Part shown: in pieces, positions 1 to 36,280 of the stretch | How the letters are laid out: the number at the start of each line of letters is the position of its first letter | Numbering within the stretch: the first letter of the stretch is position 1 | NCBI GenBank assembly: GCA_027483385.1 | Contig: JAIXUT010000138.1 | Coordinates: 1-36,280 of the forward strand | Length of the DNA stretch: 36,280 nt | From: Alphaproteobacteria bacterium | Lineage (GTDB): Bacteria; Pseudomonadota; Alphaproteobacteria; UBA2136; UBA6156 | Direction of reading: 5' to 3' | Program-made: the position numbers and the translations under genes | The notes under the pieces: model-generated | What the model saw: the letters and a program-made list of their open reading frames with translations, nothing else | What the model was told of the DNA's origin: nothing | Database searches by the model: none

Positions 1-732
1 CAGCGCGCGGGTGCTGTCATCGTTGCCAGGGATGATGTAGGTCACGCCTGCGGGGTTGGCGTTGGTATCGACCACACCCACCACGGGGATGCCCAGGCAC
101 TTGGATTCATCGACGGCGATTTTATCTTCCATCACGGAAAGCACCACCACAAGGTCGGGTAGGCCGGCCATGGTCACGATACCGCCCAACACGCGGTGCA
201 GATTGTCGCGCTCGCGGGTGCGCATTAGGCGCTCTTTTTTGGTGAGGTGGCTTAAGGGGTCTTTAATCGCGGCCAGTTGGGCTTGCAGGTCGGCCTGTTG
301 CTCGGGGGCGGCCAGTTTAGCGCGTACGTCGGCCATTTGGGCTTGGGCGGCTTCGCTGCCTTTAAAGCCTTCATCCAGTTCGCGCAGGCGCTTGATGCTT
401 TGGCCAACGGTCTTCCAGTTGGTCATCAGGCCACCCAACCAGCGGTGGTTAATGTAGTATTGGCCGCAGCTTTCGGCGGCTTCCTTCACCACTTGCTGGG
501 CGTTGGGGCGGGTGCCGACAAACAGCACGCGGCCACCACGGGCGGCGGTGGCTTCAATCGCGGCCAACGCGGTGTACAACAACGGTACGGTTTGGTTGAG
601 GTCAATCACATGAATACCATTGCGGGTACCGAAAATGTAGCTCTTCAGCTTTGGGTTCCAGCGAAAATTGCGGTGACCAAAGTGCACGCCAGCGGCGAGG
701 AGTTCAGACATGGTAAAGGCGGGGAGGGCCAT
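1..732 (-). CDS. rpsB: 30S ribosomal protein S2 (3' end outside window)
   Basis: Small-subunit ribosomal protein S2, which binds late in 30S assembly and is needed for S1 attachment. Read on the minus strand, the protein begins MALPAFTMSELLAAGVHFGH, the family's N-terminal signature, followed by the RWNPK, HRWLGG and LTKKER blocks and the IPVVGVVDTNANP segment. The start at 732 is preferred over the internal ATG at 711 because alphaproteobacterial S2 proteins commonly begin MALPxFTM, and an AAGAGA purine stretch lies just upstream. The C-terminal end lies beyond position 1. Oddity: between the HRWLGG region and LTKKER there is an Ala/Gln-rich stretch (roughly residues 125-150) that seems longer than usual for S2, in the part that forms the coiled-coil domain. 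The usual partner tsf would lie outside the window. Confidence 0.96.
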   Translation of the reverse strand, partial: MALPAFTMSELLAAGVHFGHRNFRWNPKLKSYIFGTRNGIHVIDLNQTVPLLYTALAAIEATAARGGRVLFVGTRPNAQQVVKEAAESCGQYYINHRWLGGLMTNWKTVGQSIKRLRELDEGFKGSEAAQAQMADVRAKLAAPEQQADLQAQLAAIKDPLSHLTKKERLMRTRERDNLHRVLGGIVTMAGLPDLVVVLSVMEDKIAVDESKCLGIPVVGVVDTNANPAGVTYIIPGNDDSTRAL

Positions 733-766
733 GGTTGGCGCTTTCTCTTGGTTTATTCCCATTATT

Positions 767-783
767 GGGCTTCCCAAAAGCCC
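767..783 (-). promoter_or_regulatory. hairpin in the rpsB leader
   Basis: GGGCTT (767-772) and AAGCCC (778-783) form a six-base-pair stem with a five-base loop, about 35 nt upstream of the rpsB start. S2 represses its own mRNA in several bacteria, so a leader structure is plausible. I see no proven match to a known S2 leader motif. Confidence 0.3.
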
Positions 784-849
784 GAACCCGTGAAGGAACC
801 AAGCGGCTTAAGGTGATGATTTCAGGCGCTTGACGCACATGATGTTTGG

Positions 850-878
850 CTGTTAAAGGATTAATTAAAGCCTGTCAA
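850..878 (-). promoter_or_regulatory. candidate rpsB promoter
   Basis: On the minus strand a perfect TTGACA (873-878) is followed, after 17 bases, by TAACAG (850-855). The -35 box is perfect but the -10 is poor. It would give an rpsB leader of roughly 110 nt. The assignment is inferred from consensus only. Confidence 0.4.
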
Positions 879-924
879 GGCTGTCCAAAGAAACACCCCC
901 CCCCTCGCGCCACAGGAGTCGACT

Positions 925-1341
925 ATGTGCGAAGAAATTTTTCTGTACAAGTTTGTTCCCTACGAGCATGCGCAACAGCCGCTTGTTGCACAAACTTTTT
1001 ACCAACTCGAAGGTCAGTCCACCTGGCAGCTTGGCTACCAAACTGATACTTGGGGACAAGGCCATCTGTCGCATGAGACTCATAACTACTTTTCTGACCT
1101 CAAGCGCGGGTTGGTAAGGATTTTAGTGTACAAATCGAGCTGGCAACGCGTCACGGAGACTGACCACGTGCCTGATGAGTTGTACCAAAAAACCAACCGT
1201 GTGCCTGGAAATTGGTATTACGCGGCAACTACAGTGGATGAAAGCGATGAAAAATCGGCTTTTCTTACGGCGCTACTACTCTTTTTTCTGCACCCGTTTG
1301 TGAAGTGGTGGGAATACAATCCACGTCGCAATCGCCTATAA
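925..1341 (+). CDS. hypothetical protein, 138 aa
   Basis: I do not recognise this protein. It starts MCEEIFLYKFVPYEHAQQPL behind an AGGAG ribosome binding site (CACAGGAGTCGACT before the ATG), which supports real translation. It is rich in aromatic and charged residues through the first 105 residues. Near the C-terminus there is a short hydrophobic stretch (about residues 113-127, AFLTALLLFFLHPFV) that could be one membrane-associated helix, followed by a basic tail. It stands alone: rpsB diverges on one side, and a terminator (1369-1404) separates it from the convergent Wzz-like gene on the other. The opposite strand is open over parts of the region but lacks a ribosome binding site. Confidence 0.55.
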   Translation: MCEEIFLYKFVPYEHAQQPLVAQTFYQLEGQSTWQLGYQTDTWGQGHLSHETHNYFSDLKRGLVRILVYKSSWQRVTETDHVPDELYQKTNRVPGNWYYAATTVDESDEKSAFLTALLLFFLHPFVKWWEYNPRRNRL

Positions 1342-1368
1342 TACGGCGATTGGATGCCAAGAATAACC

Positions 1369-1404
1369 CGCCCGATTATGCGTAAGTCGGGCGATATTTT
1401 TTTG
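1369..1404 (+). terminator. rho-independent terminator after the 138-aa gene
   Basis: CGCCCGA (1369-1375) pairs with TCGGGCG (1387-1393), followed by ATATTTTTTT. The T-run is on the plus strand, so it ends transcription of the plus-strand gene. The same stem may also slow transcripts from the convergent gene. Confidence 0.8.
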
Positions 1405-1408
1405 TTAA

Positions 1409-2962
1409 CTACTCCAAATTCGCCTTCAAAGCCGCCCGCTGCAGCCAGCGGCCAGCGGCGGGGTACACCCACTGCACGCAGCTTGCCAGATGCGCCAGCA
1501 GCTGCCGCCGGGTGGGGGTATGATACTGATTGAGCACGATGCCTTGAATCGGCACACCCGCCAGCAGCAATTGGTCGGTGGCGGCTTTCAGGCTATGGGC
1601 GGGGGTGCGGTCGGCTTCGGCGAGCAGCACCACGCGGCCTGCATGGGTGCCGAGCGTGACGGCATCGATATTGCCCCGATTAGTCGCCGACAGCGGCGAG
1701 GCATCGATAATCACCACCTCGGCCTGCGCCGAAAGCGTGGCAAATAGCGCGGGCAGGCCGCCCTGTTCGGCCAGCGTTTGCAGGGTGGCAGCGTGGCGCG
1801 GCGCGGCCAAGGCACTTAAGCCTTTTTGGCCCACAGGCCGCAGGGCCGACCATTTCCCCTTGCCATGGGGCAGCGCCCAGGTGCCATCGCCCAGCAGCAG
1901 CTTTTCTGAAAGTGTGCGGTTTTTTAGGTTCAGGTCGGCAATCAGGGCACTCTTGCCTTCATGGGCAGCCTTTTCGGCCAGCAGCAGCGCCAAGGTTGAA
2001 GCCCCTTCGCCGCCTTGCGGGGCAATGACCACCAACGGCCCACGTAAATTCCGCAGCAAGGTACGGGCCAGACGGCCAATTTCGCCAAAATCGGCAGGGT
2101 TCAGTGCCTTGCCGCCGGCATCGACCACGCTGCCCATGGGGCCAACATGCAAGCCATTGAGTAGCGGCAAGGTACCCACCACGGGCAGGCCAGCGGCGGC
2201 TTGGGCTTGCGCAATGGTTTGAATCCGCGGCGCCCATTGGCGGGGCCAGCGGTAGGCCAGCAAGCCAATGCTGCTGCCAAACAGGCCGCCCAGTAGCACC
2301 CAAATAAACCAGCGCGCGGCACCTTGCAGGGGCTCGGTCACGCGCGCGCCTTCGGCAAACCATAATAAGGCCTGGCTGCCTTGCTGGCCAAAGGCGGCAT
2401 TGAGCATCCGAATATCTGTCTGATACTGGGCAATCGCCGCCACCACGCTGCTGCGGATTTCGGTTTGCGTGGCATCGAGCGGCAACGGCTGGGCCTCCAG
2501 CTGCACCAAGTTGGCCTGAGCTTCATTTAACAGCTGCTCCACGCGCATGCGTTCCGGCGCCAGCAGAGCCTGAATAAAGTTGTAGCCCAAGGCTTCGGTG
2601 GTTTCGGCCAGGCCTTGGGGTTTAGGCGCATTGATCCCAATTTCCAGCAAATAATCGTTCAAAATCCGCAACTCAATATTCCGCGGCATCAGGGGGGGGC
2701 GGGCGTTCGGGGCGCTGTCGGCCAGCACATCGGGGGCGGTGAGCGCCTGCCACAACGCCTGCCGGTGGCCGGGCGCGGTAATTTTTTGCAGCAAGGGCGC
2801 GCGGGCGGCATCGGCCTGCAATTGCAGCAGCACGCGGCCCGCATATTGGGGCGGGTTGGTCAAGCACAGCCAGGCCGCCAGCAGCGCGCCAACCAGGGCG
2901 GGGATGCCCACCGTGCGGCGCCAGCGCCAGCCCTCGGCCAAGCCAATGAGAAAGGTGTTCAT
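1409..2962 (-). CDS. Wzz/BY-kinase-like polysaccharide chain-length protein with degenerate Walker A
   Basis: It resembles the inner-membrane polysaccharide co-polymerases that fuse a Wzz domain to a cytoplasmic ParA/CpsD-like ATPase and control exopolysaccharide length and export. Visible parts: first membrane helix about residues 18-34, a periplasmic region with a helical segment around 120-190, a second membrane helix about 217-236, then a nucleotide-binding fold. The P-loop position (about 316-323) reads QGGEGAST, so the Walker A lysine is alanine. The A' strand reads [11 protein letters not shown] and the Walker B strand EVVIIDASP. The C-terminus has no tyrosine cluster as in Wzc/ExoP. 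It is therefore probably a non-kinase or weak ATPase scaffold. No glycan genes adjoin it, although UDP-glucose dehydrogenase lies at 28871. The start at 2962 follows a purine-rich AAAGAAAG. Confidence 0.75.
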
Positions 2963-3075
2963 GCGTTACCGCTTTCTTTTGCTACAGATTAACCTGTAAA
3001 ACTTGGAATAATCCAGCCTTATGCTCGTGCTTTAGGCGCTTGACTTCAATACCGAAAACTGCCACAAGCCCCTCA

Positions 3076-3107
3076 CCACGCCCCACGAAACATTGGCGTC
3101 GCGTGGG
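3076..3107 (+). promoter_or_regulatory. possible L1-binding leader of rplK-rplA
   Basis: Two alternative pairings are visible upstream of rplK: CCACGC (3076-3081) with GCGTGG (3101-3106), or CCCACG (3082-3087) with CGTGGG (3102-3107). In many bacteria L1 represses the L11-L1 mRNA through a leader structure resembling its 23S rRNA site. That this hairpin is the site is inference from position only. Confidence 0.3.
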
Positions 3108-3132
3108 AGTTGAACCAACGAAAGTTGCCGTT

Positions 3133-3564
3133 ATGGCTAAAAAAATTGTCGGCTTTGTTAAGCTGCAAGTGCCCAGCGGTCAAGCCAATCCTGCCCCTCC
3201 GGTAGGCCCTGCGCTTGGTCAGAAGGGTCTGAATATCATGGAATTTTGCAAGGCGTTTAACGCGGCCACGCAAGCCCCCAAATTTGCCCCAGGGACGCCT
3301 GTGCCGGTGGTGATCACGGCCTACGCCGACCGGACCTTTACCTTCGAACTCAAAACCCCGCCCGCCAGCTGGTACCTGTTACAGGCCGCCAAGGTGGCCA
3401 AGGGTGCCAAAACCCCCAACACCCCGATTGGCAAGGTAAAGCGCGCCGAAATTAAAAAGATTGCCGAGGCCAAGATGGCCGACCTCAATGCCAACAGCAT
3501 TGAACAGGCAATGAAGATTATCGAAGGCAGTGCCCGTTCCATGGGCCTGACCGTGGTTGACTAA
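3133..3564 (+). CDS. rplK: 50S ribosomal protein L11
   Basis: L11 binds the 23S rRNA GTPase centre and contacts elongation factors. The 143-residue protein starts [20 protein letters not shown], with the [19 protein letters not shown] signature in the N-terminal domain, then [11 protein letters not shown] and the C-terminal rRNA-binding domain containing [20 protein letters not shown]. Length is normal. The frame is open further upstream to about 3040, but the ATG at 3133 matches the family N-terminus. Upstream purines (CGAAAG) are only a modest ribosome binding site. rplA follows after 13 bases. nusG and secE, usually just upstream, are absent: the preceding gene is divergent and unrelated. 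Confidence 0.97.
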
Positions 3565-3577
3565 GGAGGGCACGGAT

Positions 3578-4309
3578 ATGACAACCAAGACAGCCCCAAA
3601 AGCGAAAAAGAGTAGCGGTAAGATGGAACCCAAAGCCAAAAAGGTGTTCCCAAGCTACGACAAACAAAAGGTGTATAGCCTCGCCGAAGCCCTCAAGCTG
3701 ATTGCCGAAATGCCCAAAACCAAGTTCGATGAGACCTTGGATGTGGCGTTAAAGCTGGGCGTTGACCCCAAGTATAACGACCAAATGGTGCGTGGCGTGG
3801 TGGCCTTGCCGCATGGTACGGGCAAAACCGTGCGCGTGGCCGTGGCTGCCAAAAAGCCGAGCGACCTGGCCGATGCCAAGGCCGCTGGCGCCGATGTGGT
3901 CGGCGAAGCCGACCTGATTGCCGCGATTGAAGCGGGCACCATCAACTTCGATAAGCTGGTCGCAACCCCCGACATGATGCCAGCGTTGGGTAAAGTGGCA
4001 AGAATCCTTGGCCCCAAAGGCCTGATGCCAAACCCAAAACTGGGCACCGTGACGCCGAACGTGGCGCAAGCCGTGAAGGCGCTGAAGGGCGGCCAGATTG
4101 AGTTCAAGGTGGAAAAAGCCGGGATTCTGCACGCAGGCATTGGCAAGCGCAGCTTTGGTGATAAAAAGCTGGCCGAAAACTTGGCCGCGCTGATTGTTGC
4201 CGTCAAGGCCGCCAAACCAACGGGTGCCAAGGGCAACTACCTGCTCAAGCTCACCATTTCAGGCACCATGACGCCTGGGGTGAAGGTGGATTTAAGCAGT
4301 ATTGCTTAG
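3578..4309 (+). CDS. rplA: 50S ribosomal protein L1
   Basis: L1 forms the mobile L1 stalk at the E site and can repress its own operon. The 243-residue product has the MVRGVVALPHGTGKTVRVAV block, the signature ILGPKGLMPNPKLGTVT (about residues 146-162) and the C-terminal GTMTPGVKVD. The N-terminus carries a lysine/alanine-rich extension of about 20 residues before the conserved KVYSLAEALK. The start at 3578 is set by a strong TAAGGAGG (3562-3569) that overlaps the rplK stop; an in-frame TTG at 3557 lies upstream of this site and was rejected. rplJ-rplL do not follow. Instead a strong terminator closes a two-gene operon. Confidence 0.97.
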   Translation: MTTKTAPKAKKSSGKMEPKAKKVFPSYDKQKVYSLAEALKLIAEMPKTKFDETLDVALKLGVDPKYNDQMVRGVVALPHGTGKTVRVAVAAKKPSDLADAKAAGADVVGEADLIAAIEAGTINFDKLVATPDMMPALGKVARILGPKGLMPNPKLGTVTPNVAQAVKALKGGQIEFKVEKAGILHAGIGKRSFGDKKLAENLAALIVAVKAAKPTGAKGNYLLKLTISGTMTPGVKVDLSSIA

Positions 4310-4324
4310 GTTAACTGGCTAAAG

Positions 4325-4347
4325 AGGCCCCTGCGGGGGCCTTTTTT
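4325..4347 (+). terminator. rho-independent terminator after rplA
   Basis: AGGCCCC (4325-4331), loop TGCG, GGGGCCT (4336-4342), then a T-run to 4347. The last bases of the T-run also form the start of the next promoter's -35 box. Confidence 0.92.
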
Positions 4348-4374
4348 GTGAAGCCTCTTGAATAAAAATATACA
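4346..4374 (+). promoter_or_regulatory. promoter of the 191-aa gene, fused to the rplA terminator
   Basis: TTGTGA (4346-4351) and TATACA (4369-4374) are separated by 17 bases. The first two bases of the -35 box are the end of the rplA terminator T-run. A small hairpin (TTGCAG 4395-4400 with CTGCAA 4407-4412) then precedes the ribosome binding site. Confidence 0.6.
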
Positions 4375-4425
4375 TTAATTTAAATTACTTCAAATTGCAG
4401 TATCTTCTGCAAAAGGAGATCTTTC

Positions 4426-5001
4426 ATGACCGCTTCAATTATCAGTCCTGTTCTTTCGGCGTTCACGAGCTATGATGATCGCCTCAATACCTTCTGTTTT
4501 CTTGGTGGTGGCTGGAGCTCTGCTTCACGTCGTCCTCAGGTTGCTGAAGCCCTGTTCCCAGGGATTGTGAAAGTCAGCAACATTGTTATTCCCTACGCGG
4601 GCAGTGACATGACGGTTGACCGCGCGCGGATCGTGGTTCGACTTCGTACCCCCGATGGCGGCTACACCGATCTGGAGGAGTTTCGGGAAGCTACCATTGG
4701 CCGTGGCTACGAGACTCCAGAAGGGCAAGTGGATTTCAGCAATGATTTCCCGTCGGAACATCCTTCGTTCCGCCCTTTGAAAGTGGGTTGGAAACTCAAG
4801 CGCAATGCTTTGAAGCCGCTTATGCTGGAGGCGGCAGATGGAATGGAAGCTATCGCCCTGCAAATCTTCATGGAAGGCCACGGGTGGTTTGCCTTGCGTG
4901 GTGTGGAGGTTTACGGAGAAATCCTCAAGCCTCTCACATCTTTGCAGATCCGAGAGCTTAAGGACGACTACGCCACTGACCTTAAGGTGGTTGAACGTTG
5001 A
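4426..5001 (+). CDS. hypothetical protein, 191 aa, single-gene unit
   Basis: I cannot assign a family. The protein starts MTASIISPVLSAFTSYDDRL behind a strong AAAAGGAGAT site. It has no signal peptide or membrane helix. It looks like a compact soluble alpha/beta protein with alternating hydrophobic strands (KVSNIVIPYAG, RARIVVRLRTPDGGY, AIALQIFMEGHGWFALRGVEV) and a charged C-terminal helix. It sits alone between two terminators (4325-4347 and 5008-5039) with its own promoter. Its use of CGT and CTT-type codons is less biased than in the ribosomal genes beside it. Independent regulation and a cassette-like layout suggest an acquired gene, which is inference. Confidence 0.7.
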   Translation: MTASIISPVLSAFTSYDDRLNTFCFLGGGWSSASRRPQVAEALFPGIVKVSNIVIPYAGSDMTVDRARIVVRLRTPDGGYTDLEEFREATIGRGYETPEGQVDFSNDFPSEHPSFRPLKVGWKLKRNALKPLMLEAADGMEAIALQIFMEGHGWFALRGVEVYGEILKPLTSLQIRELKDDYATDLKVVER

Positions 5002-5007
5002 ACGAAC

Positions 5008-5039
5008 GCAAAAGGCGGCCCCCCGTGGCCGCCTTTTGC
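5008..5039 (+). terminator. strong bidirectional hairpin terminator
   Basis: A perfect 13-base-pair stem, GCAAAAGGCGGCC (5008-5020) with GGCCGCCTTTTGC (5027-5039), and loop CCCCGT. The A-run before and T-run at the end mean it can work in both directions. It closes the 191-aa gene. Confidence 0.88.
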
Positions 5040-5103
5040 ATTGGCACTTGGTTTGACCTTCGCCCCGCTTCAAGGCACGTTTCGCGCAACAGGGGGATAT
5101 ACC

Positions 5104-5844
5104 ATGAGCTTTGCTGATTTAACTGGATTAACCGCACTGGTAACAGGCGGCAGCCGCGGGCTTGGCCGCGCCACCGCCGAGCGCTTGCAGGGCTTAGGTG
5201 CCACCGTCATTATTCATGGTAGTACCGAAGCCACCGTGCAAAGTGCGGCCAAAGCCTTAGGCTGCCAGGGCATTGTGGCAAACCTGCTGGAAGCGGGCAG
5301 TGCGGAACGGCTGGCCGAAGAGGCGCTGGCGGCGGCGGGTGGGCGGATTGATATTTTGGTAAACAATGCGGGGATTACGCGCGATGGGCTGTTCGTGCGG
5401 CTTGGCGAAGAGGCGTGGGACGAGGTGATGGCGGTGAATGTTTCGCGTGTGATTGAACTGACCCGTGCCCTGCTGCCTGACATGCAAAAAAATGGTTTTG
5501 GTCGGATTGTGAACCTGACCAGCATCGTGGCCCACATGGGCAATGTGGGGCAAACCAATTACATCACCAGCAAGGCGGCGATTGGTGGCTTTACCAAAGC
5601 CTTGGCCAAGGAAGCGGCCCGCAAGGGCGTGACGGTGAATGCCATCGCGCCCGGATTTATTAATACCGATATGACGGCCAAAATCCCCGACACTATTAAA
5701 GAAGGCTTCGTGAAGCAAATCCCCGCCCAGCGCTTCGGTGAGGCCGCCGATATTGCCAATGCCGTGGCGTTTTTGGCCAGCCATGAAGCGGGCTACATTA
5801 CGGGGACGACGCTGCATGTGAATGGTGGGATGTATGTTGGTTAG
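5104..5844 (+). CDS. fabG: 3-oxoacyl-[acyl-carrier-protein] reductase
   Basis: NADPH-dependent reductase of beta-ketoacyl-ACP in type II fatty acid synthesis, a short-chain dehydrogenase. Visible motifs: the Rossmann TGGSRGLG (about residues 14-21), NNAG in the central strand, the catalytic Ser in NLTSIV, the YxxxK pair in NYITSKAA, and the C-terminal GGMYVG typical of FabG. The 246-residue length is normal. The start at 5104 follows AGGGGGAT; the frame is open upstream to 5041, but that part has no ribosome binding site and overlaps the preceding terminator region. It is not in a fab cluster here (no fabD, acpP or fabF), so another short-chain reductase role cannot be fully excluded. Confidence 0.9.
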   Translation: MSFADLTGLTALVTGGSRGLGRATAERLQGLGATVIIHGSTEATVQSAAKALGCQGIVANLLEAGSAERLAEEALAAAGGRIDILVNNAGITRDGLFVRLGEEAWDEVMAVNVSRVIELTRALLPDMQKNGFGRIVNLTSIVAHMGNVGQTNYITSKAAIGGFTKALAKEAARKGVTVNAIAPGFINTDMTAKIPDTIKEGFVKQIPAQRFGEAADIANAVAFLASHEAGYITGTTLHVNGGMYVG

Positions 5845-5870
5845 GAACGGGGTCGCGAGGAACTAGGAAC
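5842..5870 (+). repeat. AGGAAC heptad repeat downstream of fabG
   Basis: TAGGAAC (5842-5848), GAGGAAC (5857-5863) and TAGGAAC (5864-5870) follow or overlap the fabG stop. The same heptad, as GAGGAAC, occurs four times in nuoN at 26158-26185. This is a degenerate copy of that repeat type. Confidence 0.55.
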
Positions 5871-5883
5871 TAAGTCGGAAGCT

Positions 5884-6037
5884 GGGTCATTGCGAGGAGA
5901 GCCCATGTTGGGAAAGTTCATAAGCTTGAAGCGACGTGGCAATCTTTCTGCAAAACCTTGTCGTGAAGAACAGAGATTGCCGCGTCGGGCTGACATTTCA
6001 GGTACACTCGCATCCTTGCCTCTCCTCGCAATGACCC
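5884..6037. repeat. 154-bp palindromic repeat element upstream of nuoA
   Basis: The ends are perfect 18-base inverted repeats: GGGTCATTGCGAGGAGAG (5884-5901) and its complement CTCTCCTCGCAATGACCC (6020-6037). An inner pair, CGACGTGGCAATCT (5932-5945) and AGATTGCCGCGTCG (5974-5987), is inverted with one mismatch. The whole element could fold into a long hairpin. No transposase is encoded. It resembles short non-autonomous palindromic elements and fills most of the 237-base gap between fabG and nuoA. Confidence 0.8.
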
Positions 6038-6045
6038 TCCCCCCT

Positions 6046-6073
6046 TTCGCACCCACATGTTCGGGTGTATAAG
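6046..6073 (+). promoter_or_regulatory. weak candidate promoter of the nuo operon
   Basis: TTCGCA (6046-6051) and TATAAG (6068-6073) are 16 bases apart. Transcription would begin at about 6080, essentially at the nuoA ATG (6082). Since nuoA has no clear ribosome binding site, a leaderless mRNA is possible. The -35 match is poor. Confidence 0.28.
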
Positions 6074-6081
6074 TTTACAAA

Positions 6082-6435
6082 ATGCAAGAATATCTGCCCA
6101 TTCTGCTCTTTGCCGCTGTTGCGATAGGCATTGCTGGTGCTTTGCTGGCGGTGCCGTTTTTGCTGAACCCGCTGCGCAAGACCAAGGCCAAGCTGGCGCC
6201 GTACGAATCGGGCTTTGAACCGTTCGATTCGGCCCGCCGCACCTTCCATGTGCAGTTTTACCTGGTGGCGATCCTGTTCATTGTGTTTGACCTCGAAGTG
6301 GCTTTCCTCTTCCCGTGGGCCATGGTGATTCAGGAAATCTCATGGTTTGGCTTTGGCAGTATGATGGTGTTTTTAACTGTGCTGACCTTGGGGTTCATCT
6401 ATGAGTGGATGGAAGGGGCGCTGGAATGGGAGTAG
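6082..6435 (+). CDS. nuoA: NADH-quinone oxidoreductase subunit A
   Basis: Small membrane subunit of complex I, beside the quinone-binding region and the ND1-like subunit. The 117-residue protein has three membrane helices (about 6-30, 60-82 and 88-110). The diagnostic loop YESGFEPFDSARRTFHVQFY contains the conserved acidic and basic residues, and the second helix contains LFIVFDLEVAFLFPW. Length is typical. It opens the nuo operon. No Shine-Dalgarno sequence is evident upstream (AGTTTACAAA before the ATG). The next gene is not nuoB but a DUF805 gene starting 4 bases after the stop. Confidence 0.97.
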   Translation: MQEYLPILLFAAVAIGIAGALLAVPFLLNPLRKTKAKLAPYESGFEPFDSARRTFHVQFYLVAILFIVFDLEVAFLFPWAMVIQEISWFGFGSMMVFLTVLTLGFIYEWMEGALEWE

Positions 6436-6439
6436 TGCA

Positions 6440-6946
6440 ATGCTAAAAAATATTAAACCTCAGATAGTTAAGGCTTGGAGTGACTACATAGGCTCTGGAT
6501 TTATTAATTTTAAGGGACGCAGTGGGCGAGTTGAGTATGTGACTGTTTTTATTTTAAACCAATTTTTTCCTTATTTGATTAACTTTTGTGTGTTTGGTTT
6601 AGTATTATTAATTCAGCCGCCCAAGGCTGCTTTAGAATCAATAGTAATTTTTGCGTTTTTAACTGGAATGCAGATATTTTACCAAGCTTCAACAATTTCG
6701 GCTGGTGCAAGAAGACTTCACGATTTAGGTTATTCAGGGTGGTGGCAACTTATATCTCTAATTGCCATTATTTTAGCTGTCGCAGGCTACATGGTATATT
6801 CTGAATCAAATGGCGAAGGTGAAGTGCCATTATGGCTTTTGGGTTCAGTTATAGTGAGTGGATTGGTGACGCTTTTGATGGGTTTAGCAATGTTGTTTTG
6901 GCCAGGTCAAAAAATTGATAATAAATTTGGTAAGGCTATAGCATGA
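6440..6946 (+). CDS. DUF805 membrane protein inserted between nuoA and nuoB
   Basis: DUF805 proteins are small inner-membrane proteins of unknown role. The family signature is present: RSGRVEY (about residues 27-33) and [12 protein letters not shown] (91-102), with four hydrophobic segments (about 34-59, 66-82, 101-120 and 130-153). The 168-residue product starts at the ATG at 6440; the longer frame would lie inside nuoA. The stop overlaps the nuoB start by four bases (ATGA), so translation is probably coupled. The DNA is much more AT-rich than nuoA or nuoB, with many TTT, ATT and TTA codons. It is not a complex I subunit and appears acquired. Confidence 0.88.
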
Positions 6947-7551
6947 CGCTCACCACCGATCCCCAAGCCCTCATTGCCCAAGGCATGGATGGCGTGAATA
7001 CGCAGCTGCGCGAGAATGGTTTTTTGCTGACCACCGTGGAAGATGTGGTGAACTGGGCGCGGGCGGGGAGCCTCTGGCCGATGACCTTTGGGCTGGCCTG
7101 CTGCGCGGTGGAGATGATGCACAGCGCGGCGGCCCGCTATGACCTGGACAGGTTTGGGACGATGTTTCGGCCTTCGCCGCGCCAGAGCGACCTCATGATT
7201 ATCGCGGGAACTTTAACGAACAAAATGGCGCCCGCGCTGCGCCGCCTGTACGAGCAAATGCCCGAGCCGCGCTATGTGCTTTCCATGGGCAGCTGCGCCA
7301 ATGGCGGCGGGTATTACCACCACAGCTACGCGGTGGTGCGTGGCGCTGATAGAATTGTGCCTGTAGATATTTACGTGCCGGGCTGCCCGCCGACTGCGGA
7401 AGCGCTGGTGTACGGCATTCTGCAATTGCAACGGAAAATCAAGCGCGAACCCGTGTTTGGCGAAGCAGGCCGCCGCACCGAGCAACCCCAATATGCCTAC
7501 GCCGAAGGTGAGGTGCGGCCTTATTCGGCCCTTGAAATGCATATCGATTAA
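6943..7551 (+). CDS. nuoB: NADH-quinone oxidoreductase subunit B
   Basis: Peripheral-arm subunit that carries the N2 [4Fe-4S] cluster next to quinone. Cluster ligands are visible: the tandem Cys in [10 protein letters not shown], the Cys in [16 protein letters not shown] and the Cys in [26 protein letters not shown] is also diagnostic. At 202 residues it is slightly longer than E. coli-type subunits at the C-terminus. The ATG at 6943 overlaps the DUF805 stop, and nuoC begins 1 base after the stop. Confidence 0.97.
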
Positions 7552-7552
7552 C

Positions 7553-8218
7553 ATGACCGCACAATTGCACATCGATACCCACCTGAAGACCAGCGAGCTA
7601 GAACGCTGTGCCGAGCTTTGCCGCATAGCCCTGCCCCGTGCCGAGGTGGCCATCACGCCGCAGCGCGAAGTGCAGCTTACTGTGGCGGTGACCGAACTCT
7701 ACGCCGCGCTGGCATGGCTCAAGGACGCCGAGGGACTCAAGTTTTCGCAGCTGATGGATGTGTGTGGCGTGGATTATTTGGCGTTCAACCCCGCCCAACC
7801 ACAACGCTTTGCAGTGGCCTACCACCTGCTTTCCCCAACCCAAAATCTGCGCGTACGGGTGAAGTGCTTTGTGGCGGAAGGGGAAAGCGTACCGAGCGTC
7901 GTAGCGCTCTGGCCTGCCGCCAACTGGTTCGAACGCGAGACCTACGACATGTATGGGATTGTGTTTGCGGGCCACCCTGATTTACGGCGGATTTTAACCG
8001 ACTACGACTTCATTGGCCACCCGCTGCGCAAGGATTTCCCATTGAACGGCCATGTAGAAGTGTACTACGATGCCGCCCAAGGCCGCGTGGCTTACAAGCC
8101 CGTGGATTTGCCCCAAGAACTGCGTAACTTCGACAGCGTAAGCAGCTGGAAAGGCTTGACTGGCAATACCCACTTGGCCGAAACCGATAACGTATTTGTG
8201 CGCGAGGAGTTTAAGTAA
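7553..8218 (+). CDS. nuoC: NADH-quinone oxidoreductase subunit C
   Basis: 30-kDa-type peripheral-arm subunit of complex I, 221 residues and separate from NuoD, as in Alphaproteobacteria and unlike the fused NuoCD of gammaproteobacteria. Signatures: LMDVCGVDYL (about residues 63-72), WPAANWFERETYDMYGIVF, HPDLRRILTDYDF and GHPLRKDFPLNGH. The start at 7553 is the first ATG after the nuoB stop; an earlier in-frame start lies inside nuoB and gives a non-homologous extension. The stop overlaps the next ATG by one base (TAATG), which starts a DUF1937 gene. Confidence 0.97.
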   Translation: MTAQLHIDTHLKTSELERCAELCRIALPRAEVAITPQREVQLTVAVTELYAALAWLKDAEGLKFSQLMDVCGVDYLAFNPAQPQRFAVAYHLLSPTQNLRVRVKCFVAEGESVPSVVALWPAANWFERETYDMYGIVFAGHPDLRRILTDYDFIGHPLRKDFPLNGHVEVYYDAAQGRVAYKPVDLPQELRNFDSVSSWKGLTGNTHLAETDNVFVREEFK

Positions 8219-8592
8219 TGGAGCCTAAGTTTTACCCGCTTGTGTTTATTGCTTCACCCGTTAGCCATCCTGATCAGAGTAAAGTAGCTGAACGCGTTGA
8301 AGCCGCTGCCAGGTTTGCAGCCTGGGTGTTTGAAAGAGAGCAAAAGAATGTTTTCCTAGCCGCGGTTGTTGATATGGGGTGGTCGAAATATTTATCAGGC
8401 CAAAAGTCTTTTGCGTGGTGGGAGTTGAATATGCAGATCTTTATGGTACCAGCCGAAGCTTGCTACGTGCTATGTTTAGAGGGCTGGGAAAAAAGTTCAG
8501 GAGTGGCTCTTGAATCAAAAGTGGCAAATAATTTAGGTAAACCAGTTCTTTACTATTATCAAACAGCCGATGGCTTTGAACGGAAAACATAA
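8218..8592 (+). CDS. DUF1937-like protein (nucleoside 2-deoxyribosyltransferase-like fold)
   Basis: The 124-residue product has the pattern of DUF1937, related to the nucleoside 2-deoxyribosyltransferase-like fold: an N-terminal strand and motif LVFIASPVSHPDQ (family ASPYSHP), an Arg/Glu-rich helix, a WWELN segment where the family has W-x-x-D, and the C-terminal CLEGWEKSSGVALESKVANN followed by GKPVLYYY. Usual members occur in phages and small operons and have no proven substrate. The central segment is shorter than in typical members. It starts inside the nuoC stop, and the carbinolamine dehydratase gene begins two bases after its stop. Codon use is more AT-rich than in nuoC. Confidence 0.7.
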   Translation: MEPKFYPLVFIASPVSHPDQSKVAERVEAAARFAAWVFEREQKNVFLAAVVDMGWSKYLSGQKSFAWWELNMQIFMVPAEACYVLCLEGWEKSSGVALESKVANNLGKPVLYYYQTADGFERKT

Positions 8593-8594
8593 TT

Positions 8595-8831
8595 ATGCCT
8601 TGGCAAGAACAAAACAATACGCTGGTACGTACCTGGATGTTTCCCGATTTCAGCACTGCTTGGGCCTTTGCCAGTCGTTGTGCTCTGGTCTGCGAAAAGC
8701 GCGACCACCACGCTGATATTCTGGTTGGCTGGGGCAAGGTGACTGTGACGACGACGACCCACGATGCTGGAAATAAAATTACCGAAAAAGATCATGCGTT
8801 AACGCAAGCGCTGGACGCACTTCATGGCTAA
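8595..8831 (+). CDS. pterin-4a-carbinolamine dehydratase family protein, short form
   Basis: This family dehydrates 4a-hydroxytetrahydrobiopterin (EC 4.2.1.96) or acts as a small accessory protein. The core is clear: the [10 protein letters not shown] helix, then [20 protein letters not shown] and [14 protein letters not shown]. The catalytic HH pair, the second His (THD) and the terminal T-x-x-D are in place, but the family's HHP has Ala instead of Pro. At 78 residues it lacks the usual first 15-20 residues, so it is a minimal form. Its stop lies eight bases inside nuoD, giving tight translational coupling. No phenylalanine hydroxylase is nearby, so the substrate is unknown. Confidence 0.82.
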
Positions 8832-10104
8832 CCAAACCCGCACCCTCGAACTCACCCTCGGCGAAACGCTGGAGCGCGCGCAGGCCGTATTGGCACAAGC
8901 GCAAACGGCGCCGCAAACCGCGCCCGACCAACCCTTTACCCTGAACTTTGGCCCCCAGCATCCTTCGGCCCACGGCGTATTGCGTTTGGTATTGGAATTG
9001 GACGGCGAGGTGGTGACGAAGGCTGACCCGCACATTGGCCTGCTGCACCGCGGCACCGAAAAGCTGATTGAGCATAAAACCTACATTCAGGCGCTGCCGT
9101 ATTTTGATAGGTTGGATTATGTAAGCATGATGTGCCAAGAGCACGTCTGGTGCCTCGCCACCGAGAAATTGTTGGGCATTGGCCTGCCGCTGCGCGCGCA
9201 GTATATTCGGGTACTGTTTAGCGAGGTGACGCGGATTGCCAACCACCTGCTCTGGATTGGTTGCCATGCCTTGGATGTAGGCGCCATGGCGGTGTTTCTC
9301 TACGCGTTTAAGGAACGCGAGTTTACCATGGATTTTTACGAGGAAGTTTCGGGCGCGCGGATGCACGCCAACTACTTCCGGCCGGGTGGTGTGAACCGCG
9401 ACCTGCCGCAGGGCCTGACACGCAAGATTGGTAAGTGGAATGAGAACTTTAGCAAGCAGGTAATGCCGCTGCTGGAAGGGCTGCTGGATGAGAACCGCAT
9501 CTGGAAGCAGCGTACGGTGGGGATTGGCGTGGTGACGCCCGAAGAAGCGCAGGCATGGGGCTTTAGTGGCGCCATGCTGCGGGGCAGCGGCTTTGCCTGG
9601 GACTTGCGCAAATCCCAGCCCTACGAATGCTACGACCAATTAGAGTTTAATGTTCCCGTGGGTAAAAACGGCGACAGCTACGACCGCTACCTCTGCCGCA
9701 TGGCCGAAATGTACGAGAGCTGTAAGCTGATTACCCAATGTTTGGAACGCCTGGAAGGTGACCTGATGGGCCAGCCCGTGAAGATTGAAAACTACAAGAT
9801 TTCGCCGCCTTCACGGGGTGAGATGAAGGACAGCATGGAGGCGCTGATTCACCACTTTAAGTACTTTACCGAGGGCTTCCATGTGCCTGCGGGCGAGGTG
9901 TACGCCGCCATTGAAGCCCCCAAGGGCGAGATGGGCGTGTACTTGGTTTCGGAAGGCGGGCCCAAGCCCTGGCGAGCCAAAATCCGCGCCCCTGGCTACG
10001 CGCACTTGCAGGGCTTGGACTTTATGGCGCGCGGGCATTTATTGGCCGACGTCACAGCCATCATCGGCACGCAGGATATTGTGTTTGGGGAAATTGACCG
10101 ATGA
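8824..10104 (+). CDS. nuoD: NADH-quinone oxidoreductase subunit D
   Basis: 49-kDa-type subunit that, with NuoB, forms the quinone site of complex I. Signatures: [20 protein letters not shown] (quinone-site His), [41 protein letters not shown] and the C-terminal [16 protein letters not shown] ending DIVFGEIDR. The 426-residue length includes an N-terminal Ala/Gln-rich extension of about 35 residues before the conserved core. The start at 8824 overlaps the preceding stop by eight bases. The stop overlaps the start of a GNAT gene by four bases (ATGA). Confidence 0.97.
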
Positions 10105-10517
10105 GAATTGAAAAAATAGAATATGAAGGCCAAATAAAAGAGTGGGTAATCAAAAATTTTGAAACCTATAATGCGAGCAAGGGCTTCGATTTACCAAAAA
10201 CCGATTTTTGTTATGCTTTGAAAGATGATAAAGGAACTTTAGTTGGTGTTGCTAAAGGTTCGCTGCAAGCAGCTTGGTTACATTTAAACGATTTAGTAGT
10301 TAGCGATGATTTGCGTGGACAAGGGCATGGAACGCAACTTTTAAAATTTATTGAAGATTTAGCAAAACAACATAACTGTCATGGTATTACTCTCAATACA
10401 TTAGGCTTTCAAGCGCCCGATTTTTATTTGCAGCATGGTTATGAAGAATATGCGAAGTTAGATAATTTTGGTGGCACACAAAAGCATTTTTTTAAGAAAG
10501 AATTAAAGAAGGATTAA
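10101..10517 (+). CDS. GNAT-family N-acetyltransferase
   Basis: A 138-residue acetyl-CoA-dependent acyltransferase of unknown substrate. The acetyl-CoA-binding motif A is visible as [20 protein letters not shown] (about residues 57-76, R-G-Q-G-x-G), followed by helix [11 protein letters not shown], the strand [20 protein letters not shown] and a C-terminal basic tail. It starts within the nuoD stop, and another inserted gene follows four bases after its own stop. The DNA is clearly AT-rich relative to nuoD (AAA, TTA and GAT codons), suggesting recent transfer. Confidence 0.85.
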
Positions 10518-10521
10518 CCTT

Positions 10522-10914
10522 ATGCCCCCCAAAAAACCTACCAAAATCCCAACCAAAGCCGCCACCTTTAAACCCGCGCCCGTTGCCACGCCGCGCTATG
10601 TAGCGCCTGCGCCGATGAAGGCCGAGCCGCTATCTGTTGCACCTGAGGCCGACGAAAGCTGGGAACTCGCCACCCGCTTTTGGTTTGCGCAGCTGTGGCG
10701 CACCATGTTGGTGGTGGTGCCCAGCAGCATTTTATTGCAACTGGTCCTGATTGCCCTGTTTACCAGCGTGGGCGAGCCTTCCCGCACCCAGCAACTGATT
10801 GTGATTGGCCTGACCTTGGCGCTTTCGGTATTTTTGCAGGTGGCCGTGCTGCGTTATATGCTGCGCAAAAAAGAGTTCAAGGGCTTTACATTCGGCTTAA
10901 AAAAGCGTGATTAA
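10522..10914 (+). CDS. small two-helix membrane protein between nuoD and nuoE
   Basis: I do not recognise a family. The 130-residue protein has a Lys/Pro/Ala-rich, probably cytoplasmic N-terminus (residues 1-45), two membrane helices (about 61-82 and 91-112) and a basic C-terminal tail (RYMLRKKEFKGF, ending KKRD). Topology is probably N-in, C-in with a short periplasmic loop. Base composition matches the nuo genes, unlike the GNAT gene before it, so this gene is older in the genome or came from a similar host. nuoE follows after 24 bases, one of the larger gaps in the operon. A role in complex I assembly or the membrane arm is conceivable but unsupported. Confidence 0.7.
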   Translation: MPPKKPTKIPTKAATFKPAPVATPRYVAPAPMKAEPLSVAPEADESWELATRFWFAQLWRTMLVVVPSSILLQLVLIALFTSVGEPSRTQQLIVIGLTLALSVFLQVAVLRYMLRKKEFKGFTFGLKKRD

Positions 10915-10938
10915 GGGTGCTAACAATAAATAAACCAC

Positions 10939-11580
10939 ATGCCCACCATTCGGATAAACTCGGCGCAATCAACAGGCCAAACCCCTAAGGCCACGGGGGC
11001 AAAGCTGGCTTGGAATAAGGCCGATACCGCGACCATTGCCGAGCTGATTGCCCGCTATCCCGCCGGCCAAAGCCGCAGCGCGGTCATCCCGCTGCTGCAT
11101 CTGGCCCAGCGGCGCTTTGGCGGTTGGCTGAGTGTGGACGCCATGCAGCTGGTGGCTGAAACGCTCGATTTGCCCTACATTCGGGTGTACGAGGTGGCGA
11201 GTTTTTACACCATGTTTAACTTGAAGCCCGTGGGGCAGCACCATTTGCAGGTGTGCACCAATTGCAGCTGCCTGATTCGGGGTTCGGATGGGATTTTGAA
11301 GGCCATTGAAGAAGAACTGCATATTACGGGCGGCCAAACCACCAAAGATGGTAAGTTTACGTTAACGGAAGTGGAGTGCCTCGGTGCCTGCGTGGCCGCG
11401 CCGATGTTGCAAGTTTCCGAAGCCGATGGCGCGATGCATTACGTGACGAACCTCGATGCCGCGAAAACCCGAGCTCTCATTCGTGCCCTGCAGAAGGATG
11501 ACGACGCGGCGCTGGGTAAGCTGGTGGATACCCCACCCGCCGCGCCCGACCCGATTACACCGACGAAGTATGCGGGGTAG
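10939..11580 (+). CDS. nuoE: NADH-quinone oxidoreductase subunit E
   Basis: 24-kDa-type subunit of the NADH-oxidising module, carrying the N1a [2Fe-2S] cluster. Signatures: ARYPAGQSRSAVIPLLHLAQ, PYIRVYEVASFYTMFN and the cluster motif VCTNCSCLIRGSD paired with EVECLGACVAAP. The first pair has the normal C-x4-C spacing with an additional Cys between the ligands, where many relatives have threonine (CTNTPC). The 213 residues include a Pro-rich C-terminal tail. The gene after it is a GIY-YIG protein, not nuoF. Confidence 0.96.
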   Translation: MPTIRINSAQSTGQTPKATGAKLAWNKADTATIAELIARYPAGQSRSAVIPLLHLAQRRFGGWLSVDAMQLVAETLDLPYIRVYEVASFYTMFNLKPVGQHHLQVCTNCSCLIRGSDGILKAIEEELHITGGQTTKDGKFTLTEVECLGACVAAPMLQVSEADGAMHYVTNLDAAKTRALIRALQKDDDAALGKLVDTPPAAPDPITPTKYAG

Positions 11581-11584
11581 GGGG

Positions 11585-12205
11585 ATGGCTGAAGTCGTTT
11601 ATATATTAATAAATCAGGCTATGCCAGGCTATGTAAAGATTGGCATGACGACACAAGATGATCTTGAAACACGGGTGCGTCAGCTTGATAACACCTCAGC
11701 ACCATTACCATTTGAGGTTTACTATGCGGCCAATGTTGTGAGTGCCCGTAAAACTGAAACGCTGCTTCACGATGCTTTTATGGACTACCGCGTACGCCCA
11801 AACCGTGAGTTTTTTGAGGTAGACCCAGCCCGCGTCACCTCGGCATTAAAGCTTGCGGAAATTGCTGATGTTACACCGTCACAAGATATCGTGAGCGATA
11901 ATGAAGATACCAAAGCTTTAGAAAAGGCCCGTGGCCGAGGAGCTACCTATAATTTTGAAATGATCGACGTTCCTGTCGGTGCCGAACTAAGCTTCATTCG
12001 TGATGAAACCATTAAGGTGCGCGTTATTTCTAAAAATCGCATTGAATATTTAGGTGAAGCTTACAGTCTTTCCGGTCTTGCCCTTAAAATCATGCAAGAG
12101 TGCTATGGTTGGCGCGCTAAGACTTTAAATGGTTGGCCTTATTGGGTTTATGATGGTGAATCGCTCTCAGCGAGGAGTCAGCGATTTGCGCAGGAGAGTC
12201 AGTAA
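11585..12205 (+). CDS. GIY-YIG (T5orf172/MUG113-type) protein with DUF4357/RAMA-like C-terminus
   Basis: A 206-residue protein with two parts. The N-terminal domain has the GIY-YIG-like pattern VVYILINQAMPGYVKIGMTT (about residues 4-23), then an Arg (VRQLDN) and a downstream helix, HDAFMDYRVRPNREFFEVDP, with the Glu expected for metal binding; this matches the T5orf172 branch of GIY-YIG nuclease-fold proteins. The C-terminal part (about 135-200) ends GWRAKTLNGWPYWVYDGESL, close to the NGWxFW pattern of DUF4357 or RAMA domains, which often accompany nuclease or methylase proteins. The start at 11585 follows TAGGGGG; upstream codons belong to nuoE. The stop overlaps nuoF by one base. Confidence 0.75.
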   Translation: MAEVVYILINQAMPGYVKIGMTTQDDLETRVRQLDNTSAPLPFEVYYAANVVSARKTETLLHDAFMDYRVRPNREFFEVDPARVTSALKLAEIADVTPSQDIVSDNEDTKALEKARGRGATYNFEMIDVPVGAELSFIRDETIKVRVISKNRIEYLGEAYSLSGLALKIMQECYGWRAKTLNGWPYWVYDGESLSARSQRFAQESQ

Positions 12206-13488
12206 TGCCTAAACTTACCCCCCAAGATCTCTGCTTCCCCAACCTGAATGGCGCAGGGGATTGGGGCATTCAAGGCTACCAAAAACGCGGTGGCTATGCG
12301 GGGCTGAAGGAATTGCTCACCACGCCGCAGGCCGTGCATATCCAGAAGCTGAAGGATTCCGCCCTGCGTGGGCGGGGCGGGGCGGGCTTCCCCACGGGGA
12401 TGAAATGGAGCTTTATGCCCCAGCCCACCCCCGAAAAGCCTTTATCCAAGCCCAGCTATTTGGTTTGCAACGCCGATGAAGGCGAGCCCGGCACCTGCAA
12501 GGACCGCGACATTTTGCGCTACGACCCGCACACCTTGGTGGAGGGCATGGTGGTGGGCTGCTACGTGCTGAACGCCAAAGTGGGCTACATTTACGTGCGC
12601 GGCGAGTATTACGATGAATCCAGCCGCCTCGTGCAGGCGATTGAAGAGGCGCGCAAGGCAGGCTTCGTGGGCAAAAATATTCTCGGCACGGGCGTGGATG
12701 TGGAGATTCATGTGCACCTCGGCGCCGGCGCCTACATTTGCGGCGAGGAAACAGCGTTGCTAGAAAGCTTGGAAGGCAAAAAAGGCCAGCCGCGCTTGAA
12801 GCCGCCGTTCCCTGCGGGGTTTGGCTTGTACGGCTGCCCGACCACGATTAACAATGTGGAAACCATTGCCCAAGTGGTGCCGATTCTCAAAAACCCGCTG
12901 GAATGGTGGACGCGCCATGGCCGCCCCAACAACCACGGCACCAAAATTTTCAGCATTTCGGGCAGCGTGAACAAGCCCGGCAATGTGGAAGCGCCGATGA
13001 GCATTCCGCTGCGTGAATTGATTGACGATTACTGCGGTGGCGTGATTGGCGGTTGGGAAAATTTACAGGCGGTCATCCCGGGCGGCAGCAGTACGCCGAT
13101 GCTGAACGCCGAGCAGGCGGGCCGCGTGCTGATGGATTTTGACGCGCTCAAGGCCGAAGGCACGGGCCTCGGCACCGCCGCCGTGGTGGTGATGAACAAG
13201 CAGGTAGATTTGCTGCGCGTGATGACCCGCATCAGCGCCTTCTATAAGCACGAATCCTGCGGCCAATGCACCCCCTGCCGCGAAGGCGTTGGGTGGGTCT
13301 ATCGCCTGATGGAGCGCCTCAGCCGCGGCGAGGGGAGCCTTGACGAGCTTGACCAACTGCAGGCCCTGACCAAAAAAATTGAAGGCCGTACCATCTGCGC
13401 CTTTGCCGATGGCGCCATGTGGCCCGTGCAGGGCACGATTAAGCACTTTCGGGGGCTGTTTGAGGAACGGATTCGGGCGGGGGGATAG
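12205..13488 (+). CDS. nuoF: NADH-quinone oxidoreductase subunit F
   Basis: 51-kDa-type subunit that binds NADH and FMN and holds the N3 [4Fe-4S] cluster, the electron entry of complex I. Signatures: LRGRGGAGFPTGMKW (glycine-rich nucleotide loop), NADEGEPGTCKDRDI, GAYICGEETALLESLEGKKG, and the cluster motif ESCGQCTPCREG with the more distal Cys in RTICAFADGAMW. The 427-residue length is standard. The start at 12205 shares a base with the preceding stop. An AT-rich gene of unknown type begins three bases after the stop. Confidence 0.97.
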   Translation: MPKLTPQDLCFPNLNGAGDWGIQGYQKRGGYAGLKELLTTPQAVHIQKLKDSALRGRGGAGFPTGMKWSFMPQPTPEKPLSKPSYLVCNADEGEPGTCKDRDILRYDPHTLVEGMVVGCYVLNAKVGYIYVRGEYYDESSRLVQAIEEARKAGFVGKNILGTGVDVEIHVHLGAGAYICGEETALLESLEGKKGQPRLKPPFPAGFGLYGCPTTINNVETIAQVVPILKNPLEWWTRHGRPNNHGTKIFSISGSVNKPGNVEAPMSIPLRELIDDYCGGVIGGWENLQAVIPGGSSTPMLNAEQAGRVLMDFDALKAEGTGLGTAAVVVMNKQVDLLRVMTRISAFYKHESCGQCTPCREGVGWVYRLMERLSRGEGSLDELDQLQALTKKIEGRTICAFADGAMWPVQGTIKHFRGLFEERIRAGG

Positions 13489-13491
13489 ATT

Positions 13492-13950
13492 ATGGCTACT
13501 GATTGGTATTATATTCTTGACAAATACGCTCCGTATATTTTGGGAGGAAGTTTATTCTATGTTCCTATATTATTACCAGAGAATCTAAATAACTATATTC
13601 AGCAGCCTTATTTAGTTTTTTTAGAAGTTTTCAAATGGCTTGCATCAGTTGCTTTAATATATATATTGGAAATAATTTTAATTATATTGTTTTTGTTGAT
13701 TAAATTAACTAACTTTATTTTCAAATTTAGATTTAAGTTTAATAAACATGAAAAATTTATTTTAAATGAATACTTAATTTATAATAAGCCAATCAAAATT
13801 ATTGAAAAAGATAAGTCAAACTATCTAAATATTTTTAATTCAAGTTTGTTTGAAACTCACTATAATGGATTTGCTTCAAAATATGAAATTTATCTTAATA
13901 GGACTTTGAAGAAAATTATACTGTTAAACAGATATTTATTATCAATATGA
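13492..13950 (+). CDS. very AT-rich hypothetical membrane protein between nuoF and nuoG
   Basis: No family recognised. The 152-residue protein starts MATDWYYILDKYAPYILGGS, with hydrophobic helices at about 13-28 and 48-76, followed by a Lys/Asn-rich cytoplasmic-like C-terminal half ending ILLNRYLLSI. Composition is extremely AT-rich (Ile, Asn, Lys, Phe and Leu by TTA/TTT/ATT/AAT) and stands out more sharply than any other gene here, strong evidence of foreign origin. The shift after about 13920 may be a frameshift: another frame stays open with similar composition through 14032. The start follows the nuoF stop by three bases, and the only purine-rich stretch before it is GGGGGATAG. Confidence 0.6.
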   Translation: MATDWYYILDKYAPYILGGSLFYVPILLPENLNNYIQQPYLVFLEVFKWLASVALIYILEIILIILFLLIKLTNFIFKFRFKFNKHEKFILNEYLIYNKPIKIIEKDKSNYLNIFNSSLFETHYNGFASKYEIYLNRTLKKIILLNRYLLSI

Positions 13951-14032
13951 TTGCCATCTTAATATACAAGTTCGACTTCCCAATACCTCTGAAAAGTATT
14001 GTGAACGTGATAAAGCTATAAAAAAACATCTC
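13929..14032 (+). pseudogene. AT-rich open segment that may be a frameshifted gene tail
   Basis: After the stop at 13950, the frame that enters the FkbM gene is open from about 13929. It encodes a plausible protein-like stretch containing RLPNTSEKYCERDKAIKKHL before the FkbM Met. Its AT-rich composition matches the preceding 152-aa gene, not FkbM. It could be the lost C-terminus of that gene after a frameshift near 13925, or the remnant of another inserted gene. I see no promoter here. Confidence 0.35.
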
Positions 14033-14743
14033 ATGTTCATCACCCTGCGCTCCCTCCTCACCCAACTAAAGCTGCTCTGCTGGCGGCCGAGTACCTATGC
14101 CCAAACAGGCGAGGATTTGATTTTGGAAGCCTTGTCTGGCGAACAAAAAATTACCAGCTATCTGGAATTGGGCGGCTGCCACCCCGTGTACCTTTCGGGC
14201 AGCTACAAGTTTTACAGGGCAGGGGCCAAGGGCGTGATTGTGGAGCCCAACCCATTGCTGGCGCGGCTGTATAAATTCTGGCGCCCGCGGGATGCCGTGG
14301 TGCAGGCGGCAATTGTGGCGAAACCACAAAATAGCATTACGTTTTATCGCTTCGTGGCGGCGACTCTCAACACCACCGATGCCGCTGAAGCCAAGCAGTT
14401 GGTGGCGCAGGGCTACCAGGCGTTGCCCACCATCACGGTGCCTGCGCTCACGCCCGAAGCTTTGCTGAAAAAACACTTTTCGCGCACGGCGCCCGATGTC
14501 CTGAGCCTCGATATTGAAGGTGGCGAAGATGCCATTTTAAGTGCCTGGCCCTGGGACAAGGCCAATGCCCGCCCGCGCTTTGTGGTGCTGGAAACGCTCA
14601 GCTACACCACGCGTACGCCCTATGTGGCGCGGATTAAGGCAATGGAAGCGCGCGGCTACCGCGTGGCGGCCAGCACGCATATCAATACTATTTTTGAACG
14701 CATTGAAGGCGCCAAGGTGGCCAAGGCCAAGCGCAAGGCGTAA
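14033..14743 (+). CDS. FkbM-family methyltransferase
   Basis: A 236-residue S-adenosylmethionine-dependent methyltransferase of the FkbM type, which usually O-methylates sugars, lipids or polyketides. Visible: the family opening YAQTGEDLILEAL (about residues 22-34), the SAM-binding strand SYLELGGCHPVYLSGSYKFY (42-61), the acidic loop IVEPNP (69-74) and the later DVLSLDIEGGEDAIL, the usual second motif. The C-terminus is Lys-rich. Base composition is like the nuo genes, in contrast to the AT-rich gene before it. No ribosome binding site is clear. nuoG starts nine bases after the stop. Substrate is unknown; no glycan cluster is adjacent. Confidence 0.82.
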   Translation: MFITLRSLLTQLKLLCWRPSTYAQTGEDLILEALSGEQKITSYLELGGCHPVYLSGSYKFYRAGAKGVIVEPNPLLARLYKFWRPRDAVVQAAIVAKPQNSITFYRFVAATLNTTDAAEAKQLVAQGYQALPTITVPALTPEALLKKHFSRTAPDVLSLDIEGGEDAILSAWPWDKANARPRFVVLETLSYTTRTPYVARIKAMEARGYRVAASTHINTIFERIEGAKVAKAKRKA

Positions 14744-14752
14744 ACCAAGCTT

Positions 14753-16855
14753 ATGAATGCGCCTGCCGCCCAACCAAGCAAACCACCTGCCAGCGTGCCT
14801 GCCAGCGTACCAGAATTCCCGCCCGCGCCCGAAGGCATGGTGAATATGCTGATTGATGGCGCGCATATTGTTGTGCCGAAAACCTTTACCGTAATGAAAG
14901 CCTGCCAGCAGGCGGCCATTGAAATCCCCCACTTTTGCTACCACGAGCGCCTGAGCGTTGCGGGCAATTGCCGCATGTGCCTGGTGGAAGTGGTGGGGGC
15001 ACCCAAGCCCGTGGCCAGCTGCCATTGGCCTGTGGCCGAGGGCATGAAGGTGAACACGCAAAGCGCCATCACGCTGGAGGCCCGCAAGGGCACGATGGAG
15101 TTGCTCTTAATTAACCACCCGCTGGATTGCCCGATTTGCGACCAGGGCGGCGAATGCGATCTGCAAGACCAAGCAGTGGCGTATGGCACCGACCGCTCGC
15201 ATTACGGCGAACTGAAACGCGCCGTGGATGATAAGGAAATTGGCAGTAAAATCAAAACCGTGATGACGCGCTGCATCCATTGCACCCGCTGCGTGCGGTT
15301 CGCCACCGAAATTGCGGGGGTGGAGGAATTTGGCGCCACGGGTCGTGGTGAAAACATGCAGGTGGGTACGTACGTGGAGCAGGCCCTGCAAAGCGAACTG
15401 GCGGGGAATATGATCGATCTCTGCCCCGTGGGAGCGCTGACAAGTAAGCCCTACGCCTACACCGCGCGGCCCTGGGAGCTGAAGCGCACCAGCAGTGTGG
15501 ATGTACTGGATGCCATTGGCGCGCCGATTTTTATCGATACCCGCGCGGGCAAAGTGATGCGCGTGCTGCCCCAGGAAAATGCGGCGATTAACGAGGAATG
15601 GCTGACCGATACGGCGCGCTTTAGCTATGATGCGCTGGCCGCCAATCGCCTGACCACACCGCTGATTCAGGGTAAACCTGCCAGCTGGCCTGAGGCCTTT
15701 GCGGCAGTGAAAAAAATTCTGGCCAACGCGACTGGCAAGTTTGGGGTGGCGCTGGGCGATTTAAGCAGTGCGGAAGTGGCCTTTTCCGTGCAGCAGTTTG
15801 CAAAAATGCTTGGTGCGGCGCAACTGGCGGCGTTGCCCAATGGGCAGGCCACGGGGCTGCCCTTTACGCTGGCCATGCAGCTGGCCGAGTTTGACAAGGC
15901 CGAAGCCGTATTGCTGCTGGGCTGTAACCCACGGCGTGAGGCCCCGCTGCTGAACGTTCGGCTGCGGCGCGGGGTGCTGAAGCGTGGGCTGAAGGTTTAT
16001 AATGTTGGTGCAGTGGCCGACCTCACCTACGCCTATACCCAGCTTGGCGATACGGCTGCGGCGCTGGAAAAATTCCAGAGCGAAAAGGTTGTGCAGGTGA
16101 TTGTGGGGGCACAAACCTTGGCCCGTGCCGATGCCGCCGAGCTGCTGGCCGCCGCTGCCAAACTGGGCACCGTGCATGTGCTGGAAGCCAGCTGTGGGCG
16201 GATTACCGCGCAAGCGGTGGGGGCGGCGCAAGTGGCCGCCGATGAAGTGGTAAAGGCGTGGAAGGCGGGCAAGCTGCAAGCGTTGTGGCTGCACGGCGAA
16301 GATACGTTAAGTACCGAAGAGATTCAGGCAGGCAGTGGCGCAATTGTGTATGTGGGTACGCACCACACCGCGACTGCCAAGCTGGCCGAGGTCTGCCTCC
16401 CTGCTGCGACGTGGGCGGAAGAGGCTGGGCTGTTCATGAACGCCGAAGGCCGGGTACAGGAAGCCAAGGCTGCCGCGCCCGCGCCGTTGCAAGCCAAGGA
16501 AGCGTGGAAGATTTATCGCGCGCTTTCCGAAGAGTTGGGCCATACATTTGGCTGGAATACGTTGGGGCAACTGCGCACCGCGCTAGGGGCGGCGGTGCCA
16601 GCGTTTGCGCCAGAAATGGTTGGGGTGTGTCATCCCTGCGAAGGCAGGGATCTCCTTCCGATGGCGTTTGTGCTGGGCAAGTTTCAGCGTTATCAATTCC
16701 CCACCGAGATCCCTGCCTGCGCAGGGATGACAAAGAAAAAATTCACCGAGACCGTGCCCCAGTATTACCTCCGCAGCAGCTACCTCCAGCAGAGCGACTG
16801 GATGCACAAAATGCAGGATGAGGCGGGCACGGCCCAGATTAGGAAGGTGGCGTGA
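14753..16855 (+). CDS. nuoG: NADH-quinone oxidoreductase subunit G with in-frame palindromic repeat
   Basis: 75-kDa-type subunit of the peripheral arm, holding several Fe-S clusters. From the N-terminus: a Pro/Ala-rich extension of about 30 residues; the [2Fe-2S] motif CYHERLSVAGNCRMCLVEV and the Cys of ASCHWP; the His/Cys motif DCPICDQGGECDLQDQAVAYG in part; CIHCTRCVRF; and MIDLCPVGALTSKPYAYTAR, before the molybdopterin-oxidoreductase-like domain. Length is about 700 residues. Oddity: residues about 626-660 are encoded by a palindromic repeat (16628-16732) of 105 bases, inserted in frame near the C-terminus, after which the conserved QYYLRSSYLQQSDW tail resumes. The stop shares a base with the Nudix start. 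Confidence 0.96.
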   Translation: MNAPAAQPSKPPASVPASVPEFPPAPEGMVNMLIDGAHIVVPKTFTVMKACQQAAIEIPHFCYHERLSVAGNCRMCLVEVVGAPKPVASCHWPVAEGMKVNTQSAITLEARKGTMELLLINHPLDCPICDQGGECDLQDQAVAYGTDRSHYGELKRAVDDKEIGSKIKTVMTRCIHCTRCVRFATEIAGVEEFGATGRGENMQVGTYVEQALQSELAGNMIDLCPVGALTSKPYAYTARPWELKRTSSVDVLDAIGAPIFIDTRAGKVMRVLPQENAAINEEWLTDTARFSYDALAANRLTTPLIQGKPASWPEAFAAVKKILANATGKFGVALGDLSSAEVAFSVQQFAKMLGAAQLAALPNGQATGLPFTLAMQLAEFDKAEAVLLLGCNPRREAPLLNVRLRRGVLKRGLKVYNVGAVADLTYAYTQLGDTAAALEKFQSEKVVQVIVGAQTLARADAAELLAAAAKLGTVHVLEASCGRITAQAVGAAQVAADEVVKAWKAGKLQALWLHGEDTLSTEEIQAGSGAIVYVGTHHTATAKLAEVCLPAATWAEEAGLFMNAEGRVQEAKAAAPAPLQAKEAWKIYRALSEELGHTFGWNTLGQLRTALGAAVPAFAPEMVGVCHPCEGRDLLPMAFVLGKFQRYQFPTEIPACAGMTKKKFTETVPQYYLRSSYLQQSDWMHKMQDEAGTAQIRKVA
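16628..16732. repeat. 105-bp palindromic repeat inside nuoG
   Basis: The left arm begins TGTCATCCCTGCGAAGGCAG and runs to GATCT at 16653. The right arm, 16707-16732, ends CTGCGCAGGGATGACA and is the inverse of the left arm with one mismatch over 26 bases. The length is 35 codons exactly, so the nuoG frame is kept. The arms are translated as HPCEGRDL and EIPACAGMT. This is the short dispersed palindromic repeat type normally found between genes. Confidence 0.88.
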
Positions 16856-17268
16856 TGAGCGATAACCGACCAAAAATTGGCGTAGGTGTTTGGATTATTT
16901 ATGATAACAAAGTATTGTTAATGCAAAGAATAACCGAACATGGCGAAGGGACTTGGGCGCCTCCAGGCGGCCACTTAGAACATGGTGAGCATTGGTTTGA
17001 TTGTGCTGCTCGTGAGGTTATGGAAGAGGTGGGCGTAGAGATTCACAGCCCTAAACTGTTTGCAGTGACCAACGATGTGTTTGCAACGGGAAAACATTAT
17101 GTGACGCTACATGTTGAAGCGAGAGTAAACTCGGCGCAGTTTCAAAATATGGAGCCAGAAACACATGCTCGGATTTCTTGGTATAGATGGTCGGAACTAC
17201 CATCGCCGGTATTTGAACCCGTTGCCAATCTTGTAGCCGCAGGGCACAAACCGAATTACCTTTCATGA
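16855..17268 (+). CDS. Nudix hydrolase
   Basis: Hydrolyses a nucleoside diphosphate linked to another group, with divalent metal. The complete Nudix box is visible in [20 protein letters not shown] followed by EVGV (about residues 38-61): G-x5-E-x7-RE-U-x-EE-x-G-U all fit. The N-terminal [17 protein letters not shown] and later [11 protein letters not shown] and [10 protein letters not shown] resemble ADP-ribose or dihydroneopterin-type Nudix proteins. The 137-residue length is normal. The ATG at 16855 is preferred; a GTG three bases upstream is also possible. The stop overlaps nuoH by four bases. DNA is more AT-rich than nuoG. Substrate is not predictable. Confidence 0.9.
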
Positions 17269-18317
17269 TCGAAATACTCACCCTCTACGCCCAAGCCCTC
17301 GCGACGCCCGAAAATGGCTGGTGGCTATTCCTAACGTTGGCAGGCATTTTGGCCATCGCCATCCCCGTATTAATAGGCATGGCGATGCTGACGTGGTTCG
17401 AGCGCAAAATACTGGGCTGGATGCACCTGCGCCACGGCCCGATGTATGTGGGCCCATTCGGCCTGCTGCAGCCCTTTGCCGATGCAATTAAGCTGATGAC
17501 GAAAGAGCTGTTTCTGCCCGCCAAGGCGAATACGCTGATGTTTGTGTTGGCCCCGATGATGGTGTTCGTGCCGGCGCTGCTGGCGTGGGCGGTCATTCCG
17601 CTGGGGCCTGCGCCATACTTTGGCACCAACATGGTGGTGGCGGATATTAACTTGGGTGTGCTGTACATTTTGGCCGTCAGCAGCTTGGGCGTTTACGGCA
17701 TTCTGTTGGCAGGTTGGGCCAGCAACAGCAAATACCCGTTTCTTGGCGCCGTACGCAGTGGCGCCCAGATGGTGAGTTACGAAGTAAGCTTGGGCCTGAT
17801 TGTGCTCTCGGTGATTTTACTCGCGGGCAGCATGAACCTCACCGCCATTGTAAACGCGCAGCAAGGCCTATGGTTTTTTATCCCCGCGTTCCCTGCCTTT
17901 GTTATGTTTTTAATTAGTATTCTGGCCGAGTGCAACCGCCACCCGTTCGATTTGCCTGAAGCCGAAGCCGAGCTGGTGGCGGGCTACAACACCGAATATT
18001 CTTCCATGGGCTTTGGGATGTTTTTTTTAGGTGAATATATCGCGATGATTACCATGAGCGCCTTCACCGTGCTGCTGTTTTTGGGCGGGTGGCTGCCGCC
18101 GCTCAATATCGCGCCCTTCACTTACATCCCAGGCGTGTTCTGGTTTGCGGGCAAGGTGCTGCTCATTCTCTTTTTCATGGTGTGGGTGCGCGGGACGCTG
18201 CCGCGCTACCGCTACGACCAACTGATGCGGCTGGGCTGGAAGGTGTTTTTGCCGTTAAGCTTGGCGTGGCTGGTTCTGACCGCTGTGGTGGTGAAAGTGT
18301 GGGGGAATTTGGCGTGA
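17265..18317 (+). CDS. nuoH: NADH-quinone oxidoreductase subunit H
   Basis: ND1-like membrane subunit joining the peripheral and membrane arms and forming the quinone channel. About eight hydrophobic helices over 350 residues. Signatures: [59 protein letters not shown] and [19 protein letters not shown], the acidic quinone-site loop. The C-terminal [19 protein letters not shown] is conserved. The start at 17265 overlaps the Nudix stop, and the stop shares a base with a GNAT gene. Confidence 0.97.
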
Positions 18318-18790
18318 TGGTTCGTCCTTACCAACCAGGCGATGAAGTGGGGATTGCCGAAGCTCATCGGCGTTCGATACACGAGTTATGCAGTAAAGAT
18401 TATGCGCCTGAACAAATTGCCGATTGGGGCGGTGCACGCATTAAGCCAGAGCGTTATGTCGAATCGATAACGAAAAATAGCGAAAAGTTTTTTGTGCTCG
18501 ATGATAGTGGCACGATTGGTGGTTTTGCAGGTTGGTTTGGTGAGGAAATTCAAGGCTTTTATATGCACCCTGCCTATGCAGGTCAAGGCTGGGGGAAACA
18601 ACTGTTTGCGGTAGCAGAAGCCGATTACTGGCAAAGCACCACCCACCCCACGTGCACCATTATTTCCACCATTACCGCCAAGCCCTTCTATGAAAAATTG
18701 GGCTATAAAGTGGTAGGCCCCTATGTTCGAACCTTCCGCAGTGGTGTATCTCTGGATTGCTGGAAAATGGAAAAACAACGCCCTGCATGA
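18317..18790 (+). CDS. GNAT-family N-acetyltransferase between nuoH and nuoI
   Basis: A 157-residue GNAT acetyltransferase of unknown acceptor. It starts [20 protein letters not shown], typical of the family's first strand and helix. Motif A is [20 protein letters not shown] (about residues 81-100, with G-Q-G-W-G for acetyl-CoA pyrophosphate), followed by [20 protein letters not shown], the motif B region with the common FYEKLGY. It is unrelated in detail to the GNAT at 10101, so these are independent insertions. The start shares a base with the nuoH stop. The stop overlaps nuoI by four bases. Base composition is intermediate. Confidence 0.88.
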
Positions 18791-19272
18791 GCTTCTTGCG
18801 CACCCTCAAAGCCTTCTTCCTCACCGATATGGTGAGTGGCCTTGGCCTGACCCTGCGGCAGTTGTTTGCCAAGAAGTTTACGATTCTGTACCCCTATGAA
18901 TCCACGCCCGTTTCCCCGCGCTTTCGGGGCGAGCATGCGCTGCGCCGCTACCCCAACGGCGAGGAGCGCTGCATTGCCTGCAAGCTGTGCGAGGCGGTGT
19001 GCCCCGCCCAAGCGATTACGATTGAAGCCGAGCCGCGTGCCGATGGTTCCCGCCGCACTACGCGCTACGACATTGACATGGTGAAGTGTATCTACTGCGG
19101 TCTGTGCGAAGAAGCCTGCCCCGTGGATGCCATCGTGGAAGGCCCCAACATGGAATTCGCCGCCGAAGACCGTAAGACGCTGGTGTATGATAAAAATCGC
19201 CTGCTCGCCAATGGGGATAGGTTAGAACCCACACTGGCCGAACGCTTGAAGCGGGATGGGGAGTTTCGGTAG
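18787..19272 (+). CDS. nuoI: NADH-quinone oxidoreductase subunit I
   Basis: TYKY-type subunit carrying clusters N6a and N6b, which pass electrons to N2. Two ferredoxin motifs are visible: [17 protein letters not shown] (about residues 61-77) and [17 protein letters not shown] (100-116), each followed by family sequence ([11 protein letters not shown]). The 161-residue length is typical. The frame is open for ten codons upstream of 18787, but those belong to the GNAT gene; [15 protein letters not shown] matches family N-termini. The stop shares a base with the GTG start of nuoJ. Confidence 0.97.
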
Positions 19273-19922
19273 TGATCCCCGACCTGCTCTTCCTCCTCTT
19301 CAGCGCTGGCATTCTGGCCGGCGGTGCATTGGTGGCCGTAGGTAAAAACCCAATGGTCGGGATTTTGGGCATGCTGCTGGCATTTTTGAATGCCAGCGGG
19401 CTATTTATATTGCTGGGCGCCGAGTTTTTGGGGCTGCTCATCATCATGGTGTACGTGGGCGCGGTGGCGGTGATGTTCCTGTTTGTGCTGATGACGATAG
19501 ATATTGATTTTGCCGCCTTGCGGGAAGGGTGGGCGAATTACTTGCCGGTGGGCGTGCTCACCGTGGGAGGGCTGGCAACATTGCTCATTTTAGCGGTTCA
19601 AGGCCAGAATTTTAACCTTGGCACGCCTGTCGCCCCTGAATTGCTGGGCGCCGAAGCCCCGCAAAATATTGTGGCGCTGGGGCAGGTGCTATTCACGCAG
19701 TATGCCGTACCATTTCAGGTCGCGGGGCTGCTGTTGCTGGTAGCGATGGTGGGCGCGATTGGCCTGACCCACCGCCCTCGCACCGATATTAAGCGTCAGG
19801 ATGTGGGCCAGCAGGTGAACCGCAAACGCACCGAGGCGATGGTGCTGACCAACCCGAAAACTGGTCAAGGGGCGTTTCCCGACCATTGGGTGGGGAAGGG
19901 CGTGAAGAAGGGCCAAAAGTAA
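19272..19922 (+). CDS. nuoJ: NADH-quinone oxidoreductase subunit J (GTG start)
   Basis: ND6-like membrane subunit with the pi-bulge helix involved in coupling. The 216-residue protein has five hydrophobic helices. The family segment [20 protein letters not shown] (about residues 54-73) is diagnostic, and [18 protein letters not shown] follows the last helix. GTG at 19272 overlaps the nuoI stop, so it starts by coupled reinitiation. The stop shares a base with nuoK (TAATG). Confidence 0.95.
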
Positions 19923-20233
19923 TGCTGCATATCACACTCGCCCATGTTCTGACCCTTTCCAGCTTACTCCTTTCGTTAGGCGTGGCTGGCATGGTGCTGA
20001 ACCGCCGCAACATCATTGCGATACTGATGTGCCTGGAGCTGGTGCTGCTGGCCGTAAGTATTAACCTGATTGGTACCGCGCACTTCCGCGCCGATTTAGG
20101 GGGCCAAGTGTTTAGCTTTTTTATCCTGACTGTGGCGGCCGCCGAGCTGGCGATTGGCCTCGCGATTGTGACGCTGTTTTTCCGCAATCGGGGCACGATT
20201 AACATTGATGCCGCCGACATGATGAAGGGCTGA
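19922..20233 (+). CDS. nuoK: NADH-quinone oxidoreductase subunit K
   Basis: ND4L-like membrane subunit of 103 residues with three helices. MLCLE-type sequence is seen as [18 protein letters not shown] (second helix with the key Glu), and [20 protein letters not shown] carries the third-helix Glu. The start at 19922 fits the usual N-terminus ([19 protein letters not shown]); 12 codons upstream in the same frame belong to nuoJ. nuoL does not follow: cutA and a small membrane gene intervene. Confidence 0.97.
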
Positions 20234-20243
20234 TTGGGGTAAT

Positions 20244-20573
20244 ATGGCCATGCAATACGCGCTCGTTACCACTACTTTTGATAAACCCGCTGAGGCTGAA
20301 AAGGTGGTACGCGGCGTGCTGGAGGCGCGGTTGGCGGCTTGCGTACAGAGCATTCCAATTAAATCGGACTATTGGTGGTTGGGGAATTTGGAACATAGCC
20401 ATGAAGTTAAGGTTGAGTTCAAAACGCGTGGAGCGCTGGTGGATGGGTTGAAGGCGTATATTCTCAATAACCATTCCTACAAAACGCCACAGATTTTGGT
20501 GTATGAAATTGCCGGTGGCAACCCAGCGTATTTACGCTGGATTGATGATGAAACAGCAGGGGGGCGTTTATAA
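20244..20573 (+). CDS. cutA: CutA1 divalent-ion tolerance protein
   Basis: CutA1 proteins form very stable trimers of ferredoxin-like fold, historically tied to copper tolerance and of uncertain function. The 109-residue product has ALVTTTFDKPAEAEKVVRGV, then LEARLAACVQSIPIKSDYWW (conserved RLAACV and the aromatic strand), EVKVEFKTRG, NNHSYKTPQILVYEIAGG and PAYLRWIDDE; all main family blocks are present. The start at 20244 is ten bases after the nuoK stop, with GGGG upstream. The stop shares a base with the next ATG. Base composition is mildly lower in GC than nuoK. Confidence 0.92.
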   Translation: MAMQYALVTTTFDKPAEAEKVVRGVLEARLAACVQSIPIKSDYWWLGNLEHSHEVKVEFKTRGALVDGLKAYILNNHSYKTPQILVYEIAGGNPAYLRWIDDETAGGRL

Positions 20574-20839
20574 TGAAAAAACAACTTTTCAAGGCCGCAC
20601 TGCAACATGGGCCGCAGTTGTTGCCAGGGGTGTTGGCCTTTGCCAAACGCTGGTTGTGGCTGATAATTTTAGGCGGGATTGTGCTGGCTCTGTTGCTGGG
20701 CTGGGTAGCGATTGCACTATTGCTGTGGGCTTGGGATTTATTGCCGCAAATTTTAAGCTATGTGGTGAACCATTTTGCGCCGGTATGGCAGAATCTTCCC
20801 GCCGCCGTGCCCCTTGAAACAAGTGCGGGACAGCAATAA
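20573..20839 (+). CDS. small membrane protein, 88 aa
   Basis: Unrecognised. It has a basic N-terminus with MKKQLFKAALQHGPQLLPGV, then a long hydrophobic region (about residues 27-56, rich in Leu, Ile, Gly and Trp) that could form one long or two short helices, and a Pro-containing polar tail. It starts in the cutA stop (TAATG) and ends directly against the nuoL ATG with no spacer, so it is embedded in the operon. It is not a recognised complex I subunit. A small accessory membrane peptide is the most that can be said. Confidence 0.6.
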   Translation: MKKQLFKAALQHGPQLLPGVLAFAKRWLWLIILGGIVLALLLGWVAIALLLWAWDLLPQILSYVVNHFAPVWQNLPAAVPLETSAGQQ

Positions 20840-22795
20840 ATGACTGCCTTCGGCCAGCTGCTGCCAAGTCTTGCGGTGTTGCTGCCGCTGCTGGGCGCCT
20901 TGCTGGCTGCGGCCAGCTACGGGGTGCTGCGTGGCAGGCTGGCCGATAACGTGGCAATGATGTTTACCACGGGCAGCATACTGGCAGCGGCAGCGTGCAG
21001 CTGGCTCATTTTTGTGGGGTTGCTGGATGGCACTGTCCAGCCTTCCCAAACCGTGTGGCTGGAGTGGTTGCGGGTGGGGGGCTGGCAAGTGGATTTTGGC
21101 GTGCTGATTGACCGCCTTTCGGCCACCATGCTGATTGTGGTGACCACTGTTTCCGCCTGCGTTCATGTTTACAGTGTGGGCTATATGGCCGAGGACCCTT
21201 CGCGCCGCCGTTTCTTTATTTACCTTAGCCTGTTCACCTTTGCGATGCTGATGCTCGTGACCGCCCCCAACTTGCTGCAAATGTTTTTGGGCTGGGAAGG
21301 GGTGGGGGTGTGCAGCTACCTGCTGATTAACTTCTGGTACCACAAACCCAGCGCCAATGCGGCGGCCATTAAGGCGTTTGTGATGAACCGCGTGGCCGAC
21401 GCCGCCATGTTGGTGGGGATGTTTATGTTGCTGCTGATGTTCGGCAGTTTAACTTATGCCGAATTTTTGCCCCGGGTGGCGGAACTGGTGGGAGAAAACC
21501 AGCTGACCCTGAACCTGATTGCTTTGCTGTTTTTTATTGGTGCTATGGGCAAGAGTGCCCAGTTTGGCCTGCACACCTGGTTGCCCGATGCGATGGAAGG
21601 CCCCACGCCTGTTTCGGCTTTGATTCACGCAGCCACCATGGTGACAGCAGGCGTCTTTTTGTTGTGCCGCTTAAGCCCGTTGTATGAATTCACGCCCGAG
21701 ATTTTAACCATTGTGGGCTGGGTGGGGGCCATTACGGCGTTGTTTGCCGCCACAGTCGGGTTGGTTCAAAGCGATATTAAACGGGTGATTGCCTATTCCA
21801 CCTGCAGCCAATTGGGCTATATGTTCTTTGCGATTGGTGTTTCTGCCTACCCCGCGGCGATGTTCCACCTCACCACCCACGCCTTTTTTAAAGCGCTGCT
21901 GTTTTTAGGCGCGGGCTCGGTGATTCACGCCGCCCACCACGAGCAGGATATTTTCAAGCTGGGCGGCTTGCGCAAGCCCCTGATGCTGACCTATGTTCTC
22001 ATGTGGCTCGGCAGCCTGGCGTTGGCAGGGATTCCCCCCTTTGCCGGGTTCTTTAGCAAAGATGGAATTTTGGAAAGCGCCTTTATGGCCCCCGATGGCG
22101 CGGGCTTAGGGCTTTATGCCGTGGGGACTTTGGGCGCCTTCCTAACCGCAATTTACGGCTTCCGCATTTTGTTTTACAGCTTTGAGGGTAAGCCCCATGA
22201 GGCACACCATGATGCCCATCATAAAGGGCCCGCGCACCACCATACCCCGCATGAATCGCCATGGATTATGCTGGCTCCCATGCTGCTGCTGGCGGTAGGT
22301 GCGGTGGCCAGTGGGTATCTGCTCAAACCGATGCTGGAGCTGGAGTGGTGGCAGGGGAGTATTGCGATTGCCAACTGGCAAAGCAGCGGGCTGCACAATA
22401 TTCATCACACCCCCGCCTTGGCCAAATTTGCGCCGCTGATTTTGGCAATCATCGGGATGACTTTGGCGTGGTATTTGTTTGCCGTATACCGCGGAACGGC
22501 CAAAAAAATTGCCACCGAATTTTCCATTCCGTACGCGTTGTTTTTGAACAAGTGGTACATCGATGAATTGTATGAAATGCTCTGGCAACGGCCGCTGCGG
22601 GTGCTGGCAGGTGTTTTACACAAGCGCGCCGATGGCCAGCTGATTGACGGCGCCTTGCACCGCCTGACCGCCGAAATTTTGGGGGCAGGGGTTAGTCTCC
22701 GCACGCTGCAAACGGGTAACCTGGCGCACTATGCGCTGGCCATGCTACTGGCGGTGGTGGTAGGCTTGGCGGTGGTGATTTGGGGAATTCAATAG
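20840..22795 (+). CDS. nuoL: NADH-quinone oxidoreductase subunit L
   Basis: ND5-like antiporter-type proton-pumping subunit at the distal end of the membrane arm, with a long lateral helix. The 651-residue protein has about 16 hydrophobic helices. Diagnostic stretches: FLGWEGVGVCSYLLINFWYH, FGLHTWLPDAMEGPTPVSAL, IHAATMVTAGVFLLCR, SDIKRVIAYSTCSQLGYMF and GGLRKPLM, and an acidic/His-rich loop around residues 450-475 (EGKPHEAHHDAHHKGPAHHH), common in this family. It directly abuts the 88-aa gene and is followed by a DUF5680 gene. Confidence 0.96.
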   Translation: MTAFGQLLPSLAVLLPLLGALLAAASYGVLRGRLADNVAMMFTTGSILAAAACSWLIFVGLLDGTVQPSQTVWLEWLRVGGWQVDFGVLIDRLSATMLIVVTTVSACVHVYSVGYMAEDPSRRRFFIYLSLFTFAMLMLVTAPNLLQMFLGWEGVGVCSYLLINFWYHKPSANAAAIKAFVMNRVADAAMLVGMFMLLLMFGSLTYAEFLPRVAELVGENQLTLNLIALLFFIGAMGKSAQFGLHTWLPDAMEGPTPVSALIHAATMVTAGVFLLCRLSPLYEFTPEILTIVGWVGAITALFAATVGLVQSDIKRVIAYSTCSQLGYMFFAIGVSAYPAAMFHLTTHAFFKALLFLGAGSVIHAAHHEQDIFKLGGLRKPLMLTYVLMWLGSLALAGIPPFAGFFSKDGILESAFMAPDGAGLGLYAVGTLGAFLTAIYGFRILFYSFEGKPHEAHHDAHHKGPAHHHTPHESPWIMLAPMLLLAVGAVASGYLLKPMLELEWWQGSIAIANWQSSGLHNIHHTPALAKFAPLILAIIGMTLAWYLFAVYRGTAKKIATEFSIPYALFLNKWYIDELYEMLWQRPLRVLAGVLHKRADGQLIDGALHRLTAEILGAGVSLRTLQTGNLAHYALAMLLAVVVGLAVVIWGIQ

Positions 22796-22803
22796 GGGGA
22801 ATT

Positions 22804-23292
22804 ATGGATTTTAATCTGCAAGACTTAGAAAAATTTTTAGGCAAAACACTGAGTCAAACCTATGCCACAGGTGAAAATAAAATAATCACGCCCGAGCGCC
22901 CAGGTTTTGAAGAGTATGGACTTACCGAGGGTGACTGGAGCTACCGCGATAGCTATTTTGGCGGCTCAATCTCTTGGGGGCAGGAGAGTGTGTTTTATCA
23001 AGGTGTGCCTGCGTGGTCACTGATTTATGGTGGGGGTATGTTGAAAGAACTTTGGGATGATAAAGAATTAGAAAAACTAACATTTGGCGTGATGAAGAAA
23101 GCTCTGATTCATTCTCGGAATGGTAAAGATGAATTCTTGCCCCGTGGGCCGCGCTGTTTTCGCGATGATACGAGTGTTTATATTGCTGAATGGGAAGGCG
23201 ATATCACGTGGTTTCGTGGCCAAGAGAAGGTATTTGTACAAGATAAACTTGTGCATATTTATGATTTTGCTGGCGGACTTTATGTAAAATAA
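22804..23292 (+). CDS. DUF5680-like protein between nuoL and nuoM
   Basis: The 162-residue soluble protein fits the DUF5680 pattern: LEKFLGKTLSQTYATGENKI, RPGFEEYGLTEGDWSYRDSY then FGGSISWGQESVFYQGVPAW, YGGGMLKE, FLPRGPRCFRDD and VYIAEWEGDITWFRGQEKVF followed by IYDFAGGLYVK. The family's function is unknown. The start at 22804 follows AGGGGG eight bases after the nuoL stop; earlier in-frame codons lie in nuoL. nuoM begins one base after the stop. DNA is AT-rich compared with nuoL and nuoM, suggesting transfer. I rely on remembered family patterns, not a search. Confidence 0.75.
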   Translation: MDFNLQDLEKFLGKTLSQTYATGENKIITPERPGFEEYGLTEGDWSYRDSYFGGSISWGQESVFYQGVPAWSLIYGGGMLKELWDDKELEKLTFGVMKKALIHSRNGKDEFLPRGPRCFRDDTSVYIAEWEGDITWFRGQEKVFVQDKLVHIYDFAGGLYVK

Positions 23293-23293
23293 C

Positions 23294-24850
23294 ATGCTGC
23301 TTTCTAGCCTCATCCTCCTTCCCATTACCACCGCGCTGCTGGTGCTGTTGGCGCCGCGGGGTTTAGCCAAACAGCTGGCGTTGTTGGGTGCTTTGGGCAC
23401 CTTGGCGCTGTGCGGGCCACTTTACATGGGCTTTCACCCCAACACAGCGGGGCTGCAATTTACCGAAAGCTACAGCTGGCTGCCTAGTTTGGGGGTAAAC
23501 TTTACTTTAGGGATTGATGGCATCGCGCTGGCGTTGCTGCTGCTGAACAACCTGCTCACGCCCTTGGTGGTGCTAGCCAGCTGGAAAGAGGCCCGCAACA
23601 CCCCCGCATTCATGGCTTGCTTGCTGGGCTTGGCGGGGTTGGTCAACGGCGTTTTTGCCGCCACCGACTTTATTCTGTTCTATGTGTTTTTTGAAGCGAG
23701 CCTGATTCCGCTGTATCTGCTGATTGGCTTATGGGGCGGCAAGGAGAGGGTTTATGCCGCGCTGAAGTTTTTCCTTTATACCTTCGCGGGCAGTGTGCTG
23801 ATGCTGGTGGCGGGCTTGTACTTGGGCACGCAGGCGGGGACGTTCGATTTCACCCAGTGGGGCCCTACGGCGCAGGCCTTGCCGCTGGGCATGCAGGTGG
23901 TGTTGTTTTTGGCATTCTTGGCGGCGTTTGCCGTCAAAATCCCGATGTGGCCGGTGCACACCTGGCTGCCCGATGCCCACGTGCAGGCGCCCACCGCAGG
24001 GAGCGTGATTCTGGCCGGTGTGCTGCTGAAGCTTGGCGCCTACGGGCTGCTACGTTTTAACCTGCCACTGTTCCCGGAGGCTGTGACGCTGCTCGCGCCA
24101 TATTTAATGTGGGCGGGGGCGATTGCGGTGGTGTACGCGGCCTTGGTGGCGTGGGTGCAGACCGATGTCAAAAAGCTGATTGCCTACAGTTCGGTGTCGC
24201 ACATGGGGCTGGTCACGATGGGGCTGTTTTCGGATACAGAAACGGGCCTGCACGGGGCGCTGTTAATTATGGTGAACCACGGGATTGTGAGTGCAGGGTT
24301 GTTTTTGGTGATTGGCATCATGTACGAGCGGCTGCATACGCGGGAGATGAAAAACCTGGGCGGCCTCGCGGCCTTGATGCCTGGCTACGCCTTTGCGTTG
24401 GTGGTGCTGATGCTGGCGGCAGTGGCGTTGCCCGGCACCAACGGCTTTGTGGGCGAGTTTTTGGGGCTGGCAGGCAGTTTTGCTGCGGCGCCGTGGGCCA
24501 CGGCTTTGGCCACCACGGGCGTGGTGTTTGGTGCCGTTTACATGCTGGTGTTCACGCGCAGCCTGTTGTTTCAGGCGCCCAGCCGCTTTGTGATGGAACA
24601 CAAGGCCGCCTGCACCGATATGAATCCGCGCGAATGGCTGGTACTGCTGCCACTGCTGCTCTTCATTCCCTTGCTTGGCATCAAGCCGCATTTGGCCATG
24701 GATTTATGGCGTGCACCCGTGGCGGCCTTGCTCGTTCAGCCCGTGGCTGCGCCTGAAGCCCCGGCGGGACTTGAAATAGGGGCGGGTACACCTATCAATC
24801 ATCAAAGCGTTTCTGCATCAACCCCCACAGTCAGCCCCACCCAGCCATGA
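23294..24850 (+). CDS. nuoM: NADH-quinone oxidoreductase subunit M
   Basis: ND4-like antiporter-type subunit. About 14 helices. Diagnostic sequence: LTPLVVLASWKEARNTPAFM, FYVFFEASLIPLYLLIGLWG (with the key Glu), PVHTWLPDAHVQAPTAGSVI, LAGVLLKLGAYGLLRF, WVQTDVKKLIAYSSVSHMGL and GTNGFVGEFLGLAG. Length 518 includes a C-terminal tail of about 40 Pro/Ala/Thr/Ser-rich residues (from about 478) beyond the last helix, longer than usual. The stop overlaps nuoN by four bases (ATGA). Confidence 0.96.
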   Translation: MLLSSLILLPITTALLVLLAPRGLAKQLALLGALGTLALCGPLYMGFHPNTAGLQFTESYSWLPSLGVNFTLGIDGIALALLLLNNLLTPLVVLASWKEARNTPAFMACLLGLAGLVNGVFAATDFILFYVFFEASLIPLYLLIGLWGGKERVYAALKFFLYTFAGSVLMLVAGLYLGTQAGTFDFTQWGPTAQALPLGMQVVLFLAFLAAFAVKIPMWPVHTWLPDAHVQAPTAGSVILAGVLLKLGAYGLLRFNLPLFPEAVTLLAPYLMWAGAIAVVYAALVAWVQTDVKKLIAYSSVSHMGLVTMGLFSDTETGLHGALLIMVNHGIVSAGLFLVIGIMYERLHTREMKNLGGLAALMPGYAFALVVLMLAAVALPGTNGFVGEFLGLAGSFAAAPWATALATTGVVFGAVYMLVFTRSLLFQAPSRFVMEHKAACTDMNPREWLVLLPLLLFIPLLGIKPHLAMDLWRAPVAALLVQPVAAPEAPAGLEIGAGTPINHQSVSASTPTVSPTQP

Positions 24851-26307
24851 ACCTTGCCCCGATGATTCCTGCCGCGCTCGACCCTGCCATTTTACTCGCG
24901 CTTGGCGCGCTGGCTACGCTGATGGTGGGTAGCTTTACCCGGCAGGCGTGGGTGGCGTTTTTGTTGGCGAGCCAGATTTTGTTGGCGGCGGGCATGATGT
25001 TGTTGCTCACGCCCGCCACCGGTGGCGTGGCCTTCGAAGTCGGGCCGCTGCTGCTGGCGTTCAGCCCGTTTAGCAACACGGCTGCTGTGCTTTTAATAGG
25101 GTTAAGCCTGCTGGTGTTGCCGTTGCTGTGGCATGGGTTTACGCCTGAACGCCGCCGCCCCGAGTTGGCGGTGTTGCTGCTGCTCGCCACCACCGGTGCC
25201 GTGTTGCTGCCTGCGGCCAACCATTTGCTGGCCTTTTATGTGGCGCTGGAACTGCTCAGTTTCCCGCTTTATATTTTATGCGCCTGGAACCGCGACGACG
25301 CCAAGAGCAGCGAAGCGGGGCTGAAGTATTTTGTGCTGGGCAGCCTGGCCTCGGGCTTAATGCTGTTTGGCATGAGCCTGTTGTATGCCGCCACGGGTGC
25401 TTTAGATTTTTCCACGCTCGCAACCTTGGCGCAACCCACGCCGCTGTTCTTGGTGGGGATGGCCCTGATGCTGAGCGGCGTGGCGTTTAAGCTTAGCCTC
25501 GTGCCGTTTCATTTCTATACCCCCGATGTGTATGAAGGCGCACCCACGCCCGTGACGGCACTGTTGGCGGCCTTGCCCAAGCTGGCGGTGGCGGCGCTGC
25601 TGGTACGCTTGCTGGTGGGCCCGTTGCATGGCCCCGCCACATTGGTGGCCGGGCAGGGGTTGGCGGTGCTGGCGGCGGCCAGTATGGTGGTGGGGGCCAC
25701 GCTGGCGATTGTGCAGGGGAACCTTAAACGCTTGCTGGCTTTTTCAACCATCGCCAACGTGGGGTTTGCCGTGGTGCCGCTGGTGGCTCTGGCAGGGCTG
25801 CCGCACGATGCCAACCATTTAGGCCTGATTGCCGCCACCAGCAGCGGCGCGATGTTTTACTTGGTGGTGTACGGGGTTACTTCAATTGGCCTGTTTGCCG
25901 CCTTGCAATACGGTGGTTTTGGGCAGGTGAATGATTTAAAAGGTTTGGCCAAGCGCCAGCCGATGCTGGCGACCGCATTGGGGGTGCTGTTGTTTAGCCT
26001 GGCGGGGATTCCTCCACTGGCGGGCTTTATGGGTAAGCTGCTGGCGTTTACCCCGGCGGTGCAGGCAGGCTGGGGGCTGCTGGTGCTGCTGGGCGTGGTG
26101 ATGAGCGTGGTGGCCAGTGCGTACAGCCTGTGGCTGGTGAAGGTGATGGTGTTTGATGAGGAACGAGGAACGAGGAACCAGGAACGAGGTCAACAGAATT
26201 ACCTAGGCTGGCTGGTGGGGTTTTGTGCTTTGCTGGTGGTGGTGCTTGGGCTGTTTCCAGCCCCGCTACATACCTTGCTGCTGGCGGCTGGGACGGCGAT
26301 TTACTAG
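24847..26307 (+). CDS. nuoN: NADH-quinone oxidoreductase subunit N with in-frame repeat
   Basis: ND2-like antiporter-type subunit of 486 residues. Signatures: LAFYVALELLSFPLYILCAW, AGLKYFVLGSLASGLMLFG, VPFHFYTPDVYEGAPTPVTA, GNLKRLLAFSTIANVGFA and LAGIPPLAGFMGKLLAF. Before the last helix the loop after VKVMVFDE contains ERGTRNQERGQQN, encoded by a run of GAGGAAC-type heptads (26158-26191) instead of the usual loop. The repeat lies in a cytoplasmic or surface loop and keeps frame. birA begins three bases after the stop. Confidence 0.95.
   Translation: MNLAPMIPAALDPAILLALGALATLMVGSFTRQAWVAFLLASQILLAAGMMLLLTPATGGVAFEVGPLLLAFSPFSNTAAVLLIGLSLLVLPLLWHGFTPERRRPELAVLLLLATTGAVLLPAANHLLAFYVALELLSFPLYILCAWNRDDAKSSEAGLKYFVLGSLASGLMLFGMSLLYAATGALDFSTLATLAQPTPLFLVGMALMLSGVAFKLSLVPFHFYTPDVYEGAPTPVTALLAALPKLAVAALLVRLLVGPLHGPATLVAGQGLAVLAAASMVVGATLAIVQGNLKRLLAFSTIANVGFAVVPLVALAGLPHDANHLGLIAATSSGAMFYLVVYGVTSIGLFAALQYGGFGQVNDLKGLAKRQPMLATALGVLLFSLAGIPPLAGFMGKLLAFTPAVQAGWGLLVLLGVVMSVVASAYSLWLVKVMVFDEERGTRNQERGQQNYLGWLVGFCALLVVVLGLFPAPLHTLLLAAGTAIY
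26158..26191 (+). repeat. GAGGAAC heptad run inside nuoN
   Basis: GAGGAAC at 26158-26164, 26165-26171 and 26172-26178, CAGGAAC at 26179-26185, then GAGGTC. It encodes EERGTRNQERGQ in nuoN. A degenerate copy of the same heptad lies at 5842-5870 after fabG, so this is a dispersed repeat rather than local slippage only. Confidence 0.7.
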
Positions 26308-26310
26308 CCC

Positions 26311-27060
26311 ATGCAGCTGCTGCATCTGGCGGAAACGGACTCGACCATGGCCGAAGCCCGCAAGCTGCTAGCGGCGGGCGATACCGAAACCCAGGCCGTG
26401 CTGGCCGACCGTCAAACCGCAGGCCGTGGGCGCTTGGGGCGCACGTGGCACACCTTTGGCGCGCCGCACAGCATGGCGTGTACGTACATTGTGCGACAGC
26501 CTTGTGCGCATTTGCCACTTTTGGCTAGCTTGGCGGTTTTAGAGGGGGTGCGCACCTCAACAGCGGGCACAAACTCCCTAAATCTGTCCATCAAATGGCC
26601 AAACGATATTTTACTGAGCGGCCAAAAGGTGGCAGGGATTTTGTGCGAAGGCCTTGCCCCCGACTGTTTTTTGGTGGGGGTGGGCCTCAATATTTCAGCG
26701 CCGCCCGAATTACCCGCAGACTTCCCCGGTACCTTTTTGGGCAGCCCGCAAAGTCCTGAAAATTTTGCCAAAAACATCGGGGCTTGCCTTTTTAACCATT
26801 TAGCCCTATACAGCACGCAAGGTTGGGCCGCGTTCCAGAATAACTACGCCCACGCCTGCAGTACCTTTGGCCAAGTTATTACCTGGCGCCAGGGTGCAGG
26901 AGACCAAGAATTTAAAGAAGCTGAACTTACTGGGCTCGCCCGTGGCCTAAACCAACAGGGGCACCTTGAACTGGTGAGAAATGACGGCACAGTGCACGTG
27001 ATTTCGAGCGGTGAGATTGTCGCCCAAGGCACATTTCCGCTGCGTCCACCGCAAACCTAA
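26311..27060 (+). CDS. birA: biotin-[acetyl-CoA-carboxylase] ligase, catalytic domain only
   Basis: Activates biotin to biotinyl-AMP and attaches it to the acetyl-CoA carboxylase carrier protein. Visible motifs: ETDSTMAEARKLL, the biotin loop TAGRGRLGRTW (about residues 36-46), SIKWPNDILLSGQKVAGILC (catalytic KWPND), FLVGVGLNIS and the C-terminal SH3-like domain with GEIVAQG. At 249 residues it lacks the N-terminal helix-turn-helix, so it is not a DNA-binding repressor, unlike E. coli BirA. It follows nuoN by three bases, an arrangement seen in Alphaproteobacteria, and is probably transcribed with nuo. Confidence 0.93.
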   Translation: MQLLHLAETDSTMAEARKLLAAGDTETQAVLADRQTAGRGRLGRTWHTFGAPHSMACTYIVRQPCAHLPLLASLAVLEGVRTSTAGTNSLNLSIKWPNDILLSGQKVAGILCEGLAPDCFLVGVGLNISAPPELPADFPGTFLGSPQSPENFAKNIGACLFNHLALYSTQGWAAFQNNYAHACSTFGQVITWRQGAGDQEFKEAELTGLARGLNQQGHLELVRNDGTVHVISSGEIVAQGTFPLRPPQT

Positions 27061-27090
27061 GCACTGAAAGCGGTTGCCACCGCCGAGACG

Positions 27091-27109
27091 GGCAGTAAGA
27101 GCCCGTTGC
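27091..27109 (+). promoter_or_regulatory. hairpin between birA and rnj
   Basis: ACGGGC and GCCCGT are inverted, separated by a short loop (AGTAAGA), in the 76-base gap between birA and rnj. No T-run follows, so it is not a normal terminator. It could mark an mRNA processing site or nothing. Confidence 0.25.
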
Positions 27110-27136
27110 CGCTGGCAGAGAGAAAAGTGTAAACAG

Positions 27137-28822
27137 ATGACGAAACTTAAGCAACTCAGCGCCCTGGCCTTGGGCGGTGTTGGGCATATTGGCACCAACA
27201 TGATGGTGTACGAATGCAATGGCGATTTAATTGTGGTGGATGCTGGCGTCAGCTTCCCCGACGAATTTACCCCAGGCGTAGACGTGATTATCCCCGACAC
27301 CAAATTTTTGCGCGAACATGCCAAACAGATTAAAGCCGTGTTCATTACCCACGCCCACGAAGACCACATTGGCGCGATTGGCTATTGCTGGGATGACTTT
27401 GGCGGCGCACCGGTGTACGCCAGCCCCCTGGCCGCCATGGTGGTTCAAGGCAAACTGCAAGAGCTTGGGATTAAGCCTACGCAAGGTCAGTTGGTCGTGA
27501 CCCAAGTGCGCGAGCAATACACCGCTGGCGCCTTTACGGTGGAATATGTGCCGGTTAGCCACTCGGTGCCCGAAAGCTTTGCGCTGGCGATTAAAACCCC
27601 CCACGGCACGATTGTGCACACGGGTGATTACAAGTTTGATGACGCCGCCCCCTACGGCCAGAAAACCGACGAAGCCCGGTTTGCCGAACTTGGCAAAGAG
27701 GGTGTCCTGGTGGCCTTTGGCGACAGCACGAACATTAATAAAATGGATGACAGCGGCAGCGAAGGCCCCGTGCTTGAACACCTGCAAAAACTGATTGATA
27801 CCACCGAAGGCCGCCTGGTCTTTGCCGCCTTTGCCAGCCACTTTGGCCGCAGCTTTGCGGTGGCCGCCTATGCCGCCAGCAAGGGGCGTAAGGTTTGCTT
27901 TTTGGGCCGCACGATCAACAAATTTATGGCCTGCGCCAAGCAACTGGGCTACTGGCCCGCAAGCCTGCAAAACATGATTGTCGACGCCGAGGAAGTGAGC
28001 GGCTTGCCCGATGGCAAGGTGTTCATTTTCGCCAGCGGCACGCAAGGCGAAGGCGGCAGCAGCCTGACCCGTTTAAGCCAAGGCGCCGATGTGCGCGGGA
28101 TTAAGTTAAAGGCTGGTGATACCGTGATTATGAGCAGCCGGATGATTCCGGGCAACGAGCGCGGGATTTTGAACGTGATTAATGGCCTGGCGATGCTGGA
28201 CGTGAACGTGATTTCCGAGCTCAACGACCATGGTATTCACGTGTCAGGCCACGGCAGCCGCGAAGAAATTGGCAAAATGTATCGCCTGTTGAAGCCGCGT
28301 TACGTAGTACCGGTGCACGGTGAACCACTTCACCTACGGGCCCATGAAGTTTATGCCAAGGAACAGGGCTATACCCCGTTGCGCTTGAAGCCCGGCCATA
28401 AGCTCATTCTGGCGGGGGAAGGCGTTGACGCCGCCCACAGCAGCAGCGCCGTGCACCCCCACGGGTTCAACTACATTGATGGACTGAATATTCTGGATAA
28501 CGACCCATTGATTTTGCGCGAGCGCAAAGCCATTGGCCACCAAGGCCTGGTGGCGGCCGCTTTGCCGCTGCGGAAAAACGGCCAGATTGCCGGGACAATC
28601 AGCCTTTCCACGCGCGGGTTAATCGATGAAGTGAAGCAGCAAAAGCTGTTGCAACTGGCACGTAATAAAGCCATGCAGACGCTGGAAACCATCTTCCCCG
28701 ACCGCCGCATCGATAACAAACAGCAAGCCGCCGAAGCGATTACCAAGGCGCTGCGCCACACCTTTAAAATGGAACGCGGCAAGACGCCGACCATTGTGGT
28801 GAACTGGGTGGATGTGCAGTAA
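27137..28822 (+). CDS. rnj: ribonuclease J
   Basis: Metallo-beta-lactamase/beta-CASP nuclease that processes and degrades mRNA with 5'-exo and endo activity. The 561-residue product has the zinc motif FITHAHEDHIGAIGY (about residues 72-86), VEYVPVSHSVPESFAL, IVHTGDYKFDDA (with His and Asp ligands), FGDSTNINK, the beta-CASP region FAAFASHFGRSFAVA, SGTQGEGGSSL and GHGSREEI, and VPVHGEPLHLRAHEVYA. The start at 27137 (MTKLKQLSALALGG) is preferred; the frame is open 21 codons upstream but that part is not family-like. The operon with nuo and birA is typical of Alphaproteobacteria. RNase E/G is also present (35356). Confidence 0.94.
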   Translation: MTKLKQLSALALGGVGHIGTNMMVYECNGDLIVVDAGVSFPDEFTPGVDVIIPDTKFLREHAKQIKAVFITHAHEDHIGAIGYCWDDFGGAPVYASPLAAMVVQGKLQELGIKPTQGQLVVTQVREQYTAGAFTVEYVPVSHSVPESFALAIKTPHGTIVHTGDYKFDDAAPYGQKTDEARFAELGKEGVLVAFGDSTNINKMDDSGSEGPVLEHLQKLIDTTEGRLVFAAFASHFGRSFAVAAYAASKGRKVCFLGRTINKFMACAKQLGYWPASLQNMIVDAEEVSGLPDGKVFIFASGTQGEGGSSLTRLSQGADVRGIKLKAGDTVIMSSRMIPGNERGILNVINGLAMLDVNVISELNDHGIHVSGHGSREEIGKMYRLLKPRYVVPVHGEPLHLRAHEVYAKEQGYTPLRLKPGHKLILAGEGVDAAHSSSAVHPHGFNYIDGLNILDNDPLILRERKAIGHQGLVAAALPLRKNGQIAGTISLSTRGLIDEVKQQKLLQLARNKAMQTLETIFPDRRIDNKQQAAEAITKALRHTFKMERGKTPTIVVNWVDVQ

Positions 28823-28870
28823 ATTCTGGCCGCCGAGTCACCAAACGAAACCCAAATAAGGAACCCCCCG

Positions 28871-30190
28871 ATGACACTGCCCCGCAATCTTACAATGATT
28901 GGGACTGGCTACGTGGGGCTGGTCTCGGGGGCGTGCTTTGCCGAAAAGGGGTTTTACGTCACGTGCGTGGATCTCGATACCCCCAAGTTTCGGGCCCTGA
29001 CAGAGTCGGGGATTATCCCGATTCATGAGCCAGGCTTGGAAGAACTGGTGAAGCGCAATGTGGCGGCGGGGCGGCTTAAGTTTACCACCAACTACGCCGA
29101 GGCAATTCCTGAAGCCGATGCGGTGTTTATTGCGGTCGGTACGCCGCAGGATGAAGATGGCAGCGCCGACCTTTCCCACGTGGCCGCCGCCGCCAAGCAA
29201 ATTGCGCCTTACCTGAGCGGCTACACGCTGGTTGTTAATAAAAGTACCGTGCCGGTTGGCACCAGTGCAATGGTAACCAATGTCATCGGTGCCACCAATC
29301 CTGATGCCCAGTTCGATGTGGCCAGCAACCCCGAGTTTTTGCGCGAAGGCGAAGCGATTGAAGATTTCATGGAGCCTGACCGGATTGTGGTGGGGGTCGA
29401 ATCGGAGCGCGCCCGCGCCATGGCTGAAGGCTTGTACAAACCCTTCACCGATGAAGGTTACCCGCTGTTTGTTACCAATCGCGCGAGCTCGGAACTCATC
29501 AAGTACGCCGCCAATGCCTTTTTAGCGACCAAAATTACCTTTATCAACGAGCTGATTGCATTATGCGAAGCTACGGGCGCCGATGTGCTGGCCGTGAGCA
29601 AAGGTATGGGTATGGATGCCCGCATTGCGCCCCGCTTTTTAAACCCAGGCCCAGGCTATGGCGGCAGCTGTTTCCCCAAAGATACCAATGCTTTGGCCAA
29701 AACGGCGCGCGATAACGGCGTACGCTTGCGCTTGGTGGAGGAAACCATTGCCACCAACGACGCGATTAAAAAATCGATGGTCGGGAAAATTGAAGCCGCC
29801 ATGGGGGGCAATGTGGCGGGGAAAACGATTGGCGTGCTCGGGCTGGCCTTTAAAGCCAATACCGATGACATGCGCGATGCCTCGGCCCTGACAATTTTGC
29901 CTGCATTGGTTCAGAAAGGTGCCAAAATTCAGGCCTTCGACCCTGCCGCCATGCCCCGCGCCAAGCAGCTGATGCCGAGCCTGACCTATGCCGACACTGC
30001 ACTGGCGGCCCTGCAAGGCGCCGATGCGGCTGTTATCTTAACCGAGTGGAACGAATTCCGTACCCTGGATTTAACCAAAGTTAAAGCCAATATGAACGGC
30101 AATATATTGATTGATTTGAGAAATCTTCTTTCGGTGGCCAGCGCCAATGCCGAAGGGTTCCGCTACGTGGCCTTAGGTCGAGTGCAGTAA
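28871..30190 (+). CDS. ugd: UDP-glucose 6-dehydrogenase
   Basis: Oxidises UDP-glucose to UDP-glucuronate with two NAD+, feeding exopolysaccharide or lipid A sugar synthesis. The 439-residue protein has the Rossmann motif MIGTGYVGLVSGACFAE (N-terminus), VGTPQDEDGSADLS, VNKSTVPVGT, NPEFLREGEAIEDFMEPDRI and the catalytic Cys in GYGGSCFPKDTNALAK (about residues 259-274), then GLAFKANTDDMRDA in the C-terminal domain. The start follows AAGGAA. The gene is 48 bases after rnj and may be co-transcribed. It is the closest functional link to the Wzz-like gene at 1409-2962. Confidence 0.95.
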   Translation: MTLPRNLTMIGTGYVGLVSGACFAEKGFYVTCVDLDTPKFRALTESGIIPIHEPGLEELVKRNVAAGRLKFTTNYAEAIPEADAVFIAVGTPQDEDGSADLSHVAAAAKQIAPYLSGYTLVVNKSTVPVGTSAMVTNVIGATNPDAQFDVASNPEFLREGEAIEDFMEPDRIVVGVESERARAMAEGLYKPFTDEGYPLFVTNRASSELIKYAANAFLATKITFINELIALCEATGADVLAVSKGMGMDARIAPRFLNPGPGYGGSCFPKDTNALAKTARDNGVRLRLVEETIATNDAIKKSMVGKIEAAMGGNVAGKTIGVLGLAFKANTDDMRDASALTILPALVQKGAKIQAFDPAAMPRAKQLMPSLTYADTALAALQGADAAVILTEWNEFRTLDLTKVKANMNGNILIDLRNLLSVASANAEGFRYVALGRVQ

Positions 30191-30201
30191 CCAACTATAA
30201 C

Positions 30202-30221
30202 AACGGGCCTAGCCCGTTTTT
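30202..30221 (+). terminator. rho-independent terminator after ugd
   Basis: AACGGGC (30202-30208), loop CTA, GCCCGTT (30212-30218), then T's to 30221. It is followed within three bases by a TTGACA promoter box. Confidence 0.85.
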
Positions 30222-30223
30222 AA

Positions 30224-30252
30224 TTGACATTCTCATAAAGTATACATATATA
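30224..30252 (+). promoter_or_regulatory. promoter of the 226-aa gene
   Basis: A perfect TTGACA (30224-30229), 17-base spacer and TATATA (30247-30252). It lies directly after the ugd terminator T-run. Transcription would start near 30260 and give a leader of about 180 nt. Confidence 0.68.
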
Positions 30253-30366
30253 GAATTTGCGGAAAGGCGAATCCCCGCGTTCCGTTTCCAGAAGCCGCGC
30301 CTATGTTCAAGCAGCCACCTCCGGGTGCCGTTGAGCCAAGCGTTAAGCTTCTCCCTCTCGTCATAT

Positions 30367-30410
30367 GGTTTTTTCTAAGCCAGCACTCTGCGGAGTCCGT
30401 TAGAAAAACC
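30367..30410 (+). promoter_or_regulatory. long leader hairpin upstream of the 226-aa gene
   Basis: GGTTTTTTCTAA (30367-30378) pairs with TTAGAAAAACC (30400-30410) with one bulge. An inner ACTC (30385-30388) pairs with GAGT (30393-30396). The structure is about 30 bases before the start codon. It may shield the ribosome binding region or be a transcript-stability element. Confidence 0.45.
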
Positions 30411-30440
30411 AAAGTATATGACTATGAAGGAGTGACTAGC

Positions 30441-31121
30441 ATGGCACAAAAACTTAAAGCCCCTGCACGCAACCGTGTGCCGACGGGGGTAACTGCCAAG
30501 GTGCTTGGCCCCAAGCATCCCAACGACTTCGTCCCGGTGGAACACCTCCGGGTTGAAGAGGGGCCAGAGGGCGCCAAGAAGGAGAAGGTCTATACCCGGG
30601 TCAATCTCAAAGACTCGGGCACCTTCATCCTGTTTGGCCTTTCAAAAGAAACTGGCCGTTATGCCGTCTTGGTGCGGGATGAATTCAAGTTCATTCCGGG
30701 CCGGGATATCACGACGGCTACGGGCAGTGGCTATACCGACCGCGCGGACAAGGGGCAACCCACGGCTGCAGGTGCCCGCAAGGCCGAACGCGAAAGCGGG
30801 CTCTCCTGGGACACTCTCAAGGTGGTTCAGGAGTTCGACTTCACTGGCGGCGTGGGTGCTTACGCCTACCCACAGAATATCGTGGGGCGGCACTTCTATA
30901 CTGGAGCTCTGGTGGAAGAGTTCCCGCTGCAGAAGGAATCCCGTGGTGGGTGGCTTTTGGACCTGTTTCCCTCGCGGGAGACAGTGGCCGATGCCGACGC
31001 CCTGGCCGAGTACCGCGCCCGTAGCCAGGAGCATGAAGTGCTGCTGGTGGCGATGCTGTTCGCCCGCACCTACCTGCTCGGCGAGGGGTTGTGCAACAAA
31101 TACGGCGAGCCGACGGTGTAA
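30441..31121 (+). CDS. hypothetical protein with degenerate Nudix-like segment, 226 aa
   Basis: I do not recognise it with confidence. A lysine-rich N-terminus (MAQKLKAPARNRVP) precedes a beta-rich region (TFILFGLSKETGRYAVLVRD) and then GARKAERESGLSW (about residues 111-123), which recalls a Nudix helix (A-x-RE-x-x-EE-x-GL) without the paired catalytic glutamates. After that come RHFYTGALVEEF and a C-terminal helix. If Nudix-derived, it is probably not catalytic. The start at 30441 is set by GAAGGAG; an in-frame ATG at 30303 would add a Pro-rich stretch and run through the leader hairpin. It is a single-gene unit with its own promoter and terminator. Confidence 0.65.
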   Translation: MAQKLKAPARNRVPTGVTAKVLGPKHPNDFVPVEHLRVEEGPEGAKKEKVYTRVNLKDSGTFILFGLSKETGRYAVLVRDEFKFIPGRDITTATGSGYTDRADKGQPTAAGARKAERESGLSWDTLKVVQEFDFTGGVGAYAYPQNIVGRHFYTGALVEEFPLQKESRGGWLLDLFPSRETVADADALAEYRARSQEHEVLLVAMLFARTYLLGEGLCNKYGEPTV

Positions 31122-31145
31122 CCCACCCTCTGCAAGCCGCAATTC

Positions 31146-31178
31146 ATCCCCGCCGGGCAACTGGCGGGGATTTTTTTT
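31146..31178 (+). terminator. rho-independent terminator after the 226-aa gene
   Basis: ATCCCCGCC (31146-31154) pairs with GGCGGGGAT (31163-31171), followed by T's to 31178. Its loop and stem are nearly identical to the hairpin at 32017-32040. Confidence 0.93.
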
Positions 31179-31206
31179 GACACGTTGGCTGCAGGAATGG
31201 TATACT
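31177..31206 (+). promoter_or_regulatory. promoter of the EEP-family gene, overlapping the terminator T-run
   Basis: TTGACA (31177-31182), an 18-base spacer and TATACT (31201-31206). The first two T's of the -35 box are the end of the preceding terminator's T-run. Confidence 0.78.
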
Positions 31207-31231
31207 TTCGCAAAATCACAAGGAGAGACCC

Positions 31232-31990
31232 GTGAAGCTAATGACACTGAATGTCGAGCGCTCACGGCATCTCCGCGGGCGCATCTTACCTTTTCTGCGG
31301 CAGGAAATGCCAGATGTGCTGTGCCTGCAAGAGCTTTGCTTGGAAGATCTTCCTGTGTTTGAAGATCTTTTTGGTCAGGCTGTTTGCTACGCACCTCTCT
31401 ATCGGCATCCCTACGATTCCTCCAATCCGACATTGGTAACCGTTGGCGTAGGGATTGTCGGGCGGTTGCCCTACAAGAGGACGACGATACACTACTACTA
31501 TGGCCAACCAGCGCCGGTGCCGCTGTTCCGTAAAAATTTTAGCGGAACTGGGCCGCATCATCGCATCCCTGACCCAAGCAGCTACAGCCAAGCCGTGGTT
31601 GCTGTAACCGTTGGCGGAGTGCGGGTGCTTACGACCCATCTGGTGGTGACAGCGCAAGGCGAAGCACACCCGTTTCAGCTGGTGCTCGCCGAAAAACTCT
31701 TGGAATATACCCAGTGGGAGCTCTCTCGGCATGGGCAGGTTGTCTTGTGTGGTGACTTCAATGCTCCGCGTGGTCGGGCGACATGGGCCAAGTTGGCCGA
31801 GAGGTTGCACGATAATATTCCAGCGGCAATCACGACGACGATAGATGCACAGCTCCATCGTGACGGTGATTTGCAGCTGGTGGTGGATGGATTGTTTTCG
31901 GCCGGTACCGTGCGCGTGCAGAACGTGCGAATGGAACATGGTTTAAGTGATCATTTGGCCATTATGGCTGAGGTGACGCAGCCGACCTAA
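31232..31990 (+). CDS. endonuclease/exonuclease/phosphatase (EEP) family protein
   Basis: Metal-dependent phosphodiesterase fold shared by DNase I, exonuclease III and inositol phosphatases. Visible motifs: MTLNVERSR near the start (catalytic Asn), DVLCLQELC (metal-binding Glu), RVLTTHLVV, the GDFNAP motif (about residues 172-177) and the terminal GLSDHLAIMAEV (catalytic Asp-His). The 252-residue length suits the family. Start is GTG at 31232 behind AAGGAGAG; an internal ATG lies only three codons downstream. The substrate cannot be told from sequence. It is a single-gene unit between terminators. Confidence 0.82.
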   Translation: MKLMTLNVERSRHLRGRILPFLRQEMPDVLCLQELCLEDLPVFEDLFGQAVCYAPLYRHPYDSSNPTLVTVGVGIVGRLPYKRTTIHYYYGQPAPVPLFRKNFSGTGPHHRIPDPSSYSQAVVAVTVGGVRVLTTHLVVTAQGEAHPFQLVLAEKLLEYTQWELSRHGQVVLCGDFNAPRGRATWAKLAERLHDNIPAAITTTIDAQLHRDGDLQLVVDGLFSAGTVRVQNVRMEHGLSDHLAIMAEVTQPT

Positions 31991-32016
31991 AAATCAGAAA
32001 TGTACCAGCAAACCTT

Positions 32017-32050
32017 TCCCCGCCGGGCAGCTGGCGGGGATTTATTATTT
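32017..32050 (+). terminator. rho-independent terminator after the EEP gene
   Basis: TCCCCGCC (32017-32024) pairs with GGCGGGGA (32033-32040), followed by TTTATTATTT. It is a near-copy of the terminator at 31146. Confidence 0.85.
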
Positions 32051-32077
32051 GTACGATTTTTAAATTTGGCATACACT
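32049..32077 (+). promoter_or_regulatory. candidate promoter of the GGDEF gene
   Basis: TTGTAC (32049-32054), a 17-base spacer and TACACT (32072-32077), beginning in the preceding terminator tail. The match is moderate. Confidence 0.4.
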
Positions 32078-32108
32078 ATGCATACATTATTTCGAACAGG
32101 AGACAACC

Positions 32109-32789
32109 ATGCCAACCACCGCCACCCGCCCCGCCCGCTTTATGACCCAGCGCCCGGGCGAAGTGTACCGCTTTACCGATAAACTGGTTCGGCACGCCGC
32201 CAAGCCTGCGGCGGCCAGTACGGCCAGCCATAACGTGCTGCAGCTGCAGGGCCGGGTGGCGGCATTGGAAGCAACTTTGGCCCAGCGTACCGCCCAACTA
32301 CAGGAACTTGCTGTTGATGCAGGTACCGATGCCTTAACGGGGCTGAAAAACCGCCGTGCTCTGGAAGCCGCCTTGCACGATGCCTGTACCAATTGGCGGC
32401 GTTATGGCCATCAAGGGGCGGTGGTGCTGATTGACCTTAACGGCTTCAAACAGCTGAATGATACCCACGGCCATGCGGCAGGCGATGCCATGTTGCAGCA
32501 GGTAGGGAGTTTATTAACGCAACATACCCGCGCGACCGATGTGGTGGCCCGCTTGGGCGGCGATGAATTTGTGGTGCTGCTGCGCGAAGTAGGTACGGCA
32601 GCGGCGATTGCCAAAACCCGCGATCTGCGCCGCGTGATTGCTGAAACGCCGCTGTACTATGGCACCGAAATTTTACGGGTCGGGGCGGCCCTTGGCGTGG
32701 CCACGCTGGCGGAAGCGCCTTCGGCCACCACCGTGCTGGAACTGGCCGACAGCCGCATGTACCAGTTCAAGCGGGCGATGAAGGGGTAG
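32109..32789 (+). CDS. GGDEF diguanylate cyclase
   Basis: Makes cyclic di-GMP from two GTP. The 226-residue protein has no membrane helix: a variable N-terminus, a coiled coil (about residues 42-68) and the GGDEF domain, with DALTGLKNRRALEAAL, VLIDLNGFKQLNDTHGHAAG (metal-binding Asp) and GGDEFVVLL (150-158). A product-inhibition I-site RATD lies five residues before GGDEF. All catalytic residues look intact, so it is probably an active, soluble, feedback-inhibited cyclase regulated through its coiled coil. The start at 32109 follows CAGGAGA. A palindromic repeat separates it from the next, degenerate GGDEF gene. Confidence 0.93.
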   Translation: MPTTATRPARFMTQRPGEVYRFTDKLVRHAAKPAAASTASHNVLQLQGRVAALEATLAQRTAQLQELAVDAGTDALTGLKNRRALEAALHDACTNWRRYGHQGAVVLIDLNGFKQLNDTHGHAAGDAMLQQVGSLLTQHTRATDVVARLGGDEFVVLLREVGTAAAIAKTRDLRRVIAETPLYYGTEILRVGAALGVATLAEAPSATTVLELADSRMYQFKRAMKG

Positions 32790-32796
32790 GGGCAAT

Positions 32797-32883
32797 ATGT
32801 CATTCAGAGCGAAGCGAGGAATCTCTAGGTCTTTGAGGTGTTATAAAGACCTGGATTCTTCGGCTAAAGCCTCTGAATGACAT
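32797..32883. repeat. 87-bp palindromic repeat between GGDEF genes
   Basis: Perfect 13-base ends: ATGTCATTCAGAG (32797-32809) and CTCTGAATGACAT (32871-32883). Inner arms around GAATCTCTAGGTCTTT and AAAGACCTGGATTC are imperfectly inverted. It belongs to the same general GTCAT...ATCT style as the repeats at 5884 and 16628. Confidence 0.78.
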
Positions 32884-32948
32884 GGTTCGCATGTATTTGC
32901 CCACTAAAATTCTTGCCAAAACCCCTCAACACCCCATACTTTAAAGGT

Positions 32949-33590
32949 ATGCCCCCCCCAAAACGCCCCCCGAGTCATTTAGGCAGTATTCTCGGTGAAA
33001 ACCAAGCCGCCGTGGCCGCCGAGCTGGCCCAGCAATACGAAGAATTACTTAACGAATTTCATAAGTTACAGGCGCTATACGAAGAACAAAGCAACCTGCT
33101 GGCACGCCTGCAGGCCCAAGCACCCTTGGATGAAGTGACGGGCTTGGCCAACCAGAAAAGCTTGGAAGCAGAGCTGGAGCGTAGCCTCGCGACCGCAAGG
33201 CGGCATGGCCGTGGCCACGCCTTAGTATTGTTTAAATTACAAGATTTCACCACCTACGCGGCCCTTGGTGAAGCCACTGAAACCACGTTGCTGAACCACC
33301 TTGCGCGGCTGTTGCGCCAAAATATCCGGCCCACCGACATTGCCGCCCGCCTCAGTGGCGGCACGTTTGCGGTGCTGCTGAATGAAGTTCGCGCCAGCGA
33401 TAACGCCAACTTACGTGCCGCCGCAATTGCCGAGATTGTGGCGCAAACGCCTTGTGTAGCGGGCAGCCGTAGCTTGCAGCTAAGCGTGGCCACGGGGGTA
33501 AAACCCTTTGGTGCCGAAGATACCGTGCCCGAACTGCTGGGGGCAGCACAAAGTGCGTTGGCGCAGGAATCTGTCGCGACCCGCAATTAA
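32949..33590 (+). CDS. degenerate GGDEF-domain protein with retained I-site
   Basis: The 213-residue protein resembles its upstream neighbour: a long coiled coil (about residues 18-57), [20 protein letters not shown], then a GGDEF-domain shell. The signature is SGGTF (136-140), so the catalytic D/E pair is gone, and the GTP/metal region has [13 protein letters not shown] in place of D-x-D-x-F-K-x-x-N-D. An I-site-like RPTD (127-130) is kept at the right distance. It is probably a c-di-GMP-binding or structural partner, not an enzyme. The start at 32949 (after AAAGG) avoids the repeat at 32797-32883. A ferredoxin gene starts four bases after the stop. Confidence 0.82.
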
Positions 33591-33594
33591 TACC

Positions 33595-34038
33595 ATGTTG
33601 CAGGTGGCGGTGGTGAATGAGGCGGCGTGCATCGGCTGCACGGCCTGCTTTACGGCTTGCCCAACTGGGGCAATTGTCGGGGCGGCCAAACAGATTCATA
33701 GCATCATCCCCACCCTTTGCACCGCCTGTAATGCCTGCGTGCTCGTCTGCCCCGTGCCATGCATTACGTTGCAACCTTACGGGGCCGCAGAACACCCGCT
33801 GCAGGGGGCCCAGGCCGCCAAAGGGGCCGCACGGGTGGCGGAATACGCCGCGCTGCAGGCGGCGAGGTTGGCGGCAGGGGCGCGCATGCAGGCGGCAATC
33901 ACCGAGCGACCCCAGGCGGCAGAGCTTGCCCTACCACGCCATCTGGCGGTGTTGGCGGCGGAGGCACGGGAGAAGTCGGTACAAAAGTATAAAAAAATGG
34001 GGCCAATTCGCCGGCCCCGGGCGTTGAAAAAACCTTGA
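33595..34038 (+). CDS. RnfB-like 2[4Fe-4S] ferredoxin with helical tail
   Basis: Electron carrier resembling the ferredoxin domain of Rnf[21 protein letters not shown] (Cys 12, 15, 18, 22) and [16 protein letters not shown] (Cys 42, 45, 48, 52). QIHSI between them is RnfB-like. The remaining 80 residues are Ala/Arg-rich and probably helical, ending in a basic tail ([17 protein letters not shown]). The start at 33595 is preferred because upstream codons belong to the degenerate GGDEF gene. No other Rnf subunits are in the window. Its coupling to a c-di-GMP-type gene is unusual. Length is 147 residues. Confidence 0.87.
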
Positions 34039-34057
34039 TGATACTTATTTCAAGGTT
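34025..34057 (-). terminator. terminator of the minus-strand 152-aa gene
   Basis: On the minus strand AACCTTGA and TCAAGGTT (plus coordinates 34031-34038 and 34050-34057) form a stem, and a T-run follows (34027-34030 as A's on the plus strand). It overlaps the last codons of the gene. Confidence 0.7.
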
Positions 34058-34503
34058 CTTCCAATATTTTCAGCATCGAACTTGAACACCTCGTTCTTCA
34101 TGTAGGTGTTGCCAGCTTCGGCCATCGCAATATAGGCACGAACGGCGCTGATAAAGCTGTAGTCGATCTGGATGGTACCGTACCCCTCTTTTTTCCGCTC
34201 ATGGATGATCAAGCGGTTGGAAAGGTCTTCGGCAATCAGCATCGAAATCAGCTGCTGGCCGCTTTGAACCTTCTTTTTCGGTTTTTTTCGGCCACGGGTG
34301 GCGATGGTGACGGCTACGTGGTTTTTACTGGTGTTGGTAAGCACCCCAATCACCACGCGCAGCCCGCAATCAAGCCGGTACTCGCGGCTGTTCATGGCAT
34401 GCATTTTGTAACCAGAGTGAAGCTTATGGCCAACTGCAAGAAGCATGGCTTCCAGCAGTTTTTCCACTGTTCCGCGATGGGATTCATAAAAGCTGCCGAG
34501 CAT
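34045..34503 (-). CDS. hypothetical protein, 152 aa, minus strand
   Basis: No family recognised. The minus-strand product starts MLGSFYESHRGTVEKLLEAM, is soluble, and has a basic central patch (ATRGRKKPKKKVQSG, about residues 68-82) that could bind nucleic acid, followed by a helical C-terminal half. GGAG lies about ten bases before the ATG. It is convergent with the ferredoxin gene and divergent from maf, with its own terminator. Codon use differs from the neighbouring GC-rich genes. Confidence 0.6.
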   Translation of the reverse strand: MLGSFYESHRGTVEKLLEAMLLAVGHKLHSGYKMHAMNSREYRLDCGLRVVIGVLTNTSKNHVAVTIATRGRKKPKKKVQSGQQLISMLIAEDLSNRLIIHERKKEGYGTIQIDYSFISAVRAYIAMAEAGNTYMKNEVFKFDAENIGRTLK

Positions 34504-34537
34504 GGCGGTGGCTCCGAAACGAGAAGGGAAGATTAAC

Positions 34538-34566
34538 TGTATACTTACACCCCCTTGCTGGCCAAG
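34538..34566 (-). promoter_or_regulatory. candidate promoter of the minus-strand 152-aa gene
   Basis: On the minus strand TTGGCC is followed after about 16 bases by TATACA (complement of 34538-34543). The -10 is good, the -35 weak. Confidence 0.35.
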
Positions 34567-34587
34567 GCAAGCCCTGTTAAGGCAGGC

Positions 34588-34605
34588 GCATGAATTTGTT
34601 CATGC
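34588..34605 (+). promoter_or_regulatory. hairpin over the maf start codon
   Basis: GCATGAA (34588-34594), loop TTTG, TTCATGC (34599-34605): a perfect seven-base-pair hairpin containing both candidate maf start codons (34590 and 34602). It could lower initiation. Confidence 0.4.
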
Positions 34606-35210
34606 AGGCACCCCGCTTAATTCTGGCCAGCCGCAGCCCACGGCGGCGCAGCTTGCTGGCAAGCTTAGGCGTAGCCTTTACGGTACAAAGTGCCGAGATT
34701 GATGAAACCCCCCTTAAGCAGGAAGCCCCGTTGGCCTACGTGCAGCGGGTGGCCTTGGGCAAAGCGCGGGCGGTGGCAGCGCTTAACCCAGGCGCTGTGG
34801 TACTGGCGGCCGATACGCCTGTCATTATCGGGCGGCGGATTCTGCAAAGCCCCACTACGCCTGATGAAGCCTTGATGATGTTAAAATTGCAAAGCAACCG
34901 CCGGGTGCAAGTACCCACCGCCGTGGTGGTGATTGATGCCGCTGGTAAGGAGCGCACCGCCCTGGTGCCCACCTGGCTGAAGCTAAAAGCCCTGACCGAA
35001 GCCGAGATTCAGGCGTATCTTGCGAGCGGGCACTGGCAGGGCACGTCGGGGGGGCTGAAAGGGGAGCTGATTGAAGCCTGGTTTACCAAAATGTACGGCA
35101 GCCGCAGCGGCTACTTGGGGCTGCCATTGTACGAAACGGCCAAGCTGTTAAAAGCTGCTGGCGTGGCCGTGGCGCCCTTTAACCCAGTAAGTGAGGAGGC
35201 TGGAGTATGA
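34590..35210 (+). CDS. maf: Maf/YhdE-family nucleotide pyrophosphatase, divergent
   Basis: Maf proteins hydrolyse dTTP/UTP or modified nucleotides to the monophosphate. The 206-residue protein opens with LILASRSPRRRSLLASLGVA (family SxSPRR motif), then EIDETP, VALGKARAVA, VLAADTPVIIGRRIL (catalytic Asp region), VQVPTAVVVI and GYLGLPLYETAKLL. The usual KAGxYxIQG loop is replaced by TSGGLKGELIEAW, and GSYSNVVGLP by GSRSGYLGLP, so substrate preference may differ. The start is 34590 or, four codons on, 34602. The stop overlaps a small frame that leads to the RNase gene. The maf-RNase E/G pair occurs in other Alphaproteobacteria. Confidence 0.87.
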   Translation: MNLFMQAPRLILASRSPRRRSLLASLGVAFTVQSAEIDETPLKQEAPLAYVQRVALGKARAVAALNPGAVVLAADTPVIIGRRILQSPTTPDEALMMLKLQSNRRVQVPTAVVVIDAAGKERTALVPTWLKLKALTEAEIQAYLASGHWQGTSGGLKGELIEAWFTKMYGSRSGYLGLPLYETAKLLKAAGVAVAPFNPVSEEAGV

Positions 35211-35359
35211 ATAGGCTTCAGTATTTGCTAGGCGGAGGCGATTTTGTTGATTTCCGCAGACTGAGCACCGCAAGCGTACTTTTCAGTACGTGCGGAGCGG
35301 AGGGCCAGGAAAGCGGCAAAAGCGGTCCGCATAGTAGAATAATGGAACCTATTCATTGA
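35207..35359 (+). CDS. possible 50-aa leader peptide between maf and RNase E/G gene
   Basis: A 50-codon frame starts in the maf stop (ATGA) behind GAGGAGGCTGGAG and ends at a TGA overlapping the TTG start of the next gene. The peptide begins MNRLQYLLGGGDFVDFRRLS and has no family I recognise. The frame crosses a strong hairpin (35268-35295), so it may be a leader peptide or just a gap opened by a repeat-like sequence. Confidence 0.35.
   Translation: MNRLQYLLGGGDFVDFRRLSTASVLFSTCGAEGQESGKSGPHSRIMEPIH
35268..35295 (+). promoter_or_regulatory. strong hairpin in the RNase E/G leader
   Basis: CCGCA (35268-35272) and CGTAC (35275-35279), with a two-base bulge, pair with GTACG (35286-35290) and TGCGG (35291-35295) around loop TTTTCA. 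A second hairpin, AGCTTTCA with TGAAAGCT, spans 35359-35383 at the start of the coding region. Confidence 0.55.
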
Positions 35360-36280
35360 GCTTTCACCTGCTTTATGAAAGCTGCGGCTGGCACACCCGT
35401 TGTGCGCTGTTCGATGAGCAGGGGCGGCTTTTAACACTGCGCTTTGATGATATTTCTCGGCCACTGATTGAAGGTGCGGTGGTGTGGGGGCGGGTGCGGC
35501 AGGTGGTGCCAAGCTTGGGCGGGGCGTTTATTGATATTGGCGATACCCACGACGGCCTGCTAAGCCTAAATACCCTCCCCAACGGCACCAAGTTGCACGA
35601 AGGGCAGGGCGTGCTGGTGCGGGTGGCCCGCGGCGGCTTTACCGAAAAGGGCGCCAAGCTTGATGGCCGCGTGGTGTTGAAGCTGGAAACCCAGCCCAGC
35701 CAGTGCCCTAGTCTGGTAGTGGCGGCCCCCAGTGCCCTGAAGCGCGCCCTGCGCGACGCAGGCAGCACGCCGGTTAAATGCTGGCTGCCACACGGCATGT
35801 TCCGCGACAAAGTGGCAGCGGTGGTGCGGGAAGGACAGATTTTTCAGCTCGATAAGGAAAGCAACGCACCCGACTGGTTGTACCGCCTCGATGACGAACT
35901 GGCCCGCATTCTGGCCCCCGTGCCGACATTTCCCCTGAGCCACGGCGATGTACGGGTCGAGCTGACGTCGGCGGTGGCGACCATTGACGTGAACTTTAAG
36001 CCCATTCAGGCCAGCAAGACCGATGCGGTGTTGGCCGCCAACTTAAGTGCCGCCGACGAAGTGGCCCGCCTGATGCGCCTGCTGGATTTGGGCGGCAGCG
36101 TGATTGTGGATTTCATCACGCCCCACAGCAAAGCCCACCGCGAGATGGTGGATGACTACCTCCATGCGGCGCTGACCACCACTGACGAAAGTTTTGAGCA
36201 CCTGCGGCCCATGAGCCGCCACGGCCTGAGCGAAATCACCCGCGCCCGCAGCGGCCCAAGCCTGATGCTGTTGCTCAAAA
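35356..36280 (+). CDS. ribonuclease E/G family protein (3' end outside window, TTG start)
   Basis: Endonuclease of the RNase E/G type, acting in mRNA decay and rRNA processing. The first 308 residues are visible: an N-terminal RNase H-like part (LYESCGWHTRCALFDEQG), an S1-like segment (GRVRQVVPSLGGAFIDIG), a central region, and the catalytic domain with LLDLGGSVIVDFI (catalytic Asp) and, later, MSRHGLSEITRARSGPSL, matching the family's SRFGLxExxRxR pattern. TTG at 35356 is chosen because the in-frame stop at 35335 leaves no ATG. The start lies in the stop of the 50-aa frame. RNase E and G cannot be distinguished on this part; no long C-terminal scaffold is seen because the gene continues past the window. 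Confidence 0.88.
   Translation, partial: MSFHLLYESCGWHTRCALFDEQGRLLTLRFDDISRPLIEGAVVWGRVRQVVPSLGGAFIDIGDTHDGLLSLNTLPNGTKLHEGQGVLVRVARGGFTEKGAKLDGRVVLKLETQPSQCPSLVVAAPSALKRALRDAGSTPVKCWLPHGMFRDKVAAVVREGQIFQLDKESNAPDWLYRLDDELARILAPVPTFPLSHGDVRVELTSAVATIDVNFKPIQASKTDAVLAANLSAADEVARLMRLLDLGGSVIVDFITPHSKAHREMVDDYLHAALTTTDESFEHLRPMSRHGLSEITRARSGPSLMLLLK

Follow-up and report, generated by a model that had tools for sequence, protein, structure and literature searches.

The window, a stretch of 36,280 nt that is one contig of a draft alphaproteobacterial genome (1.94 Mb in 233 contigs, 89% complete), carries on its forward strand the gene nuoN for complex I subunit N (24847–26307, 486 aa). The gene has homologs in 56 of the 61 genomes compared (the window's own genome and 60 relatives, one genome per species) and matches E. 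coli NuoN (3rko_N) at 8e-54; the closest named record found is a pond MAG, Alphaproteobacteria bacterium, matching at 79%. Within nuoN, at 26159–26189 on the forward strand, Tandem Repeats Finder (TRF), a lag scan and a triplet search locate a heptad array of five AGG triplets and four spacers, (AGG-AACN)x4-AGG, which reads AGG-AACG-AGG-AACG-AGG-AACC-AGG-AACG-AGG and measures exactly 31 nt. It is translated as EERGTRNQERG, residues 438–448 of NuoN as counted from the sequence. A final T in the third spacer would create an in-frame TAG stop; the base here is C, and T-ending spacers are frequent in other array copies of the same genome.

TRF reports positions 26158–26189 of the window with period 7, 4.6 copies and 92% matches, and the array is the sole region of the window detected at any lag from 4 to 12 (at least 17 of 21 matches). 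A period-7 row of any kind appeared in 1 of 40 first-order Markov shuffles of the window, and a row of at least 28 nt in none. The original prediction of a GAGGAAC-like heptad array translated inside nuoN is thus borne out far above chance, by these shuffles and by the genome counts given below. A two-copy heptad pattern with up to two mismatches matches the window four times against 1.34 expected, a number reached by 3 of 100 shuffles, and is weak evidence inside the window when taken alone.

In an AlphaFold2 model built with 26 NuoN sequences (mean pLDDT 88), residues 436–450 are without secondary structure and lie between helices 410–435 and 451–469, with a short helix at 472–484 following; the block 441–450 has a pLDDT of 53. 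The array had been placed ahead of the last helix, which holds for the last long helix. In the NuoN alignment this C-terminal loop also varies among relatives and is largely hydrophilic there, and homologs without the heptad have other loop residues, none sharing the array's residues without the repeat. The local length difference from seven homologs is only −3 to +2 residues, which suggests that the array replaced loop sequence more than it extended the loop. The NuoN array is most likely a neutral, translated passenger.

Dispersal of the AGGAACN unit

A second array lies in the window at 5843–5874 on the forward strand, detected by lag scan and triplet search. It reads AGG-AACG-GGG-TCGCG-AGG-AACT-AGG-AACT-AAG, that is, five triplets with two triplet mismatches and one 5-nt spacer, and its first AGG shares bases with the TAG stop codon that closes the forward-strand ORF at 5041–5844, putatively fabG, so that the degenerate heptad copy expected past fabG is indeed present. 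Just 3′ of it, a long stem-loop spans 5884–6037 with 18-nt complementary ends (of the type GTCATTGCGAGGAG...), and no further copy of it was found in the sampled stretches of the same genome.

The heptad is dispersed well beyond the window. Across the draft genome, AGGAACNAGGAAC has 20 matches at 15 distinct places and the reversed-pattern control has none, so the expected dispersal stands. Looking for runs of five AGG-like triplets spaced by 4 or 5 nt presupposes five triplets, although some elements (for example L003) carry a sixth; it gave 17 elements in the loci of this genome, comprising 14 of the 15 known places plus three more, two of the 17 lying in the window. The same search gave 26 elements in the related genome G005 and none in the stretches of G007 and G001. 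A second unit type, the 8-nt AGG-TNGCN, occurs in the window's own genome (G000), in G005 and in G008, mostly at most once per element and at varying position, and its irregular TNGCN spacer is seen repeatedly, at several G000 and G005 loci as well as in G008.

A three-copy pattern was matched in 5 of the 61 genomes, all of one family (5 matches in G000, 23 in G005, 2 in G009, and 1 each in G008 and G010), and among 385 evenly drawn Alphaproteobacteria the unit was matched in three (G000, G005 and G262), with one match, in G108, for the reversed control. These few matching genomes suggest that the AGGAACN unit is close to lineage-specific. In G262, another alphaproteobacterium, long heptad arrays lie at L274:1460-1547, L274:1580-1673 and L278:1496-1547 (88, 94 and 52 nt).

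It could be argued that chance alone makes the codons of an ordinary charged loop in NuoN look repetitive, or that the array is an artefact of draft assembly, and both the variable, largely hydrophilic loop of relatives and the fragmented, incomplete draft would allow for this. The 15 places against none in the control contradict it, as do the 40 shuffles without an array of at least 28 nt and the occurrence of period-7 arrays in six other drafts of the family, and we consider it very improbable.

Period-7 arrays across the family

The class as a whole was surveyed with TRF on about 1.33 Mb of stretches from nine genomes of the same alphaproteobacterial family, the window included. This survey yielded 120 period-7 arrays with 50 canonical units; 47 of the units do not belong to the AGGAACN group. 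Half of the arrays (60/120) measure 30–33 nt, with peaks at 31 nt (28 arrays) and 32 nt (18), and arrays of this size are typically five copies of one triplet with four 4-nt spacers. The length is common to many units: it is found in 39 of 82 arrays with non-AGGAACN units, in 39 of 80 arrays with GG or CC in the unit against 21 of 40 without, and in 50 of 100 arrays in ORFs of at least 150 aa against 10 of 20 elsewhere. As the peak is independent of G-tracts and of location in a long ORF, it argues against a quadruplex explanation and against frame selection as a general cause.

The peak is carried largely by G005, where 41 of 67 arrays fall at 30–33 nt, and the shares elsewhere are 5/11 in G000, 6/17 in G009, 5/10 in G010, 2/11 in G003 and 0/3 in G008. 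Shuffled stretches of G005 and G000 gave 0–2 period-7 rows per replicate, none of at least 28 nt. The sampling is biased in that 13 of 20 stretches of G005 and 12 of 20 of G000 were picked for AGGAAC hits, and several stretches from other genomes were picked for nuoN or an AGGAAC match. The G005 stretches not picked for AGGAAC (one of them picked for nuoN) still hold 18 arrays in 140 kb; the eight remaining G000 stretches (51.5 kb) hold none of the 120, and the window's own genome is therefore sparse in such arrays. No period-7 array was found in 520 kb of G007, where two period-14 rows are present, nor in 94 kb of G001.

The 31-nt form is not universal, as the 52-, 88- and 94-nt arrays of G262 demonstrate. 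The distant loci L058–L086 hold two period-7 arrays, of 31 and 25 nt, both in L085. This locus belongs to a Planctomycetota contig, on which L085:1466-1530 comprises a 31-nt array of five AGT triplets (AGT-TTTC-AGT-TGTC-AGT-TATC-AGT-TTTC-AGT) together with an inverted partner; the fold has an energy of −38.3 kcal/mol (z −9.4).

Arrays within core genes

Many arrays of the family are read in frame within conserved genes, which were named from Pfam domains (nuo genes also by homolog search) on 30 hand-picked ORFs, five of which matched no family. In G005 they lie in domains or linkers of MutL, SRP54 (Ffh), DNA polymerase A, sigma-54, 2-oxoglutarate dehydrogenase E1, PriA, a Mur ligase, a tRNA thiouridylase-type enzyme, lipoamide dehydrogenase and complex I NuoL/M/N. 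The array-bearing genes are those for MnmE, PolA and asparagine synthase in the window's own genome, NuoG, SufB and a class-V aminotransferase in G009, NuoL and PolA in G003, and dihydrolipoamide dehydrogenase and E2 acyltransferase in G008. Within complex I of the relatives, arrays are thus found in nuoL, nuoM, nuoN and nuoG too.

Counts of length and orientation cover only ORFs open through the array and cannot show frame retention, for which flanks were instead searched blind to frame. In 36 arrays both flanks fell on one homolog in the right order, and 32 of these join their flanks in frame, none of the 32 with a stop. The four that join flanks in different frames (L118:410, L136:3702, L139:9444 and L147:18323) possibly mark broken or frame-shifted genes.

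For the length comparison, 38 of 52 arrays, all on ORFs of the sampled stretches, were kept for having homologs of at least 140 bits. The other 14 had hits below 100 bits that were in part on the wrong strand, as for sigma-54 and the Mur ligase of G005, where Pfam shows the other strand, and length changes measured against G007 alone were left out of the counts because they included wrong-strand ORFs. The median local length difference is positive for 30 of the 38, zero for one and negative for seven; NuoM of G005 offers the clearest insertion, with +13 residues relative to 7/7 homologs. For 24 units both orientations are open, and with 22 of these the one in use gives the more hydrophilic peptide; AGGAACG-type units occur nine times in sense and never in antisense, a bias that fits protein-level selection among insertions.

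DNA polymerase I carries arrays at differing positions in the window's own genome, G003 and G005 (L108:13171-13199, L154:7717-7759, L154:8252-8269 and L092:12758-13322), that of the own genome just ahead of the QVHDELV motif. The dihydrolipoamide dehydrogenase-type genes of G005 and G008 carry different heptads (L096:12908-12941 and L180:13653-13679) at about the same residue, 244–255 and 247–256, both within Pyr_redox_2.

Different repeats in the NuoN and NuoG loops

The nuoG gene of the window (14753–16855, forward strand) also holds repeat DNA in a loop, namely a palindromic insert of about 100 nt at 16632–16731 on the forward strand, translated as HPCEGRDLLP...IPACAGMT. The original prediction had grouped it with nuoN as two complex I genes that took repeat DNA into loops, and this is correct as regards the loop and the repeat. 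The insert is nevertheless a different dispersed element, palindromic and unrelated to the heptad, with arm copies at three further places of its own in stretches L112 and L117 of the same genome.

The same loops are used by different heptads across the family. One NuoG loop holds three different heptads in G005, G009 and G010 and the palindromic repeat in the window's own genome, and no array or insert in G001, G003 and G007. The C-terminal loop of NuoN holds AGGAACN in the own genome and an array of AGG-AAAA/AATA units in G003. From the sequences compared, this reads as tolerant loops that would have been occupied repeatedly; as an alternative, an old array may have been converted to a new unit.

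Comparison with known repeats

Repeats of this kind are known, though little understood. A report of 2007 described heptamers as over-represented in bacteria (via PMC4679880 and PMC4692102); in most genomes heptanucleotides are said to outnumber every other class of long simple repeats, and polymerase slippage was proposed as their origin (Mrazek, 2007, as relayed in PMC4679880). According to PMC2700814, Geobacter metallireducens has four-heptad elements (GGGACCG/GGACCGG) at 49 places within and between genes, and class 3 sites (MTYCTGA) of which 15 of 16 consist of five tandem heptanucleotides; other site classes there are mostly pairs on opposite strands. The likeness lies in four or five tandem heptads, in multiple copies, within and between genes, and the nuoN heptad, being present at several places above chance, is likewise a dispersed heptameric tandem repeat. 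The differences lie in the unit (GGGACCG against AGGAACN), the phylum and the regulatory reading given to the Geobacter sites. We liken the two by description and claim no kinship; the accessible sections of PMC2700814 mention neither unit turnover between sister species nor a comparison of length over many units.

The heptamers of Xanthomonas and Nostoc (GGGAATC and GGGGAYT) also prefer four units, explained by G-quadruplexes in PMC4692102; they are G-rich and over-represented in non-coding DNA, whereas arrays of the present family are often in core genes. G-tracts of three or more in four units do not account for the array length in the present family, as the NuoN unit has only GG and the 30–33 nt peak is equal in units without GG or CC. 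In Beggiatoaceae, TAACTGA forms dispersed direct repeats of two to six copies with a patchy distribution over relatives, but as one fixed unit and mostly just upstream of start codons (PMC4679880).

As described in PMC2229807 and PMC6649704, the Rickettsia palindromic elements (RPE) of these Alphaproteobacteria are also dispersed repeats in frame in conserved protein genes, a property shared by the 32 of 36 arrays that read through without a stop. RPE are, however, stem-loop palindromes of 105–146 bp, whereas heptad elements in coding sequence span about 31 bp and mostly lack a partner; the NuoN copy has 31 nt, and an inverted partner accompanies 3 of the 38 coding arrays. The nuoG insert of the window is closer to RPE than the heptad arrays are. 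We found no precedent for a unit-independent 31-nt length in the passages of open-licence literature searched, and no report of translated heptad peptides in the same literature. Three features are new: a geometry of 31 nt whatever the unit, units that differ between related species, and the number of copies in core genes.

Hairpins and the possibility of selected sites

An inverted array lies no more than 150 nt away from 3 of 38 homology-supported coding arrays, against 8 of 20 arrays without a long ORF. Stop-containing units are found in 14 of the 38 against 18 of the 20, a contrast given no weight here since the latter class is partly defined by closed frames. Four inverted pairs folded as RNA gave −38 to −66 kcal/mol (z −7 to −13), and the two copies of the window fold no better than shuffles.

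The arrays might be selected binding sites or RNA elements, such as regulator sites, G-quadruplexes or hairpins, with the coding copies as by-products. The strong folding of the inverted pairs agrees with this, as do the published proposals of global regulator sites in Geobacter (PMC2700814) and of quadruplexes in Xanthomonas and Nostoc (PMC4692102). Fifty different units, a length peak at the same rate in units without GG or CC, the lack of any array in 520 kb of G007, 35 of 38 coding copies left unpaired and the unremarkable folding of both window copies all speak against it, and we regard this explanation as quite improbable.

Possible origin and spread of the arrays

We lean, with only slightly better than even confidence, to the explanation that the array in nuoN belongs to a dispersed element of about 31 bp, built of heptads and copied whole, its in-gene copies being filtered and the one in NuoN being neutral. 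Typically the element has five triplets (here AGG) with a 4-nt spacer (here AACN) in each of the four gaps, and one 8-nt AGG-TNGCN unit is often included; species of the family have heptad sets of their own. Whole arrays may be copied to new sites by some process, after which slippage by 7 nt at a time would homogenise or expand them. In genes, copies would survive chiefly in tolerant loops, given an open frame, a hydrophilic peptide and no inverted partner with which to form a hairpin. The dispersal, the common length over many units, the recurring TNGCN spacer, the flanks joined in frame, the mostly positive length differences, the preference for the hydrophilic orientation and the scarcity of inverted partners among coding copies all favour this explanation. 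Several results count against it, namely the NuoN array without net insertion, the negative median differences (7/38), the flank pairs out of frame (4/36), the half of all arrays that falls outside 30–33 nt, the large share of G005 in the length peak, the AGGAACC arrays of G262, at 52 and 88 nt, and the negative searches for a transferring enzyme and for target-site duplication given below.

Alternatively, each array could have started as a chance heptad with a short direct repeat at its flanks and lengthened in place, 7 nt at a time, through replication slippage. Loops of 7 nt would escape mismatch repair, and a gain of three heptads (+21 nt) would be the first growth to preserve the frame, by which four units would be favoured. 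Period 7 does dominate other lags in G005, G009 and G003, arrays start and end with the same triplet, and a slippage origin of heptamers is the proposal of Mrazek (2007), as reported in PMC4679880. Against this stand the recurrence of one unit at many loci (the AACGAGG class makes up 21 of 67 arrays in G005 and the AACTAGG class 9 of 11 in G000), the length peak that is equal without a long ORF, where frame cannot select, and net in-gene changes that are not centred on +7 aa. Since units and the same irregular TNGCN spacer are common to multiple loci and to genera, copying of whole arrays is simpler than independent local slippage, which we hold to be unlikely.

As to the means of copying, the Y1 (RAYT-type) transposase PF01797 was found in none of 11 family genomes, all incomplete drafts, and in 5 of 14 control genomes, so that the transposase expected with REP/BIME sequences mobilised by RAYT was not seen in these family drafts. 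The reverse transcriptase domain PF00078 was found in one of the 11, namely G000, at L273 (G000:C133:1712-2365) in an open frame of 581 aa. With these counts, spread by reverse transcriptase or RAYT was rejected as a common cause. Target-site duplication was rejected as well, because the two flanks share a word of at least 5 nt in 6 of 60 arrays of 30–33 nt, a rate equal to the 10% of permuted pairs.

A wider reading, which we offer as conceivable though doubtful, is that the arrays form a widespread class of minimal mobile elements for which geometry matters and sequence does not. Any triplet would do, usually in five copies 7 nt apart (31 nt, or 32 if one unit has 8 nt); some machinery that counts units would make and move them, and lineages would switch triplet and spacer but retain the geometry. 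It draws on the Planctomycetota array with its inverted partner and takes the Geobacter elements as a foreshadowing.

Implications for the family

The family offers a natural experiment, in which array-rich G005 (18 arrays in 140 kb) can be set against array-free G007 (none in 520 kb). Repeat DNA is here turning into loop sequence of core enzymes, and can mislead alignment and annotation. If the geometric reading were true, the arrays would keep supplying core enzymes with new hydrophilic peptides in their loops.
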